Position numbers and translations under genes: made by a program
Source of the DNA: Acidobacteriota bacterium
Lineage (GTDB): Bacteria; Acidobacteriota; Thermoanaerobaculia; Multivoradales; Multivoraceae
Direction of reading: 5' to 3'
NCBI GenBank assembly: GCA_029263415.1
Contig: JAJCXN010000048.1
Span: 325,169-389,168 of the forward strand
DNA: 64,000 bases
The notes under the pieces: generated by a model
What the model was told of the DNA's origin: nothing
The model's database searches: none
Seen by the model: only the letters and a program-made list of their open reading frames with translations
Shown here: positions 1 to 64,000 of the stretch, one piece after another
Layout: each line of letters opens with the position of its first letter
Numbering within the stretch: the stretch's first letter is position 1

Positions 1-2433
1 TCTCCGTGTCAGCAGGCTGAGAGCCTGGCTGCGGCAGGCCTCTTGGATCAAGCAATCGCAGAATTCTCGAACGCTTCTTCCGAGCAATTGCTTTCCTCGA
101 AGTGCAGCTGCGCACGAGAAAGCGTGACAGCAAAGCTCGCCGCCAACGCCACTGCTCTCCTTAAGGTCGGCCAGCTGACGGAGGCGCAAGAGGCACTGAA
201 CAAGGGACTCACGCTCGAACCCAGCAGTGCCTGGCTGCTCCGCATCGCGAACCAGATCAGTGGACTAGAACTCGCCAAGAGCATCGCCCACGTGAGACGG
301 CTTCGATCGGTGGGTAAACCTCAAGAAGCGAGAACTGCACTGAGCGTCCTCAATGAGAAACACCCCAACGCCACGGCGCTCTTGCAGCCGGATCTACTTC
401 GCCTCGCATCTGGGCCAGGCTGGTGGCGCAGCATCCGAGGCTTTGCGCTGACCAACTGGATCTGGTTGCTGGAACTGCTGCTCGTATCCTTCGTGGCATG
501 GCTGCTCCTCCGACGTTTCTGGACCAGGTTGCCGGCCGTACTGCGCTACTTCTTGCCTGGCGAGAAACTACTGCTCGAAGTTGCCGAAATGCCGGAAGAC
601 TCGCCGCTTTCCAAAGGCGAACTCACCTCGGTCTTGGCCTCGGCCGTTCATCGGCTTGGACAGGCGCAGGACAGCTCCCGTGTCCGGCTGGTGATTGGAT
701 CCCTGGACGAGCTGCCGGTACCCGAACTAGTCGAATCGGCGGGTCTGACCACCGGGTTGTGGACCGGCTTGGGCAAACTCCTCCAAGCCTTGTTGCCGAA
801 ACCACTTGCAATCAACGTGCAAGCGATTCGTGCAGGCCATCAAGGGCCAGGACTAGTGCTACAGATCGCGCGAGGCAAGGCCGTGGTCGCTAGCCGATCC
901 TTTGGAGCAAAGGAGATTCTTGGCAAAAACCACGCGCTTGTGCCAATCGATGCTTGGCTTCGGGTTGTTGAAGCCGCCGCTGTGTGGATGATCTTCACGC
1001 TCAACGAGCGTGCCGGCAAGCTCAAGAGGACCGTGGCCGGACTGGGATCGAGCGACTGGTGGGTCATTGCTCATCACCGCCTGGGAGTCATCAGCTTCGA
1101 TACCGAACCTGCCGACGACCGCAAACAGTCTAGATTCCATTTTGGTGAAGCGCTTGAGATCGAAAGTGACTACCGCCCAAGCCGGATCAACCTCGCCCGC
1201 GTCCTGCATCGCAGCGCCCCAGATGAAGCGATCCTCCAACTGGAACACGCGCTCGACTGCCACAACGACAAGGTCTATCTACCTCAGATTCCGCCCCCTA
1301 ACTCCGGCACCGTGTTTGCCAAGCTAAAAGCGATCTCAACAACCGATCTTGCAAACATGAAGCGCTGGCTTGGAGGAGAACCGTCGAAGCTGGACAAGCT
1401 CTCCGAGAAAGAGGCGCTGTTTAAGGGGCTCTACAACCTCTCCAACTTCACACTCGACCGATCGCTGGGAGAGCTCATTGAATCGAAGGTAGTACCCAAA
1501 CGGCCCCACCTTCCTGACGACGTCCGACTCGCCATCAAAGCCCTCGACCGATTGGCGGACCGAATGATGGAGGCGACTCACTACCTTGAGACGAGGCGTA
1601 CGTCCTTGTGGACCCGCATCACCGGCGAGTCCAAAGCCCGCCGAAACTTTCAACGATTCGTTCGCGAGTTTGCGCCCAAGGCACAAGCCGTGGCCGCAGC
1701 CGTTCAGCAACTCGAGGGTACCGATGACACCCAGCTCGACCAACTCGAGCAGCAAGCCACCGCCTCGGCTTCCGCGATTGAACTGGCCAATCTCTCGGTC
1801 GCCCGCTCCTTGTCCGCCTATCTCCAGGAGGACGCAACACTAAGAGACAACGAAGCTGTGGCAGCACTGGCGCTCTTAGAGCGCGCCGCTGCGGTAGGCG
1901 CCTGGGTCCTAGGCTGGGCAGCTCAAGAACCGTACTTCGCCTGGCTATCCGGAGACCGCGTCGGCCAAGCGGTCCGCGATCGAGCAGGTAACGTGCTCGC
2001 CGGCGCACCTGCACCCGCTGAAGACGCGCCCTCGCCTCTGGCCGCGCTTCCGTTCATTGGCGAAACTCTTGCCGCTGGGTTGAAGACGAAACTCGAGACC
2101 GAGACCCTCGCCGGTTTCTTGCAGAACTGCAGAACCCCACAACAGCGGATTCATCTCGCCGGCGAAATCGGAGCCGACGTCGCTTCCGTGCTGCGCTGGG
2201 CGGCCTTGATCGAACTCGCTGAACGTGTCTCGGGGCTCGACCCTGTCCACCTCCCCTTGTTGCGAGACGCGGAACTCGGCGACCTGGCCGCACTGTGCAG
2301 GGTCGACGGTGCAACCAAGAAACGGGTTGCAACGCTGCTTCTCTCCGAAGCCTATGAGGTCGAGGTCAACGCCGAACAACTCGACGACTGGCGGGAGCAG
2401 GCAGAGCGGACACGAACGCGGTTGGAAGTGTAA
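1..2433 (+). CDS. TPR-containing membrane protein, 5' end outside the window
   Basis: The reading frame is open from base 1 with no stop, so the gene begins before the window; a TTG at 43 is an internal start candidate only. The N-terminal part (about residues 1-120) has helix-turn-helix pairs rich in Ala/Leu typical of TPR repeats (for example QLTEAQEALNKGLTLEP). A strongly hydrophobic segment at about residues 152-173 (WIWLLELLLVSFVAWLLL) is a single membrane span followed by Arg residues. The remaining 600 or so residues are a soluble, alpha-helical, charged region that I do not recognise; it contains another TPR-like stretch near nucleotides 1140-1260. I infer a membrane-anchored scaffold or sensor protein. 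The end at TAA 2431-2433 is clear. The function is unknown. Confidence 0.75.
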   Translation, partial: SPCQQAESLAAAGLLDQAIAEFSNASSEQLLSSKCSCARESVTAKLAANATALLKVGQLTEAQEALNKGLTLEPSSAWLLRIANQISGLELAKSIAHVRRLRSVGKPQEARTALSVLNEKHPNATALLQPDLLRLASGPGWWRSIRGFALTNWIWLLELLLVSFVAWLLLRRFWTRLPAVLRYFLPGEKLLLEVAEMPEDSPLSKGELTSVLASAVHRLGQAQDSSRVRLVIGSLDELPVPELVESAGLTTGLWTGLGKLLQALLPKPLAINVQAIRAGHQGPGLVLQIARGKAVVASRSFGAKEILGKNHALVPIDAWLRVVEAAAVWMIFTLNERAGKLKRTVAGLGSSDWWVIAHHRLGVISFDTEPADDRKQSRFHFGEALEIESDYRPSRINLARVLHRSAPDEAILQLEHALDCHNDKVYLPQIPPPNSGTVFAKLKAISTTDLANMKRWLGGEPSKLDKLSEKEALFKGLYNLSNFTLDRSLGELIESKVVPKRPHLPDDVRLAIKALDRLADRMMEATHYLETRRTSLWTRITGESKARRNFQRFVREFAPKAQAVAAAVQQLEGTDDTQLDQLEQQATASASAIELANLSVARSLSAYLQEDATLRDNEAVAALALLERAAAVGAWVLGWAAQEPYFAWLSGDRVGQAVRDRAGNVLAGAPAPAEDAPSPLAALPFIGETLAAGLKTKLETETLAGFLQNCRTPQQRIHLAGEIGADVASVLRWAALIELAERVSGLDPVHLPLLRDAELGDLAALCRVDGATKKRVATLLLSEAYEVEVNAEQLDDWREQAERTRTRLEV

Positions 2434-2893
2434 GCCTGCTACGCGCCGAGCCGCTCAACGTTCCTGCTTTGACAACCGCAGTCCGAAACCCCACGGGCGA
2501 GCCAAGCGCAGGCGACATCGGAAGTAGTGTCCACTGTTCTCCAGCGGCTCGCTCTGACCGACCATACGCCTTAGCGAGGCAGCCGTAGCAAGCCACTGCC
2601 CTGGTAGACACCTGAACTTTGCTCGGCAGCCTCTGTTCTCCTGTCGCAAGTAGGGTGCCGGCTTCCCAGCTTGACAAGCTAGCCAGTCAGATCCCGAGCA
2701 CGAGCGGATTGAACCTCATCGGGCAAACCGCAGTTGACAGCCACCGGGGCTCCCAGAATTCGGTGCTCTTCTTGGCACATAGGGATTTTCCTGGCCGTTG
2801 AATTCTCAATCGATACGAGGGGAAGGAGACCAACGCAAGCCGCTTCTGGACGACGTACTCCATCAAACAATCGATCTTCGGGAACATCCGCGG
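2434..2893. other. intergenic stretch, convergent gene ends
   Basis: This stretch lies between the end of the TPR gene on the plus strand and the end of the protease operon on the minus strand. I see no protein with recognisable family features on either strand and no strong hairpin with a U-tract. Confidence 0.5.
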
Positions 2894-3445
2894 CTAGAGC
2901 CGACGATCGCCGTAGAAGGCACGAAGACGTTCCAACAACTCCTTGCTGCTCACGATCGCGCCCGGCTGCAGGTGGGCCTCCATGCGGCGCCAGGGCCGTA
3001 CCATCACATGAAGGTCTGGATCCCGGAGCCAAAGAGTGGAGAACCGAAAGCGCCGAGATACGACGGCATCGACGAAGCCCTGGTACTCCGCGTCCAGATC
3101 GCTGTCGACTTGCTTGATCGCGCGTTCGAAAGGTCTCGCCAACCAATCTTCTCCGATCCAGTCGACTATCCAACGTGTACTCGCTTGTGCGAGGAACCTC
3201 GCACGCGCATAGTAAATCGGACCACCTTCTCCGTGAATCTGCAGGTGCCATTGGCCAGTGTGCTTGAGATCGAGACCCTCCAGCAAGGAAGCGTCTTGAT
3301 CCGGTTCGAACTGCTGAAGCACCTCGTGAACAGCAAAGGGCCCAGGCCTACGATCGTTCCTCGACTCACGATAGATCGCGAGTTCGGCGGCCAACAAGTC
3401 AACGAGCTGGTCTTTCCCCTCAGCGTCGCGGACGCGGAGTGTCAT
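2894..3445 (-). CDS. hypothetical protein, last gene of CHAT protease operon
   Basis: This 183-residue protein is not recognised. I chose the ATG at 3445 because it overlaps the stop codon of the upstream protease gene in an ATGA at 3442-3445, the same junction type as the other genes of this operon; an upstream in-frame ATG at 3493 would create a 52-base overlap. The product has no signal peptide or membrane segment. It is rich in Trp, Arg and acidic residues (WIVDWIGEDWLARPFE) and looks like a compact alpha/beta cytoplasmic protein. Strict translational coupling to a papain-like protease and a CHAT protease implies a role in the same process, for example as substrate, inhibitor or effector. 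That is inference only. Confidence 0.7.
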   Translation of the reverse strand: MTLRVRDAEGKDQLVDLLAAELAIYRESRNDRRPGPFAVHEVLQQFEPDQDASLLEGLDLKHTGQWHLQIHGEGGPIYYARARFLAQASTRWIVDWIGEDWLARPFERAIKQVDSDLDAEYQGFVDAVVSRRFRFSTLWLRDPDLHVMVRPWRRMEAHLQPGAIVSSKELLERLRAFYGDRRL

Positions 3446-4014
3446 GTGAATACTCCTGACTTCGGGCGAATGTTCAACAATGAGTGCCGCCACTGTAGTT
3501 CGTTCTTGGCAGTAAGGTCGTCATAGTAGGCACGAACTAGATAGCCTTGGATCGGGTCCATTCGAAGCAATTCAACCCGATTGTTCCTTTCACGGAAGCC
3601 GACCACAAGTTCGACGTGGATCCGCGATCTAAAGACCTGAATCGGGCGCTGCCAAACTTGAACATGCGTCCGGATCTCGGCCAAGGAGGCAGCGCGAGCC
3701 ACGGGCTCTGAGAGAAAGCCATTCGTTTCCCAGACTTCCGGGAGGTCGCCTACCTCCACAGGCTTGTCACAATGTTCGGGGACATTGTGATGCGGCGAGC
3801 ATCCAGGATCGCACTCCAAAAAATCTCTCGCTACAACTTGGTGGAAACGAGTCTGGCCATGCCGGTAAGCCTCCGACTCGACACAAGCAGCCCAACACCA
3901 ATAATCACCCCGCTGCACAATCGACCGAAGCCCTGGAAGCCTTACGAATGGGGGCGGCATAGCCGGTTCGACATCGGGGATCAACCGACGCTCCGCGTCA
4001 GGGACCCCGATCAT
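3442..4014 (-). CDS. papain-like cysteine protease (C39/C70-like fold)
   Basis: This 190-residue protein starts at the ATG at 4014, which overlaps the stop of the upstream gene (ATGA, 4011-4014); an in-frame ATG at 4047 is less likely. The motif QRGDYWCWAACVES carries Gln34 (oxyanion) and Cys40 (nucleophile); His133 lies in RIHVELVVGF and Asp153 in LLRMDPIQG. This Gln-Cys-His-Asp order and spacing is that of papain-like peptidases such as the C39-like and AvrRpt2-like (C70) families, where CWAA is the classic nucleophile motif. There is no signal peptide, so it probably acts in the cytoplasm. A second cysteine protease of a different fold (CHAT) is encoded in the same operon. Four further Cys residues at about 68-82 could bind metal or form disulfides. 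Confidence 0.85.
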   Translation of the reverse strand: MIGVPDAERRLIPDVEPAMPPPFVRLPGLRSIVQRGDYWCWAACVESEAYRHGQTRFHQVVARDFLECDPGCSPHHNVPEHCDKPVEVGDLPEVWETNGFLSEPVARAASLAEIRTHVQVWQRPIQVFRSRIHVELVVGFRERNNRVELLRMDPIQGYLVRAYYDDLTAKNELQWRHSLLNIRPKSGVFT

Positions 4015-4955
4015 TCCTCGATCCCGTCGAACTGCAGGGCATAGCAATCTCGCTCTCCAAGCCCAACGCCGTTGCTCCTAAAGGAGATCGGGACAGGGTC
4101 AACACCATCCGGCCAGAAGGCTGAAATTGTGTACAAGGCAGCCATGTCGGGGTCTCCTCCCATCAGTGGCGGTGAACCCTCGCCAACCCCGATGATGTCT
4201 TCCAGTTCGCGGTTTGCGATTCTGACCGGAACCGTATTCTCGCCGGCAACTGGCTTGAGGCGCAGCGTCTCCTCCTCCATTCCCTTCCGCTTCCACAACA
4301 GCGTCACGCCGGAGTCGGGGCAGTTGACCTCCCAGGTGATTCCGGGAGCAGCCGCCTGTCGGTGCACAGCGTCACCCGTGTCTCCCCCCGAGTAAAGAGA
4401 CTTGAACTCGTAGATTTGTGGTTCCCCGTCCACTGCAATCACCGGTTGGCTCGCGATCGCGCCTGCTCCCAAAAGCACCGTTCCTACGACGCCCTCACCA
4501 GGCAGGAGATTCTCAACAAGCGCCCCTTTGTTGAGCAGGTTGGCATTCTTGACCTTCATTTGTCTCATGCTCGGTACCCAGAACAGATCTCCCTCCGGGG
4601 TCTCTTCGGACGGCGCCTCGCCACCGGAACCCTCGGACACTTTGATCTTTTCTTGCGGAACATCGAGCACCAAGGCTTGATCGAAGAACTCGTAGAGTGC
4701 AAAGAGCCGCTGCTCTCGAAAGTAGGTTAGAACCGGCTTTTTCGTGGAAGCGTCTGGGTCCACGTAACGGGTCTCCACAACCAAACAGGCAAGATGGGGA
4801 GGCAAGGAAGCAACCAGTCCTTCGCTGAGCGGAAAGTCCTTGAGGCCCCGCCGGAGGTTGGGGACTACAAGCAGTGCGTCTTCAACCTCAGACTCCTTCT
4901 GGGTCAGCCGAGGTACCAATCCGAGAACCCCCTGTGTCTTTACGATCAGTTTCAT
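4011..4955 (-). CDS. hypothetical protein between two protease genes
   Basis: This 314-residue protein is of unknown family. Its ATG at 4955 overlaps the stop of the CHAT gene in an ATGA at 4952-4955, and its own stop overlaps the protease start, so all three are translationally coupled. The N-terminus (MKLIVKTQGVLGLVPRL) starts with a beta strand and lacks a secretion signal. An acidic, Gly/Ser-rich linker at about residues 105-122 separates two beta-rich parts. That linker is an attractive site for proteolytic cleavage, which would fit a substrate or effector released by the CHAT protease; this is a guess from context. It lacks the N-terminal Cys and the size of bacterial gasdermins. Confidence 0.75.
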   Translation of the reverse strand: MKLIVKTQGVLGLVPRLTQKESEVEDALLVVPNLRRGLKDFPLSEGLVASLPPHLACLVVETRYVDPDASTKKPVLTYFREQRLFALYEFFDQALVLDVPQEKIKVSEGSGGEAPSEETPEGDLFWVPSMRQMKVKNANLLNKGALVENLLPGEGVVGTVLLGAGAIASQPVIAVDGEPQIYEFKSLYSGGDTGDAVHRQAAAPGITWEVNCPDSGVTLLWKRKGMEEETLRLKPVAGENTVPVRIANRELEDIIGVGEGSPPLMGGDPDMAALYTISAFWPDGVDPVPISFRSNGVGLGERDCYALQFDGIEE

Positions 4956-6253
4956 TCACTTCTCCCTTTCTCTACTAATACAAATGGAGCCCATGCAGAC
5001 AACAGTTGCCCGCTATCGATGGCCGCTAGCTGCGCAGAACGAAGCGCCTCACCAGGTGACAGTCCTCCCAGGTAGTACCCATAAAAGTCACGCGAAAGCG
5101 TAAACGTGGAGCCATCATCGACCGCTTGAAGCGTCATTACAACCGCTTTGGCCCCAGCTTCCAAGAACGCCCGTGCAATGCCGAGGCTTGTGCCCTCTTC
5201 ACTGCGAAGGTCGATCCCGGTATCGCAGCCGGCAAGGATCACGAGTTCCAGATCGCTAAGGTCGAGGTCGGCAATTCTCTCCGCCGTTAAGCGGTCATCG
5301 CCTGAAAGAACTAGCGCCGACTTTCTCGGGTCCTGTCGGTCGGCCGACGCGTGGCCAGAGAAATGAAAGAGCGTGGCTTCCTCAAGGAGGGCGGTCACTC
5401 GGTCCAACGTGGCTTCGCGATTGGCGAGGTGATCCGCAACGGCTATTTGTTCCGCCAGCCAAGCTCCTTCCCTCTCTGCTCCTGGAAGCGACTCAGCTTG
5501 ACCGGCCTCGCTAACGGTCACCAGGAGGCTGCGGCCGGAGGCACTTCGGTGCGTCGCCATCGCGCCGGCCTCGCCTAGCTCCAGCAGCGACCTCGATACA
5601 ACCACCTGAACGAGTTCTACAAGGTGTCGACCACCTACCACGAGAGCCGAAAACGGCAGTCGGAAGGTCAGGCCGTCAGGAACCACAACGACCCGATTGG
5701 CACTGAGGATCAATTCTTCTGCTGGTCCGAGGAGAACGGCGCCCAGTTCCACTAGTGCTTCATCGGTCTTCCCTGCCAGGCTCAAACCTAGTTCCGCAGC
5801 GGTTTCGGTGTATGCATACCAGTCTCGAGCAGGGACGACCCAATGCCGCGTCTCTGCACCGCTTATGGCCCAACAGGATAGCGACCCTCCATGCAGTGTC
5901 TGGAAGACGATAGTGAGGCGGTTCGCAGAGGCCTCTCCTTTAGGCTGGCGCGGAACGCCTGCAACTTTGGAGGGGGCCAGTCCGTTGTCCAGGTCGGTGA
6001 AGGTCAGTGCCTCTTCTACGTCGCCGGCCTCAATGAGAAGCTGCACCATCCGACGAACGGGTGTCTCACGGCCAAACATACTGATCGATGACAGTGGTGG
6101 GGCTTGTGATCCGTGATCCCGCTGGAATCGAATGGCAGATGCCAGTTCCTCTCTGGCCTCGTCGACCATCCCGAGTGCAGCATAAGCATCGCCACGCAGC
6201 AGACTGCACCAAGCAGCATAGGGACTGTTGCCAAGCTCTACATAAAGAGCCAT
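4952..6253 (-). CDS. CHAT-domain cysteine protease (TPR-CHAT C-terminal part)
   Basis: The first 100 or so residues are TPR-like helices (GDAYAALGMVDEAREELASA). Residues about 180-430 form a CHAT (caspase HetF associated with TPRs) protease domain: His301 in LFHFSGHASAD and Cys343 in LVILAGCDTG make the caspase-like dyad, and the strand VVVVPDGLTFRLPFSALV is typical of the family. The ATG at 6253 has no convincing Shine-Dalgarno and lies 188 bases inside the preceding TPR lipoprotein frame. Upstream in this frame there is a TAA at 6268-6266. I therefore think this is the C-terminal half of a single TPR-CHAT lipoprotein broken by a +1 frameshift near 6260, rather than an independent gene. CHAT proteases are known as regulators and effectors in several prokaryotic immune and death systems. 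Confidence 0.85.
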   Translation of the reverse strand: MALYVELGNSPYAAWCSLLRGDAYAALGMVDEAREELASAIRFQRDHGSQAPPLSSISMFGRETPVRRMVQLLIEAGDVEEALTFTDLDNGLAPSKVAGVPRQPKGEASANRLTIVFQTLHGGSLSCWAISGAETRHWVVPARDWYAYTETAAELGLSLAGKTDEALVELGAVLLGPAEELILSANRVVVVPDGLTFRLPFSALVVGGRHLVELVQVVVSRSLLELGEAGAMATHRSASGRSLLVTVSEAGQAESLPGAEREGAWLAEQIAVADHLANREATLDRVTALLEEATLFHFSGHASADRQDPRKSALVLSGDDRLTAERIADLDLSDLELVILAGCDTGIDLRSEEGTSLGIARAFLEAGAKAVVMTLQAVDDGSTFTLSRDFYGYYLGGLSPGEALRSAQLAAIDSGQLLSAWAPFVLVEKGRSE

Positions 6254-7799
6254 CGCAGCAGTCGATTAATTCCAGTGACCTTTCTGGAGCAGTACCGAGC
6301 AAATTTCTCGCCCTGACTAGCGACACGTCCGCCAGGGTTCGAGTCCTTTCTGACGGTTCACTCAAGTCTTGGTTGATCAGGAGCGCCTCATGAACCGCCG
6401 CATCGAAAGCGACGGAGTCACCAAGGCTCGTGTGCTCAAAGGCGCTCCAAACAAGGGCATCGATGACGAATCCCGGTCGCCCCATCTGTTCAGCAAAAGC
6501 CTTGCTCGCCTGCCTATAGAGCAAAGAGATTCGAGGCTGACCAAAGTGCCTAGCCACCCACGAGCCGCTAACTGAGGCCGAGTAGGCAGCACGAAAGTTC
6601 TGTTCTTGATGAGCCAGCGTCAGTGAGTGCACGACCTCGCGCCAAGCCCTCTCGGTTCGACCTGATTCGAGCAGCGTCCTCGCAAGAAGCCCCCGAAATC
6701 GCGACTCTTCCGAACGATCGTCAAGCTCAATCGCCTTGCCTAGACCCGCTTCCAGGTGGAGCATCGCCAGCCCGAGGCTTCCTTCAGCGTAGTAGGCCGT
6801 CGCGAGTTCTCCATTCGACTGAATAGACAGTGGCAAGTAACCAGCCGCCTCTTGTTCAGCCAGTGCCACCTCGAAGGCCACTGGCTGTACCTGTTCAATG
6901 TGGCGCCTGCTTCGGAGCGCGAAGTGGTCCACCGTAGCCCTAAGGACTGGTACGGCCTGGATCGCTTCTGACTTTTGTAGAGTAACGAGATTGGTTCGAG
7001 AGCCCGTCCAGGCCCCGGATTCAAACTGGCCCAATGCAAGCGCCAGATCCGAAAGAGCGGCCACACTTGAGGAGGTCTTCAAGGCGCAGACCGAGGTTTC
7101 GATCCAAGCAGTGAATTCCACCCAAAACCGATCTCCTGAAGCTGGCTCAGGCACCGCTGCACGAAGCTGGCTCCCCGCACACCAGGTCTCCACCGGTCGA
7201 TTCGCGTGTTCAGATAGAAGCCCCCATGCGATGCGGTTTCCGTTCTGAACGGCAGCTTCCCCTCCAAAAGGCGCCAGCGTCCCTGATCCATCTCGAGCCT
7301 GTGGGTGGTCGACCACTGCTACGCGTTCTGCTTTTGGGAACAGGCCCAACCCGATCAACGCGGCCGCCCGATTGCTCATCGCCTCGGACGAGGGAGCTGA
7401 TGTGAGGAGGGCCTTCTCAGCTTCGATCAACGCCAGTGCAGCGAACCTGGGATTCTTCGTTCGATGCGCGGCTTCCACGAGTGCCGCTGAGGCGTCGATC
7501 CTGCGCTGTCGGGACCCTGTGCTTGCACTGTCAGCCAACAGTTCCGCCGCATGTACGAAATCCTGGCCCACACGCGCAGATGCCAGCCTCGCGAGACCGA
7601 CATTGTACGAGTCTGGGTCCGCGGAAAGCACCAACCCGCCTCCTACGCTCAAACGCGCACCCGATTCGAGGTTTCGCGAAGCCCAATCACGTAGATCTCC
7701 ATCAGTACCACCCTCCCCGATGCAGGCGGAACTCAAAGCGACAAGTAGAAGGATACCCACACCGAACTGCCACGGTTCGAGGGGAGGCGCTGCGCTCAC
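6066..7799 (-). CDS. TPR lipoprotein, N-terminal part of broken TPR-CHAT gene
   Basis: I chose the GTG at 7799 because it gives a signal sequence directly: PWQFGVGILLLVALSSAC ends in a lipobox (LSSAC), so the product is likely a lipoprotein with its helical repeats outside the inner membrane. The frame stays open to 8135, but that extension has no coding character. Residues about 60-510 are TPR-like repeats rich in Ala and Leu (for example ATAYYAEGSLGLAMLHLEAG). The last 60 or so residues suddenly turn Cys/Arg-rich (DGSLCRAWQQSLCCLVQSA), the signature of reading out of frame. The neighbouring frame continues the TPR pattern straight into the CHAT domain. Skipping one base at 6260 joins the two as ...LELID-AAMALYVELGN.... 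Confidence 0.65.
   Translation of the reverse strand: MSAAPPLEPWQFGVGILLLVALSSACIGEGGTDGDLRDWASRNLESGARLSVGGGLVLSADPDSYNVGLARLASARVGQDFVHAAELLADSASTGSRQRRIDASAALVEAAHRTKNPRFAALALIEAEKALLTSAPSSEAMSNRAAALIGLGLFPKAERVAVVDHPQARDGSGTLAPFGGEAAVQNGNRIAWGLLSEHANRPVETWCAGSQLRAAVPEPASGDRFWVEFTAWIETSVCALKTSSSVAALSDLALALGQFESGAWTGSRTNLVTLQKSEAIQAVPVLRATVDHFALRSRRHIEQVQPVAFEVALAEQEAAGYLPLSIQSNGELATAYYAEGSLGLAMLHLEAGLGKAIELDDRSEESRFRGLLARTLLESGRTERAWREVVHSLTLAHQEQNFRAAYSASVSGSWVARHFGQPRISLLYRQASKAFAEQMGRPGFVIDALVWSAFEHTSLGDSVAFDAAVHEALLINQDLSEPSERTRTLADVSLVRARNLLGTAPERSLELIDCCDGSLCRAWQQSLCCLVQSAAWRCLCCTRDGRRGQRGTGICHSIPAGSRITSPTTVIDQYVWP
6254..6266 (-). other. apparent +1 frameshift site joining TPR and CHAT halves
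   Basis: The switch must occur after the last in-frame stop of the CHAT frame (6268-6266) and before the TPR frame becomes nonsense. Reading GAC (6263-6261), skipping the T at 6260 and continuing GCT GCG ATG gives a smooth TPR helix across the junction. I see no canonical programmed-frameshift signal (no slippery heptamer, no in-frame stop at the shift point). A sequencing or assembly error or a real inactivating mutation is therefore as likely as recoding. Confidence 0.6.
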
Positions 7800-8140
7800 C
7801 TTTGTTGTGTTCCCGCTCAACGACCGTCCATCTGCGGACACCACTCGGCACCGGCGCTTTGAAGAGGAGGGTTTGAACTTGTATTCATTTCGTCGGTACT
7901 GCGGTCCCTGGGCAATGGTAACGGTGCCCCTTGTGGAACGGTGGGCGGGAGATTTGCCTAGTCGTTGACGCCCTCTCCATGGCATACAGACGGACCGTCG
8001 CGACACTTTGCCTCCGAGGCCACGCGCTACCTCCACCAACAACACAGGACTATCAGACAGTTGGTATGAGGTCCCCAAAGCGTCGAATGAGCTACGGGAA
8101 ACCATCAAAGTACTACGCATCGGGCCGATGGGCACTGGAC
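7800..8140. other. upstream region of CHAT operon
   Basis: No protein-like segment or RNA gene is seen here. The promoter of the minus-strand TPR-CHAT operon should lie in this stretch, but I cannot point to a confident -35/-10 pair. Confidence 0.35.
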
Positions 8141-8476
8141 CTACGTCGACGCGATCACTTCGAGAGATTGAACTGTCTTTGGCAAAGAGATCGCAAGCCT
8201 ACTTCTTGGGAGAAGCGCTCCTTGCGAAAGCGACACGAGCCGCCATGGAGGTTGTCCAAATTCTTGCGTTCGCTTGTCCGCCAGCCTGCCAGGAAGCCCG
8301 TGGCCTCCTTCTGCTTCAGCTTGCTGAACGCACCGACGCACAACTGCCTCAGTGAGATCCAATCCTTGAACCACGCGATGGATGCCCGGACCACTGGTCC
8401 GGACCGCCCCCACTGCTTCGGTTCTCTCTTCTACCGTGAAGGTGGGCGGTTTCCGTCGTATCGTTGAGATCTCCAT
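8141..8476 (-). pseudogene. decayed IS3-family orfA transposase remnant
   Basis: The translation from 8476 keeps the orfA helix-turn-helix pattern: FTVEERTEAVGAVRTSG then LDLTEAVVRRCVQQAEAEGG then GLPGRLADKRTQEFGQ, matching the usual order of IS3-type TnpA (F-T-x-E-x-K-x-E-A-V, D-L-x-x-x-x-L-R-x-W-V, E-A-E). The C-terminal leucine zipper has lost frame; another minus frame reads AARVAFARSASPKK, then a stop, then ACDLFAKDSS, echoing the family's ILKKATAFFAKE ending. No orfB or terminal inverted repeats are recognisable. This is an old, inactive IS fragment. Confidence 0.7.
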
Positions 8477-8807
8477 CTACGCATTCCTGCCTCTCTGGCA
8501 CGTGTTCGCGACGACGGGGTCAACGTCACACAACCTTCCACTCTTCCCGCACAATTGCACCATGCCCCACCTCAGCACGCTGCGCGGGCAGTGAGCGTTC
8601 GGCAACCTGGGCACCTTTGCTCGGGCCATGTTCCCGGTAGCGGCGGCGGGATCCACTGGCCAACGGTGAAAGAGCCATGGGCGATGGGTTCCCGAAGACG
8701 CTTGACGTAACCAGTAGATCCACCCAAGCGGCTAGAATAGAACTTGGTCCACCACCCCCACGATCCGTCCCGCGGCTCAGCCTCCTACCGAGCCGATCAG
8801 AGCCCAG
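8477..8807. other. region upstream of ECF sigma factor
   Basis: No credible gene is seen. The region separates the IS remnant from the sigma factor gene and should contain the sigma factor's own promoter, which I cannot localise. Confidence 0.35.
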
Positions 8808-9719
8808 ATGCCCCCTGACTATTCCTCCCACTTGGCCACTGCGTCCGAGGTCCTCCAGCGTGTGGTGCAGAGAAACGGATCCCAGCGCGACGAGGCTGAG
8901 GATTTTCGCTCGTGGGCGATGGTCAAGTTAATTGAGAACGACTACGCCGTCTTCAGGAAGTTTCAAGGTCGCAGCAAGCTGACGACTTACCTCACCACGG
9001 TTGCCAACCACCTGTTCCTCGACTACCGCAACCACATGTGGGGTAAGTGGCGACCTTCAGCGTTGGCCAAACGGCTCGGACCAGTAGCAATTCGGTTGGA
9101 AACGCTTGTCTATCGAGATGGTCACACCTTCGCAGACGCGGTCGAGCTGGTAAGGGGAGAACTCGACGTCGAACACACCGACGATGAACTTGAAACTGTG
9201 TTCGGGCAACTCAAGCCGCGATACCGACGTCGCTTCGAAGGAGAAGAACCTCTGCAACGGATGGCGGCCGCAGAGCCCGATCCAGAAGTCGGGGCGATGA
9301 AGCAGGATCTCGAACCAACTGCTGAAGCAGTTGGCAGGTTCATCTCGACCGCCCTTGCTGGCCTCGCGCCACAATGCGCCCTAATTCTGAAGCTGAGATT
9401 CGCGGAGGGAATGCGCGTGGTCGACATTGCACGCCTGCTTGGGCTCGAGCAAAGGCCCCTCTACACCCGTATCGAAGGACTCCTGACGCAGTTGCGAGCG
9501 GCCGTCATGGATAGCGGCATCTCTTCTGAGCAGGTCTCCGACATTCTCGGTTGGGACGCGCTGGATCTCGAGATCGATTTTGGTTCAAACCACGAGAGCA
9601 ATCTGTCTAGTGGGAGTTCAGATAGCCAGCGACCGAAACGTCAAACGCAAGCTACCAAAAACAAAACATTGACGAATCCCGCTGAAAAGACCTCAACTGG
9701 ACCGTCTCAGGATGTGTAG
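8808..9719 (+). CDS. ECF-type RNA polymerase sigma factor
   Basis: This 303-residue sigma-70 family protein directs RNA polymerase to a stress or envelope regulon. Region 2 lies at about residues 15-75 (EAEDFRSWAMVKLIE, then TYLTTVANHLFLDYRN); region 4 at about 175-235 (LAGLAPQCALILKLRFAEG followed by the DNA-binding helix VVDIARLLGLEQRPLYTRIE). Between them is a linker of over 90 residues with the block WGKWRPSALAKRLGP, much longer than in ordinary ECF factors. It is shared with the second sigma factor at about 17.4-18.5 kb. The C-terminal 70 residues are a polar tail rich in Ser/Thr/Lys. A zinc-finger anti-sigma gene follows immediately, which supports ECF-type control. Confidence 0.88.
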   Translation: MPPDYSSHLATASEVLQRVVQRNGSQRDEAEDFRSWAMVKLIENDYAVFRKFQGRSKLTTYLTTVANHLFLDYRNHMWGKWRPSALAKRLGPVAIRLETLVYRDGHTFADAVELVRGELDVEHTDDELETVFGQLKPRYRRRFEGEEPLQRMAAAEPDPEVGAMKQDLEPTAEAVGRFISTALAGLAPQCALILKLRFAEGMRVVDIARLLGLEQRPLYTRIEGLLTQLRAAVMDSGISSEQVSDILGWDALDLEIDFGSNHESNLSSGSSDSQRPKRQTQATKNKTLTNPAEKTSTGPSQDV

Positions 9720-10712
9720 GTGTATGTCATGACCCCCGCAACAACCTGTTCTCCCGACTTCGAGGCGATCGCCGCCTATATTGACGGCGGTCTAGAACCG
9801 TCTGCGCGCATTGAGCTTGAGAAACACCTCGGATCCTGCGACCACTGCTCAGAGCTGTTGGCCGAGAGCTACGCGGTTCTGCGTGAAGCCGAGGAAAGGG
9901 AACGACCACAATCAGGCAATGGGCTTGACGTTGCGGCCAAGACCCTCGACTTCAGCAGCAGGCACAAGGATGTACCGCGCCCGCAAGAGCCGCTTGCGGC
10001 TCGCCGCTCGGCTTGGCTAGCTGCAGCCGCCATCCTTGCTGCGGTAGGACTCGGCAGCTGGTGGACACTCGCCAACCTTGACGATGGCGTAGACACAAGC
10101 GAGGAACTGGTCGCGTTTCTACCGGAATCGTCCCTGCTCCGCGAACAGCTCCCGGACGGTTGGATCGACGGTAGATGGAGCCCCACGCGCGGCAACGCTG
10201 TCGTACATGCGCCCCCAAAGGCTGCGTTTCAACTTGGAGTCCGCTCGGTCGACCTGGCGGTGGCGCTGCGGGCAGGAGACCTGCGAACCGCAGGTTTCGT
10301 CACCAGCAGCCTCCGGCTTCTGACTGATTCGTTGCCAGACGCGGACTCTCTACTACTGACGAGCCTTCTCCTAGAGCAGTCGCTTCTGGCCGCTGAACCC
10401 TCCCCCGATGCCGCTAGTGCGTGGGCTCGTCGCTTCGATCAGGAACTAGAGTTGATCGAGCCAGCACGCTACGTTGATGCGGGGCGTTGGGCCATCACCT
10501 CCCACCTTGCCGCTACTACAGCAAGCGGCCGCTACTTCAACTCCAACGCCTGGGAACGCGGTCTTCAGCTGCTTGAGAACAGTGCGTCCGACAGCAAGCT
10601 CTACGAAATCGCGGCGCAGCTACGCGGCATCAACTCAACGGACTACGATGCGATGCAGCCGCTCATCGAAGAGGTGATGCGGCTTCTCGGGAATGGGCGA
10701 GCGTCTCTCTAG
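9720..10712 (+). CDS. membrane anti-sigma factor with zinc-finger (zf-HC2-like) domain
   Basis: This 330-residue protein follows the sigma factor with no gap (TAG 9717-9719, GTG 9720); an ATG at 9729 is an alternative start. The N-terminal domain has Cys10 and HLGSCDHC (His36-x3-Cys40-x2-Cys43), the zinc-binding pattern of cytoplasmic anti-sigma domains. One membrane span (AWLAAAAILAAVGLGSWWTL) lies at about residues 97-118. The roughly 210-residue outer part is alpha-helical and Leu/Ala-rich, possibly TPR-like, and would be the sensory side. By family analogy the zinc domain holds the upstream sigma factor inactive until the sensor domain responds. Confidence 0.85.
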   Translation: MYVMTPATTCSPDFEAIAAYIDGGLEPSARIELEKHLGSCDHCSELLAESYAVLREAEERERPQSGNGLDVAAKTLDFSSRHKDVPRPQEPLAARRSAWLAAAAILAAVGLGSWWTLANLDDGVDTSEELVAFLPESSLLREQLPDGWIDGRWSPTRGNAVVHAPPKAAFQLGVRSVDLAVALRAGDLRTAGFVTSSLRLLTDSLPDADSLLLTSLLLEQSLLAAEPSPDAASAWARRFDQELELIEPARYVDAGRWAITSHLAATTASGRYFNSNAWERGLQLLENSASDSKLYEIAAQLRGINSTDYDAMQPLIEEVMRLLGNGRASL

Positions 10713-10726
10713 TAGAGCAGTAGCCA

Positions 10727-10753
10727 AGCAGCGTAGCAGCGTAGCAGCGTAGC
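10727..10753. repeat. short tandem repeat, 8-bp unit x3
   Basis: Three perfect copies of AGCAGCGT at 10727-10734, 10735-10742 and 10743-10750 are followed by a partial copy. The repeat lies just after the anti-sigma gene. It is probably neutral and slippage-prone. Confidence 0.7.
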
Positions 10754-10992
10754 GGGATTGCTAACTCGTCGGGTGTTCAGCTACCTGGGTGATGCCGGGA
10801 GCCCCGAACTCTCCGTCACAGCGACGTGGTTCGCTCCGACGCGACTCGGCGGAGCCCCACATAGACGTGACCCGGCGTGTTTTCAGATAGGAGTGCCGCA
10901 CGACGCGGAACCGTCCGCCGAAATGCCTTAGCTCATCAACACACCTCTCAGGCGTCGAGCCGCGGGAGTGTTGGTCGGTTGCAAGGAACGCT

Positions 10993-12621
10993 ATGTCGCG
11001 TAATTCAAATTCGAGGTCCGTCCATTGGGTGAACGATCAAAACCGATCACCCAAAATGAACCATCACACCTCAAGAACCACACCTCCCCCACTGGGCTCA
11101 CGGCCCGGCGACGACCTTGCTCAGATCTTCGACGACTTCTACGTCGATCTCGATGATGTGCGCACGGAGCATGGGTTCGATCCTGTGGCTGCGCTCAAGG
11201 GTCGACAAGACTTCGGTGAACTGCTCGAGGTGTTCAACCGTTTAGCGGATCGACACACGCTGCTGTCTTTGCCCAACACACGATCTCTGCTAACGACCAA
11301 CCGAGCAGCCGCGTGCTACCCACGCCCAGCCCACCTGATCGACGCAGCTCGGAACGGGATTGCGCGGCTTCCGGTTCGCATCGAACGTTCCACCGTCGAT
11401 GCAAACGACCGATTCTGGATCACCCGCCTGCACGCCGACGCACCCGGCGCACTACGCACCGGGTCCGAGGTCACGCACTGGAATGGTGTGCCGATCGCGA
11501 TCGCAGCCGAAACACAAGGGCGAGCCCTTCGCGGCGGACACGCCGACGCGCGCCGCGCGCTGGGCCTGCGTTCACTGCCACAGCGATTGGTCGGTTCAAC
11601 CCTAATTCCCAACGAAGACTGGACGTTGCTGACTTGCCTCGAGAAGGGCCGTCACCATGAGGTGCGGCTTGACTGGAAGCCAGAGCCTGCCACCCTGCAA
11701 GCGACTTCTGAACGAGCGCCCTGGCGCCACGTCTTGCACCAAACCAAGACTGGTGACGGCTTCCGCTGCGGGCTCCTGAACGCCGACACAAAGCGAGATC
11801 ACGGCGACCAAGTTCCTGCCTACGTGCGGCTGTTCGACGTTCCCGAGTGGCCTCAACTAGGCCAACTCGTCGACTGGCTGCGATCGGTCACCGCGAGCCC
11901 GCATCGGCGCAACCTAGTGCTCGACCTACGCGGCAACCCCGGCGGTTCGGTGGAGACAGCCGACCACCTCGTCCGGCTGCTCGGAGGCGACCAGCAAGAC
12001 CTGCATGAACCAACCCATTTTCAGTTCCGCAACACTCCAGGCGTCCGTCGCACGCTGGGGGCGCATCCAAAATGGAGGCACTGCGCCGTGCCCCATCGCG
12101 CACGCACGCTCGCGCCGCATCCGATGACCTGTTCGACGTCTCTACAAGAGCTGCCACCTCTCACCCTGGGAGCGATAGTGATCATCGTCGACGCTCTCAC
12201 CTATAGCGCGGCAGAGATTCTGGTCGCGCAGCTGCGCCGGCGACCAGACACCCTCGTCGTTGGCGCCGACCCACAGACCGGCGCCGGCACCGCCAACGCT
12301 TGGTCCTTCCACACCCTGCACCACCTAAGCCGCTCGCAAGGCCATCACGTCATACCACCCCTTCGACAGGGTCTCGAGCTACAACTCGCGGTGCGACGCG
12401 CAGTCATCAGAGATGGCGACCAGTGGGCCCCGATTCCTCTTCAACAGGTCGAACACCTAGTCCCGATCTCGAAGGACGACCTCCTGCACGGCAACCGCGA
12501 CCTCTTGCGGCATGCGGCACAACTTCTCCGACGCGACGACACTGTGTCGCCACGTGCGCAGAACCACAAAAAAGACCGATTCGGCAGCAGCTCCTGCCGA
12601 ACAAAGGAGACAGAAGTATGA
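10993..12621 (+). CDS. S41-family (tail-specific/TSP-like) serine protease without signal peptide
   Basis: This 542-residue protein has a PDZ-like segment (LRTGSEVTHWNGVPIAIAAE, about residues 155-175) and the S41 catalytic core: NLVLDLRGNPGGSVETADH at about residues 307-325 and the nucleophile motif IVIIVDALTYSAAEILVAQL with Ser405. In S41 proteases this serine pairs with a downstream Lys or His. The N-terminus is polar and rich in Asn/Ser/His with no hydrophobic signal, so unlike most family members it seems cytoplasmic. Its stop overlaps the start of the next gene (ATGA, 12618-12621). The upstream neighbours are a sigma/anti-sigma pair, so a role in regulated proteolysis is possible but unproven. 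Confidence 0.85.
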   Translation: MSRNSNSRSVHWVNDQNRSPKMNHHTSRTTPPPLGSRPGDDLAQIFDDFYVDLDDVRTEHGFDPVAALKGRQDFGELLEVFNRLADRHTLLSLPNTRSLLTTNRAAACYPRPAHLIDAARNGIARLPVRIERSTVDANDRFWITRLHADAPGALRTGSEVTHWNGVPIAIAAETQGRALRGGHADARRALGLRSLPQRLVGSTLIPNEDWTLLTCLEKGRHHEVRLDWKPEPATLQATSERAPWRHVLHQTKTGDGFRCGLLNADTKRDHGDQVPAYVRLFDVPEWPQLGQLVDWLRSVTASPHRRNLVLDLRGNPGGSVETADHLVRLLGGDQQDLHEPTHFQFRNTPGVRRTLGAHPKWRHCAVPHRARTLAPHPMTCSTSLQELPPLTLGAIVIIVDALTYSAAEILVAQLRRRPDTLVVGADPQTGAGTANAWSFHTLHHLSRSQGHHVIPPLRQGLELQLAVRRAVIRDGDQWAPIPLQQVEHLVPISKDDLLHGNRDLLRHAAQLLRRDDTVSPRAQNHKKDRFGSSSCRTKETEV

Positions 12622-12995
12622 ACACATCATCCTCCAGCGCCTCTGCCCAAGCCGCGCCCCCAGAGCGTTCGGTCCACCGCTCGCAAGAAGAGATGGACAT
12701 GCCGTATGCAGTGATCAAGATGTTCACCGACTTCGGTTACCAGGCGGGCAAACCGTTGGCTCCTGCTGCCGTCGAGGAGATGAGTAGCTTCTGGGGAAAC
12801 ATTCAGCAACTGGTGGCCACTCAGCAATTCAGCGTTGCGCTGGCGAAGCGTTGCGTCAACGGAACTGCACGCAAGGCTCGCGAACTCGCCGGCAACGCAC
12901 CGCTGATCGGCGGCACCCACGTGCGCGAGGCGATCTCCATGGTCCAAGCCGAGTCGACCGCCACGGCTGGCTTCATCTGTCGTCTCTCGGGCTAA
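12618..12995 (+). CDS. small hypothetical protein coupled to S41 protease
   Basis: This 125-residue protein is of unknown family. The start ATG at 12618 overlaps the S41 stop (ATGA) and is preceded by AAGGAGA at 12604-12610, a strong Shine-Dalgarno that fixes the start. The first 20 residues are Ser/Ala-rich. The rest is predicted helical (PYAVIKMFTDFGYQAGKPLA, then NIQQLVATQQFSVALAKRCV) with no signal or membrane segment. Tight coupling to the protease suggests a partner, adaptor or substrate; that is inferred from context only. Confidence 0.8.
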   Translation: MNTSSSSASAQAAPPERSVHRSQEEMDMPYAVIKMFTDFGYQAGKPLAPAAVEEMSSFWGNIQQLVATQQFSVALAKRCVNGTARKARELAGNAPLIGGTHVREAISMVQAESTATAGFICRLSG

Positions 12996-13080
12996 AGGGC
13001 TACGCGTGTGGGCGAGCAGGGTTGTTGGTCGACCTTGCTCGCGTTCTTCCAAGTCGACGGGAGGCTGCTAGCCTCTCACC

Positions 13081-14556
13081 GTGCCCCCCTCTTCACCATC
13101 AAACACCGATCAAAGCGAATCGCGTGCTCGGAGCTTGGAGCCCTCTTTGATGGGCGTTGTTGAGCTCTGTGGCCGATTGCTCAACACCCAAGAACAGAGC
13201 ACGCATCTGGACGTGCTCGTTCAAGGTGCAATCGAGATCCTTCGCGCGGACAGCGGCTATCTCGTACAGCAGATTGACGAGCGTCTGGTGTTCTATCGGC
13301 GGTGGAACAATCCGGTTGGCAAGGCCGAACCCGTGAGCCGAGCCATTGTCGCCGACGCGCTGTCCTCACCGCACGCAATCCTTGTCGCCAACGCCTCGTT
13401 GGACGCACGGTACGCCCTGCGGGAAAGTGTTCGCAGCAGCTCTTTGCGATCGGTACTTGCCGCTCGCATCGACACCGAGGAACCGGTGGCACTCTACCTG
13501 GAAAGCGGTAGCCGACAGCTCAATGAGGAGCACCGCGACCTGTTCCAGAAAATCGTCGACCTATCAGGATCAATCCTGCGGCGCAGCACTGAACGGCTCC
13601 AACGAATGCAGTCTCAAGAACTCTTCGAACGCTTTGACTTTCATGGCATCGTCGCTCGCGACCCGTTGATGCACCAAACCCTCGAGCTGGTCTCAAAAGT
13701 CGCTGCTGCTGACTACCCGGTCCTCATTCAAGGGCCCTCAGGCTCGGGCAAGGAGCTCATCGCGAATGCCATTCATCGCAACAGTCGCCGACGCGATCAG
13801 CCGCTCATCACCATCAACTGCGGCGCCATCTCTGCCAACCTGTTGGAATCGGAGTTGTTCGGCCATACCGCAGGTGCGTTCACTGGTGCCACTGCTTCGG
13901 CTCCCGGATTGGTGCGCTCCGCTCACGGCGGTACGCTACTACTAGATGAGGTCGGCGACATGCCGCTCGAACTCCAGGTGAAGCTGTTGCGCACATTGCA
14001 GTCGGGCGAGGTGCAACCAGTGGGAGCGCCACGGTCCGAACGAGTCGATGTGCGCTTTCTAGCATCGACACATCGACAGCTAGATGAAGAGATCGCGAAG
14101 GGAACGTTTCGCGAAGATCTCTTTCAAAGGCTCAAAACGTTGATCGTCGACGTGCCAGCGCTCAGCAAACGGCCAGCTGACATTCTGCCGCTGTTCCGAC
14201 ACTTCCTCGACCGTGCGGCGCGCGATCTGGAATCCGGCGTTCCCATCATCGAACCAGAAGCAGCACTGTTGCTGCAGGCGAATGCCTGGACCGGCAACGT
14301 GCGCGAGCTCGAGAACGAGGCAAAGCGGTTGGTAGTCCTTGGCGGCGCTGACCCGATCAGCAAGCAACGCCTCTCTTTCGGTTCGACTCAACAGCGAGCC
14401 GATACTGATACACCGGGTCGCTTGGTCGACGAAGAACGGGCGTTGATTCGAAGACACCTAGAAGCAACCCAAGGCAATCGCTCTGCAGCAGCACGCGCGC
14501 TCGGCATTAGCCGCGAAGGACTTCGAAAGAAGTTGATCCGTTTGGGTATCGAGTAG
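13081..14556 (+). CDS. sigma-54-dependent transcriptional activator with N-terminal GAF-like domain
   Basis: This is a 491-residue enhancer-binding protein. Residues about 25-170 form a GAF-like sensory domain (VLVQGAIEILRADSGYLVQQ). The AAA+ domain at about 200-430 has Walker A GPSGSGKE (218-225), the sigma-54 contact motif GAFTGA (near 265), Walker B GGTLLLDEVGD and the R-finger region TFREDLFQRL. The C-terminus is a Fis-type helix-turn-helix (GNRSAAARALGISREGLRKK). The GTG at 13081 is the likely start; an ATG at 13150 would trim 23 residues. It converges on a kinase gene that also carries a GAF-like segment, so the two may belong to one signalling unit. Confidence 0.9.
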   Translation: MPPSSPSNTDQSESRARSLEPSLMGVVELCGRLLNTQEQSTHLDVLVQGAIEILRADSGYLVQQIDERLVFYRRWNNPVGKAEPVSRAIVADALSSPHAILVANASLDARYALRESVRSSSLRSVLAARIDTEEPVALYLESGSRQLNEEHRDLFQKIVDLSGSILRRSTERLQRMQSQELFERFDFHGIVARDPLMHQTLELVSKVAAADYPVLIQGPSGSGKELIANAIHRNSRRRDQPLITINCGAISANLLESELFGHTAGAFTGATASAPGLVRSAHGGTLLLDEVGDMPLELQVKLLRTLQSGEVQPVGAPRSERVDVRFLASTHRQLDEEIAKGTFREDLFQRLKTLIVDVPALSKRPADILPLFRHFLDRAARDLESGVPIIEPEAALLLQANAWTGNVRELENEAKRLVVLGGADPISKQRLSFGSTQQRADTDTPGRLVDEERALIRRHLEATQGNRSAAARALGISREGLRKKLIRLGIE

Positions 14557-17265
14557 TCAGTCCGTGCGCAAAGACTCCCGACACTGCAGCAACGCTGCTT
14601 TGAACGTGTGAACATCGACAAAGCGGCGCCCTGGCTCAAGGTCGAGGGCGCGCACTAGAACTCGCACTAGCTGCGGCGAGGCTTCGATCATCTGCGGCGG
14701 AGGCTGCAACTCTGCCTCTAGGATTGCCCTTCGCGTAGCCACCACTCGTGTCACCTCACCGTTCTCTTGACGCTCGAAGGGATGCACGCCTGCAAGGACT
14801 TCCCAAAGGATCACGCCAACCGGCCAGAGGTCTGCCGCGGTACCGACGGGCTCGCCACGCCATGCCTCAGGAGGCGAGTAGAGCGGCGTGCCCGCGTGCC
14901 CACCAGGCAGTACCGTCGACGATCTCAGTGCAGAGCTATCGGGGGTACCGGGCGCGGCGGCTTCGTCGAGCATGTGAACCATCCCGAAATCGAGCAGTTT
15001 GAGGGAACCAGTCGCATCGAAACCGATGTTCGATGGTTTGAGATCGCCGTGCACCAGGTCTCGCTCATGCAGCGGTAGCAACGCCTCGAGTAGATGCAGT
15101 CCGAGTGTGATGACCCGCTCTTCGAGAGCAGCTCCGTTGCCGCTCTTGCTCTCTTCACTAATGCGTTCCAGCAGTGTGCCGCCTTCGAGTAACTCGCTGA
15201 CAATGAACAAGCGGCGACCATGTGACTCAGCCACATACACACGCGCCAGTCCAGGATTGTCGAGGGCAGCGACAGCCCTAGCCTCCTGAGTCAGAACTCG
15301 AACACCCGCCGGTGTTCCGGTCGGCACCGCCTTGATCGCGACTTTGCGATCAAGCACCACGTCGTGCGCCGAATAGACCTTGCCAAGTGCTCCAACGCCG
15401 ACCACTCGATCGAGCTGAAACTTGCCGCCAATGATCAGAGGGTCATCGATCGGCTGCGTTGAGAGATCACAGTCAGGGCACCGTTCCACCACAGCCGAAT
15501 AGACCCTGTCGCAACCTGAACACTGGACCGCGGGAAGATCGCGGCTTGGACTGCGAGAAGAGCTGCTGTTGTCTTCGAGCCGTTTGCGCTCGAGAAACAG
15601 TCCGATCGCAGAAGCGACAACGCTGATGCCCGAGAGGGTTTCCAGATCCAGTGCGCGCTGATCGCGCCTGCCGCCAACAATCAATACCGCCAGTGGCTCG
15701 CCCGCAGTATCGAACACTGGCTGTAAGACCGCGGTGTTCTTGTGCGCTAGTCCCGAACGGAGCGAGGACGGCAGTGAATCGACCCCGCCAACGAACCCTG
15801 CACTCTCAAGATCGATTGCTTCATTGCGTAACGCGAACAGCGAACGCAGATCGCGTGCACCCTCGCGAGTCGGCACCAAGTCCTCAGGAACGCGATCATC
15901 CACCACCACGACTTCAACAGATGTCACTTCAAACGCTTCGGACAGAGACGTCAACCACTGGTGCCACTGATGCGGAGCGTCGATCGCACGCAGCTCACCG
16001 AGGGCGCCCTCAGACGGAGGCGGCGCTGCGCTGATTGGACGCTGGCGAGCAAAGAGCAAGCCCGAGGCAACCAGGCCGACTGTGAACCAAAGCAGCAACT
16101 GGAACTCACGAGAGACCGATGTGAGCACGCCGGTCTCACCAGTGACCTCGTCGATAGCACCTGCTCCCAAAAGTGTGGTTAAGAACAAAACTATCGCGCT
16201 GACCAACAAGATCGCGGGAACGACACGAGCCATCAAGCTCCACATCAATCGTGGAGCGCGCAACCGCACATTGAGTGTGCGTTCGCTGGTCACCGCGAAC
16301 GCGATCAATGGGGGTATCGGGAGCAGGAACGCCAGCGAGAAAAGAGAGAAAGCAGCCGACAATTCTTCCCTCACGACTGGTGACAAGTTCGGAAGCATAG
16401 TCATGGTCAGCAGCGATAGAGCGAGGACAGTGCCGATCAAAGCGAGCGGGGTCCGTAGCCGCCTCGCTCGAAAGCGATCTCGTTGAGCAGCCTGGCGAAA
16501 GCGAAAAGCGATCGAGGTGATCGCCAACATGCCCATCCCCAAAGAGAACCACTGCTGAAGACTCTGAGGGCTCCGATGGTTGACGAATCGGTACCAGCCT
16601 GCGTCCGCGACCCACCCCACGGCGTTGCTCACCATGAGGAGACATCCGCCGACCCCGGCCACTACAACACCCCATCTCAGAGTCCTGCGCATGACTGGTG
16701 CGTCAACAGCGCTCGGAAAAAGTGCTGCGAAACGCCAAAGGCAATACGCCAAGAACGCGTCCGCTGGGACCAAAGTCAGAAGTTCCATGGGAGCCACACG
16801 GAACGCCGTGTCCTGCCCCACGATCGCCATGATCGGAATGAGGCCAAAGGTAGCCGCTGATAGCAGAAAGACCGAGCCAAGGTAACTCGCGCGCAGATCG
16901 TTGCGTTGACCCACCAGCAACAAGGTTCCAACACCACCCAAGCTTGCAGCCTGCAACACCGCAACCAGCGCATGCGATGGGCCATAACCCTCGCGCGCTG
17001 TTTCAGCAAACTCAAGCAGCCCGAGCACCTGAGTCAACCCAACAATCGTTCCCGATTGCCATTGCACAAACGCCAGTATTAAGACGGCAATCAGCGGTTG
17101 GGGCAAGCGCGGGCCGCGCTGGAAACTGATGTCCGTCGTGAGCAATGAGCGGTTCCTTGGCGCACCAAACCCAAAGGTGCCAACTTCGTTGGCGCTGGCA
17201 ACGATGCGCTGGCAATCAACGCTAGGGAAACTGGGAGCAGCTGATGCCCACAATGTTGGCAACAC
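14557..17265 (-). CDS. polytopic membrane Ser/Thr protein kinase with GAF domain and zinc ribbon
   Basis: This protein has up to 902 residues; the exact start is uncertain because the first 50 residues are not clearly coding. About residues 55-420 contain roughly ten hydrophobic segments (for example AVLILAFVQWQSGTIVGL). A GAF-like region follows at about 440-570 (GVDSLPSSLRSGLAHKNTAV, LAVLIVGGRR). A zinc ribbon then follows with two CxxC knuckles (CSGCDRVYSA and CPDC, near 580-600). The C-terminal kinase domain has VGVGALGKVYSAHD, AIKAV, catalytic loop HGDLKPSN (HRD replaced by HGD) near 737, LLDFG and a PPEAW loop. The membrane-first, kinase-last order reverses the common PknB layout. It ends 1 base from the convergent sigma-54 activator. 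Confidence 0.82.
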   Translation of the reverse strand: MLPTLWASAAPSFPSVDCQRIVASANEVGTFGFGAPRNRSLLTTDISFQRGPRLPQPLIAVLILAFVQWQSGTIVGLTQVLGLLEFAETAREGYGPSHALVAVLQAASLGGVGTLLLVGQRNDLRASYLGSVFLLSAATFGLIPIMAIVGQDTAFRVAPMELLTLVPADAFLAYCLWRFAALFPSAVDAPVMRRTLRWGVVVAGVGGCLLMVSNAVGWVADAGWYRFVNHRSPQSLQQWFSLGMGMLAITSIAFRFRQAAQRDRFRARRLRTPLALIGTVLALSLLTMTMLPNLSPVVREELSAAFSLFSLAFLLPIPPLIAFAVTSERTLNVRLRAPRLMWSLMARVVPAILLVSAIVLFLTTLLGAGAIDEVTGETGVLTSVSREFQLLLWFTVGLVASGLLFARQRPISAAPPPSEGALGELRAIDAPHQWHQWLTSLSEAFEVTSVEVVVVDDRVPEDLVPTREGARDLRSLFALRNEAIDLESAGFVGGVDSLPSSLRSGLAHKNTAVLQPVFDTAGEPLAVLIVGGRRDQRALDLETLSGISVVASAIGLFLERKRLEDNSSSSRSPSRDLPAVQCSGCDRVYSAVVERCPDCDLSTQPIDDPLIIGGKFQLDRVVGVGALGKVYSAHDVVLDRKVAIKAVPTGTPAGVRVLTQEARAVAALDNPGLARVYVAESHGRRLFIVSELLEGGTLLERISEESKSGNGAALEERVITLGLHLLEALLPLHERDLVHGDLKPSNIGFDATGSLKLLDFGMVHMLDEAAAPGTPDSSALRSSTVLPGGHAGTPLYSPPEAWRGEPVGTAADLWPVGVILWEVLAGVHPFERQENGEVTRVVATRRAILEAELQPPPQMIEASPQLVRVLVRALDLEPGRRFVDVHTFKAALLQCRESLRTD

Positions 17266-17435
17266 CGTATCCCATCGTCAACCGAATCCCTCTCAGCGGT
17301 CCTTATCGGCCCCTCTACACCTTAGCTATTAGGGCTCCAAAACTCGTAATCCGAGTTTCCAGACATTTCGACGAGGCAATCTCTTGGCACGCATCCTGCC
17401 TAACCAGCGACGCTCCAGCCCGCGCCAAGACATCA

Positions 17436-18470
17436 ATGCGCTTCTCTCCCTCTTCGTCCAAGATTCGGAGTTCCCCGTTGAACAGCCTCTCTCCTTTGAT
17501 CTTTGTTCGCCCCACTACGCCTTACTGTCCATACCCGCTCCAACGAACTCGATCGCGATCCCGTCGCTCAACGAGCAACACTGCCCTGCGATCGGCAAGA
17601 ACTCCACCAGTCTCCACGCCACCAGTCAGTGCGAAGCCCCAACAAAGGCCTGGCACGTTCATCGAAGAGAACCTAGACATCGTCTCGCAGCGGATCCAAG
17701 CACTCTGCCGACGACACCGCCTCTCTCTTGAAGAAGCAGAGGATTTTCGCTCCGCGGCAATGGTGAAACTGCTCGAGAAGAGCGCTCGACTCGAACAGCT
17801 GTTCGAGGGTCGCAGCAATCTGGCAACCTACTTCGACTCAGTGCTGCGCAACATCCTGCGGGACTACCGCATCTCAAAGTGGGGCAAGTGGCGAGCCTCC
17901 AAGGCTGCGCAACGCCTCGGCCCTCTGGCCCTACACCTCGAACGACAGATCTATCGCAACCGCCTCTCCCCGCATGACGCGGTGCAGAAGATCGCCATGG
18001 ACCACAACGCCTCCGGTTACGGCGCAGACACACGCCGATTCGAAGAGGAACTCTGGGAGATCGTCAGTCAACTCCCAACACGCGTCGATCGACGAGCCGT
18101 AGTCGATACCGACGCACTCGAAGAACTCGTCGACAGCTCAACCGAATCGCCGTTCGAAGTGCAACAAGCCCTGCACGAGATCGAACGACTCAAGGCCACG
18201 CTCCTGCGAGCACTACATCAACTCAGTCCCAAACAGAGGAACGTCTTACAACTCCGATACTCAGAAGGACTCAGTTTCGGCGAGATCCAAACGCGCACCG
18301 GCGTGTCCACTGCGGCGCTGTATCGGATGGTGTCGCGCACCCTGCGGAAACTCCGCAGCGTGGTCGACGCAGAAGGGCTTTGCGCCGATACCGCACTCCA
18401 AGCACAAGCGTCAGAGGCAGGCGACTTCTGCATCGAGTGGCTGTTTGCGAGTGCAGGTCGAGAGGGTTGA
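17436..18470 (+). CDS. second ECF-type sigma factor, paralogue of the one at 8.8 kb
   Basis: Sigma-70 region 2 is clear (SLEEAEDFRSAAMVKLLEKS, YFDSVLRNILRDYRI), as is region 4 (LHQLSPKQRNVLQLRYSEGL and HTH FGEIQTRTGVSTAALYRMVS). The linker block SKWGKWRASKAAQRLGPLAL matches the first sigma factor of this window. The start is uncertain: the frame is open back to 17244, but the first 120 residues look non-coding (Ser/Arg/Pro-rich). I list the ATG at 17436; TTG codons at 17478 and 17496 are other options. No anti-sigma gene follows; the gene is divergent from the membrane kinase, whose promoter must lie in the same short gap. Confidence 0.8.
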   Translation: MRFSPSSSKIRSSPLNSLSPLIFVRPTTPYCPYPLQRTRSRSRRSTSNTALRSARTPPVSTPPVSAKPQQRPGTFIEENLDIVSQRIQALCRRHRLSLEEAEDFRSAAMVKLLEKSARLEQLFEGRSNLATYFDSVLRNILRDYRISKWGKWRASKAAQRLGPLALHLERQIYRNRLSPHDAVQKIAMDHNASGYGADTRRFEEELWEIVSQLPTRVDRRAVVDTDALEELVDSSTESPFEVQQALHEIERLKATLLRALHQLSPKQRNVLQLRYSEGLSFGEIQTRTGVSTAALYRMVSRTLRKLRSVVDAEGLCADTALQAQASEAGDFCIEWLFASAGREG

Positions 18471-18602
18471 TGACAAGGACGTCGGTCGTGCCGTATCTCG
18501 TCGGGTCACTCTGTAGGGCGCCCCTGAACCAACAAGCCCATCGTTGGGAGTATCTTCTCCGCAACCAGCGCACCCTTTCACCGGCTGCGGTATCATTCTC
18601 CA

Positions 18603-19766
18603 ATGCTCCGTTTCGCACCCCTCCTTATACTGCTAGCCCTGGGCTGTTCCATGACCAACGACGGTTTGCAGCTTCCGGCCGGCTTGGAGCCGCTCGCGGA
18701 ACGCGCGGCGGCCGCGCCTAAAGTTGGCGAGCAGTTTCCCGACATCACAATCGTGGATGCCGAGGGCCAGCCGGTCAATGTCAGGTCACTGGCGAGCGAG
18801 AAACCGTACACGGTGCTAACGCTCGGGTGCCTTACGTGACCGCCATTCTTGCGCAACGTCCCCAGTTGGGAGACGGTCAAACTCGACTATGCCGCGAAGG
18901 GCGTTCAGTTCTTCTACATCTACAAGCCGCTCGCTCATCCTGAACTCGACAACTACGTCAGCCCGTTCACTCTCGCCGAGCGGCTGATGCACGTTGCCGA
19001 GGCTGAGAGACGACTGGGGTCCAGCGTGACCTGGTTGGCCGACACAATGAGCAACGACTACCATGAAGCTGTGGGGCGCACGCCAAACAGTGAGTTCGTG
19101 CTCGACCAGGCCGGGATGGTCATCGCGCGTCGCATCTGGAGTTCGCCAGAAGACCTCAGAGAGGACCTAGCGGGTCTGCTCGGACCCGTGGAGCCGCCGA
19201 CCAGTGTCGATGACTTGGACCTCCCTGAGCAAGACGCCATCTCCACCGTTGCCAAAGGCATCGTTCCGCGAGTGGAGATGCCTGCGGGTGCGCTGCCGCT
19301 TGAAATCGAACCGCTTGCGAGCGAAATCCCGTTCTACGCCAAGCTTCGTGCCGAAGGTACCCAGGGCCTTTTCGAGGACGGGACAGGCACGCTCTATCTA
19401 GGCTTTCACCTCGATCCGCTCTACCAGGTCCACTGGAACAACGACGTCGACCCGGTGTCGTACAAGATCCGGGCCCCGGAGGGAGTGGTAGTCACGCCCG
19501 CCGAAGGCACTGCCATCGATCCAGAGGAAGCGGCGGACGCCGATCCACGTGAGTTCTTAGTAGACGTCGCAGGCGGTCAAGGTCAGGTGCTGGACGTCAA
19601 CGTGCGCTACTTTGCATGCGACGACGCGTTGACCTTTTGCATCCCAGTGCAACAGGACTACAAGGTCCATCTAGAGCGAGACTGGAACCACGACTGGAGC
19701 ATCCGCACCGACGCCGAGGGGCAGTGGAAACTCGCGATCCCCGGTGCGCCGACCGACGACAGCTGA
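18603..19766 (+). CDS. deiodinase/thioredoxin-like lipoprotein, probable selenoprotein (Sec at codon 79, TGA)
   Basis: This is a single frame of 388 codons interrupted only by TGA at 18837-18839. Residues 1-15 (MLRFAPLLILLALGC) are a lipoprotein signal with Cys15. Around the TGA the frame reads TVLTLGC-L-T-[TGA]-PPFLRNVPSW, then VQFFYIYKPLAHPE. This is the active-site context of iodothyronine deiodinases and related thioredoxin-fold proteins, where Sec (or Cys) stands just before P-P-F and a (Y/F)-I-(Y)-x-x-x-A-H-P strand follows. Cys76 and Sec79 form a CxxU redox pair. A bacterial SECIS-like hairpin lies 24 bases beyond the TGA. The C-terminal 190 residues resemble the DsbD N-terminal domain (NVRYFACDDALTFCIPVQQ, Cys-x6-Cys). 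Probable role: extracytoplasmic thiol or dehalogenating redox enzyme. Without recoding, it would stop at 78 residues. Confidence 0.85.
18837..18875 (+). promoter_or_regulatory. selenocysteine codon and SECIS-like hairpin
   Basis: TGA at 18837-18839 is followed by the hairpin 18857-18875: CGTC (18857-18860) pairs with GACG (18872-18875), CCC (18861-18863) with GGG (18868-18870), with A18871 bulged and the tetraloop AGTT at 18864-18867. The loop starts 25 bases after the TGA and has G at its second position. Bacterial SECIS elements recognised by SelB have a short apical loop with G in the first two positions, about 16-37 bases after the UGA, often with a bulge in the stem. All these criteria are met. 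Confidence 0.8.
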
Positions 19767-19811
19767 GGCGTTCTGGCCCCTTGTCCCGCTGCTTGCAACA
19801 CCCGCCAGGGA

Positions 19812-19850
19812 CCTGACCCCGTCAGGCTGCTTTTGTTTCGAAGCAGCCTG
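19812..19850. terminator. candidate bidirectional terminator (two alternative hairpins)
   Basis: A perfect 10-bp stem pairs 19823-19832 with 19841-19850 around an 8-base T-rich loop. A 6-bp stem (19812-19817 with 19821-19826, loop CCC) overlaps its 5' arm, so the two exclude each other. The site is between the convergent ends of the selenoprotein gene and the PQQ/esterase gene. There is no clear U-tract after it. Confidence 0.5.
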
Positions 19851-19925
19851 TCAAGGTCCGCCAACGCTGCCAGTACTCCGCTCAGGGAACGGTCGATGAC
19901 CAGGTCGCTCGGCGGCTCGCACTGC

Positions 19926-22364
19926 CTACTCCTCGAGCGGGAAGAACGCCCTTAAGATGTCGTCGTGCTGGCCACGCCAACCGCTCCAGCTGGGACTGTA
20001 CTCGGTCACCATCTCTTGGGTTTCGACACCGGCCGCTCTCAGTCGTTCAACGAGTTCCTGACTCGCTTCCTTCGCGCCACCACCAAGGGGCGTATCTTCA
20101 TAGTCGCGGTTGCTGTAGATCACAAACGCTTGTTCCGGCTTCTGGCCATCGCCCTCGAGCAAAGCGAAGCTACGCTCCGTCGCGGGAAGCGGATAGTAAC
20201 TCTGAGCCGCGACCTTCGAGAACAGATCGGCATTGGTCATCGCAAGATGTAGAGCAGCGACGGCTGCTGATCCCGGACCAATCGTTGCAAAACCGTTCGT
20301 CGTAAGCTGATAGTGCTTGCGCAGATGCGGAATCAACTCGTCGACCACAAAGCGATTGTAGCGATCCGTTTCCGGACCGCCGTACTCCGGTCCCGCCGCG
20401 CGTGGAACAAACACCGCAACAACTGGTGCGACCGAACGACCGACAAGGTTGTCGAGCGTGTTTGTCATCAGAGAACCACGCACCTGATTGTCACCGTGAT
20501 GAACAACCATCAGCGGATAGGTGGTCTCTGAGTTCGCACCGTAGTTGGGCGGACGCCAGACCTGAATCTGTCGGGTATTACCCAGAGCCAGTGACCTAAA
20601 CGGAAACGAATCGACCGTGCCGCGCGGTGCATCAGGGCCAGGTTCGGCAAGGTGAGGGGCTGCAGGCCAGTCCGGCATGCGAACTTCAGACAGCGCCGCG
20701 AACCCCTGATCCACCGTGAAGGCATTGTTCGGGTCAGGTGTCGGCTCCCCGTAGTCGAATGACAAGGTGTAGTCGTACTGAGCAGCAGGAACAAGTTCGA
20801 GAGTCTTGAAGAACAAGTCCGTGCCCTCAACGCGCTCGAAACCAACCTCCTGGCCACCAACAACCGGGCCGCCCAAGCCAACGTCCCCTGCCTGGCCACG
20901 CCAGACGAAGTGCGCCAGTGAGCGATCTCCGTCTGTTCCTTCAAAGATGGGGCTGGTGAATCCCTCCCCAAGGCGCCGGTCTACTGCCGCTTGTCGCCGA
21001 CCCGAGGAGATGCCTTCGATCTCGGAGATCCAATCACCAAACGAGCCGCGTGTTCGCTCGGTGATCTGATCGGTCACTGTGCGAGGTGCTGCCGTCACGT
21101 CGGCTCGGATCGACACCATCGTTTCAAGGTTACGGACCAGAAAGGAACCATCGATAAAGCTGGGCGAATGAGTGCTGGTCGTGTCGAAGGCTGCTATCCG
21201 CGTGAGTTCTCGATAGCCCGCAGAGTCCGCATCGGCGAGCACCAACGCGCCCTCACTATTTATGATCGCCAACTTGTCGTCAACGCGCGTGAGGCCCTGC
21301 CCTCCCGGTTCGCGAGAACGCCACTGGATTTCACCGGTGCCCACATCAACGCTGGTCAGAATGCTGCGAGTGAAGCCAAAGATCGAATCTCCAACAACTA
21401 CCGGTAGCGTCAGGGAATTCGCAAACGCGCGTGTCCGCCAGACTTCCTCGACCGATTCAGCGTCGGCCCGGTAAAGCCTCGCACCGCGGTCATAGTTGAC
21501 CAGGAAGCGCCCGTCGGCCACGGGGGTCACATGCGATGACTGTTCGGCCTCGTTGCCTTCAGCATGTCGAAGCTGCCACAGCTCCTCGCCCGTACTGGCA
21601 TCGAAGGCGAGCAGCCACTGAGCCCCTGCCAAGAGAACGGCCTCGCGGCCACCAAGACGCATCAACGTCGGAGTCTGGTACTCGACAGCGTCCGAGCCCG
21701 AGGTCCATCTAACCGCCCCGGTGTGCCGATCTAGTGCGGTCACTGAGCGACCCTCGCCACCCGTCGCGAGGAACAGTGAGTCGCGGTTCAGTACCGGTGA
21801 GGTTGTGTACCCGTAGAAAGGCACTGAGGAGTTCTGCTCGGTGAGTTCGAACAGCCAGCGCCTAACGCCGGTTTCCGCATCGAGAGCCACCACCTGGCCC
21901 TGAGCGCCGACCGAATAGACCGTTCCATCGACCACTGCCGGCGTGCTGAGCGGGCCATCGTCTGAACCATCGTGCCCCACGTACCGAGGACCGATCTCAT
22001 AAGCCCAAAGTTCTTTGCCGGTCTCTGCGTCAAAGGCCACGACCAGATCGAGGTCTCCTCGAGCTAAGAGCGTGTAGAGCCGGCCCTCTGCCCCCGAAAC
22101 TCCGGAATAGGCAGAACCGATCTCTTGACTCCACTCGATGGTGAGGCCGAACTCTCCATCGGGCAGAAGGCCATCAAGAGCCAGCCCTTCGGCATCAGGG
22201 CCGCGAAACTTCGACCACGCATCCCCGCTTCCAGTGGATGCGAAGCTCGATGGCACCAACAAAAGGCTAGCCGCGAGCAGGGTCGCGCTGAGCGAGAACA
22301 GCAGAGTAGGGCCGCAGCTGCGAGCGCCTCGTGAGCTCATCGTGAGCCCTCGTCGAGAAATCAT
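19926..22364 (-). CDS. secreted PQQ-like beta-propeller fused to esterase-like domain
   Basis: The start ATG at 22364 is set by a GGAGG Shine-Dalgarno (22376-22372) 7 bases upstream; product 812 residues. The N-terminus has a signal peptide (LLFSLSATLLAASLLLVPSS). Residues about 50-420 contain PQQ/pyrrolo-quinoline-like propeller repeats (VVAFDAETGKELWAYEI, VVALDAETGVRRWLFEL, LLAFDASTGEELWQLRH), as in BamB or quinoprotein dehydrogenases. Residues about 560-812 form an alpha/beta-hydrolase of the enterochelin-esterase type (RQIQVWRPPNYG, YPLMVVHHGDN, HLRKHYQLT). Where this family has G-x-S-x-G the sequence reads IGPGSAAVAAL, so the nucleophile is displaced or lost. The esterase may be inactive. 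Confidence 0.82.
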   Translation of the reverse strand: MISRRGLTMSSRGARSCGPTLLFSLSATLLAASLLLVPSSFASTGSGDAWSKFRGPDAEGLALDGLLPDGEFGLTIEWSQEIGSAYSGVSGAEGRLYTLLARGDLDLVVAFDAETGKELWAYEIGPRYVGHDGSDDGPLSTPAVVDGTVYSVGAQGQVVALDAETGVRRWLFELTEQNSSVPFYGYTTSPVLNRDSLFLATGGEGRSVTALDRHTGAVRWTSGSDAVEYQTPTLMRLGGREAVLLAGAQWLLAFDASTGEELWQLRHAEGNEAEQSSHVTPVADGRFLVNYDRGARLYRADAESVEEVWRTRAFANSLTLPVVVGDSIFGFTRSILTSVDVGTGEIQWRSREPGGQGLTRVDDKLAIINSEGALVLADADSAGYRELTRIAAFDTTSTHSPSFIDGSFLVRNLETMVSIRADVTAAPRTVTDQITERTRGSFGDWISEIEGISSGRRQAAVDRRLGEGFTSPIFEGTDGDRSLAHFVWRGQAGDVGLGGPVVGGQEVGFERVEGTDLFFKTLELVPAAQYDYTLSFDYGEPTPDPNNAFTVDQGFAALSEVRMPDWPAAPHLAEPGPDAPRGTVDSFPFRSLALGNTRQIQVWRPPNYGANSETTYPLMVVHHGDNQVRGSLMTNTLDNLVGRSVAPVVAVFVPRAAGPEYGGPETDRYNRFVVDELIPHLRKHYQLTTNGFATIGPGSAAVAALHLAMTNADLFSKVAAQSYYPLPATERSFALLEGDGQKPEQAFVIYSNRDYEDTPLGGGAKEASQELVERLRAAGVETQEMVTEYSPSWSGWRGQHDDILRAFFPLEE

Positions 22365-23007
22365 CCTTACACCTCCAGGACATGGCACAGCTTTCCTCCA
22401 CGCGCGAACGGCGTCAGGCGCTCCGACCTATGGTTTTCATTTGCTTGGAACCCGAGCGATCCGGAGAAGTTCCCAAGCGGTCCGCATACCTACGAGTTTG
22501 GGAGTTCTATGTTGCCCGTTGCACTCTCAGTCGGCCAAGGCCTCAAGGCTAGTTGACGCGAACCCAAACACGAGCTGGTCGATCCTTCGGCTCAGCCAAA
22601 CACTCACTCAGAGCTTCTTCCGAACAACCCCGCGCTTTGAGTTCTGCAGCCACTTTGGTCTCCGCACAGAGACCTTGGTCTGCGCTGAAGCGCCTGGTCT
22701 CCGCACAGGCACCTGGCCTCCTGCGATGGTGCGACGCCCGCCGATCAGAAGCCGATGTCCTAGACCTGACTGCTCCTTCAAAGCCTGGCCCGCTGGTGGT
22801 AGCGCAAGCGATTCTTGTCTAATCGCGACGCTCTTCATCGATTGCACGACCCAACTAACCAGACCAACACCAGATCTGATGTCGGCCTTTTCACCGAGAT
22901 TCCGAGGCTAAGAACATGGGATGCTTCCGGTCAGCACATCCCGCTATCCCTTGGAGACTCATCTTCAAAGGAGGACTGCAACCTCGACCGCCTAAGGAAG
23001 TATCGCG
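22365..23007. other. divergent intergenic region
   Basis: It lies between the minus-strand propeller/esterase gene and the plus-strand FG-GAP gene. The sequence GGTCTCCGCACAG occurs twice at roughly 22660 and 22700. I see no gene and no RNA with a recognisable fold. Promoters for both flanking genes should be here. Confidence 0.4.
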
Positions 23008-24612
23008 ATGTGCAACTCTCAGTCGAAAGTCGTCTTGCCACTTTCGAGGTTATTGGTCTCCCCGGTCATCACCCTTTGTTCGCTCCTCCTGGTCACCTCC
23101 GTCGCGAACGCTCAGCTCGGCCTAGTTGGCAGTGAGATCTTTGAGTTCATTTCGATCGGCGCGCGCTACGGCAGCGCTGTGGCGATCGGTGACCTGAATG
23201 GCGACGGCAATGGCGATCTCATCGTCGGGCAGCCGTCCCTTGATTTTGGTGGCGACGCGAACCGCGGGGCGATACGCCTCTATGTCTCCAACCCCAGCGG
23301 GGGTCTAACCTTCAACAGCATCTCCAACTGCCTTGATGGCAGTGAAAACGGAGGTGGGTATCGGTTCGGCGCCTCTCTCGCCTTTGGGAATTTCAACGAT
23401 GATCAGTACGCCGATCTCGCCGTTGGAATGCCCGGAGGCAGTGCTGGCGCAGTCCCTGGTGCGGGTGCGGTGTGCGTGATCTATGGTTCCGAGACCCCTC
23501 CATACTCGAGAGCACGTTTCAGTCAGAGTGCACTGCAAGGTACTCCCGAGACCGGAGATGAGTTCGGGGCAGCGCTTGCCACGGGTGACCTAAACGACGA
23601 TGGAATCGACGAGCTGGCCGTTGGTGCGCCGGGCGAGGGCGTTGCATTTGGAGGTGGAACCGTCGATGGCGCAGGTGCGTTCCACATCATTCTCGGCAGC
23701 CCGACCGGGCTTACCACGATCGACAATCTGATCTTCCATCAGGGTCAGGCGGGCGTCCCGGTCGACCCCGAAGAAAACGACCGTTTCGGCGCGTCGCTGG
23801 CGATTGCCCACTTCTTCGGCCTGGGCGGGAGTATGGATGTGGCGGTAGGGGCGCCGGGAGATCAAGCCAGCCCGGGCGGCACTGTGACAGTGTTTTCCAG
23901 TGGGGCGGCTCCCGCTTCTGTCGCGCACTTTCCGTACTATCCGCAGAACCCGACTTGGGATCTTCTCGGTACAGCGGCCATAGGTGACGAGTTTGGCCAA
24001 GCTCTCGCGGCCGGCGATTTTGACGGCGACGGGAGAACTGACTTGGCGATCGGAATCCCTGGCGACGATGATTTCGGTACGGAGATCGAGCCCGGAGCGG
24101 TGATGGTCATGTACAACGGACCGGGTAACAATTTGACCGATGCTGGCGAACAGCTGTTCTATGAGGCCGTGATTGATGGATCTTCGGCCGGCGTGAACAA
24201 CTTCGATGGGTTTGGCAAGTCCCTCGCTGCGGGAGACTTCAACAAGGACGGCTTCGCCGATCTTGCGATCGGAGCCCCGTCCGACAATTCTCTTGGCGTT
24301 AACAACGCCGGCGAGGTCACGGTTCTCTATGGGTCCCCCACCGGGCTGAGCGTGACCGGCTTCCAGCTGATCGACATGATCTTCTTCGACACTCTCGAAG
24401 CAGGCGACGAATTCGGGTTCGCACTAGCCGCCGGACGGCTTTACGAAGCTCAAGGCGGCGACGATCTCGCAATCGGAGTGCCGGGCCGCACCCACGTGAC
24501 CGGGGGCGGCGCTCTTTGGCCTGATACGGGAAGGGTTGTGGTTGTTCAAAGCACAATCTTGTTCAAGGACGGGTTTGAAACCGGCGACGTGACCGTTTGG
24601 GAACCGAAATAA
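23008..24612 (+). CDS. secreted FG-GAP (integrin-alpha-like propeller) protein with C-terminal tail motif
   Basis: This 534-residue protein has a signal peptide at its N-terminus (VITLCSLLLVTSVANAQ). About seven FG-GAP repeats follow, each with the phenylalanine-glycine and calcium-loop pattern: GSAVAIGDLNGDGNGDLIVG, ALATGDLNDDGIDELAVGAP, ALAAGDFDGDGRTDLAIGIP, SLAAGDFNKDGFADLAIGAP. The D-x-N/D-x-D-G-x-x-D motifs bind calcium in known family members. The protein ends ILFKDGFETGDVTVWEPK, a variant of the DGFESG tail found on six other secreted proteins of this window. Probable role: surface or secreted binding protein; ligand unknown. Confidence 0.88.
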   Translation: MCNSQSKVVLPLSRLLVSPVITLCSLLLVTSVANAQLGLVGSEIFEFISIGARYGSAVAIGDLNGDGNGDLIVGQPSLDFGGDANRGAIRLYVSNPSGGLTFNSISNCLDGSENGGGYRFGASLAFGNFNDDQYADLAVGMPGGSAGAVPGAGAVCVIYGSETPPYSRARFSQSALQGTPETGDEFGAALATGDLNDDGIDELAVGAPGEGVAFGGGTVDGAGAFHIILGSPTGLTTIDNLIFHQGQAGVPVDPEENDRFGASLAIAHFFGLGGSMDVAVGAPGDQASPGGTVTVFSSGAAPASVAHFPYYPQNPTWDLLGTAAIGDEFGQALAAGDFDGDGRTDLAIGIPGDDDFGTEIEPGAVMVMYNGPGNNLTDAGEQLFYEAVIDGSSAGVNNFDGFGKSLAAGDFNKDGFADLAIGAPSDNSLGVNNAGEVTVLYGSPTGLSVTGFQLIDMIFFDTLEAGDEFGFALAAGRLYEAQGGDDLAIGVPGRTHVTGGGALWPDTGRVVVVQSTILFKDGFETGDVTVWEPK

Positions 24613-24680
24613 CAGCCGCGCAGTGCACAATTGCCATCGACCGGGTCGATCAAACCCTTGCGATGGTACCTCCACGATGC

Positions 24681-24716
24681 ACAGAGAGGGGTACAGAGAG
24701 GGGTACAGAGAGGGGC
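24681..24716. repeat. tandem repeat, 12-bp unit x3
   Basis: Three copies of ACAGAGAGGGGT at 24681-24692, 24693-24704 and 24705-24716 (last base C) lie between the FG-GAP gene and the sigma factor gene. They may affect promoter spacing by slippage; no function is known. Confidence 0.75.
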
Positions 24717-24896
24717 ACACGTTCAGAACGCGTTTCCGAGGAACGAGGCCCATGATGTAGGACCACCTACCTTCAAGATTTGGTCGCGGAAACCCAAGGA
24801 AGGAAGTCCGACGAGTCCGTGTCGTTCCAATAATCCGGTCGCACACGAGCTTCACCCCCAAAGCCCGGCGACCTAAGCCAAGCATCCAACGAAACC

Positions 24897-25568
24897 ATGC
24901 CGCGAGAACGATCTATGATGCAGTTGAAGTCTTCAAACCTCCGGGGAGACACAACCACAGTGCCTGGCCAACTGGTAGTCGCACCTTCAGACGTCACCTT
25001 GCTTCTTGCGGCCCACCGCCGTGGCGAGGCAGGCGCGCTCGATCGCCTAGTCGACCTGGTTTATGACGATCTTCGCAACATCGCCCGAACCCAGCTTCGC
25101 AAACGCTCAGGACGAAGAGATCTCGAGACTACGGCTCTAGTCAGCGAGACCTATTTGCGACTGATTGAGGGCTCCGGCTTGGTCGGGAGTAGCCGCGACC
25201 ACTTTCTCGCTGTATGCGCTCGCGCCATGCGATTTGTGCTCATCGACTTTGCTCGAGAGCGCACGGCGCAGAAACGCGGTGGCCCTTCAGACGCTGAGAC
25301 TCTGGAAGACGAGCTGATCGGCATCGAGCAGGAAGGTGCTGAACTTGAGACCGTTCTCGCGCTGCATGAGGCGCTTGAGAAGCTCGAGGGTACAGCGCCT
25401 CGGTTGGTCCAAGTGGTTGAGTGTCGATACTTTGCTGGGCTCAGCTTGGAAGAAACCTCGACGGCCCTTGGCACTTCTACTCGAACCGTGGAGCGAGACT
25501 GGAGGCTGGCAAGAGCTCAGCTACTACGTCTTCTGAGTGTCGGTCACATGCCGCCAGAGACGGACTAA
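24897..25568 (+). CDS. ECF-like sigma factor paired with TPR kinase
   Basis: This 223-residue sigma factor has region 2 (GALDRLVDLVYDDLRNIART, TTALVSETYLRLIEG, AVCARAMRFVLIDFARERTA) and region 4 (RLVQVVECRYFAGLSLEETS with HTH TALGTSTRTVERDWRLARAQ). The DFAREr-A-x-KRGG context is the hallmark of the sigma group common in Acidobacteriota and Planctomycetota, usually next to Ser/Thr kinases. That is so here: the kinase gene begins 20 bases downstream. ATGs at 24897, 24915 and 24918 are possible starts. There is no anti-sigma gene; control is probably through the kinase. Confidence 0.9.
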   Translation: MPRERSMMQLKSSNLRGDTTTVPGQLVVAPSDVTLLLAAHRRGEAGALDRLVDLVYDDLRNIARTQLRKRSGRRDLETTALVSETYLRLIEGSGLVGSSRDHFLAVCARAMRFVLIDFARERTAQKRGGPSDAETLEDELIGIEQEGAELETVLALHEALEKLEGTAPRLVQVVECRYFAGLSLEETSTALGTSTRTVERDWRLARAQLLRLLSVGHMPPETD

Positions 25569-25587
25569 GCATGCTACGGAGATACGG

Positions 25588-28182
25588 TTGAACGAGGAAC
25601 TATGGCAACAGGTCGAGGCTTGGTTTCATCGGCTCACCGACGCTTCAACCAACGAACGCTCCTCTCTGCTACACAGTCTCCACTTGGAAGCGCCGGAGCT
25701 CGAAGAAGAGGTGTTGGCGCTGCTCGCCTCGGACCAGTCCGCAACCGATCAGGAACCCCTCTCGGTCGGCAGACTGCAAGGTAGCGCACTGTGGGATGAG
25801 TTTGCCGACGCTCTTGAAGACGGGCGACGTAGACCGGAGGCCGACGACGCGGAACCGATGCTTGCAGGCCCCTTTCGCGTGGGTCGCGAACTCGGTCGCG
25901 GCGGGATGGCGGTTGTACATCTCGGCGAGCGGGTGGACGGGGACTTCCGCCAGGTGGTTGCGCTCAAGCGGCTGACAGGGGCTGATCGTAAGGGCTTCAC
26001 TGAACGCCTGCTTGCCGAGCGTCGCATTCTTGCCGAACTGAGGCATCCGAATATCGCACAACTGATCGACGGCGGTACAGATTCGAGCGGACGCCCCTAT
26101 CTTGCACTGGAGTACATCCAGGGGTTGCCAATCGATGAGTACTGCGACCAGCACAAGCTAAGCCTGACCGAACGCATCAAGTTGTTCATTCAAGCGTGTA
26201 CCGCTGTTCAGCACGCCCATTCCAAACTGGTGGTGCATAGGGACCTCAAGCCCTCTAACATTCTTGTGGACCAACGAGCGCAGATAAAACTGCTCGACTT
26301 CGGTATCGCACGGATCCTTGATCCCGCCCGTGACCCGGGCCTTACGGGCAACGAGGCCAGACCCCTAACGCCTCGCTACGCGGCACCGGAGCAGTTTCTC
26401 GGAGCTCCGTCGACCACGGCGACTGACATCTATGGGCTCGGCATCGTGCTGTTCGAGCTGCTGGTGGGCCGCCTGCCATACGAAGTCAGTGGCACCGACG
26501 CATCAAGCTACAAGCGCGCTGTGCTCGAGCAGGAAGCGATCGCTCCACTCCAAGCGTTGAACACACTTTCGCTGGGCAGCGCAGATACCACTGGGCTCGC
26601 CGAACTTGCCGCAGGGCGAAGCACCGGCGTTCGGCAACTGAGGCGCTCGCTTCGAGGAGACTTGCGGGCTCTGTTCGAGAAAGTGCTGCACAAGGAGCCC
26701 GACCGGCGCTATGCAAGCGCGCAGCTGTTCGCCCAAGATCTCCAGCGCTATGTCGACCATCGACCGCTGCGTGCTCGGGAGCCGACCGTTAGCTACCGAC
26801 TGTCCCGTTTTGTGCGGCGTAATCGGTATGCGCTGGTTGCCACAGCGTTGGTTGTTGCCTCGCTGACCGTGGGACTAGTGACAGCCGTCGTCCAGGCCAA
26901 AGAGGCTCGGCGACAAAAGCTGTTGGCGGATGCTGAGCGTGAAAGCGCGGTGCGGGTCAAAGACTTGCTCGCCTCAATCATTGTTGGCGCCGACCCCGAC
27001 CAAACTCGTCAGGTCAAGCTGACTGCTGTTGAGTTTCTAGAGCGCGGTCTAGCAGGACTGGCGCCCCAACTGCAGGAGCACCCCGAAGACTTGGTCGGCC
27101 TCCTGCAAGAGATCCAAGTGATCTATCGAAGAATCGGAGACCTAGAAAGGGCTGCTGGGCTCGCGCACCAAATTGTCGACGTGCATCGCGGTTCCGAACG
27201 CAACAGCGGTGCTCTTGCGCAGGCGCTCTACAACCTGTCTTTGATTGAGATGGATCGAGGCGACCCCGACAGTGCTGAGAAGCTCTACGTCGAAATACTG
27301 GAACTCGAAGCGGAACGCTTCGCAGGCGACCCCGACAGAAGCGAAGTTCCAGATCAGCGTCCGTTCTCGTTGGACGGGCTGGGGACCGTCAACTTGCGCC
27401 GTGGCGAATACGCCACCGCCAGGGAGTACTACCAGAAGGCGATCGACGGCTACCAGCTCGAGCGATGGAAGGACGATCCACGCATCGCGGTCATCGAGGG
27501 CAACCTCGGCTTCATGCTGGTCCAGCAGGGCAAGTATGACGAGGCCAAGCGCATGTACTTGCAGGTTGTGCACAAGTACCGACGTCTGTACGGCGAAGAT
27601 CACTCGCGGGTCTCTATCGCCCTGTCCAACCTCGGACGAATCGAGTTCGAGCAAGCAAACCTAGCTGAGGCCGACAAACTCTTCCAACAAGCACTAGCGA
27701 TCGATATCGCGGTCTACGGCCCAAATCATCCGAGTCAATCTGTTGATCTAGCGTACCTTGGCAGAATCCAGATGGAAGCGGGGCTGCCGACGCGGGCCAT
27801 TGAATGGTACGAACGATCCCTCGCGAGTCTCGCCTTGCGCGCTCTGGACCATCCGCGGGTCCTCACCGCCCAGGCCAACCTGGCGGAAGCCCTCGTGAGT
27901 GCGGCAGAACAATCGCATCCTGGCGTCGATAGTGCCGCGATGTTTGAGCGCGCCCGCGGGCTGCTCGACGAGGTGATTCCACTGTTGGTGGATCGATACG
28001 GAGAGGACCACGGTCGCGTTCTTTCAGCCTCGCTATCACGGCTGCGGGTGAAGAAAGGCATCGCTGACACTGACACCACACTTGCCGAACTAAAGAGCCT
28101 AGATGCTGAGATACGGAGAGCCTTGGGAGAGGATCATCAACTCGCCAGCAGGAGCGGCTCTTTGCTGGAGGCCTGGCGCTAG
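25588..28182 (+). CDS. membrane Ser/Thr protein kinase with C-terminal TPR domain
   Basis: I chose the TTG at 25588 because GGAGA (25578-25582) sits 5 bases upstream and the protein then opens with ...EELWQQVEAWFHRLTD, the usual start of this family; product 864 residues. The kinase domain runs from about residue 90 to 400: GRELGRGGMAVVHLGE (P-loop), VALKRL (Lys), HRDLKPSN near 217-224, LLDFGIARI and YAAPEQF. One membrane span (ALVATALVVASLTVGLVTAV) lies near 410-430. About ten TPR-like repeats follow (LGTVNLRRGEYATAREYYQK, ALSNLGRIEFEQANLAEADK), presumably outside the membrane. It sits 20 bases after a sigma factor gene, suggesting the kinase phosphorylates or controls that factor. Confidence 0.92.
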   Translation: MNEELWQQVEAWFHRLTDASTNERSSLLHSLHLEAPELEEEVLALLASDQSATDQEPLSVGRLQGSALWDEFADALEDGRRRPEADDAEPMLAGPFRVGRELGRGGMAVVHLGERVDGDFRQVVALKRLTGADRKGFTERLLAERRILAELRHPNIAQLIDGGTDSSGRPYLALEYIQGLPIDEYCDQHKLSLTERIKLFIQACTAVQHAHSKLVVHRDLKPSNILVDQRAQIKLLDFGIARILDPARDPGLTGNEARPLTPRYAAPEQFLGAPSTTATDIYGLGIVLFELLVGRLPYEVSGTDASSYKRAVLEQEAIAPLQALNTLSLGSADTTGLAELAAGRSTGVRQLRRSLRGDLRALFEKVLHKEPDRRYASAQLFAQDLQRYVDHRPLRAREPTVSYRLSRFVRRNRYALVATALVVASLTVGLVTAVVQAKEARRQKLLADAERESAVRVKDLLASIIVGADPDQTRQVKLTAVEFLERGLAGLAPQLQEHPEDLVGLLQEIQVIYRRIGDLERAAGLAHQIVDVHRGSERNSGALAQALYNLSLIEMDRGDPDSAEKLYVEILELEAERFAGDPDRSEVPDQRPFSLDGLGTVNLRRGEYATAREYYQKAIDGYQLERWKDDPRIAVIEGNLGFMLVQQGKYDEAKRMYLQVVHKYRRLYGEDHSRVSIALSNLGRIEFEQANLAEADKLFQQALAIDIAVYGPNHPSQSVDLAYLGRIQMEAGLPTRAIEWYERSLASLALRALDHPRVLTAQANLAEALVSAAEQSHPGVDSAAMFERARGLLDEVIPLLVDRYGEDHGRVLSASLSRLRVKKGIADTDTTLAELKSLDAEIRRALGEDHQLASRSGSLLEAWR

Positions 28183-28184
28183 CG

Positions 28185-28228
28185 CCCTAGACCGATGCCA
28201 GCGGCCTCGGCCTCGCAAGCCGCTAGGG
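28185..28228. terminator. possible stem-loop between convergent genes
   Basis: CCCTAG at 28185-28190 can pair with CTAGGG at 28223-28228, enclosing GCGGC (28201-28205) paired with GCCGC (28219-28223); the two share one base. It lies just after the TPR kinase stop. There is no U-tract, so this is only a weak candidate. Confidence 0.3.
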
Positions 28229-28431
28229 GATTATCGGAGGCTGGCGAGCCACCACCGTTGCAAGACACCGAATGCCGGTCGCTGCTCACCCACCTTGCGG
28301 CGCGCAAACTCGACGATGCGCTTCGATTGCCCGCGACCACAAGCAAGCCACGGTGGAACTGCCAAGAGTGATTGTCTTCACGCACGGGGCCATCCGGCCA
28401 ACTACCCGATGATGACTACCCTTCTCGTCGG

Positions 28432-30153
28432 CTAGCGGTTCAGAACGGTGTAGCTGTATTCAAGCGTCGCCTCTTCGCCAGGCGCGAGATGCACGGTCCA
28501 GAGCAATTCGTTGCGTCGGTTCACCGAATAGGCACCCTCTTCGAGCAGGGACCCGACGGGCTCGCCCTCGGCGGCAACTAAGTCGCCAGAGAACCGGCGA
28601 CGAATGACCAGCTCGATCGCTTCCTTCCGATGGTTGTTCGCCGTCAGTTCTCCACGCACAAGGACTCTTTGATAGCGGGTTCCACCGACATAGACCTCTT
28701 GGCGTTCACTGGAAGTCGCATCTTCATGCTCAAGGCTACGTGTGCGAAGGCTCAGTGCCTTATTGACTCGAAGTGTAGTCTGCTCTCCTACATTCACCCA
28801 ATGGCTGACGCCTTGCCCGTTGAAGGCGCCATTCGAGACTACCGCTGCGGGGCCCGTAGTCATCGGGAAACCGAAGGGGTTCTTGAACTGAATAGCATCC
28901 CAGGCAGCATCCTCGTAGTCCTCGGCGTGCTGCGAGCGTTCGTAATCACTGATCGGATTACCGTGGGCATCGCGGGTGTCCGGAACCAGCCATTCGACGA
29001 TCCGCTCATAAGGAGCGGTCTCGGTGGCCACTGTTAGAGCCACGCTATCGCCCTCAGCCATTGTGTGGCTGCCAATCGCTTGATAGTGAAGATCCACACC
29101 CTCGCCAGTCGGGATAGCACCAAGGTCACTGCCTCCGGTCACCCCGCTGAGGAGCGACTGCTGGGTCGCAACGGCGTTCATTGTCGTTGCCGTTCCTTCG
29201 TCCTGCTGTTGCCGCAGTTGCTCGAAGAAGCTAGACCATGAAGTCTCCAAGGCCAGAGGAGATGTGACGCCTGCAAACCGCACGTTCGGAAACCCGGAAA
29301 TTAGTCGAATGGTGGCTTCGCTGAACGGGCCTAGCTCGTTCTTGATCACTGCCTTCTGGCTAAGGGTGAGTTGTTCAGGCTTGGAAATGTCCAATCGATA
29401 GCTCGGGGCCCAAGAGATACCCTTGGTCAGGTAGGAGAACCGAACGACGGTCCCTCGATCTCTTGATGCAGGCACTGTGAAAATCAACGCGGGCACTTCC
29501 CTCAACACCGTCTCTGCTGCGCCGACTACCTCGACATAGGCGATCCGAGATCGAGCCACGTAGGTACTCCCTTGAGCCGTGGCCAAAACAAGAAACTCCG
29601 AGGTTTTTTGATTCGCGATCTCGAGGCGACGATAGTAGTTTTGATCGTCGTACGAGCGATCCCACTGGACGCCAAACTCGGGATCGGCGAGCGCAGCCAC
29701 CGTTCCGGTCGTCGGCTCAGCATTGCCGTCGATGAAATGTACTGTGACCTCGAGGCCCACCAGATCCTTTTGCAGATCTACCGTCGTGGTCCCTCTGATC
29801 GGGCCGGTGACCAAGCGAGTCGTGCTACGCGTCACAACGTCTGGGTCGCTTTCAATCCAGAACGTGCCATGCACGGGAACGGGCACGTTCTCGACAAGAT
29901 AGTCCCCGGCACCGTCGACGTTCACGCTGCGGGTCACCACCCCCAACCCATTCTTGAATAGGCTGATCGAGTCGATTTTGTCGGTCGTCGTCCGTTCCTG
30001 AGCCTGCAATGCAAAGCTCGACAGAACCAGAACTGCGAACATGATCTTGAAGCTCGGGCCCACCAGGCTATCGCCCGGCAGACCACGCCCGTGTGCAATC
30101 AGGGCAGCGCCCTTTCGCACAAGCAAGTCAGCGGCTATCGGCAGGTTGTGCAT
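28432..30153 (-). CDS. secreted DUF4139-like protein
   Basis: This 573-residue protein has a signal-like segment (IMFAVLVLSSFALQAQ) at about residues 37-52. The true start may therefore be GTG 30063 or ATG 30042 rather than ATG 30153. The core has the DUF4139 pattern of extracellular beta-rich proteins: VRFSYLTKGISWAPSYRLDI, then SQKAVIKNELGPFSEATIRL, and near the end LAPGEEATLEYSYTV. Family members often carry an N-terminal coiled-coil and are secreted, but their role is not well defined. It has no DGFESG tail. It is convergent with the TPR kinase and lies downstream of, in the same direction as, the giant cytochrome protein. Confidence 0.75.
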   Translation of the reverse strand: MHNLPIAADLLVRKGAALIAHGRGLPGDSLVGPSFKIMFAVLVLSSFALQAQERTTTDKIDSISLFKNGLGVVTRSVNVDGAGDYLVENVPVPVHGTFWIESDPDVVTRSTTRLVTGPIRGTTTVDLQKDLVGLEVTVHFIDGNAEPTTGTVAALADPEFGVQWDRSYDDQNYYRRLEIANQKTSEFLVLATAQGSTYVARSRIAYVEVVGAAETVLREVPALIFTVPASRDRGTVVRFSYLTKGISWAPSYRLDISKPEQLTLSQKAVIKNELGPFSEATIRLISGFPNVRFAGVTSPLALETSWSSFFEQLRQQQDEGTATTMNAVATQQSLLSGVTGGSDLGAIPTGEGVDLHYQAIGSHTMAEGDSVALTVATETAPYERIVEWLVPDTRDAHGNPISDYERSQHAEDYEDAAWDAIQFKNPFGFPMTTGPAAVVSNGAFNGQGVSHWVNVGEQTTLRVNKALSLRTRSLEHEDATSSERQEVYVGGTRYQRVLVRGELTANNHRKEAIELVIRRRFSGDLVAAEGEPVGSLLEEGAYSVNRRNELLWTVHLAPGEEATLEYSYTVLNR

Positions 30154-30447
30154 TCTTGGGTCTCTCTTTCAAATAGGACGTCACTAGAAAACTGGACACG
30201 CCCGGGTCTCACACCAGTCGAGATCGAGTTTGCTCGCCAACGACGAGAGTCCGTGCAACCCGGCGTTCCTAGTCGCACAGCATTCATCTCTGACTACTCA
30301 ATCGGCATCGATCTGAAAAAGCCGACATGATGCCTTCGCCGCAGAATCGAACGGGCGGTCGACTATCGGGCGGCCGACCTCGATGCTTAAGACGTACAGT
30401 ATCTAGGATCTAGCACCGCTTCCTGCTCCCCTGGCGCTACGCTGCCC

Positions 30448-33400
30448 TCAGTCTCCAGCCCACCCTGCTGTACTTCCTGATTCGAAGCCGTCGACAAAGA
30501 TGACATGCACGCCATCCCCTGCCGGTTCACGCCCATCGAGTTGCAACAAGTACTGCAAGAGATCGTCGACGTCTTGAGCCGGCAGCGAGCTCACTAGCCG
30601 GTGCGGGTCGGCAGCAGCCAAATCATCGCTTGAGCTGACCACGAGCTCGTCGAGACTGGCATTGCCGCTGTTGGGGAACAAGAGTTCGATGGTGTTGGTC
30701 GCACCAGGTGTGAAGTCGACGCCCTCAATGCGGCGCGTATCCCACAACGTATGGCGCCATTCGGGAAAGTTGAAAGGCCGGAACAGCGTGATCGTGTGGA
30801 GATTCCCATTGACGCGAACTTCCAGTGGTAGGCTGCTGAATCCAGAGCTGTAGCGGACTTCGAGCGCCCCGACACCTCCAGATCCACCATCAACCTCACT
30901 CAAGGTCACGCTGCCTCCCGCGTTGTTCATGAACACGAATGCTCGGTTCCGCACCGTGTCGTCCTGGTTAAGATCGACACCAGTGTTGATCACCGAGGCA
31001 CCCGAGACAGCACCCGATTCCACCTGAATGTTGTGCCCACCGGCCATCACGAAAACCTGATCCAGAGTCGCCGCCGATCCGTCATGCAGGTACGGAGCAC
31101 TGTCCCAAACCCCCAAGAGAGTCGGCGTGTCGATGCCGGCCAAAGAGCCACCGAGACGTTGTCCAGAACTGTCCCGGAGGGTTCCAACATCGTGCAATGT
31201 CGCTGTGCCTAGAGTGCTGTCGGTGAAACCAACTCCGCTGTGGCAGGTGTTACACCCAGCGTCGAGGAACACCTGAGTGCCGCGCAACGCGGCTTCGGTC
31301 ATCGACCCGTCGGCAGACCTGTATGGGCTGCGCGGAAGGCTGTCAACGCTCAACGATGCAACGTAGTCCGCGACCGCGTCCAGATCGGGTGAAAGGCCCG
31401 CCTTCGCTGCGCCCAAGGGTGCCTCTGTGGCTGCAAAGTCGGAATCGCTGAGGAAGCCGATGCCTCCAAAGGGTCCACGAATGTCGTTCTCGAAGTCCTG
31501 GATCTCATCGAAGTTGGCTGACCAATGCACGTTGCCGTGCGCCATTCCCGCCCGGCCTCGCAGGTCAGTGGTATTGCGGAGTCCTTCCCCTCTCGAGGTG
31601 AAGTCCCAGACACGGCCATCGTGACCACCATCCAGGTGACAACTAGCACAGCTGAGGTAGGCCTCCGCGCTCATGCGCTCATCGGAGGCTCCGTAGAACA
31701 CGGTTTTCCCGAGCAAAACCTCGGGAGCGAACGCCTCCGCGGCTACCGTAGACACGGTTGAGATCGAGATCGATTTTGAGCCTGTAGTCAACAAATCGCT
31801 CAGTTCAGCGATGGTCACGTCGCGACCGAGAAGGTTCTTGGCGAATAGTCGTCTGGTTGGCCCATCGACACAGATTCCCTGCGGGGCAGAACCGAGGTCC
31901 AAGCGCGTGACCAGTCCGCTTGCCGCAAGTGTCGGATCGAGCAACGCGTCAAACACCACGGCCTCGTCATTTCCCTGCAAAGCGACCACTGCGTAGTCTC
32001 CAAGGGGCGTAAACGCGATCGCACTTGCAGAGTCGCTGTTGTCAACATCGATGGTGCGCACCACGGAACCACCGGCGAGCTCGATTTGCACCAACACATT
32101 CCGCACAGTGTTGTCGTGATCAAGGTCTTGACCGTTCAACAGTCCGCCATCGATGTTGGCTTTCTTTGCCACCACCCACACATACTCGCCGCGAGGGTCG
32201 AGTGCCACGTCGACAAGATCCGTGGCGACGCCACGCCCGTCCGCAGTGCCGTCGCGATGAGCGTCGTCGCCATACTTTCGAATCCAGAAGGTACGGCTGA
32301 TAGCCATTGTAGCGGTGTCTACCTCCCACACTTCTCCTCGATGACGGCCGGAACGGAACCGAGTCACAAACAAGCTCGAATCATCGCCGGTGAGGGCCAG
32401 GGCACGCGGAGTGGGGCCGACGGGCAAGCGTCCGGTCTCGCCCCGACTAGACCGATCGATGCGCACAACGTCACCCTTGCTCTGCAGGGCCACATACAGC
32501 GTGCTCTCATCGCTGCTTGCCACCAACCCCATCGGGCCTGAGCCATATCCAAGGCTCAGAGAGTCGATCATCGTGCCATCCAGATCGTGAATGGCGATCG
32601 AATCATCATCGAAACAGCTCACCCAAACTTCCGCACCTGCAACGACCAGGCTTCGAGGATCAGAGCAGGTCGGCTGCTCGAGCAGCTTCGAGCCGTTGTC
32701 CGGATCGATAGCCGCTAAAGAGTTGTTATCGGGATTGACAACCCAAATCCTTCGCTCCGCTGTCCGGCACGCAACCTGACTGGACGAGCGCGGCAGGACG
32801 CTGGGCAGATCATCCACAACGGTGACCGTCAAAGCTCGTGAAGAGAGCGCACCCGCCGCATCTCTTGCCTGGCCAGTGACGCGAAAGTGACCTGGCTCAT
32901 CGAACGTCACCGCAACACTGTCTGAGCTCGCCCACTCTGTTTTCGCTCGACCATCACCGAAGTCAAACCGGTGCTCGATCGGGTCCTCTTCCGGGTCCGT
33001 TGTGCTCATCGTCAAGGTCAACGACGCCCCCGGTTGTGCCGGATAGGTGGAAGCGGTCAAAGAAGAGATATCTGGAGCCTGATTGCCCCCGAGCGCTGCT
33101 CCAGTAGAGAAAGAGAATAAGTACTCCACCATGCCATTTCCGGCGGCATCCTTGATACCTCCACCGGGCAGCACCACTTCGTAGGTCGTATTGGGAAGTA
33201 GGTCGGCGCTGGGCGTGAACGTGAGCACGTCGTCAAAGGCAAGAGTCAGCCTGCCATCGATCGGTTCGCCGCCGAGCGGCCGTACTATGAACGTAACGCC
33301 GTTGACGATTGTGGGTGACTCGAGTGTCTCGTGGATCAAGAGGCTAATCGGAGCACCGACTGGATAGTTGGTTCGGCCTGCCTGCGGGACATGAAATCCC

Positions 33401-34605
33401 ACTTCTGGCCCCCGAAGGTCCGGCTCTGCCTGATGCGCCCAGACTGCCATGCCTTGCTCCGCACCAGAGCCGCCGGTTACTAGAAGGTTGCCGAGCGGCA
33501 TCGCGAACTGACTCATGTCGACACCGTTGGCGTCGCTTTCAAACTGAAGCACGGATTGAAACGTGCGCATGTCGACCTTGTGGCTGCCGACGAAGGCATA
33601 CTCATCCTGGAACTGGATGTACATCGCTTCGTCGCCCGGTAGCGAGGTGTCCGCAACTAGCTGCGCGTCGGTCGGGTCGGTTATATCGACCACGCGGATG
33701 CCGTTGCCATTGCTGCGGTACGGGAAGACGAGGAAGAGCCCGCCGTTGCCACCCCATATCTCGGGCCAGTAGCCCCCCGGCGCTCCCTCTGTCAGCAGGT
33801 CAAGCAGAGTTGGATCAGAAGGGTTGGACACATCGTAGACGGCAACTCCGGTACGGCTTTGGTCGGCGCCGTAGATCAGGAGATCGCCAAGCAGGAATGG
33901 TTGTCCAATGACCCCTGTCTCAGCCAAGTGATTCCAGTTAGCGACCTCGACCCCGTTGACCTCAATCGAGGCATTACCCTCGACCCCGAGATAGCTCCAA
34001 AAGAAGCCACCGATATACCAAGGAGCAAACAGGCAGCCGCGCACGCTTGCGCACATCAACTCGGGGTACGCGATTCTGGTTGTCGCTCCCGGCGAGTCAT
34101 AGCGAAATGACCAAGGTGCTTCCGGCGGCCAGTTCGCACCCAGCACCAGAAAGTCCCCACTCTTGAGGAATCCGTGAGCATTGATTGGCATGGTTGTGAC
34201 GCCGAGGGTGTCGACTTGCGCGGGAGCGGAAGGGTCGCTGAAGTCCCAGGTACGCACCTGCAAGTCGTATCCCGGGAGGCTCGAGGGCCCCTCTGGAATG
34301 GAGTACACCAAACCGTTGTGGTAGGCGAGGATGGCGAGACGCCCCATTGTGGTACCCAGTGGTCCCGCAAGCAACTCGCCTTCGGTTCGTGCAACGTTTG
34401 GGAATCCTTCAGGCACGATTGGTTGTGCAACCAGCGGACCGGCTGCAAGCACGCATGTAGCCAACACGAACCGCCCCCGTCGACTGGTCGCACTGGAGTG
34501 GAAGAAAGAATGTCGGAGTAGCGGACAGTCTTGGAACCAAGTCAAAAGGATGTGGTGCATTGGAGAGATTCCCGAGACCGTTGTTCGTCGGACGGTGCGA
34601 AGCAA
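30448..34605 (-). CDS. giant secreted protein: LVIVD/propeller, Ig-like, PKD, YVTN propeller, di-haem cytochrome, C-terminal tail
   Basis: This protein has up to 1385 residues, with a signal region near 47-62 (FVLATCVLAAGPLVAQ); ATG 34560 is an alternative start. Domains in order: LVIVD-like repeats (GVAVYDVSNPSDPTLLDLL, GIRVVDITDPTDAQLVADT); an Ig-like adhesion segment (LTFTPSADLLPNTTYEVVLP); a PKD domain (HRFDFGDGRAKTEW, VTFDEPGHFRVTGQARD); a YVTN-type propeller (RRIWVVNPDNNSLAAIDPDN, ESTLYVALQSKGDVVRID); a MauG/cytochrome-c-peroxidase-like region with two haem sites, CASCH and CNTCH; a beta-sandwich; and the tail VIFVDGFESGSTAGWAGD. It is probably exported and binds two haems. Electron transfer or peroxide chemistry at the surface is likely; the substrate is unknown. 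Confidence 0.85.
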   Translation of the reverse strand: MLRTVRRTTVSGISPMHHILLTWFQDCPLLRHSFFHSSATSRRGRFVLATCVLAAGPLVAQPIVPEGFPNVARTEGELLAGPLGTTMGRLAILAYHNGLVYSIPEGPSSLPGYDLQVRTWDFSDPSAPAQVDTLGVTTMPINAHGFLKSGDFLVLGANWPPEAPWSFRYDSPGATTRIAYPELMCASVRGCLFAPWYIGGFFWSYLGVEGNASIEVNGVEVANWNHLAETGVIGQPFLLGDLLIYGADQSRTGVAVYDVSNPSDPTLLDLLTEGAPGGYWPEIWGGNGGLFLVFPYRSNGNGIRVVDITDPTDAQLVADTSLPGDEAMYIQFQDEYAFVGSHKVDMRTFQSVLQFESDANGVDMSQFAMPLGNLLVTGGSGAEQGMAVWAHQAEPDLRGPEVGFHVPQAGRTNYPVGAPISLLIHETLESPTIVNGVTFIVRPLGGEPIDGRLTLAFDDVLTFTPSADLLPNTTYEVVLPGGGIKDAAGNGMVEYLFSFSTGAALGGNQAPDISSLTASTYPAQPGASLTLTMSTTDPEEDPIEHRFDFGDGRAKTEWASSDSVAVTFDEPGHFRVTGQARDAAGALSSRALTVTVVDDLPSVLPRSSSQVACRTAERRIWVVNPDNNSLAAIDPDNGSKLLEQPTCSDPRSLVVAGAEVWVSCFDDDSIAIHDLDGTMIDSLSLGYGSGPMGLVASSDESTLYVALQSKGDVVRIDRSSRGETGRLPVGPTPRALALTGDDSSLFVTRFRSGRHRGEVWEVDTATMAISRTFWIRKYGDDAHRDGTADGRGVATDLVDVALDPRGEYVWVVAKKANIDGGLLNGQDLDHDNTVRNVLVQIELAGGSVVRTIDVDNSDSASAIAFTPLGDYAVVALQGNDEAVVFDALLDPTLAASGLVTRLDLGSAPQGICVDGPTRRLFAKNLLGRDVTIAELSDLLTTGSKSISISTVSTVAAEAFAPEVLLGKTVFYGASDERMSAEAYLSCASCHLDGGHDGRVWDFTSRGEGLRNTTDLRGRAGMAHGNVHWSANFDEIQDFENDIRGPFGGIGFLSDSDFAATEAPLGAAKAGLSPDLDAVADYVASLSVDSLPRSPYRSADGSMTEAALRGTQVFLDAGCNTCHSGVGFTDSTLGTATLHDVGTLRDSSGQRLGGSLAGIDTPTLLGVWDSAPYLHDGSAATLDQVFVMAGGHNIQVESGAVSGASVINTGVDLNQDDTVRNRAFVFMNNAGGSVTLSEVDGGSGGVGALEVRYSSGFSSLPLEVRVNGNLHTITLFRPFNFPEWRHTLWDTRRIEGVDFTPGATNTIELLFPNSGNASLDELVVSSSDDLAAADPHRLVSSLPAQDVDDLLQYLLQLDGREPAGDGVHVIFVDGFESGSTAGWAGD

Positions 34606-35317
34606 GGCACATTGGCTTCAGATCTGACTGGAGCCGCGTCTCACAGCGAGCAGCATCTCAAGGCAAACACGCCAAAACATTCACAATGGACGCGAAACGA
34701 CGCGGGCCAAAACCTGTCGTTCTGCTTTGACTATCGGAAAGCAACTGCGAAAGCCGACAGGCGATGCCAATGCAAAAGCACTCAACACCGTCCACGGTCT
34801 CTTCTTCTTCATGTGCCGCGGGGTTTTTAGCACCCATCCGGGCTCCCCGACACACATCCGTGGAGCAAAAGGGGATCACGCATTCGAAGACTATTCGTCA
34901 ACGGCCAAAGTTGATTCAATCCGATGCTTGGCTCGGCCTCTCTTAGAGTTCGTCATTGCCAGTAGACCGTCATGAGCGCACAAACCTTCGTGCCCAGCAT
35001 ACGGGGCGCACCTGACTTCAGTGCGTCATCCAGATCCTGTCTTCGACACCTCTACCTGAACGAAACCACCGAAGCCGCATCGCCTCCTAAAGTTCTGCAC
35101 ATGGTCCAAGTCTTTCTGCTCCGCCAGGCGACCTCAGAATCTTCAAGATCACACAATCGACGCAGCTGCTCCGTCCTCAGCCACCAAGACGCCGGATCCG
35201 CAGAACCGCGCGCGGCAGCACCAACTTGCGAAGTCGGCAGTTACTATCCTCGAACACGGCACAGCTCCCTTGCCCCGATTAGGATTCCGTCGCACAAGCG
35301 AATTTTAGGTAGAACCC
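34606..35317. other. divergent intergenic region
   Basis: This 0.7-kb gap lies between the minus-strand cytochrome gene and the plus-strand membrane protein gene. Open frames here have no family-like segments. I see no RNA gene. Promoters for both flanking genes are expected but not identified. Confidence 0.4.
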
Positions 35318-35893
35318 ATGACCGTCTTTGCTCACGCCTCTGTCCTGCTCGGCATCATCCTCGGTGTCGCGATGGCCCATGTCTTGGGCGGGATCTCGTT
35401 GATGCTCGATGCCCGGGTCCGGACTCGGGTCGACCTCGTGCATCTCTTGTGGACGGCCAATATGCTGCTGGTACCAGCACTATTCTGGATGAACAGTTTT
35501 GTCGTGGCGCAAGTTGATCTCGGGGTGGTTCACTTTCTCAATCTGATCGCGTACTCCATGATCATCTATGTCATGGCTGGGCTGTTGTTCCCGGAGCGTG
35601 GAGACGAGGTGACGGACTTTCGCCTGCACTTCGAAGCCAACCGGACGCGCTTCTATTGGGTGGTCCTGATGCTCTTCGCCGTCGACCTCTTCGACGCCTA
35701 CCTCGAGCACACCATGGCATCCGTGCCGTGGGACGTGGGCCAGTTGGTGCAGGTTGGGATCTGTCTGGTACTACTCGCCGCTTGCCTTGCATCCCGTCAG
35801 CGTTGGCTAGACATCCTGCTCGCCGCGGTGTTTCATGTCGGTCTTTGGGGTTGGCTCTACAGCTTGGTGGACTACGGCGTATTGTCCAGCTAA
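35318..35893 (+). CDS. integral membrane protein of unknown function
   Basis: This 191-residue protein has about five or six membrane spans: SVLLGIILGVAMAHVLGGI, LLWTANMLLVPALFWMNSFV, LIAYSMIIYVMAGLLF, YWVVLMLFAVDLFDAYLE, VQVGICLVLLAACLA and LLAAVFHVGLWGWLYSLV. The ATG at 35318 is preceded by AGGTAG at 35308-35313. Short polar loops contain conserved-looking acidic residues (FPERGDEVTDFRLHFE). I do not recognise a transporter or enzyme motif. It appears to be a single-gene unit. Confidence 0.8.
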   Translation: MTVFAHASVLLGIILGVAMAHVLGGISLMLDARVRTRVDLVHLLWTANMLLVPALFWMNSFVVAQVDLGVVHFLNLIAYSMIIYVMAGLLFPERGDEVTDFRLHFEANRTRFYWVVLMLFAVDLFDAYLEHTMASVPWDVGQLVQVGICLVLLAACLASRQRWLDILLAAVFHVGLWGWLYSLVDYGVLSS

Positions 35894-36117
35894 GCCAATT
35901 CAATGCCTGCTTGACCTGCGACCAGCACTCCAACGATGACCCCCTTGTCGTAGCGCCTCGGCTACAGTTCTCCCAACGCCACTTAGCGAACACTAGAGCC
36001 CAGCGAGGATGCAAAGACCAGGATGCAACTACAGTCAGACCACCTCTGAGTGTTGACTACAGTCAAGACTCCGCCCGGTCCTCCCAAAGTCCTTGGTCCA
36101 TTCTCACCACCCACGAC

Positions 36118-37197
36118 ATGTACAAACGCGCGACACTCTTGGCTGCTAAGACCACGCTGCTCGCGCTCTCGGCCCTGGCCAGCTGCTGCGCCTTAGAGGT
36201 CACCTTGCGCTGGATTCAACCGAAGGTTGGGACCTTCGCGGACATCTCCCACGATCCAGGCTCTGTACTCCCGGCGAGAGTCGACACCCAGGACGTTGGG
36301 CCGTTGCGGTTTAAAGATCTAGTCCAAGCAACTCCGCAGAGCGATCTGGTGTATCGCCTCCGTGCAAACCTCTCCGGCACGTTCCAAGGCAGCACGGTGC
36401 GCACCAATCGTGCGGGGTTCAGAGACAAAGACATTCCGGTCTCCAAGCCAGCGGGACACCTCAGGATTGTCGCATTGGGCGACTCCGTTCTGTTTGGCTG
36501 GGCGGTCGAGCAGGAGCAGTCGTACTCTTCGCTGCTCGAACAGCCTCTGTCGGCCGCGTGTGGTACTCCCGTTGAGGTCGTGAATACCGGCGTACCCGGC
36601 TACAACACGGTGCAACAGGTCGCACTGTTCAAGTCGATTGGGCAGCACTTCGATCCCGACTTGGTCCTGATCCAAGTTCTCCACAACGACCTTCGCCTAC
36701 CCCACTTTCTTCTGCCACCGCGCTCCTGGCACCCAAGAGACTGGGTGCTGGTCGACAGTATTCGGCGGGTGGGCGGACGTGGGAGCGAGCAACGACTCAC
36801 CCACAATCTGAAACAGCTGAACAGAACAACAAGACGTAAAACTCACGGCCGCTTCGCACACCTCGCCGGTGCCGAACCGTTCGTAGCAGCGCTCGAAGAG
36901 CTGGCCGCCCTGACCAGCCAGAGCAACGTGCCAGTGGTGATGCTGGTCGATGCCGAGGAGGGTGAACCATGGTACTTGGCATCCAGCACTGCGCGCCGCC
37001 TCGGTTTCGATGTGATCAATTCGAGCCCGAACCTAATCGAAGCCCTGCGTGAGAGGGGCGCCCGACCCGACATTGCAGGCTTCGAACAACACATCTGGAT
37101 ATCCAAACAAGATCACCATCCGACCCCGCTCGGCCACGCCATTGTCGCTGAAGCTGCCCTTGAGCCGACCCGTGCCCGACTCTGTCCACCTTCCTGA
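36118..37197 (+). CDS. SGNH/GDSL-family hydrolase, membrane-anchored or lipoprotein
   Basis: This 359-residue protein starts at the ATG at 36118; the frame is open further back, but that part overlaps the membrane protein gene. The N-terminus (LLALSALASCC) is a lipoprotein-like signal with a LASC box. Block I is VALGDSVLFGWA (catalytic Ser in GDS), block II VVNTGVPGYNT (Gly), block III LIQVLHNDLR (Asn), block V DHHPTPLGHAIVAEA (Asp and His dyad). This complete set supports an active esterase, lipase or carbohydrate acetyl-esterase acting outside the inner membrane. The substrate cannot be told from the sequence. Confidence 0.87.
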   Translation: MYKRATLLAAKTTLLALSALASCCALEVTLRWIQPKVGTFADISHDPGSVLPARVDTQDVGPLRFKDLVQATPQSDLVYRLRANLSGTFQGSTVRTNRAGFRDKDIPVSKPAGHLRIVALGDSVLFGWAVEQEQSYSSLLEQPLSAACGTPVEVVNTGVPGYNTVQQVALFKSIGQHFDPDLVLIQVLHNDLRLPHFLLPPRSWHPRDWVLVDSIRRVGGRGSEQRLTHNLKQLNRTTRRKTHGRFAHLAGAEPFVAALEELAALTSQSNVPVVMLVDAEEGEPWYLASSTARRLGFDVINSSPNLIEALRERGARPDIAGFEQHIWISKQDHHPTPLGHAIVAEAALEPTRARLCPPS

Positions 37198-37717
37198 TGA
37201 CCATCGAGGCAAAGCCCAGCGGGCTCGCAGAGCGCAATCGAGCCCTTCTCATCGGCATCGGTTGCGGCACGAGCGGTCGAACCAAGCAGGAGTACATCGG
37301 CATGTCGAAGGTTCAGCAATCGGGGCCCAATAGCGCTCGACGCTCGGGGGCGACCTGGGCATCCCCAAGTCAGTTCGTTTGACACCGTCATCCGAGTAAC
37401 TTCTAGAGATCACGAGAATCCCCCTTAGCCAGAGCTTTCCGCGCAACGCGATAGCGGTAGCTGAGAGCTACCGGTTGACGCGTAGAATCCAGACCTCCGA
37501 GCCACCCGAACCTCACGGAAACTACCTATTGAGAATGCGCTGCTTGTTGGCCAGATCAAGTTTAAGAAAGCCCGAGACAACGACTTTACAATTCTCAGAA
37601 TACAGCAGGCAGCCTTTGGCGAAATCGGACTCTGAGGCGTGGGCCCAGAATGGTCTGGCAGGGGTGCCGTCTGAGCCCTCGTCTGGCACCCTCTCCTGGC
37701 AGCAACGTCTGGGGAAC
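37198..37717. other. convergent intergenic region with one hairpin
   Basis: It lies between the SGNH hydrolase and the convergent secreted protein gene. It contains a perfect 8-bp hairpin at 37455-37473 (CGGTAGCT, loop GAG, AGCTACCG). A minus-strand open frame at 37522-37758 has some protein-like composition but no recognised family and no clear start. Confidence 0.4.
37455..37473. terminator. hairpin, possible terminator
   Basis: An 8-bp perfect stem (37455-37462 with 37466-37473) has a 3-base loop and lies in a convergent gap. It is not followed by a U-tract on either strand, so termination is only possible. Confidence 0.3.
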
Positions 37718-38293
37718 CTAGCGCTTGGCTGGCGTAATGGCGTATTCCTCCTTGGCAACGAATTGCAACTCCTTGCCGTCAGCTTGCTTGAAACTGTTTG
37801 AGCTGACCATGGTAAATGCCACTCTCTCTTTGCCTAGAAGACCGCGAGCATTTGCACCGCGCAGCGAACCGGAGGGACCCTGCACGGAACCCGTGCCAAG
37901 TTGTGCCGATACCGTTGCATCTTGACCGTCATAGCCGATCTGCCAGCGCAGGTTGGCGTTCATGCTTCCGGTCCTTGGGTCGTAGCGGAGTCTCGCTACG
38001 TCCAGCAGCCGCACACTGTATGGTTTGCCTTGCTTGCTAGTCGTTTGCCAATGGAAGCGGCTTTCGACTGATTTTGAGGTGGCCGCTTCGAGCAAGGATG
38101 CCTGCACCCGGATCGTTTCTGGACCAACACTATCGATCTTCGTCCATGAACCGCCGGTCCTCTGGTAGATGTCAATTTGGGCTTTGACTGCGATGTCGAG
38201 CGGCTGCTTTGCATAGGAAACGGCGAGTGCTGTGGCTGCTAAGAGGAACACGCTCAACAGCGTGAGTAGGGTCGTTTTCTTCGGAGAGGTCAT
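37718..38293 (-). CDS. secreted hypothetical protein
   Basis: This 191-residue protein has a clear signal peptide (KKTTLLTLLSVFLLAATALAVSYA). The mature part is beta-rich with alternating polar and hydrophobic residues (VRLLDVARLRYDPRTGSMNA, GYDGQDATVSAQLGTGSVQG), suggesting a small beta-sandwich or barrel. It has no Cys, no catalytic motif I recognise, and no DGFESG tail. It precedes no obvious operon partner; the ketoacyl synthase gene on the same strand is upstream by about 110 bases and could be co-transcribed. Confidence 0.75.
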   Translation of the reverse strand: MTSPKKTTLLTLLSVFLLAATALAVSYAKQPLDIAVKAQIDIYQRTGGSWTKIDSVGPETIRVQASLLEAATSKSVESRFHWQTTSKQGKPYSVRLLDVARLRYDPRTGSMNANLRWQIGYDGQDATVSAQLGTGSVQGPSGSLRGANARGLLGKERVAFTMVSSNSFKQADGKELQFVAKEEYAITPAKR

Positions 38294-38405
38294 GTGGCTA
38301 TTCCTTTCGATCTATTGACGGGGACTTTTCTTGCAGGAACTAGGGGTAGTTATGGGCGACTAGGGCGACAGAAGGTGGCTGACCGCCTGTGAGGGAGAGG
38401 TCTTT

Positions 38406-39698
38406 CTACAGAGCGCTCAAAGCCGCCGCTGAATGGTAGAAGCCACCAAAGCCAATGGCCTGGACAAGGGTGTTGGAGGCACGGAGGTCACGTGGATTCC
38501 GAACGAGGTCAAGACCAGAACAGGTCGGATCCGGATCGTCCAGATTGAGGGTCGCGGGGACCACTTGGTGCTTCAGGCTCAGGCAAGCAGAGATCAATTG
38601 CAACGCGGAAGAGCCGGCACCGTGTTGGCCCAGCATTGACTTCACCGAGTGCACGGCGGGAGTGCAACCTCGGTCGCGAAACACTCTGCTCAGCGCAGTC
38701 GCTTCGACCGCGTCATAGATCACCGAGGAGGAGCCGTTCGCATTCACCACGTCAACATCTCTCGGCGCCCATCGGGCGCGCCTCAAGGTTTCCTCCATAG
38801 TCGCCAAGAGTGGCTCCGCAGATGCGTTGGGTTTGTGGGCTCGATAGCTCCTACCTCGTCCGGTCGCCCTGGTCACCTGGGCGGCCAAACGGGCCAGAAT
38901 CGGCGCACCACGATCCGTTGCCGGGGACTGCCGTTCAACAACAAGAGCGCCGGCACCTTCGCCAATCACGTTGCCATCTCGAGCTTGATCAAAGGGTCTC
39001 GAGGCTCTTTCAGGCTGATCGTTGTAGCTAGTGCTCAAAGCGCCCGCAGAGTTGAGAGCGGCCAGGATGGCGGGAAACAGCTCACTATCGGTGCCCACCA
39101 CGATGACTGCGTCCGCTTGATCGGATTGCAGCAACATCGAAGCGACTCCGATCGCATCCAACGTCGAATTGCAGCCAGTAGAGATCGTCAGCATGGGTCC
39201 GCGAAAATCGAACTCGGCAGAGATGACGCAAGCCGCCGAGTGATTGAACAGATAGAAGGCCTTGGCCGGGTCCACCTCTGAAGGCTGACTGGAACTGGTC
39301 AGGCTTCGACTCTCATACGCTTCCAGCGTTTCTTGCAGACTGCCCAACGACGTCGCGACCACCAGGCCAATTCGGTCGGGCGCGCAGTCGAGTCGCGCGT
39401 CTTGGGTTGCAAGGGCGGTTGCGCCCATCGCCAGCTGGACGCAACGGGGCAGCCGCCTTGCCAATGCCCGCCCCCGGGGAAGATAGTCCGCAAGGTCGAA
39501 GTCGCCAACCTCTGCACCAATGGTCGAGGAACTGCCTTCCGTGGAGCATCTCGTGATCGGTCCAAAGCCATGCCGACCTTTTCGCAGACTCTTCCAGAAG
39601 TCCGCACGTCCGCTACCGATGGCGCTCACTGGCCCTACCCCAGTCACCACGGCGTCGGCAGGCATGGTTCGGGTGGGGTCCGGAGACGGGGGTATCAC
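38406..39698 (-). CDS. beta-ketoacyl synthase (FabF-like) with altered active-site histidines
   Basis: The GTG at 39698 is chosen because AAGGAG (39710-39705) lies 6 bases upstream; product 430 residues. The thiolase-fold condensing-enzyme pattern is clear: AVVTGVGPVSAIGSG at the N-terminus, nucleophile loop TISTGCNSTLDAIGVA with Cys176, FDQARDGNVIGEGAGALVVE and a terminal GFGG loop. In FabB/FabF enzymes the Cys works with two His in N-A-H-G-T-x-T and K-S-x-x-G-H. Here these read NANGSSS and KSMLGQHGAG, so the first His is Asn and the second is Gln (or shifted by one). The enzyme may be a non-extending partner or have changed chemistry. No acyl carrier protein or reductase gene is adjacent. 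Confidence 0.85.
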   Translation of the reverse strand: MIPPSPDPTRTMPADAVVTGVGPVSAIGSGRADFWKSLRKGRHGFGPITRCSTEGSSSTIGAEVGDFDLADYLPRGRALARRLPRCVQLAMGATALATQDARLDCAPDRIGLVVATSLGSLQETLEAYESRSLTSSSQPSEVDPAKAFYLFNHSAACVISAEFDFRGPMLTISTGCNSTLDAIGVASMLLQSDQADAVIVVGTDSELFPAILAALNSAGALSTSYNDQPERASRPFDQARDGNVIGEGAGALVVERQSPATDRGAPILARLAAQVTRATGRGRSYRAHKPNASAEPLLATMEETLRRARWAPRDVDVVNANGSSSVIYDAVEATALSRVFRDRGCTPAVHSVKSMLGQHGAGSSALQLISACLSLKHQVVPATLNLDDPDPTCSGLDLVRNPRDLRASNTLVQAIGFGGFYHSAAALSAL

Positions 39699-39898
39699 AA
39701 GTGGCTCCTTCAGAATGCTGATGAGTCGGCAACCCAACAGACGCAAAACGAGAGAGCAAACCTCCACCCAATCCGCACTTTCTTGGTTTCAGGTTGTGTC
39801 CAGGTTCCTCAGACTGGGTGCCTGCCCCAAAAACAAACTGCCACCAAAGCAGGGCTTCAAGCGCCCTTGCCTACTTATGGGCACCACTACCCGGTACG

Positions 39899-41314
39899 TC
39901 AGTTAGCCACTTTGCCAACGCCTGCATACTGACCCGCGAACTCGTCGAGCTGTGTTCGAATGGCCTCACTGGACAGCCACCGCCCCCGCACCATGACGCC
40001 CACAATCCGCTCGGTGTTGCGAATGTCATCCAACGGGTTCGCCGAGAGCAACACCAAGTCCGCACGCTGTCCCGGCGCCACCGCGCCCCACTCGTCAGAT
40101 TCACCCATGAACTCTGCGGGCCGCGTCGTCGCAGCGCGAATTGCCTCGATCTCCGGAATCCCCGCGTCGACAAAGTCAGCCAGTTCATCGTGCAATGAAA
40201 ACCCAGGCGTCACCATTGGGTTCAGCACGTCCGTTCCGGTCTCCAGGGGTACCCCGGCGTCATGGAAGCTCTTCACCAGTCGCATCATAAAATCCGCTCG
40301 TGGCTGAGCGGCCTTGAGCGTCTGGGCGGTCCGCTCCGGTTTGTCGTTCGCACCCACGAAGCGGTTGTGTGGCGGAGCCCACCATTCGACGATGACCGGG
40401 TCCAGATACCGATTCTGATCCCGTGCCAGCATGGCGTCCAGATCCTCGAACTGCTGAAGGGCGTTCGTGAAAGTCGTCAGAGTTGGCGAAAACCACGTGC
40501 CTGCGTCGGCGGTCATCTTCGTGAAACGCGCCACCACCTCGTCGCTGTAGTCGCTCGTGAAACGCCAGAACTCCTCCACGTGGGTAATTTCGTGCTGGCC
40601 CGAAGCAAAGGCATGTTCAAGCCCCACCAGAATCGGCACATGCCCGACCACCTTCAGATCTACTCTCTTTGCCTCGTCCATCATCGCGTCGTACGCGTCG
40701 GGCTGGATCAGGCTGTAGACCTTGATTAGGTCGTAGCCCTTCGCTTTCGCGTCTCGCACCGCCGCGCGTGCCTCCTCCGGCGAACCAATCGCGCGGCTCA
40801 AAGGCGCCGGCCAGAATGGTTTCTTGCCATCAAACATAGGGGTGCTCACGATTAGCCGCGGCCCTAGTACTTCGCCCCGCTCAATCCGATCCCGCAATTC
40901 CAGAAGTTCGGGGAAACCCGACATCACGCGTACCGTGGTCACGCCGTTGGCTACGAAGAGGTACAGCATGTTTTCGATCGGTTGCACCTTTACTTCCCGC
41001 TTCATCAAGGACGACATGAACCCGTCTGTCGGGAAATGAACGTGCACATCAGTCAACCCCGAAAGCAGGTACTGGCCCGAAGCATCGATTTTGATCGCAT
41101 CATCCGGCACCGGCGTTGAGGCTTTCGCGCCCATCGCCACGATCCGGTCTTCCTCCACGATTACCGTCTGGTTCTCCAGCACACCGCCCGCCTCGACCGA
41201 AACAACATTCACCCCGACAAAGGCCGTTCTCGCGGCTTCAAGGGGATCGCACATGACGGTAGCAACGACCCACAATGAGACTGTGCACACCACACCTGCT
41301 CGGCTGAACGACAT
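39899..41314 (-). CDS. secreted amidohydrolase (imidazolonepropionase-like metal hydrolase)
   Basis: The ATG at 41314 is fixed by GGAGGG (41327-41322) 7 bases upstream; 471 residues. A signal peptide (VVCTVSLWVVATVMC) leads into the typical N-terminal beta-sandwich (VEEDRIVAMGAKAS, ASGQYLLSGLTDVHVHFP). HVH provides the first metal ligands, a Lys in YDLIKVYS may bridge the metals, and further His residues in VVGHVPILVG and EITHVEEFW plus ETGTDVLNP (Asp) complete the site. The ending GAVAPGQRADLVLLSANPL is standard for the superfamily. It probably cleaves cyclic amides or peptides outside the cytoplasm; the substrate is unknown. Confidence 0.88.
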   Translation of the reverse strand: MSFSRAGVVCTVSLWVVATVMCDPLEAARTAFVGVNVVSVEAGGVLENQTVIVEEDRIVAMGAKASTPVPDDAIKIDASGQYLLSGLTDVHVHFPTDGFMSSLMKREVKVQPIENMLYLFVANGVTTVRVMSGFPELLELRDRIERGEVLGPRLIVSTPMFDGKKPFWPAPLSRAIGSPEEARAAVRDAKAKGYDLIKVYSLIQPDAYDAMMDEAKRVDLKVVGHVPILVGLEHAFASGQHEITHVEEFWRFTSDYSDEVVARFTKMTADAGTWFSPTLTTFTNALQQFEDLDAMLARDQNRYLDPVIVEWWAPPHNRFVGANDKPERTAQTLKAAQPRADFMMRLVKSFHDAGVPLETGTDVLNPMVTPGFSLHDELADFVDAGIPEIEAIRAATTRPAEFMGESDEWGAVAPGQRADLVLLSANPLDDIRNTERIVGVMVRGRWLSSEAIRTQLDEFAGQYAGVGKVAN

Positions 41315-41375
41315 TTCAAGGCCCTCCAAATCAAATACCTTCGCTGCTCTGGATCCGACACACTAGCAACTCGGC

Positions 41376-41594
41376 TCAGCCCTTTGGAACCATCCTGGTC
41401 GCCTCCCTACGCATCAGCTCGCCACAAGATGAAGTGGTGCACGACATCGAGTGCACCCGGGAGGATTTCAACCGACTTGATCCGCGATCTTCCGGGAAGT
41501 TGGCTTCGATCGGGACCATGTTGAACTGGTCCGAGCCGTCAGCAACGACTTCGAACTCCTCGAATACGGATACAGAATCGCCGAGTCGAATCAT
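41376..41594 (-). CDS. possible small hypothetical gene or gene remnant
   Basis: This 72-residue frame starts at an ATG with GGGAGG about 10 bases upstream. Its first half (SVSVFEEFEVVADGSDQFNM, VPIEANFPED) has protein-like composition; the second half is Ser/Arg-rich. I do not recognise a family. It could be a decayed gene tail. It lies in a 1-kb stretch that also holds the AlkD relic. Confidence 0.3.
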   Translation of the reverse strand: MIRLGDSVSVFEEFEVVADGSDQFNMVPIEANFPEDRGSSRLKSSRVHSMSCTTSSCGELMRREATRMVPKG

Positions 41595-41996
41595 CAGGAC
41601 CGAACCTCCCGGTTTCTAAGTGGCATCAGGGCGAGAGTCAACGAAACGAAAGTTACGTGCGATCCAGACGAGAACAGCTGTCGAAACGTGCGACGTGCGG
41701 AGCCGGAGCCGCCGCAGTGGCGAACCCGGCAGGGGCGGAAGCGGCAACCGTAAGAAGCGGAAAGACGGTTCCATTCTTCAGATGGGGCTACCCGACGCCA
41801 AGCTCGGTAAGCAACCGACCGGCTCGGCTTGAGCGCTCCACCAGCCGGACACTGGGCACCTTCTGAGAAACGCAGTCGGCCGTACTCCCAGAGTTGGGAT
41901 AGAAGCCAACCACAGGAGACTCAGGCTATGAGCAGAGCAAGCAACATGAAGCGCCCTCCTCTAATGCTATTCATAGCGGCATGTCACAGCGCTGCT

Positions 41997-42196
41997 TTAC
42001 AGAACCCAAAGCTTCTCTGCAAGCTCCGAGTCGTAGGCAACCTTCCTATCCATCGCTTTGAGGAAGGCGTAGCTCACCCCAAACATCTCGCCGGTTCCAC
42101 TGTGGCGCTGGTAAGTCTTACGCGCTGCTCCGACCCGGCAGCCTCCAGTTCCTTCATGACCTCAGCATAGGTGTGTTGAGTGGCCTTTCTCTTCAT
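41997..42196 (-). pseudogene. AlkD-like DNA alkylation repair gene relic, frameshifted and truncated
   Basis: The ATG at 42196 has AAGGAG (42208-42203) 6 bases upstream and begins MKRKATQHTYAEVMKELEAA, GSEQ. The frame is then lost. A neighbouring minus frame continues KTYQRHSGTGEMFGVSYAFL, KAMDRKVAYDSELAEKLW and ends at TAA 41999-41997. Together they match the N-terminus of AlkD-type HEAT-repeat DNA glycosylases (E-x-M-x-E-L-E-A-x-G-x-E-Q-x-R-K-T-Y-x-R-H-G-x-x-x-x-M-F-G-V-S-Y), normally about 220 residues. Only the first 60 or so remain and the frames differ by one base, so the gene is dead. The intact start signal suggests recent decay. Confidence 0.7.
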
Positions 42197-42386
42197 CGTT
42201 TGCTCCTTGGTGATAGCGGGGGATAGCAGAGTACACGTAGCGGGCCGGGGCTTCTACAAGGCCCCCTAGCGGGCTTCGAAACCTCCTGTTCGATCGCTCG
42301 TACCAAGTCCCATCGATTCTTCCCTAACGAAGAGCAGCCAGAATCGCGGCTCCTTCAACTGAACAGAACAGAACAGGGTTTCCGAA

Positions 42387-43313
42387 ATGAATTCCGGACT
42401 TTCACGCTCATTGCCAGCGGTTTTCGCCTTTTGCTTGGCGTTCTTTTCCGTTTTCGCCTCCTCCCCTGCTACTGCCCAAGATGACAGCGACCTCGCGACC
42501 CGCGCTAGTGCCGCCATTGCGGCCGCTGAGTGGGTCGAGGCCCTGAAGCTCTATTCGGAACTGACTACTCTCGAGCCCGACAATGCAGTGGCCTGGTATC
42601 GACGGGGGTTATCAACCATGAGAGCAGAGGGCGACACCTCGGCTGGCCGCAGCGCCTTTGAAAAGGCCCTTGAGCTAGGATTCTCTCCGCAGTTCGCGCT
42701 CTTTGGAGTAGCAAAAAGTCATGTCGTGGACGGCGACTTCAAAGCGGCGATGAGGACTCTCGAAAGGCTAGCCGCAGAGGGGCCGTCGCCCTTGGTTGTT
42801 TCTGCTATGGCTAGCGACGAGCTCTTCGATCAATTCTCTTCGAACCAACGCTTTCAGGAAATCGTCAAAAGTTTGACACCGTGCATGAGCGCAGAGTACC
42901 GGCAGTTCGACTTCTGGATCGGCAAATGGATCGTTAAGAACCCTAGCGGCCAGGTGGTGGGAACCAACACCGTTGCCGAGTCGATGGACGGCTGTCTATT
43001 GACAGAAAACTGGGAATCGGCAGCGGGGGGCCAGAAGGGTACGAGCATGAACTACTACGACCGGGACACAGGGACCTGGTCTCAGATCTATCGAGACAAC
43101 TCAGGAAACATCACCCAATGGCCAGAGCTGAAGGGCGGGCTGGTGGACGGCGCGATGGTGCTCGATAGCGGTCCTGATACCCAACCACGCAGCCGCTGGA
43201 CCTGGAGCATGGAAGACGGCGGTCGCGTTCGACAGATGGCAGAGAACTCGACCGACGGTGGCGACACCTGGACCGTGGTTTGGGATTCGTACTACAACCC
43301 TGTCAAGAACTAG
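42387..43313 (+). CDS. secreted TPR protein with lipocalin-like C-terminal domain
   Basis: This 308-residue protein has a signal peptide (FAFCLAFFSVFASSPATA). Residues about 35-150 hold two or three TPR-like repeats (AIAAAEWVEALKLYSELTTL, AWYRRGLSTMRAEGDTSAGR). From about residue 165 the sequence fits a lipocalin/DUF1579-type beta-barrel (YRQFDFWIGKWIVKNPSGQV, NYYDRDTGTWSQIYRDNSGN, SRWTWSMEDGGRVRQMAENS), as in secreted proteins that describe measured bulk properties of their ligand poorly. It is probably periplasmic. Its stop shares the palindrome CTAG (43310-43313) with the stop of a possible minus-strand micro-gene. Confidence 0.82.
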   Translation: MNSGLSRSLPAVFAFCLAFFSVFASSPATAQDDSDLATRASAAIAAAEWVEALKLYSELTTLEPDNAVAWYRRGLSTMRAEGDTSAGRSAFEKALELGFSPQFALFGVAKSHVVDGDFKAAMRTLERLAAEGPSPLVVSAMASDELFDQFSSNQRFQEIVKSLTPCMSAEYRQFDFWIGKWIVKNPSGQVVGTNTVAESMDGCLLTENWESAAGGQKGTSMNYYDRDTGTWSQIYRDNSGNITQWPELKGGLVDGAMVLDSGPDTQPRSRWTWSMEDGGRVRQMAENSTDGGDTWTVVWDSYYNPVKN

Positions 43314-43465
43314 TCCGCCCTTCGGGTGAGAGAGCGGTAGCCGAGTTCGAGCAACTCGACTTGGTGCCGTTCGATCAGCCCGTTCGCGTCGCTGGCGATG
43401 TTCACTACGCTGCGGGGCTCTTGAAACGATCGTGTGAGAGCTTCTGACTCTGGAAGAGAGGTCAT
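43310..43465 (-). CDS. possible 51-residue micro-gene
   Basis: The frame starts at ATG 43465 in an ATGA overlap with the stop of another short minus frame (about 43462-43610) and reads MTSLPESEALTRSFQEPRS, then VELLELGYRSLTRRAD. The overlap style is that of coupled genes, but both frames are short and unrecognised. They may be remnants of a small two-gene module. Confidence 0.25.
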   Translation of the reverse strand: MTSLPESEALTRSFQEPRSVVNIASDANGLIERHQVELLELGYRSLTRRAD

Positions 43466-44011
43466 CCCCACGCCAGGCGGGCAGTCGGCAGAAGAAAGCC
43501 GACCTCGCCGATGCGGTTTGGTTGCTCCAGATTCCCCGCTGTGGTTACGGAAACCCAACCTTGGGCGTGGAACGGTGTCACCGAACCGATCAACTCACGG
43601 TTCTCCAATCCGGTACTCCGCCCCCGACTAATTCGGCCGAGTAGTTCGATTCCCAGTCTCAGTCGATGCCATGTCGTGCAACAGAAGCGTTGAGCGTACT
43701 TTTCAGCAGCGTTGCCGAGAGAGCAGCGCCCGCTAGAGCGCACGTCTCTCTTGGAACCGTTGCCGCCCAAACATCAACCGGCCTCTTGCGGTGGCTTCAG
43801 CGTGGCTTTGCGGAGTTCATCGGCGACGGGCCGCCTGATGGGCCTTGGCATGTTCTTTGACCTCCTCCAAGGAAGCAAAGGTCCGAAACTCGCGAATAGG
43901 TCCGTCTACGTAGACCGAGAGGCCGATCCCAAGAGTGGACAGAAGCGCTTCTTGATGCCTCGCACTTCCGCTTCGGCGCGCCTGCCCACCCACCGATGGA
44001 GATCATGGATC
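43314..44011. other. gene-poor stretch with possible relics
   Basis: Apart from the two coupled micro-frames near 43.31-43.61 kb and the relic at 43817-44058 on the minus strand, I see nothing certain. It should contain the promoter of the BNR lipoprotein gene. Confidence 0.35.
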
Positions 44012-44058
44012 ATGGCCCAAGATTGCTTGTCGTCCTCCACCTGCCCCAGCAGCTCGAT
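43817..44058 (-). pseudogene. possible frameshifted small-gene relic
   Basis: Minus-strand segments in two frames have strong coding character: ELLGQVEDDKQSWAMIHDLH followed by RWVGRRAEAEVRGIKKRF, then one base out of frame LSTLGIGLSVYVDGPIREF, RTFASLEEVKEHAKAHQAAR and a stop at 43817. I do not recognise the family. It overlaps the 5' end of the BNR gene, so it can only be a relic or that gene starts later. Confidence 0.3.
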
Positions 44059-46978
44059 TCAACCTGCACCCTCCGCAACGGTTTCGGGCGTTCGAGCGGT
44101 GACCGTTCTGGTCGTGGCTTCGATCGCCTTGGGCTGTGCCGGCACCGGTATAGAGAGCCCCCTTTCAACCGAACAGCGGCAACGACCAGACCTCCTCACG
44201 CGCCCTGACGTTCGCCTCTCGGCGCCCGGTGATCGGTTCGGCGACATCCAAGTCGCTGACCTACTGAGCCTCCGAGCGCAGTCGGTCCACACTCCGAACA
44301 CAGGACGACCGTTCTTTGTGAACCACAACTGGGAGTTCGTGGGGCCCGGGAACTATGGCGGCAAGGTAATGGACCTCGACATTCATCCCACAGATCCGTC
44401 GATCTGGTGGGCGGCCTACGGCTCGGGAGCGGTGTGGAAGACCTCCAACGCTGGCGCGAACTGGAGTCGAGTCTACGGAGTCGAACAGTACAACTACGTA
44501 TCTTCCGTGGCGATCTGGGAGGCCGATCCCCAGGTGGTCTACATCGGTCTAGGCACACCCGGAAAGAACTTCGAACTCGAGCGCGGATTGTTGCGCACTG
44601 CGGACGGCGGGGAGACCTGGGAGATGATCGGCCCCTTCGACAACCGAGCGTTCGGGATCTACCGAATTCTGCCGCACCCGATCGATCCAGCGACCATCGT
44701 CATCGCCTCAGAGGCCGGAATCTTCCGAACCACCGATTCGGGTGCGAACTGGAGTCGCGCTCTGGAATACGAGGGCGACAACTGGTGGACGTACCTACCA
44801 GACCTCATTCGTGATCGCAGCGATCCAAACTTAATGTGGGCCGCGCAAGAGAACCTAGGCATCGCCAAGAGCGTCGACGGCGGTGCCACCTGGAGTGCAT
44901 CGGACACCGGCATTTCGGATGGCGAAGGCATCATCCTCGCGCAATGTCCGACCACCGGAACTCTGTATGCGATGCGCCCGGTGGACCCTTGGCCCACGAT
45001 AGAACTCTACCGATCGGTCGACGGCGGCACCACTTGGACGCTGCGGTCCCACGCCCTGAGTTACTTCCACCAAGGTCGCTATGACCTGTCCATGGTGGTT
45101 GATCCGGCGGACCCCGACCACATCATCGTCGGCAACGTCGCCCTCTTGGAGTCCTGGGACGGCGGCCAGACCTTCAGCAACCGCTACTGGACGGCCGGCA
45201 TCAACTCAGGTCCCACTCCTCACGCGGATCATCTGCGCCTGAAGTTCGCACCCTCTTCGCCAACAGTCCTGCTCAGTGGCAACGACGGAGGCGTCTGGCG
45301 GTCGGTCAACCGGGGAGGTTCCTGGGACAAGGTGGATATCGGTGTGCAAACCAATCTCGCACACCACATGGCCGTCACCAACAACGGCGACCGGATCTAT
45401 CTAACCTCCGGCGACTGGGGCTCAGGGCAGATCTATGAGAACGGCGTCTGGCGTGACTACTTCGGCTACGAATGGCAGTTCTATTACGCCGAACCCGGAG
45501 ATCCCGACATCGTCTATACGTCCAACGGCGGCACGCGATTGGCCCGTGTGCAATACGACGGCGCCTACGGTTCCGCCCAAAACGTCGATCCATGTCCCGG
45601 CGGCCGTTCACCGTATGCCCGACCGATGCTGTTCGATCCAGACGACCCGGCAACGATCTACGCGTCCTGCGGGATGATCTACCGTTCCACCAATCGAGGC
45701 GACAACTGGGAAACGATCAGCCCGGAATGGGATGAGGTCTACATCATGGCGATCGCCCCCACCGACAGGCAGAAGCTCATGGCCTGGACCGCGCAAGGAA
45801 TGAAGAGGTCGAGCGACGGTGGCGCGACGTGGACTCATTTCAACGACGTTCCCGCCTACCCTCAGACCATCCGATTCGATCCCCACGATCCAAGCGTGTT
45901 CTACGTCGGTGCGGTCTGGGACTTCTGGAAGTACACCGAAGGCGGATCTCAGCGCACATCCGTCCGCGGCAATCTGCCCGATTCCCCAGTACGCCAGCTC
46001 GTCGTCGATCCGCGAGACGGCACCTTGATCATCTCGAATGACATTGGGATCTTTCTCTCCAAGGACGACGGCGACACCTGGTTCCGCATCGGCCACGGCC
46101 TACCGGCTGTCGGCTATGCATACATCACCCTTGTCGGCGATGTCATCTTCGCGGCCGGCGGACAAGGAGTGTGGAAATACGACCTCGCTGCGAACGCAAA
46201 ATGCGTCCCCACCGCCACCACCGCCTGCCTCTTAGACGACTCCTTCCAGGTCACCGGCACCATGGAGACCTTCGACGAGAACCCGCAGGTGTTTCCGCTC
46301 ACGGTGATGAGCTTTCCGACGCCACGCGCAGAATCGCAACAGGCCGCGTTCTTCGAGTCGTTCGAAAGCGGCAATTTCGAGGCCGGAGTCAAAATGGTCG
46401 ATGGTTGCGCTTTGCCTGACGGGCATCCTCTTCGCGCCTACTGGCTGTTCGCGGGCGGCCTTACCAACTCCTCCACCGATCTGCGGATCCAAGACACCGT
46501 CACCGGCGTCGAGACGAGTTGGACCAACCCGGCCGGAAACCTGCCAACGACCCTCGGCATCACTGACGCTTTTCCCTGTGTGGAGGGCCAACCGAGTTGC
46601 GAGCGCGACACGAACACGGCCTGCCTGCTGGACCGCTTCGCCGTGACCGGGGTCATGGAAGACTTCGATGACCCACCCCAGTCATTCCCGACCCGAGTCA
46701 TGGAATTCCCCGAACTGCGGGCGGAATCGGACCAGGCGGCCTTCTTCGAATCCTTTGATGAGGGCAACTTCGAGGTCGGAGTGAAAATGGTCGATGCATG
46801 CATGTTGCCCGAAGGCCATTCTCTGCGCGCCTATTGGGTTTTCTTCGGTGGCCTGACCAACGCGAAGACCGACGTGTCGGTGATCCAAGCGTCGACCGGC
46901 AACACTCTCTCCTTGTCGGTCACTCGCGGCCAGTTCCCGACATCCACGGCTGATGTCAACGCCTTCCCGTGTGAATAG
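44012..46978 (+). CDS. BNR/sortilin-type beta-propeller lipoprotein with duplicated C-terminal module
   Basis: The ATG at 44012 has GGAGA (43998-44002) 9 bases upstream; 988 residues. A lipobox follows (TVLVVASIALGC). About ten BNR (Asp-box) repeats follow, with the S-x-D-x-G-x-T-W pattern: KTSNAGANWSRV, RTADGGETWEMIG, KSVDGGATWSASD, RSVDGGTTWTLRS, RSSDGGATWTHFN, LSKDDGDTWFRIG. Such ten-bladed propellers occur in sortilin/Vps10-like and exo-glycosidase proteins. The C-terminus has two copies of a roughly 100-residue beta module (TACLLDDSFQVTGTMETF ... AYWLFAGGLTNSSTDL; TACLLDRFAVTGVMEDF ... AYWVFFGGLTNAKTDV), a type frequent in Acidobacteriota secreted proteins. Probable role: cell-surface binding or polysaccharide interaction. 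Confidence 0.85.
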   Translation: MAQDCLSSSTCPSSSIQPAPSATVSGVRAVTVLVVASIALGCAGTGIESPLSTEQRQRPDLLTRPDVRLSAPGDRFGDIQVADLLSLRAQSVHTPNTGRPFFVNHNWEFVGPGNYGGKVMDLDIHPTDPSIWWAAYGSGAVWKTSNAGANWSRVYGVEQYNYVSSVAIWEADPQVVYIGLGTPGKNFELERGLLRTADGGETWEMIGPFDNRAFGIYRILPHPIDPATIVIASEAGIFRTTDSGANWSRALEYEGDNWWTYLPDLIRDRSDPNLMWAAQENLGIAKSVDGGATWSASDTGISDGEGIILAQCPTTGTLYAMRPVDPWPTIELYRSVDGGTTWTLRSHALSYFHQGRYDLSMVVDPADPDHIIVGNVALLESWDGGQTFSNRYWTAGINSGPTPHADHLRLKFAPSSPTVLLSGNDGGVWRSVNRGGSWDKVDIGVQTNLAHHMAVTNNGDRIYLTSGDWGSGQIYENGVWRDYFGYEWQFYYAEPGDPDIVYTSNGGTRLARVQYDGAYGSAQNVDPCPGGRSPYARPMLFDPDDPATIYASCGMIYRSTNRGDNWETISPEWDEVYIMAIAPTDRQKLMAWTAQGMKRSSDGGATWTHFNDVPAYPQTIRFDPHDPSVFYVGAVWDFWKYTEGGSQRTSVRGNLPDSPVRQLVVDPRDGTLIISNDIGIFLSKDDGDTWFRIGHGLPAVGYAYITLVGDVIFAAGGQGVWKYDLAANAKCVPTATTACLLDDSFQVTGTMETFDENPQVFPLTVMSFPTPRAESQQAAFFESFESGNFEAGVKMVDGCALPDGHPLRAYWLFAGGLTNSSTDLRIQDTVTGVETSWTNPAGNLPTTLGITDAFPCVEGQPSCERDTNTACLLDRFAVTGVMEDFDDPPQSFPTRVMEFPELRAESDQAAFFESFDEGNFEVGVKMVDACMLPEGHSLRAYWVFFGGLTNAKTDVSVIQASTGNTLSLSVTRGQFPTSTADVNAFPCE

Positions 46979-47372
46979 AGCAACGAAAACCAACAGTCGG
47001 AACCAGCGGCGTCAGACACCGCCAGCACCGAAGGTGCCATCCATCTCCACCGCAGATGCCGGGCCGGATGGCCGACCGCACAGCTGAGCCGGATCACCAG
47101 AATTCGCGACAAACAACAGCTTCTATTACTGCAAGCCGATCGAGCCGTTCATTCTGCTTCGACTTTTGGGCGTGTCGCCATGTTCATCCCACAAGGCCCG
47201 ACCGACAGCGACCAGCCATGAGGTGCGCCAATGGACAGCGCAACCGAGACCCGTTGGAATGTTCCATCAACGGAGCCTCAAACGGAAACCTTGGAACATC
47301 TGAGTTCGGCTTCGACGGTACAGATTCCGCAAACCAACCAATTTGAACTTCATCTCAAACGAGGAGATTCTC
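46979..47372. other. intergenic stretch
   Basis: There is no gene with family features here. The GAGGAG at 47361-47366 near its end is the ribosome binding site of the next gene. Confidence 0.4.
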
Positions 47373-48158
47373 TTGCGCCAGCTCGATTTAATGCTTGCCG
47401 TCCTACTACTTGCCTTCTTTTCTCTGTCATCGGCCACCTTCGGACAAGGCACAATCAGCGACGGGGCGGTCTCCTACAGCTTCAAGGTGGTGCCCGAGAA
47501 CGAATTCGACAACGGTGACCTCTTCGTCGAAGGAGTCGACCACCTCTTCGAAAGCTCGTGGTACTTCCGTTTGGGCAGCGATGGCTTCGAGACCCGGCTC
47601 CGGCTTCCCGATACGGAATCTTACGTGGACAACGTAGCGACGCTCAGTTGGAACGATATCGACTTCACCGGTCGCGTCGACGCCACCCTGACAATCACCA
47701 TCATGGAACTCTCCGCAGGCTTGGGAACGATGTTGATGGAAGAGTTTGAGGTGACGAACACCGGAACAACCCTGGCGATCAACCTCTACGGATACTCCGA
47801 TCTGGATCTGACAGAAGACGAGACCGATGACCAGGCCGTCTCGTTGCCCAGCCCAACCCAGATGAGCGTTTTCGACACCACAACCATCATGCTGTTCGAA
47901 GGGCTGGCGGCAGATGCCTTCCAGGTCACGGAAACGCAATTGCCCGGAACGCTCCGCGATTTTCTCGCCGATGGAGTTGCAGACGATTTGAACAACACCG
48001 GCCTACCGTTCGGCCCCGGCGATTGGGAAGGGGCCTATCAGTGGAGTACCAGTCTCGGTGCCGCGAGTTCGTTCACAGCGGTCAAGATCACAGCGCTCGA
48101 GCCTCTGTTGATTTTCGCCGACGGTTTCGAGAGCGGTGACACTTTGATGTGGGAGTGA
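47373..48158 (+). CDS. secreted beta-rich protein with C-terminal tail motif
   Basis: The TTG at 47373 is supported by GAGGAG (47361-47366) 6 bases upstream; 261 residues. It opens with a signal peptide (MLAVLLLAFFSLSSATFGQG). The mature part is an acidic, Thr/Asp-rich beta protein (VSYSFKVVPENEFDNGDLFV, LWNDIDFTG-like strands, FEVTNTGTTLAINLYGYSDL), with no recognised enzymatic motif. It ends LLIFADGFESGDTLMWE, one of the best examples of the DGFESGDT tail in this window. It is likely an extracellular or surface protein, possibly structural. Confidence 0.8.
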   Translation: MRQLDLMLAVLLLAFFSLSSATFGQGTISDGAVSYSFKVVPENEFDNGDLFVEGVDHLFESSWYFRLGSDGFETRLRLPDTESYVDNVATLSWNDIDFTGRVDATLTITIMELSAGLGTMLMEEFEVTNTGTTLAINLYGYSDLDLTEDETDDQAVSLPSPTQMSVFDTTTIMLFEGLAADAFQVTETQLPGTLRDFLADGVADDLNNTGLPFGPGDWEGAYQWSTSLGAASSFTAVKITALEPLLIFADGFESGDTLMWE

Positions 48159-48417
48159 AGCCTGGCCGACCGCAGCTGAGGGCGCCCGGGCCCAATCTCC
48201 GAGTTGAGCTCGGCACCGCGAGCGGGCCAGCGCCACGACGATCGAGCTGGCGCCCCGCGGTTGCTGGGGGCGCTTGCCGCTCGTTCTAGTCCTCCACATT
48301 CACGGCGAACCGCAGAAGGCCAAAGGCCGCTTCCACCGCGCCCTTCAACTCAAATGGGAAGCTTTGAAAGGTCCTCGAAGTCTCTCGCCTGCCTGCTCGC
48401 CAAAGATGGTCCCTCGC

Positions 48418-48446
48418 TTGACGCACGACCTCACGTGCGCTATCTT
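48418..48446 (+). promoter_or_regulatory. sigma-70-type promoter with operator-like inverted repeat in the spacer
   Basis: TTGACG (-35, 48418-48423) and TATCTT (-10, 48441-48446) are 17 bases apart, the optimum. An inverted repeat CGCACG-N6-CGTGCG (48422-48427 and 48434-48439) fills the spacer, where a dimeric repressor would block polymerase. The next genes are a BlaI-type repressor and its M56 partner, so autoregulation at this site is a natural reading. Transcription would start near 48453. Confidence 0.65.
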
Positions 48447-48480
48447 GCTCACGATGCACAAATTTGAGCACAAGGACCAC

Positions 48481-48867
48481 ATGAGCAAAGCACTACTCAA
48501 ACTCGGGAGTCGAGCACGCCAGGCTTTGGAAGCCATTTATCGATTGGGCGAGGCATCAGCACACGACCTACTGAACGAAGTAGATGACATTCCCAGCTAC
48601 TCCGCAGCCCGCTCCGTGCTCCGGCAACTTCTACAGAAGGGGTTGGTCGAAAGAAGGGAAGAGGACTTCAAGTACGTCTATTCCCCTGCGATATCAAGGC
48701 AGCGTTTCTCAAAGTCAGCCCTCGTACATCTTCTCAACACGTTTTTCGACGGGTCTCCAGAGAAAACGATGGAGGCCCTGCTAGACCTATCGCGAACCGG
48801 CGAGCTTGATATTGACCTCGATCGATACGAGAAGCTGATTCAAGACGCAAAGAAGGAGGGGCGCTAA
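48481..48867 (+). CDS. BlaI/MecI-family winged-helix repressor
   Basis: This 128-residue protein starts at the ATG at 48481, after the promoter (leader of about 28 bases) and AAGGA (48472-48476); an ATG at 48454 would be almost leaderless. The N-terminal winged helix is typical of BlaI/MecI repressors (ARQALEAIYRLGEASAHDLL, SYSAARSVLRQLLQKGLVER, KYVYSPAISRQRFSKSALV). The C-terminal helices (HLLNTFFDGSPEKTMEALLD) form the dimer arm. In the classic system the membrane metalloprotease partner triggers cleavage of the repressor. Here that partner starts 1 base after the stop codon, so the two are co-expressed. Confidence 0.92.
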   Translation: MSKALLKLGSRARQALEAIYRLGEASAHDLLNEVDDIPSYSAARSVLRQLLQKGLVERREEDFKYVYSPAISRQRFSKSALVHLLNTFFDGSPEKTMEALLDLSRTGELDIDLDRYEKLIQDAKKEGR

Positions 48868-48868
48868 C

Positions 48869-51670
48869 ATGATCCAACCGATCTGGGACCAGTCGGCACT
48901 TCTCCTGGCTAGCACTTCTCTCGAAGTATCCGTGCTACTCCTGCTGACTGTGGTTGTTGTCTGGCTTTGTCGACGATCTTCAGCACACCTCCGCCAGCGT
49001 TTTCTCCTAGTGGCAGTGATCGCTTCGCTACTATTCCCCGCTGTGGCAGCAATCCGCGGACCGGGCGGAGAGCGCGGTGAGCGCGGAGCGCAGTTGAGAC
49101 CGCCTGCTCCAATCGTCAGATCTCTGTCACCGTTGGTCCACAGCCCGTACTCGAGCCTGGGCAAATTTCCAGACCTGCCTCAGATCCAGTCCGCTGAGCA
49201 ACAGAAGGCGCGCCAGGCAGTTCGGCCAACGCAAGACCTACAGTCACAAACTGCGGCCGTACCTCCGCTGCCTGCCTGGGCGCGATGGGGGCTCACTCTG
49301 TGGCTCGCCGGGCTTGTTCCCTGCCTGTTCAGACTCTGGTTGCGTTGGCGAGCGGCCGTCGGCCTCGTTCGAGAAGCAAAGCAACTCGAAGCTCCGCACG
49401 TTATTCGCGCCCTGATCGAAGTCTCGCAACGACTCGGGATCACCCCACCCCGCGCCGTTGTCAGCGACAGCGCTACGACACCGATGATCTGGGGGCCGCC
49501 TCGGGCACAGCTAATCCTGCCCACGAGCATCTCGTCCGGCTCGCCGGCTGAGCTGCGCATGGTCCTGGTTCATGAACTCACTCACCTCAAGAGGCGGGAT
49601 TCCCTCTCGAGCCTCTCGGCTGAACTGCTCTGTGCGTTCTTCTGGTTCAACCCCCTCGCTTGGCACATCGCCAAACTCTTGAAGAGTGAGCAAGAGTTGG
49701 TGGCCGACAACGAGGTGCTCAGTGCAGGCGTGAAGCCCTCCGACTACTCAGCGTTTCTGCTTCGACTGGTGCATCGAGTCCGTCAACAGAAAGGCTGGAA
49801 CCGCCCTCTTGGAGTAAACGCAATGATCGGAACCCCATTGATTGAACACCGTCTAAACTCCATCCTAGAGACCCCGCTGCGAAGACGGCCTAGTCGTCAA
49901 GTCATTGCAGCATCACTCGCTGCTTTCCTCTTGGGAGCGTTCGGACTGTTCCAGCTAGGTCCCGGGCGCACACTGGCCGCGACCGGACACTCGATCGCAG
50001 CCGCCGTCAGCTCGCAAGACCAAGGTCCATTGTGGAACCAAGAGCAACTACGAGCCACTCTCGGACCCACGATCATCAACAACATGGCCGATCGGTACAT
50101 CGCCGGTGCCGCGGTATCGATCGTGAAAGACGGCAACCTGGTCTACCAGGATGCATTTGGCATGCGCGACGTGTTCGCGCAAGATCCGGTCCACCCTGCA
50201 CAGACCATCTTCCGGATCGGTTCGGTCTCGAAGGTCATCACCGGTGTCGCCGTGATGCAACTGGTTGACCGAGGCCTTCTCGATCTGGATACCGACGTGA
50301 ACCAGTACCTTGTCGACTTCAAAGTCGACGACAACTACGACCAGCCCGTGCGTGTCAAACACCTACTGACACACACCGCAGGATTCGACCAGATCGGCGT
50401 CGGTCGACATGTTGCCTCTCGCGAGGAGGTGCTGCCGATGGCAGAGTTTCTCGCCGACAATCTTGTCCGAGTCAGGCCCCCGGGCCAGTTCAGCACTTAC
50501 GACACCTATGCGATAACCCTCGCCGGCTACTTGGTAGAGCTGATCTCGGGCCAGTCATTCGAGCAGTACCTTCTCGACAACATCTTCCGCCCCTTGGAGA
50601 TGCTTCGCTCAAACATTGTAGTGCCCGAACGCCTGCTCTCAGACACCGCGGTCGGCTACGAATTCCTAGGAGAATGGGCACCGCAAGCCTGGGAGTTCAT
50701 GAACACCGACCCAGCTTCCACCGTCAACAGCACCGTTGTCGACATGGCAAATTTCATGACCATGATGCTGCAGGGCGGACAGTTCAAAGGCAAGCAAATT
50801 CTCACCAAACAATCTGCGACCCAAATGCTGACGCGTCAACAAACCAATCACAAACTCCTGCCCGGCTTCGGCTACACATTCTTCGAGGATCGCGGACACG
50901 GTCTCGATGCCTTTAGTCACGGAGGTTCGATGACTGGATTCGGCTGCTCGCTCTATCTGGTTCCCGAACACGGCCTCGGAATCTTCGTCGCCTACACGCA
51001 AGAATCCGGATCCCTTGCAAGCAGCACAATCAGCCAATTGGTGGACACGTACTTCGCCGGACGGCAGAAGGCCCCGGACCTGCTACCTCCCCTCGAGCAG
51101 CAAGCAGACCTGGCGCGGTTCGCGGGCAGCTACGCCGACAGCATGCATAACCACACGCGCAAGCACCTAGGCGGCTGGCGTGCCAGGCCCTTCGACCTCG
51201 CGCTCAACGATCAAGGGTTCTTAGAGTTTGGCGGCAGCCCTCTGCATGCCGTAGGCCCGCTTCTCTTTCAGCGAGTGGATGGACTGCTGGTCGCCTTTCA
51301 CGAGGATCCAGAGGGCGCGATCACCCATCTTCTGGTGAATCAAACCACCTACGAGAGGTTTAGCGATCAGGCTGGGTCTTCCGAACCGGTAGACCCAACG
51401 GCAATCAAGTTGGAACCGGTGCTACTGGACCGATATACGGGACAGTACGAGAGCGAGCTCGGCGTGATCTCGTTCTCGGTAGTAGACGGTGGCCTCGAGG
51501 CTACTCTGCCCGATCAAAGGAAAGACCTCTTTCGGCCGTACAGCACGACCGAGTTCTTCGTTCCTTCCGCGCCGGCGCGATTGATGTTTCGGCTAGACGA
51601 TGAGGGCCGCGTGATCGAGGCGCGTGTTGATACCGGTTCAACAATCGCAGTGTTAACGCCACTCAGATGA
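48869..51670 (+). CDS. BlaR1-like M56 metalloprotease fused to serine beta-lactamase/esterase domain
   Basis: This 933-residue protein has N-terminal membrane spans (SVLLLLTVVVVWLC, LRQRFLLVAVIASLLFPAVA, WGLTLWLAGLVPCLFRLWLR) framing an M56 domain: HELTHLKRRD with His235 (HExxH zinc site) and EQELVADNEVL (third ligand region). Another span (VIAASLAAFLLGAFGLFQL) precedes a class-C/S12 type serine hydrolase: FRIGSVSKVITG with Ser452-x-x-Lys455, a Tyr motif in STYDTYAITLAGY, and SHGGSMTG in place of K-T-G. The C-terminal 180 residues are a beta-sandwich (LARFAGSYAD, LDRYTGQYE) often seen after such hydrolases. Usual BlaR1 sensors end in a penicillin-binding, non-hydrolysing domain; here it looks like an active serine hydrolase. 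It is co-transcribed with the BlaI gene. Confidence 0.88.
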   Translation: MIQPIWDQSALLLASTSLEVSVLLLLTVVVVWLCRRSSAHLRQRFLLVAVIASLLFPAVAAIRGPGGERGERGAQLRPPAPIVRSLSPLVHSPYSSLGKFPDLPQIQSAEQQKARQAVRPTQDLQSQTAAVPPLPAWARWGLTLWLAGLVPCLFRLWLRWRAAVGLVREAKQLEAPHVIRALIEVSQRLGITPPRAVVSDSATTPMIWGPPRAQLILPTSISSGSPAELRMVLVHELTHLKRRDSLSSLSAELLCAFFWFNPLAWHIAKLLKSEQELVADNEVLSAGVKPSDYSAFLLRLVHRVRQQKGWNRPLGVNAMIGTPLIEHRLNSILETPLRRRPSRQVIAASLAAFLLGAFGLFQLGPGRTLAATGHSIAAAVSSQDQGPLWNQEQLRATLGPTIINNMADRYIAGAAVSIVKDGNLVYQDAFGMRDVFAQDPVHPAQTIFRIGSVSKVITGVAVMQLVDRGLLDLDTDVNQYLVDFKVDDNYDQPVRVKHLLTHTAGFDQIGVGRHVASREEVLPMAEFLADNLVRVRPPGQFSTYDTYAITLAGYLVELISGQSFEQYLLDNIFRPLEMLRSNIVVPERLLSDTAVGYEFLGEWAPQAWEFMNTDPASTVNSTVVDMANFMTMMLQGGQFKGKQILTKQSATQMLTRQQTNHKLLPGFGYTFFEDRGHGLDAFSHGGSMTGFGCSLYLVPEHGLGIFVAYTQESGSLASSTISQLVDTYFAGRQKAPDLLPPLEQQADLARFAGSYADSMHNHTRKHLGGWRARPFDLALNDQGFLEFGGSPLHAVGPLLFQRVDGLLVAFHEDPEGAITHLLVNQTTYERFSDQAGSSEPVDPTAIKLEPVLLDRYTGQYESELGVISFSVVDGGLEATLPDQRKDLFRPYSTTEFFVPSAPARLMFRLDDEGRVIEARVDTGSTIAVLTPLR

Positions 51671-52123
51671 CCTGCAAGTGCGGACTCACAACAAGGTTCT
51701 GGCGCCTCTATTTGCCACGCACTCGGCTCTAGACTGATCGAAGCGGGCAGGCTTCGGTGGCCCCGACGAAGTCTGCAATCCCACAACCACTCGATACCGG
51801 ATCTCGTCCAGAGACTTCACAGATGACTGGCTCGCTCGGTACGACCGCTCGTCCAGCTCTTCGGTCGGCTTGCGCCTAGGGTCCTTGCTGTAGCGCTCGG
51901 CGAGGTGGTGGCGGAAACCAATACAACCACCTAGCACGGACGCGCAGCTGCCCTTCCAACAGGCCTCGCGGCCCGACATGCTAACCTTCAGAATCGAGGA
52001 AACCAGGTGCACTGCCGACCCACTAAATTGGCAGCCGAAGAGGCAACGTTCCTATCCAACGGTCGAGAACTACTCTTGCGAGCGTCCCCTGGTGGAAACG
52101 AAACCAAAAGGGAGGATCCGCAC
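51671..52123. other. intergenic stretch
   Basis: I see no convincing gene on either strand. The GGAGG at 52111-52115 is the ribosome binding site of the next gene. Confidence 0.4.
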
Positions 52124-54025
52124 ATGTTCGAGGAACGCCACTCTGCCCGACTCTCAGCACCTGCTCTTACCACGAGTCTGTTGCTCCTGGTCATTTCGCT
52201 CATGCCCTCAACGGCTGTAGGACAACCGGCCGAGATCGCCGAGTCGGCCCGCGACCAGATCGGCGCGCTGCTCGCCGAGAAGAGCGCTCGAACGCCTGCA
52301 CAGAGGAAGATCAACTCTCGAATCTTGACCGCCCTGCGCGCCGATCGCGGCGACGCTCTCGCGGTTCCGAATCTAAGGACCGGAGTCGATCTCGAGAGCG
52401 ACGGTCGGGTCCTCTTCGATCTCGACGCAACGGTTTCCGCGGCGCTCCTCGACCGGATCGAGGCGCTTGGCGGTACTATCGTGAGTCAGTTCGAGCAGTT
52501 CAACGCCGTTCGTGCGTTGCTGCCCCTAGAGAGCATCGAGACGTTGGCGGCTGAGGCCGCGATCCGAAACGTCCGACCGGCCGACCGCCCTCTGCGGCAC
52601 GGCGGTTTCGTGCGCGGTAATTCGGTAATCACTGAAGGTGACGTGGCACATCGCGCCGACGACGCGCGTGCCAACTTCGGCGTTGACGGTTCAGGAGTGC
52701 AGGTCTGTGCGATGTCAGACTCAGTCGACGAGCTGGCTGCACTAATCGCTAGCGGCGAGCTGCCTCCCGGCACAACATTTCTCGCAGGTCAATCCGGCAA
52801 TCCCGGGACCAGCGAAGGTACAGCACTGCTCGAGATCATCCACGATCTCGCGCCAGGAGCGACTCTTCTCTTTGCTACAGGTCAGGGCGGTCTCGCGCAG
52901 ATGGCTCAGAACATCCTGGACCTCGCGACTGCCGGCTGTGACGTGATCGTCGACGACATCGGCTACTTCGCCGAAGGTGTCTTTCAAGACGACGTCATCG
53001 CCCAGGCTGTCGAAACGGTGGTCTCCCAAGGGGTCCTCTACTTTTCTTCGGCCGGCAATTCAGGCAACTTCAACGACGGTGAGGCGGGCGTTTTCGAGGG
53101 CGACTTCAGCGGCAGCAGCTTCCTCCTGCCCGCGCCGCTTAACGTCAGCGTCACAGCCCATGACTACGGCGCTTCCCAGCACACCAATACCGTCACCGAG
53201 GACCCGCTCAACGACGCACCGTTCTTCACCCTTCAGTGGTCCGATCCACTCCTTGCTTCTGGCAACGACTACGACCTCTTCCTGCTCGACCCCGCCATGG
53301 CCAACGTTCTTGACGCCTCCACGGACATTCAGGACGGCAATGATGATCCGTTCGAGGACATCAACTCCGTGGGATTTGACGACACTGGCACCCATCTGGT
53401 GGTCGTGAGGACCTCGGGCATCAACCGTCACTTTCACCTAAACAGCCATCGAGCACGGCTGCAAATCGGCACGAATGGCCAGATCTTCGGTCACGCGGCG
53501 GCCGTGAACGCCTTTGCCGTCGCGGCGGTGCGAGTGCCGGTTGGAAACGGCGAGTTCGATGGCACCGAGGAGGTCGAGACGTTTAGCTCGGACGGCCCTC
53601 GGCGCATCTTCTTCGAAGCCAACGGCTGCCCAGTCGAATCGCCTAGCGGCCCAGGACTCGAGAACGGCTGCTTTGCCCCGAGCGAGGGTGTGCAGACCTC
53701 GATCGTGCGCCAAAAGCCCGACGTCTCGGCCGCTGACGGCGTCTCGACGACTTCGTCGAACTTCCTGACCTTCTTCGGCACGTCCGCGTCGGCGCCACAC
53801 GCCGCCGCAATCTCGGCACTGCTGCGAGAGCTCGATCCTTCGATCGGAACCTCCGGCCTGCGTGGACTGTTCGGTTCGAGTTCGCTCGACATCGAGGAGT
53901 TCGGCTTTGACAGGGACTCGGGGGCGGGCATCATAGATGCTAATTCCCTGCTGGAGCACGACAACATCTTCTCCGATGGCTTCGAATCCGGCAACACCTC
54001 GGCCTGGACGAATAGCGTGCCCTAG
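52124..54025 (+). CDS. secreted subtilase-like serine protease (S8/S53-type) with C-terminal tail motif
   Basis: The ATG at 52124 has GGAGG (52111-52115) 8 bases upstream; 633 residues. A signal peptide (TTSLLLLVISLMPSTAVGQ) and an N-terminal propeptide-like region (LFDLDATVSAALLDRIEALG, FNAVRALLPLESIETLA) precede the catalytic domain. The Asp motif is VQVCAMSDSVD, the oxyanion Asn is in YFSSAGNSGNF, and the Ser is in FFGTSASAPHAAAISALL. The usual HGTxVAG histidine block reads SEGTALLEIIHDLAPGA, so Glu replaces His. That suggests a sedolisin-like Glu/Asp/Ser site or altered activity. The protein ends NIFSDGFESGNTSAWTNSVP, with the shared tail. Confidence 0.87.
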   Translation: MFEERHSARLSAPALTTSLLLLVISLMPSTAVGQPAEIAESARDQIGALLAEKSARTPAQRKINSRILTALRADRGDALAVPNLRTGVDLESDGRVLFDLDATVSAALLDRIEALGGTIVSQFEQFNAVRALLPLESIETLAAEAAIRNVRPADRPLRHGGFVRGNSVITEGDVAHRADDARANFGVDGSGVQVCAMSDSVDELAALIASGELPPGTTFLAGQSGNPGTSEGTALLEIIHDLAPGATLLFATGQGGLAQMAQNILDLATAGCDVIVDDIGYFAEGVFQDDVIAQAVETVVSQGVLYFSSAGNSGNFNDGEAGVFEGDFSGSSFLLPAPLNVSVTAHDYGASQHTNTVTEDPLNDAPFFTLQWSDPLLASGNDYDLFLLDPAMANVLDASTDIQDGNDDPFEDINSVGFDDTGTHLVVVRTSGINRHFHLNSHRARLQIGTNGQIFGHAAAVNAFAVAAVRVPVGNGEFDGTEEVETFSSDGPRRIFFEANGCPVESPSGPGLENGCFAPSEGVQTSIVRQKPDVSAADGVSTTSSNFLTFFGTSASAPHAAAISALLRELDPSIGTSGLRGLFGSSSLDIEEFGFDRDSGAGIIDANSLLEHDNIFSDGFESGNTSAWTNSVP

Positions 54026-54193
54026 CCTAGCCGGCGAGCACCGTGCCTGACGGAGCCCTTTCGATGAGTGTCGAGACCGGACGGCTGGACCCGCCTTGGC
54101 TGGCTCGGATCGCTGGTCGGGTCGGGTCACATGGGTGATCGGATTGCGGAGCAGCCTTGCCTGGCACCTACTTGCTCCGCGTTTGGTTAGAGT

Positions 54194-55975
54194 GTGGGCG
54201 TGACCTTTGATCAAACGGCCCTCTTCGCCCTTGTCTCCGCGGTGCTCGTTTTCCTCATTTGGGGGAAGTACCGCTACGACGTCGTCGCCTTCGGCGCCTT
54301 GGTTCTGGCCGCGGTTCTGGGCTTGGTACCCACTGGTCAGGTCTTCTCGGGCTTTGGCCACCCGGCGGTAGTGATCATCGCGCTGGTCCTGATCGTCAGC
54401 CGCGGGCTCTCGCGCTCAGGCGCGATCGATCTGCTCGCGCGGCCGGTACTCAGCGCTTCGCGCGGCCTGCAAGGACACATCGGCATCATGGCCGGTCTCG
54501 CGGCGGCGCTGTCGACCGCAATGAACAACGTCGCGGCGCTAGCGCTCTTGATGCCGCTCGACGTCCAGGCGGCCCGTAAGGCCAAGCGCAGCCCGTCGCT
54601 CACACTGATGCCTATCTCCTTTGCGTCGATCCTCGGCGGCATGGTCACTCTGATCGGCACGCCGCCGAACATCGTCATCGCAACCTTTCGCGCCGAGGCC
54701 ACGGGCGAGCCGTTCGGCATGTTCGACTTCGCTCCAGTGGGGGCCGTGGTGGCATTGGTGGGTGTTGCCTACGTCACGCTTGTTGGATGGCGGCTGGTAC
54801 CCAAGGGCCGCAGCCAGTACGACGCCGGTCGGGAGCTCACTGAGCTGGCGGCCTACGTCGCCGAGGTCGGGGTCAACGAATCTTCTCCCTTCCTCGGCCA
54901 ACCGCTGCGCGAACTGGAGACGGTGAGCCAGGAGCACGAAGTCGCGATTCTCGGTCTCGTTCGGCGCGGCCGCCGCCTGCCGGGCACGGCTCTCGACGAG
55001 CAACTGCTCAAGAGCGACTTCATCGTGTTCCAAGGAGCACCTAGCGCGATCCACGATCTAGCGGGCGTCGCGGACCTCAAGCTCTCGGCGTCACGCAGTG
55101 CGAACGGACCTACCTCCGACGTGCTCGACCTGGTGGAGATCGTGGTGCCGGCCGGGTCAAGGATTGTCGGACGCTCGGCGATGGATATCCGCTTGCTCGC
55201 TCGCCAGGGGGTCACGCTGCTGGGGATCTCGAGAGCTGGTGTGCGCATCGCTGAGCGGGTGCGCAAGGCGCCGATCCAACCCGGCGACATTTTGCTGCTC
55301 TTAGGCCCGAAAGGCCAGATGCCGGATGTGGTCAGCTGGCTTGGCTGTCTGTCGCTGGCTGATCGGGGGCTCGACGTCACTCAGCGACAGAAGGCATGGG
55401 TGAGTGTCGTTGCCTTCACGGCCGCGATCGTGGCGGCGAGCCTGGGCTGGATCTACTTGCCAGTAGCCTTAGCAGCGGTCGTCGCCCTCTACGTCGCGCT
55501 CAACATTGTGCCGGCTAACGAGGTCTACGATTCCGTCGAGTGGTCAGTCATCGTGCTGCTCGGTTCGATGATCCCGTTAAGCGTCGCCATGGAAACCAGC
55601 GGCGCAACCTCGCTCCTAGCGGAGCAGGTGGTGAACGTTACTGCGGGCCTACCGACCGTGGCGGTATTGGGGTTGCTCATGGTGATAACCATGACCCTCT
55701 CCGACATTCTCAACAACGTCGCCACGGCACTCATCGCCGCACCGATCGGTGTTGATATCGCTCAGCGCCTAGACGCCAATCCGGACGCCTTCCTGATGGC
55801 CGTTGCAGTCGCCGCGTCCTGCGCCTTCCTAACGCCGATCGGCCACAAGAACAACACCATTATCCTGGGGCCGGGAGGTTACAAGTTCGGGGACTATTGG
55901 CGGATGGGGCTGCCGCTCGAGATTCTCGTGCTGCTCGTCGGGATCCCGATGATCCTGCTGGTCTGGCCTCTCTAG
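54194..55975 (+). CDS. SLC13/DASS-type anion transporter with two TrkA-C domains
   Basis: This 593-residue protein has GTG starts possible at 54194 and 54200. The transporter halves flank a soluble centre. The N-half spans include LFALVSAVLVFLIWGKYRYD, with the signature STAMNNVAALALLMPL and LIGTPPNIVIATF. The C-half has LVMVITMTLSDILNNVATAL-type helices and PIGHKNNTIILGPGGYKFGD. These S-N-x-x and G-T-P-x-N motifs are the substrate and sodium sites of SLC13/CitMHS/ArsB-like carriers. Two TrkA-C-like regulatory domains lie at about residues 215-300 and 310-385 (VVPAGSRIVGRSAMDIRLLA, IQPGDILLLLGPKG). It probably imports sulfate or dicarboxylates with sodium. Confidence 0.9.
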   Translation: MGVTFDQTALFALVSAVLVFLIWGKYRYDVVAFGALVLAAVLGLVPTGQVFSGFGHPAVVIIALVLIVSRGLSRSGAIDLLARPVLSASRGLQGHIGIMAGLAAALSTAMNNVAALALLMPLDVQAARKAKRSPSLTLMPISFASILGGMVTLIGTPPNIVIATFRAEATGEPFGMFDFAPVGAVVALVGVAYVTLVGWRLVPKGRSQYDAGRELTELAAYVAEVGVNESSPFLGQPLRELETVSQEHEVAILGLVRRGRRLPGTALDEQLLKSDFIVFQGAPSAIHDLAGVADLKLSASRSANGPTSDVLDLVEIVVPAGSRIVGRSAMDIRLLARQGVTLLGISRAGVRIAERVRKAPIQPGDILLLLGPKGQMPDVVSWLGCLSLADRGLDVTQRQKAWVSVVAFTAAIVAASLGWIYLPVALAAVVALYVALNIVPANEVYDSVEWSVIVLLGSMIPLSVAMETSGATSLLAEQVVNVTAGLPTVAVLGLLMVITMTLSDILNNVATALIAAPIGVDIAQRLDANPDAFLMAVAVAASCAFLTPIGHKNNTIILGPGGYKFGDYWRMGLPLEILVLLVGIPMILLVWPL

Positions 55976-56078
55976 CCAGGATCTGGTCAAGTCCCTAGCG
56001 ACTCTTGCGACCACCCGACAGTCGGCTCGATCTAGCGAGCAACCTCAAATGCGCGGCACCTCTATCCGACAATCGTGA

Positions 56079-56537
56079 CTATCCGGCAACCGCGATCGCC
56101 ACGAGCGCAAAGTACAAAGCGGCCATCGCCACTACTGTTCTGAGCCAGTGCCAGATGCTCCATCTGCGCAGCTCATCCGCCAATCCATCAACACCTACCG
56201 CTCCAGAAGCGAAGCTGGCGTTGGCCGATTTGAAGTAATAGAAGTAGAGACAGAATGTGCACAGAATCAGCGCGGCGCTGGCAACGGCATAGGACATTGC
56301 ATTGGAGTGTGTCCATACGCAGTAGATTGCCGAGACTACTGGCATCACGGTGGCCGCAATTGTGAGCGGCGCAAAGAACTTGTAGAGAAGCGGGCCCAAG
56401 CTGCTGTGTAGGTCAAGGAAGGTCTTGGGCGCAAGAGAACGCCAATAGGGGACCAAGATGACGGCTTCAGTGAGCAGGCTCCCCGCAAACAGACCGAGCA
56501 CAAAAGCGGTGAGCGTGAGAATTGTGAACGTTAGCAA
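56079..56537 (-). CDS. DUF1772-like small membrane protein
   Basis: This 152-residue protein has four predicted membrane spans: LTAFVLGLFAGSLLTEAVIL, FAPLTIAATVMPVVSAIYCV, YAVASAALILCTFCLYFYYF and TVVAMAALYFALVAIAVAG. The GSLLTEAVILVPYWRSL start and the final LRRWSIWHWLRTV-span pattern match the DUF1772 (anthrone-oxygenase-like) membrane family; the role of most members is unknown. It is a single gene, convergent with the transporter. Confidence 0.75.
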   Translation of the reverse strand: MLTFTILTLTAFVLGLFAGSLLTEAVILVPYWRSLAPKTFLDLHSSLGPLLYKFFAPLTIAATVMPVVSAIYCVWTHSNAMSYAVASAALILCTFCLYFYYFKSANASFASGAVGVDGLADELRRWSIWHWLRTVVAMAALYFALVAIAVAG

Positions 56538-56940
56538 ATTGGCAACCTAAAAGTTATCCACCGGAGGCCGAATAGCCCGGAGTATTGATACTCAGAAGAC
56601 GTGAGACGCGCAGCAACCGTTTGCTTCCATGAAGGAAGCCGAGGTACTCAGATCGCAGACGTGATGATAGTACGTCGCAGAGGGAGGCTCGTGCGCCCAA
56701 TCCGTTTCCTCAACGGCACGCAAGAGAAGAGAAGAGCACGGCCGAACGCACAGCGAAGACGGTTCAGGGCCGGTTCCAGCTCCAGCCAGACACACACGCC
56801 AGCATCATCATCAGAGTCATCGCGCGCACAAAGCAGCGCTTCGCCGTCGAGGGGCATGCAGGCGGCTCACTTCCAATCATGGCGCCTTCTATCTGGCGCC
56901 TTCGTCTGGCACCTTTAGCTGCTCCAGCTGAAAGGTTGAC
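56538..56940. other. intergenic stretch
   Basis: I see no gene. Near its end (about 56881-56920) a GGCGCCTTC-type block occurs twice 14 bases apart with a third degenerate copy; the role is unknown. Confidence 0.35.
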
Positions 56941-58470
56941 TTACTGCCATGCCAAGGTATTTCCTGCCTCGAACCCGTCCTGGAAGATCACTTCCAGTGG
57001 TTCCGCAACGAGCAATACTGCGAGTTCATTGATGTAGTCCTCAATGGCCGTATAGCCCGACGGCATGACGGTTGAGTGATCGTTGCTGTCGCTTGGATCA
57101 AGTCCATGACTTTGCTCCCAATCATCGGCCATGCCATCTGCATCAAGGTCTTGTGGCGGTGCTGACGGCGTCAACCCATCGAGCCAATCAATCGGACGGC
57201 GGTTGCCCCAAGCCCCCGAACGTCCTTGCACGTCCTCAAGGGCCCAACGACTCACGATGTCTCTGGGCCGCGCCCCCGCGTCTTCGACGACAGTCAGCTC
57301 AGTGCCAATGGAAGGCTGAGTGGTGATCGGGACGTAACCCGAGGTCGATGAAAAATCGAAGAAGCCCTCGGTGTTGAACTGGCCTGGCACGATCCCGCAA
57401 CAGTAGAACGTATAGGCGTTATCGAAGGCTGGGAGGTCGAAGGGATTGTCGAAGCGGCCGTCGAACACGCCCGGATCTTCGACCCAGTTGTCCCACAGCC
57501 AGTAGCGAGTTGGGATGCTTGGCGTGCCGTTCTCCGGATCGAACCAGAGAGGTGCCAGTGAAGCGCTGGGTCCATCTATGAAGACGTTGCCAACAAGGTT
57601 GAAGTCACCGCCAGCAACGTTGTGATGAACGAAGCCCTCTCGCCCGTTGTAGACAACGTTGTTGATGACGTCGGCAGGGCCGGTTGACAGCGCAGGAGTT
57701 CGGTTGCGGGCATGCGCAAAGTAGTTGTGGTGGATCGAGATCCGGCCTCCTGGAGGACTGTTCTCATCGCAGCTCGATGAGTCCTCGCAAGGCCGATGAT
57801 TGATGATGCCCTTGTTGTGCGTCCAGCCGTTGCCGGGATCGTAGATTGGGTATGTGATCGCAGACCACTGCAGTGTTACATCCGTTGCTCCGTTCCACAT
57901 GTCGATGGTTTCGTCGGCACCGTGCGACGCATCGATGTGATCGAGCATAAGCGTGTGATTAGTTGAGAATTGGATAGCGTCGTGCTGAGTGGGTGGCCAT
58001 TCCGAGTCTGGATCTGGTGGCCGCACACGGATATGCCGAATGATGATGTTGCCGAACTCCTGGCCGAACGGAGTGTAGAGGTGACCATAGATTGTGATGC
58101 CCGCACCAGGCGCTGTTTGGCCGGCGATGGTTAGCTCACCGTGAGGAATTTGGATGTCTCCTTCGATGACGCCCGACACCGCGAAAACCACAATGCGCGC
58201 ACCGGATTGATCCAATGCCCATTGGAGGCTTCCTACTCCGGTGGCTGCCAACGTCGTAACCCTCAAGACCTGCCCTCCACGACCACCTGTGGCAGCGGCG
58301 CCGAAGCCCTCGGCGCCAGGGAATGCGGGAAGAGTGCCCCGCTGAGAGTAGCCGGCGGTCACCGCAAGGCTGGCTGCCGCGGTAGCGATGAGCAAGACAT
58401 GGTGGATTCGTCGCAACATGTTGACGGCCTGGGTTTGGAGTGAGCGCTGAAGTCGGGGATTCGACTGCAT
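56941..58470 (-). CDS. secreted pectate-lyase-like parallel beta-helix protein with C-terminal tail motif
   Basis: This 509-residue protein has a signal peptide (VLLIATAAASLAVTAGYSQ), with start candidates ATG 58470 and ATG 58419. The mature N-terminus FPGAEGFGAAATGGRGGQV is the hallmark of PL1-type pectate lyases, followed by helix rungs (SQWALDQ-type, IVVFAVSGVIEGDIQIPHGE, NIIIRHIRVRPPDPDSEW, LMLDHIDASHGADETIDMW). Calcium/acidic positions and a late Arg (HARNRTPAL) fit the catalytic region. A DLDADGMADDWEQSHGLD segment near the end is a calcium-binding dockerin/thrombospondin-3-like loop. The protein ends VIFQDGFEAGNTLAWQ. Probable role: degradation of plant-type polyuronates outside the cell. 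Confidence 0.88.
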   Translation of the reverse strand: MQSNPRLQRSLQTQAVNMLRRIHHVLLIATAAASLAVTAGYSQRGTLPAFPGAEGFGAAATGGRGGQVLRVTTLAATGVGSLQWALDQSGARIVVFAVSGVIEGDIQIPHGELTIAGQTAPGAGITIYGHLYTPFGQEFGNIIIRHIRVRPPDPDSEWPPTQHDAIQFSTNHTLMLDHIDASHGADETIDMWNGATDVTLQWSAITYPIYDPGNGWTHNKGIINHRPCEDSSSCDENSPPGGRISIHHNYFAHARNRTPALSTGPADVINNVVYNGREGFVHHNVAGGDFNLVGNVFIDGPSASLAPLWFDPENGTPSIPTRYWLWDNWVEDPGVFDGRFDNPFDLPAFDNAYTFYCCGIVPGQFNTEGFFDFSSTSGYVPITTQPSIGTELTVVEDAGARPRDIVSRWALEDVQGRSGAWGNRRPIDWLDGLTPSAPPQDLDADGMADDWEQSHGLDPSDSNDHSTVMPSGYTAIEDYINELAVLLVAEPLEVIFQDGFEAGNTLAWQ

Positions 58471-58816
58471 GCGGATAAGTTTCGCCTATTCAAATAGGTA
58501 GAAGCAACTGCTTCTGCAAGGTACAGGCCTCCCTGGCCCCTGGGTTACCTCAGGGCGCACTCTCTACAGCCCCTGACATTCTGTCTGCTCTGTCTGGATT
58601 AACACTCTGTCTGAATGGAAACTCTGCCTGGATGGAAACTCCGTCTGAACGCCCCTATCTGCTCATCTGTCACACCTGACACTTCGCCATGCTAGCTTCG
58701 ATGACAACAGAGCACGTGCATGGGTGTCGCAGAACCAGGCGGCCCAGTACACTAGCCGCGCTTTCTCAGCATCCAACTTGGTGACAAGTCCATCGACTCT
58801 CGGGAGAGACCACCGC
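58471..58816. other. divergent regulatory region
   Basis: It separates the minus-strand pectate-lyase-like gene and the plus-strand response-regulator gene and contains the 17-bp-period repeats. Promoters of both genes are expected here; no clear consensus is seen. Confidence 0.45.
58588..58649. repeat. four direct repeats with 17-bp period (iteron-like)
   Basis: The 11-base core CTCYGYCTGRA occurs at 58588-58598, 58605-58615, 58622-58632 and 58639-58649, exactly 17 bases apart each time. It lies between the divergent pectate-lyase and response-regulator genes, so a repeated protein binding site is plausible. Confidence 0.75.
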
Positions 58817-59464
58817 GTGGAGCAAATTCCTACAGTTGATGTCGCGTTGATCGAAGACGACCGTGCCTTCAGGGCCGGCCTGCGCATGCTCTTGGACGGA
58901 ACACCGGGTTTTTCATGCGTCGGCAACTGGGCATCGGTCGAAGCGGCGCGGGCGGCAGCGCTCGGATCCGATCCCGACATCGTCTTGCTCGACATCGAGC
59001 TTCCCGGGATCCAAGGGGATGTGGGAGTTGGAAAGGTGCTCGCACGATGGCCGGGCGCCCTTGTCTTGATGTTCACCGCCAGCTCCGACGAGGAGAAGGT
59101 TTTCGCCTCCCTCTGCGGGGGCGCCAGCGGCTACTTGCTCAAGAGCACCACCCCAGCCCACCTGCTCGAAGCACTTCAAGAAGCCATGGCCGGAGGCGCG
59201 CCCATGTCACCGGCCATCGCCCGCATGGTAGTGCGATTGTTTCGACGCACAGCGCCGATCCAACAGCCGGAGCCACCCTTGACCCAGCGCGAGACTGATT
59301 TGCTCACCCAACTGGCCGAAGGCAGGAGCTATCAGGAGGCCGCCGACTCCTTGGGCATCTCTATCAACACAGTGCGCAACTACATCCGGTCGATCTACGA
59401 AAAGATGCAGGTCCACACGAGCAGCGAAGCGGTGAGCAAGGCGCTGCGGGCAGGCTTGATCTAG
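58817..59464 (+). CDS. NarL/LuxR-type response regulator
   Basis: The GTG at 58817 has GGGAG about 10 bases upstream (58802-58806) and gives a standard 215-residue regulator; the frame is open back to 58724. The receiver domain has the acidic pair in VALIEDDRAF, phospho-acceptor Asp59 in IVLLDIELPG, Thr in LMFTASSDEE and Lys in GYLLKSTTPAHL. The LuxR-type helix-turn-helix is LTQRETDLLTQLAEGRSYQE with recognition helix LGISINTVRNYIRSIYEKM. The partner kinase could be the histidine kinase at the window end, about 4 kb away, but this is not certain. Confidence 0.92.
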   Translation: MEQIPTVDVALIEDDRAFRAGLRMLLDGTPGFSCVGNWASVEAARAAALGSDPDIVLLDIELPGIQGDVGVGKVLARWPGALVLMFTASSDEEKVFASLCGGASGYLLKSTTPAHLLEALQEAMAGGAPMSPAIARMVVRLFRRTAPIQQPEPPLTQRETDLLTQLAEGRSYQEAADSLGISINTVRNYIRSIYEKMQVHTSSEAVSKALRAGLI

Positions 59465-59473
59465 AACCCAGCG

Positions 59474-60736
59474 TCACGGTGCCGTCATGGACCATTGGGA
59501 CACATCGCCCGACTCAAAGCCGTCCATGAAGATGTGATCGCGTTCGATCGCGCCGATATCGCAAGCGACGATTCCGTCCCCGTTGCCGTCGAGCGGCCGA
59601 CTGGGCCCGAATCTCTGGTCATAGCCCGGGCAATTGGTGGTGGCGCCGAGCGGATCGTCAACGGCAGGGCTGTCGGCCCTGGGCATGTGTGACAGCGTCG
59701 CGCCGCCGTAATCGCCGAGCGGCATGAGCCGCGCGTCGGCGACGTTCACCTGGTCCAAAAGCGGATCGAGATCGCAGGTGTCACCGGGGCTCTCGAGATT
59801 GCCTCCGGCAGATACGAAGGTACTGCCAGCGACCGTATCGCAATCACCTACTAGCAGAGAGTTGCTCAAGGTGGTCGAGGCACCTGAGAACAGATGGACG
59901 ATGGCTGAGCCGCCTGCCGGCGCGACGATCGTGACGAACTCTAGTGAGAGAAGGTTGGAATTCTGGATGGCACTGCCCACGCTGCCCGTGTTGCCGCTGA
60001 AAGTCGAATTGTCCATCGCGACCTCGGACTGAAGGATAGCCAGTCCTCCGCCATGATTAGCAGCATTGTCAAAAACCGCCGAAAGGGCCGCGTTCATGGT
60101 CGAGCCGCTGTAGAGGCCTATGCCGCCACCTGTCTGGATCGCGGAGTTGTCGTGAATGGACGCAAAATTCAGCAACAGCTGGCAGCTTACGGCCGCGATG
60201 CCACCGCCGCCACCTACCGGTCCGTTGCCGGCGACCACCGCGCCGTCGAGAAGAAGGGCGGAATTCACGCAGCGGATCCCGCCGCCTAGCACTGAGAAGA
60301 TCGAGCTGTCTGGGGGCGCCTGACCACCGGTGATCGCCAGCTCCTTAAAGAGGGTTGGGTCATCGGTGTCGGTCAGGACATCGAACACACGATCGCCGAG
60401 GAGAGAGCCGTCTACCGTGACGCTTCCACCCCCGAAGATCCCTACACCCTCTAGGATGTCGAGATCGCCGGTCTGGTTTAGGTCCTCGTCGGCCCCGGTG
60501 ATGGAAAGGGCGATCGAGGTCGCGCCGAAACCGAAAATGATTGTATCGAGGCCGGGATTCTGGTTCGCCCGTTCGATGGCGCCACGAAGTGTGCAGTCGC
60601 CAATCACAACACCGGAGCAGCCGGTCGACATGGCATCGATCTCGGTGTCGACCACGTAGGTATCGGCGTTCGCGTGCATTACATTCACTATGGTAAGTCC
60701 ACTGATCAGTGCACACCTCATCGTCAATTTCCTCAA
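59474..60736 (-). CDS. secreted CSLREA/choice-of-anchor beta-helix protein A, with C-terminal tail motif
   Basis: The TTG at 60736 is set by AAGGAG (60748-60743) 6 bases upstream; 420 residues. After a signal peptide (CALISGLTIVNVMHANA) comes the CSLREA-like motif GDCTLRGAIERANQNPG, then a parallel beta-helix made of Asn/Gly-rich rungs (VVAGNGPVGGGGGIAAVSCQ, DNAANHGGGLAILQSEVAMD, NSTFSGNTGSVGSAIQ). The last 100 residues (GGATLSHMPRADSPAVDDPL, CDIGAIERDHIFMDGFESGD, VSQWSMTAP) hold a choice-of-anchor-like module and the shared tail. It is a close paralogue of the protein at 61774-63015. Confidence 0.87.
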   Translation of the reverse strand: MRKLTMRCALISGLTIVNVMHANADTYVVDTEIDAMSTGCSGVVIGDCTLRGAIERANQNPGLDTIIFGFGATSIALSITGADEDLNQTGDLDILEGVGIFGGGSVTVDGSLLGDRVFDVLTDTDDPTLFKELAITGGQAPPDSSIFSVLGGGIRCVNSALLLDGAVVAGNGPVGGGGGIAAVSCQLLLNFASIHDNSAIQTGGGIGLYSGSTMNAALSAVFDNAANHGGGLAILQSEVAMDNSTFSGNTGSVGSAIQNSNLLSLEFVTIVAPAGGSAIVHLFSGASTTLSNSLLVGDCDTVAGSTFVSAGGNLESPGDTCDLDPLLDQVNVADARLMPLGDYGGATLSHMPRADSPAVDDPLGATTNCPGYDQRFGPSRPLDGNGDGIVACDIGAIERDHIFMDGFESGDVSQWSMTAP

Positions 60737-61061
60737 AGCGTGCTCCTTCGATGACTTCGTTGCGGGGGTCGGACTTCTCGAAGAGAGGCTAAGGGCTCGG
60801 AGCGGCGAGAAGAAGAGCATGACCATGCTCCCTCCGTCCGTCGACGGGAGAGAGGACTAAGAAGCGGACCTCGCATCGTCGGCGGCCAATTCGACGACCA
60901 AGTGGCCCCCTAGGACACAGGGTTCCAACTCGCCCCGACCGTGCGCCATCGGCCTCAGTGATATTGCTCGCGATGGCCAGGACAGGCCGGTACCGCCGGC
61001 TCCCGAAGCGAAGGGCTCCCAACGCCGCCTTTCGCCTGCTTCGAAGGCCTCGGGCAAGAGA
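60737..61061. other. intergenic stretch
   Basis: No gene is seen. It carries the ribosome binding site of protein A (60748-60743). Confidence 0.4.
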
Positions 61062-61697
61062 TCAAAAGTCAAAGCTGCCAACGTCGAAGCGTGAATCACT
61101 GGGATACTCACTCCAGGTTCCTTGCTTGCTCAGGATCGGAAATCCGAGGAACAACCCGTAGGCGGCCGACTTGCTGCCAACGACGAGCTCGCCGGCGACC
61201 GCGATGTAGAGCGATTGCGTGTAGGTCTCGTCGGAACCTAGCCAACCGTCCTCGAGCTTGAGCTCGATCTTCTTCACCCGCTCGAGGACCCCTCGCGAAC
61301 AGGCCGCGTAGCGGGTGGACGTACCTCGATGAACGATCGCTCCGCTCGCGTCAATGACCGCGTAGCGAAGCTCGCCGTCGCTGACGTGCCGGAGCGCGAC
61401 CGACACGTCGTTCGCCCCGCGGAAGCGTCGTGGAAGCCTCTCTAACGTCTCAAGGTGCTCGAGAAGAAAAGTCTGCAGGTCTTCCGGAGCGTACTTGGCG
61501 GGATCCCGATCGAGACGGCCAAGGTTCGAGAACACTCCGGCCACCGAGTCGCAGCCGACGCTCGCGCTGCGCGGCCTGGCTTTCCCGCCCGAGGCGCATC
61601 CAGCAGCGGCGAACACCACGGTGATCAGGACGACCGCCGGCGCGTAGCTATTCACCGTCGATTGGAAACGCCTGAAGTGGAATCTACACACGATCAT
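61062..61697 (-). CDS. lipoprotein of unknown function
   Basis: The ATG at 61697 is preceded by AGGAGA (61708-61703), 5 bases away; 211 residues. The signal ends in a lipobox (VVLITVVFAAAGC), so it is a lipoprotein. The mature part (DLQTFLLEHLETLERLPRRF, GANDVSVALRHVSDGELRYA, VIDASGAIVHRGTSTRYAAC) is a mixed alpha/beta protein I do not recognise. It has three Cys in the mature chain. It is placed between two paralogous beta-helix genes and was probably carried along by, or inserted after, their duplication. Confidence 0.78.
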   Translation of the reverse strand: MIVCRFHFRRFQSTVNSYAPAVVLITVVFAAAGCASGGKARPRSASVGCDSVAGVFSNLGRLDRDPAKYAPEDLQTFLLEHLETLERLPRRFRGANDVSVALRHVSDGELRYAVIDASGAIVHRGTSTRYAACSRGVLERVKKIELKLEDGWLGSDETYTQSLYIAVAGELVVGSKSAAYGLFLGFPILSKQGTWSEYPSDSRFDVGSFDF

Positions 61698-61773
61698 CTT
61701 GTTCTCCTGTGCTGCGAAATGGCCTCTTCCTGGACCCGTCGTGAGCTCCCTGATGCAACCAGCCCCCCGGGCG

Positions 61774-63015
61774 CTAGTTTTGCGCCGCCGACCATTGGGA
61801 CACATCGCCCAACTCGAAGCCGTCCATGAACAGAAGGTCGCGTTCGATCGCCCCGATATCGCAGGCGGCGACTCCGTCGCCGTTGCCGTCGACCGGCCGA
61901 GTCGGGCCGAACCTCTGGTCGAGGCTCGGACAATTGGTGGTGGCACCGAGCGGATCGTCCACTGCAGGGCTGTCGGCCCTGGGCATGTGTGACAGCGTCG
62001 CGCCGCCGTAGTCGCCGAGCGGCATCAGACGCGCGTCGGCGACATTCACCTGGTCCAAGAGTGGATTCAGAGCGCAGGTGTCGCCGGGACTCTCGAGATT
62101 ACCCCCGGCAGATATGAAGTCACCGCCTGCTCCCGGATCGCAGTCACCCACAAGCAGAGAGTTGCTGAACGTCGTCACAGCATCCACGTCTTGGTCGGAG
62201 ATGGCCGGGACGCCGGTCGGTGCGACGATGGTGACGAAGTCCAGTGAGACGAGGTAACCCATGATGGCACTGCCCCCAGTGCCTGCGGTGTTGCCGCTGA
62301 ACGTTGAATTGTCTACCGCAGCTTCGGCATGGGAAAAGGAAACGTAGAGTCCTCCGCCCTGATTGGCGTCGTTGTCCAAGAATGCCGAATGGCTCGCATA
62401 CATCATCGAACCGGTGTAAAGCCCTATGCCGCCGCCCGACCCGAAGGCTGAGTTATCGTGAATGGACGCAAATTCCAGCCAAAGCTCGCAATTCACAGCG
62501 GCGATCCCGCCACCGCCGCTCACCGGCCCGTTGCCGGCGACCACCGCACCTTCGAGAAAGACGACAGAGTTCACGCAGCGTATACCGCCGCCTAGGTCAC
62601 CTGGAGGCGCCGCCCCACCGATGATCGTCAGCTCCTCGAAATGGTTCGGGTAACTAGTCTCGGTCAGGACATCGAACACACGATCACCGAGGAGAGAGCC
62701 ATCTACTGTGACCCTCCCACCCCCAAAAATCTCCACGCCGTCGAGGATGTCGAGATCGCCGGTCTGGTTTAGGTCCTCGTCGGCGCCGGTGATGGAAAGC
62801 GTGATCGAGGTCGCGCCGAAACCGAAAACGATTGTGTCAGCGCCCGGATTCTGGTTCGACTTTTCGATGGCACCACGAAGCGTGCAGTCGCCGATCACCA
62901 CGCCGGAGCAGCTAGTCCACATCGCATCGATCTCGGTATCGACGACGTAGGTATCGGCGAGCGCAGGCGTCGCGCTCGCCACCATAAGTACACAGATTGT
63001 TGCCAGCTTCTTCAC
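61774..63015 (-). CDS. secreted CSLREA/choice-of-anchor beta-helix protein B, with C-terminal tail motif
   Basis: The GTG at 63015 has an AAGGAGG Shine-Dalgarno (63027-63021) 5 bases upstream; 413 residues. The signal peptide is KKLATICVLMVASATPALA. CSLREA-like GDCTLRGAIEKSNQNPG and beta-helix rungs (GGIRCVNSVVFLEGAVVAGN, SGGGGIAAVNCELWLEFASI, YASHSAFLDNDANQGGG) match protein A almost step by step, including long identical stretches such as GGNLESPGDTC and LDQVNVADARLMPLGDYGG. The tail is LLFMDGFELGDVSQWSAAQN. Its precise role is unknown; such proteins are exported surface or matrix proteins. Confidence 0.87.
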   Translation of the reverse strand: MKKLATICVLMVASATPALADTYVVDTEIDAMWTSCSGVVIGDCTLRGAIEKSNQNPGADTIVFGFGATSITLSITGADEDLNQTGDLDILDGVEIFGGGRVTVDGSLLGDRVFDVLTETSYPNHFEELTIIGGAAPPGDLGGGIRCVNSVVFLEGAVVAGNGPVSGGGGIAAVNCELWLEFASIHDNSAFGSGGGIGLYTGSMMYASHSAFLDNDANQGGGLYVSFSHAEAAVDNSTFSGNTAGTGGSAIMGYLVSLDFVTIVAPTGVPAISDQDVDAVTTFSNSLLVGDCDPGAGGDFISAGGNLESPGDTCALNPLLDQVNVADARLMPLGDYGGATLSHMPRADSPAVDDPLGATTNCPSLDQRFGPTRPVDGNGDGVAACDIGAIERDLLFMDGFELGDVSQWSAAQN

Positions 63016-63277
63016 CGCTTCCTCCTTCGATTGATCCGCTACTCTGCCGATCGGGCTCCAATGATCTTGGCGTGAGCCTGGCCCTCGAAGTGAGACTAGG
63101 GGCTGGCAGACGCAAGGTGAAGAGCACGACCATGCGCCCCGGCGGATTGCGGCCAGGGGCCTGCGGCCGGGCGGCTGAGCTGGCAGCCAGCGCGAACGAA
63201 GAAGTCAGAACATGCAACGCGCGGGCACCTGCCAATGCCGAACAGAGCTGGGTTTCCGAAGGTTTGTGTGTGCGGAA

Positions 63278-64000
63278 CTACTGCGCTGCAGGCAACTCGA
63301 CGACGAAGTTGGCTCCTTGCCCTGGTTCCGACTCGAGCCGGATCGTGCCGCGATGGGCTTCGACGATGTTGCGCGCAATGGCCAGCCCTAAACCTGTGCC
63401 GCCGTCTCCCGAGACGAAAGGTTCGAATATGTCGGTCTGGCGCGCCAACGGGATGCCCTCACCGTCGTCTGAGATGCTGATCCGCACCCGGGCTCCGGGC
63501 ACCGCATCAGCCGCCAAGACTGAGGCCTCGACGCGAATGCAGGTTGCACTAGGAGCATGGCGCCGCACGTTGTTGAGCAGATTGAGGAAGATGCGCAGCA
63601 ATTTTTCGCGCTCCGCCGCCACCGGCGGTAGCTGTCTGCAGCATCGGCATTCGATCTTCGGCGCGCTCTCGGCGCTATCAGCGAAGGCAGCTTCATGACT
63701 GCGGATCGCTTCGCCGAGCATGGGCTCGATCTCGGTATGCAGCAGAGTTGCGGACGGTGGCCTAGACAGCTCCAGGAGATCGTCGAGCAGGAGGCCAATT
63801 CGGTCGCCCTCGCTCTCGAGCAAAGCGAGTTCATCGGACAACTCTGATGACCCGTCACTCTTCGCTACCAGGAGATGGGCTGCCGTGCGCAGCGTGAATA
63901 TCGGATGCCTAAGCTCATGCGCCACACCGGACACAAGATGACCATAGGCGGCCATCCGATCCGACTGGCGTAGAGCCGCGACCCCGTCCTGAACTCTGCG
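63278..64000 (-). CDS. sensor histidine kinase, N-terminus outside the window
   Basis: The visible 240 residues run from the end of the window with no stop, so the sensory part lies beyond. The dimerisation/phospho-acceptor helix has HLVSGVAHELRHPIFTLRTA with the His at residue 28 of the visible fragment. The ATPase domain follows: N box LRIFLNLLNNVRRHAP, G1 box ISDDGEGIP, F box DIFEPFVSG, G2 box GDGGTGLGLAIARNIVEAH. All boxes are intact, so this is an active HisKA-type kinase. It could phosphorylate the NarL-type regulator at 58.8 kb, but pairing across classes is uncertain. Confidence 0.9.
   Translation of the reverse strand, partial: RRVQDGVAALRQSDRMAAYGHLVSGVAHELRHPIFTLRTAAHLLVAKSDGSSELSDELALLESEGDRIGLLLDDLLELSRPPSATLLHTEIEPMLGEAIRSHEAAFADSAESAPKIECRCCRQLPPVAAEREKLLRIFLNLLNNVRRHAPSATCIRVEASVLAADAVPGARVRISISDDGEGIPLARQTDIFEPFVSGDGGTGLGLAIARNIVEAHRGTIRLESEPGQGANFVVELPAAQ

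Follow-up and report, generated by a model that had tools for sequence, protein, structure and literature searches.

A predicted exported selenoprotein of an Acidobacteriota bacterium joins a deiodinase-like C-x-x-Sec domain to a DsbD_N-like domain

Deiodinase-like selenoproteins of bacteria have been known since 2005 from the Sargasso Sea, where they were assigned to PF00837, and the passages that describe them also give the rule for bacterial SECIS elements, namely a hairpin with a small loop holding a G, situated shortly past the UGA (PMC1088965). More recently, the family section of a 2026 inventory covering 119 families or subfamilies gave the deiodinase-like family the motif UxxC and named no second domain for it (PMC13188914). 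Relatives with a different active site or domain layout bear on the role of deiodinase-like proteins in organisms where thyroid hormone is absent.

Here, we analyse a gene located in a stretch of 64,000 nucleotides from an Acidobacteriota genome (the window). In our judgement it is highly probable, taking the explanation as a whole, that this gene encodes an exported selenoprotein with a deiodinase-like and a DsbD_N-like domain, which would act as a selenium-dependent thiol:disulfide oxidoreductase. The reading frame consists of 388 codons, final stop counted, and its sole internal stop is the TGA of codon 79. A preliminary description made from the letters of the sequence had placed this TGA in the context GCLT-[TGA]-PPF, which is exact on re-reading. 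The GC3 value is 0.744 before the TGA and 0.744 after it, as compared with 0.678 and 0.417 for the two other frames after the TGA. In a listing of open reading frames of at least 80 aa, the sole part of the frame that appears is a 305-aa piece starting at TTG 18849, and ordinary ORF calling would therefore lose the active site. The same description had expected annotation to split the gene into two broken ones; the upstream product of 78 residues, being below the length limit, is not listed at all. Ordinary annotation can easily overlook members of this family, since the cut in the gene falls at the active site. The features of the locus are collected in Table 1.

Table 1. Features of the selenoprotein gene, with positions in the window
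Feature	Start	End	Strand	Basis
Selenoprotein coding frame, 387 residues, Sec79 read through	18603	19766	+	TGA at this codon in 18 rows including the window
Putative signal peptide, lipobox-like LLALGC, Cys15 as candidate lipid anchor	18603	18647	+	Sequence; lipobox-like motif
Thioredoxin-fold deiodinase-like domain, residues 38-195	18714	19187	+	Pfam, model, fold matches
Active site Cys76-Leu-Thr-Sec79 (C-x-x-Sec)	18828	18839	+	Same in 24 rows save Sec/Cys exchange; Asp at both positions in 8
TGA read as selenocysteine (almost certainly), codon 79	18837	18839	+	Conserved TGA; Sec/Cys exchange in relatives
SECIS-like hairpin, AGTT loop at 18864-18867, G at loop position 2	18857	18875	+	Synonymous resampling, gene scan
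DsbD_N-like beta-sandwich domain, residues 222-362	19266	19688	+	Pfam DsbD_N, model, fold matches
Second Cys pair, Cys339-X6-Cys346	19617	19640	+	23/23 scorable C-x-x-[U/C] rows, 0/8 Asp rows

The active-site codon could be compared among 32 long-type relatives covering it, the window included. It is TGA in 18 of them, Cys in 6 and Asp in 8, and Sec/Cys exchange at codon 79, for which the preliminary description had recommended looking, is thus observed together with a third, Asp form. The 18 Sec rows come from 16 genomes, carry GCLTU at the same place in each and are 46-76% identical to the window protein. In the window's family (24 genomes), matches at E<=1e-6 were found in three: the window itself, L025 (with TGA, 74% identity to the window protein) and L026, which is shorter. 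In the phylum (396 genomes), 23 genomes gave matches at E<=1e-15, including 12 long-type rows with an active-site TGA from 10 genomes; the other matches were L043 and L044, L045, and a shorter group. L043 and L044, in which the active-site stretch is missing, were left uncounted, and L045 was treated separately as an outlier. Three rows are incomplete (L040, L042 and L057), and L057 has an additional TAA upstream in its frame. A scan of genome contigs yielded six further relatives, with the TGA kept in five (L027-L031) and Cys in one (L032, which is the same gene as L071 and was counted once); these are labelled Planctomycetes (two), Verrucomicrobia or Opitutales (three) and Gammaproteobacteria (one). 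The closest named relative (L027, 68% identity) is the one in the MAG labelled Gammaproteobacteria, which reflects either a label error or gene transfer.

Matches at E<=1e-30 were present in 10 of 387 genomes of the phylum of L032. They correspond to 14 proteins with no internal stop, six with GCLTCP and eight with GDLTD; in the latter, the positions of Cys76 and Sec79 are both occupied by Asp. Tree building with 41 rows placed the Cys proteins and the Asp proteins together in a supported clade (95/88), within which the Asp proteins are one clade (100/100) and the Cys proteins receive 83/77; the Sec rows are unresolved as a clade (45/0). The tree fits a loss of Sec in one line, a direction that its topology is compatible with and does not prove.

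Several relatives differ from the window protein outside the active site. The frames of the Asp forms (L076-L080, L082-L084) measure 734-848 aa and have a long and repetitive N-terminal region in front; these forms are probably non-redox descendants. Three Cys forms (L073-L075) have a different N-terminal part of ~450 aa and C-terminal stretches that look EF-hand-like by eye; such tails were also seen by eye in L028, L031 and L032. The shorter group of the same phylum (L026, L046-L051, L054, L060-L062) consists of deiodinase-like selenoproteins with FG[SA]xTU and predicted downstream hairpins. Three of these (L048-L050) read UPYC or UPFC, which is the UxxC motif of the published deiodinase-like family, and a TAG also occurs within the match in L047 and L051. 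The outlier L045 contains G-C-T-U (GGCTU, with Cys at -2 and thus a deiodinase-1-like spacing), a Glu two residues before the His and a C-terminal Cys pair, and it may link the long and the shorter groups. Finally, the window's own genome encodes a second deiodinase-like protein (L002, contig C37:61149-61691), a Cys form (FGSHSCPVY) with an EAHP motif and without the C-terminal domain.

At the N-terminus of the window protein, residues 10-15 read LLALGC, which is lipobox-like. The protein is probably exported and lipid-anchored, in keeping with its initial designation as a lipoprotein. The region that follows matches Pfam Redoxin above the cut-off and T4_deiodinase just below it (25.3 bits for a cut-off of 27); T4_deiodinase was found at E<=1 in 8/8 members of the first trimmed alignment, and both Redoxin and AhpC-TSA matches occur in the family. 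An AlphaFold model of the whole protein, built with 19 rows, has a pLDDT of 84.1. When the N-terminal domain of this model was compared with solved structures by VIA-align, the best matches were mouse Dio2 (Z 18.0, rmsd 2.7 over 160) and Dio3 (Z 17.5, rmsd 4.8 over 169), followed by ResA (14.9), with Prx folds at Z about 14. Foldseek, used with the whole model, ranked DipZ C-terminal regions first, then ResA-type proteins and Dio3, and a profile match to Dio3 was obtained with an E value of 7.7e-7.

The C-terminal half holds another domain, which carries a separate Cys pair; this feature is absent from the preliminary description. At E<=0.1, 13 of 18 members match Pfam DsbD_N (PF11412), with a best value of 3.3e-6, the window's own match being weak (E 0.056, 13.9 bits for a cut-off of 25). 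Modelled alone, this domain forms an Ig-like sandwich (pLDDT 91.8). Against PDB sequences, the C-terminal profile gave no match at E<=1, and the domain model gave no Foldseek match at E<=0.001. By structural alignment, DsbD-alpha was found with Z 7.4 (1vrs) and 7.0 (1jpe), and adaptin ear domains also scored 7-8. As the fold match to DsbD-alpha is tied with the adaptin ears, the link with the DsbD family rests on the Pfam DsbD_N matches and the Cys pair. Both C-terminal Cys are present in all 23 scorable rows that have Cys76 and Sec or Cys at position 79, L042 being unscored since its C-terminal Cys region cannot be aligned, and both pairs are gone in 8/8 Asp rows. Joint presence and joint loss would be expected if the two centres work as partners, and this co-occurrence suggests a two-site thiol relay; the joint loss may represent one event, the Asp rows being one clade.

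A DsbD_N-like domain with a Cys pair points to thiol:disulfide chemistry, and the protein is probably an enzyme of this redox type, as far as its residues and domains can tell. A peroxidase of the peroxiredoxin or glutathione peroxidase type, with Sec79 as the peroxidatic residue, would account for the Redoxin and AhpC-TSA matches and for the Prx folds, and the relevant part of the 2026 inventory includes bacterial Prx and GPx-like families with Sec (PMC13188914). However, the Prx motif given there is TxxU, whereas C-x-x-U is found here in 18/18 Sec rows, and the Cys at -3 is identical in 24/24 non-Asp rows, as in thioredoxin-type centres. We consider a peroxidase unlikely for these reasons.

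The resemblance to deiodinases raises the alternative of a true reductive dehalogenase, in which Sec79 would remove a halogen from an aromatic compound as in the animal enzymes. Besides the nearest solved folds and the Dio3 profile match, this reading is favoured by residues that the passages of PMC11592359 and PMC9141512 name for deiodinases, since Thr78, Sec79, Tyr107, His112 and Pro113 of the window protein correspond to Thr129, Sec130, Tyr157, His162 and Pro163 of Dio2. However, the proton-relay set (Dio2 Ser127, Thr129, Tyr157, Glu160, His162 and His182) is incomplete. Ser127 is replaced by Cys76 and Glu160 by Leu110, a position that is Leu in 32/32 rows (L045 uncounted), and Dio2 Trp167 and His182 have no partner, both falling in gaps of the profile alignment; three Cys-form rows have a Trp four residues past the His. 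Moreover, the proximal Cys at -2 of Dio1 and Dio3 is absent, Leu77 occupying this place and the Cys standing at -3. In Dio1, the Cys at -2 is required for glutathione reduction, according to the passage on this residue (PMC11592359 / PMC9141512); Dio2 itself is without it. No halogen-related Pfam family was found among 8 neighbours of the window gene and 10 neighbours of its relatives, some of which match no family. After this comparison of residues, a deiodinase by function was dropped as the leading reading, and dehalogenation appears very unlikely. Of the initial proposal of a deiodinase-like and possibly dehalogenating protein, the likeness in fold and sequence therefore stands, while C-x-x-Sec, the Leu in place of Glu160 and the unmatched Trp167 and His182 speak against the activity.

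Counting from the TGA, the hairpin CGTCCCC-AGTT-GGG-A-GACG starts at the 18th base downstream and its AGTT loop at the 25th, and these distances, as well as the bulge, agree with those first described; the stem of the window has a bulged A, or one mismatch in the common register. The window gene thus has a downstream hairpin with a small loop containing a G, as the bacterial rule demands. Among 17 distinct Sec rows, pairing holds in 88.2% of the pair cells, compared with 32-54% when the partner was slid and 87.5% when partners were shuffled among sequences, the latter value being near the observed one because most columns hardly vary. Covariation was no better than in the controls, its score being reached in 245/500 shuffles. 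There is one double compensatory change (in L031) in 119 pair cells; sliding the structure by +1 gave more double changes (5 cells), yet just 42% pairing. One pair position is unpaired in 9/17 rows, including the window. Classical covariation was dropped as a proof of the SECIS element, because the columns vary too little and the observed values are no better than those of the shuffle.

Since covariation was uninformative, we used a synonymous-codon test and a scan of the gene. In the former, the codons of each gene were redrawn among synonyms at the gene's own usage. Over seven pairs in 17 Sec rows, 105/119 pair cells are paired as compared with 72.9±4.2 expected, a value that none of 5000 resamplings reached. 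The summed hairpin energy is -131.8 (expected -46.2±8.8), with 0/1000 resamplings as low, and the loop G occurs in 17/17 rows (expected 12.0±1.3), with 3/5000 resamplings as high. The same energy test over 780 windows of the aligned gene (60 draws per window, windows with at least 14 rows) gave a peak z of -10.3 at the hairpin, the strongest value elsewhere being -4.9. Both analyses used 17 of the 18 Sec rows, omitting L037, whose hairpin stretch is identical to that of L035, and the scan also omitted the Cys form L032. Resampling treats related sequences as independent; the gene scan is a guard against this, although it shares the same relatedness. The hairpin is kept beyond protein-coding need.

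The window's genome (6.9 Mb, 60 contigs, 99.2% complete, 0.31% contaminated) was searched for the Sec machinery, and all four of selA, selB, selC and selD were found. The tRNA-Sec scores 71.1 bits in Rfam (cut-off 47) and has the anticodon TCA according to ARAGORN, which identifies a second Rfam match over the cut-off as tRNA-Ser. SelA (457.7 bits) and SelB (329 bits) are each over their cut-offs, as is SelD, which was matched in two pieces of one 833-aa frame (249.2 bits summed). This selD frame (L021/L022, contig C23:163515-164576) far exceeds the 311 positions of the model and probably represents a fusion, perhaps of the NADH dehydrogenase-SelD kind described in the corresponding passage of PMC2398784. 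Among the 16 Sec-form genomes, tRNA-Sec was found in 12 (E<=1e-9), selB over the cut-off in 13 and at least one of the two in 15. No tRNA-Sec was detected in four, including G278 (72% complete), where selB was not over the cut-off either. The tRNA-Sec scan for the Cys and Asp forms covered 12 genomes, two of which are Sec-form; it was found in 0/10 Cys/Asp-form genomes, whose completeness is not stated, versus 12/16 Sec-form genomes. This correlation is an agreement and no independent test, the groups being related. Fourteen related genomes without a family match, chosen as controls, all have tRNA-Sec and selB, indicating that the machinery serves other proteins too.

The TGA of codon 79 is almost certainly a selenocysteine codon, and we have hardly any doubt that Sec would be inserted there, as initially proposed; the complete machinery, the conserved TGA, the Sec/Cys exchange and the selected SECIS-like hairpin back this claim. 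Readings of the TGA as a genuine stop, a result of faulty sequencing or the sign of a pseudogene are scarcely credible and were dropped, for although the standard ORF listing ends at this codon, the same TGA recurs in 18 rows from 16 genomes with the frames open and the protein conserved downstream, GC3 is unchanged across it, the hairpin is under selection and the Sec machinery is complete.

On these grounds, a mechanism can be proposed for the selenium-dependent thiol relay. SelB carrying Sec-tRNA-Sec, bound to the hairpin just past the UGA, would insert Sec79. The mature protein would then combine the thioredoxin domain, with Cys76-x-x-Sec79, and the DsbD_N-like domain, with Cys339/Cys346. 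Most likely, Sec79 would react with an oxidised thiol-type substrate outside the cytoplasm, and Cys76 would resolve the product as a selenenyl-sulfide with Sec79. The Cys339/Cys346 pair would in turn exchange electrons with the Cys76-Sec79 centre, both relay stations being in one chain. We give such a relay between the two domains an even chance. The full picture, a single-chain extracytoplasmic relay in which Sec drives substrate reduction at a deiodinase-type site without dehalogenation, with the two pairs lost together in one clade, is more tentative. The neighbours scanned (8 beside the window gene, 10 from L027-L031) indicate no redox partner; those of the window and of L027-L031 share no family but protein kinase (window and L031), which is a common one, and several are unmatched.

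The bacterial selenoproteome thereby gains a Sec family that is well supported and has an architecture of its own, in which a deiodinase-type fold carries a C-x-x-Sec centre of the thioredoxin type and is fused to a domain of the DsbD type. As Sec, Cys and Asp forms occur as a natural series in one family, the part played by each redox pair can be tested directly.

Each of the known systems resembles the window protein in part. It shares with Dio1-3 a thioredoxin-fold domain, the T-Sec-P site, and Tyr and His-Pro after strand 2. However, Dio1 and Dio3 have S-C-T-Sec and Dio2 S-A-T-Sec instead of C-x-x-Sec, and the window protein differs by its second domain, its bacterial origin and the hairpin inside the gene. 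With DsbD-alpha it has in common the DsbD_N matches (13/18), a Cys pair near the C-terminal strands and a fold Z of about 7, but here the domain is fused behind a Sec thioredoxin domain, the fold match is not above that of other Ig-like folds, and the membrane part of DsbD is absent from the chain. The C-terminal region of DipZ, which is laid out as a thioredoxin domain plus a second domain, accounts for the top six Foldseek rows of the whole model (2hyx, 5cyy; E 3.9e-11 to 4.5e-10); however, the TM-scores are just 0.32-0.40 over both domains, DipZ is outside the best 50 VIA-align rows and it is without Sec. Oxidoreductases of the ResA/TlpA type share the thioredoxin fold (Z 14.9) and have a C-x-x-C centre, whereas the window protein has Sec at the second position, a deiodinase-like loop and the extra domain. 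Part of the plant 'quenching protein' 7djl (Arabidopsis SOQ1) matches the C-terminal domain (Z 7.4 over 98 residues); SOQ1 has a thioredoxin-like domain and an additional NHL domain, and no Sec.

Among selenoproteins, a published Redoxin-type protein (pfam08534) fused to a Cys-bearing domain offers a similar layout; as described in the passage concerned, it has UxxC, and CxxC in the added domain, and is set apart by this description from the CxxU and CX6C of the window protein. In NCBIfam, the window protein has a single match at E<=0.1, NF038285 (deiodinase_rel; E 2.5e-11), with 43.7 bits for a cut-off of 250; the shorter relative L026 scores higher, at 169.8 bits, and is also below. No deiodinase-like C-x-x-Sec/DsbD_N-like fusion occurs in the article texts and passages searched, nor in the family passages considered from the 2026 inventory (PMC13188914). 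The deiodinase-like selenoproteins of the Sargasso Sea type share with the present family the Pfam relation, a bacterial SECIS element and the occurrence of Sec and Cys forms, as far as the passages on them go (PMC1088965, PMC13188914). The window protein departs from the UxxC family of the inventory section in having C-x-x-Sec together with a DsbD_N-like domain. Its own family is small and is a variant of the bacterial deiodinase-like selenoproteins, new within the literature searched.
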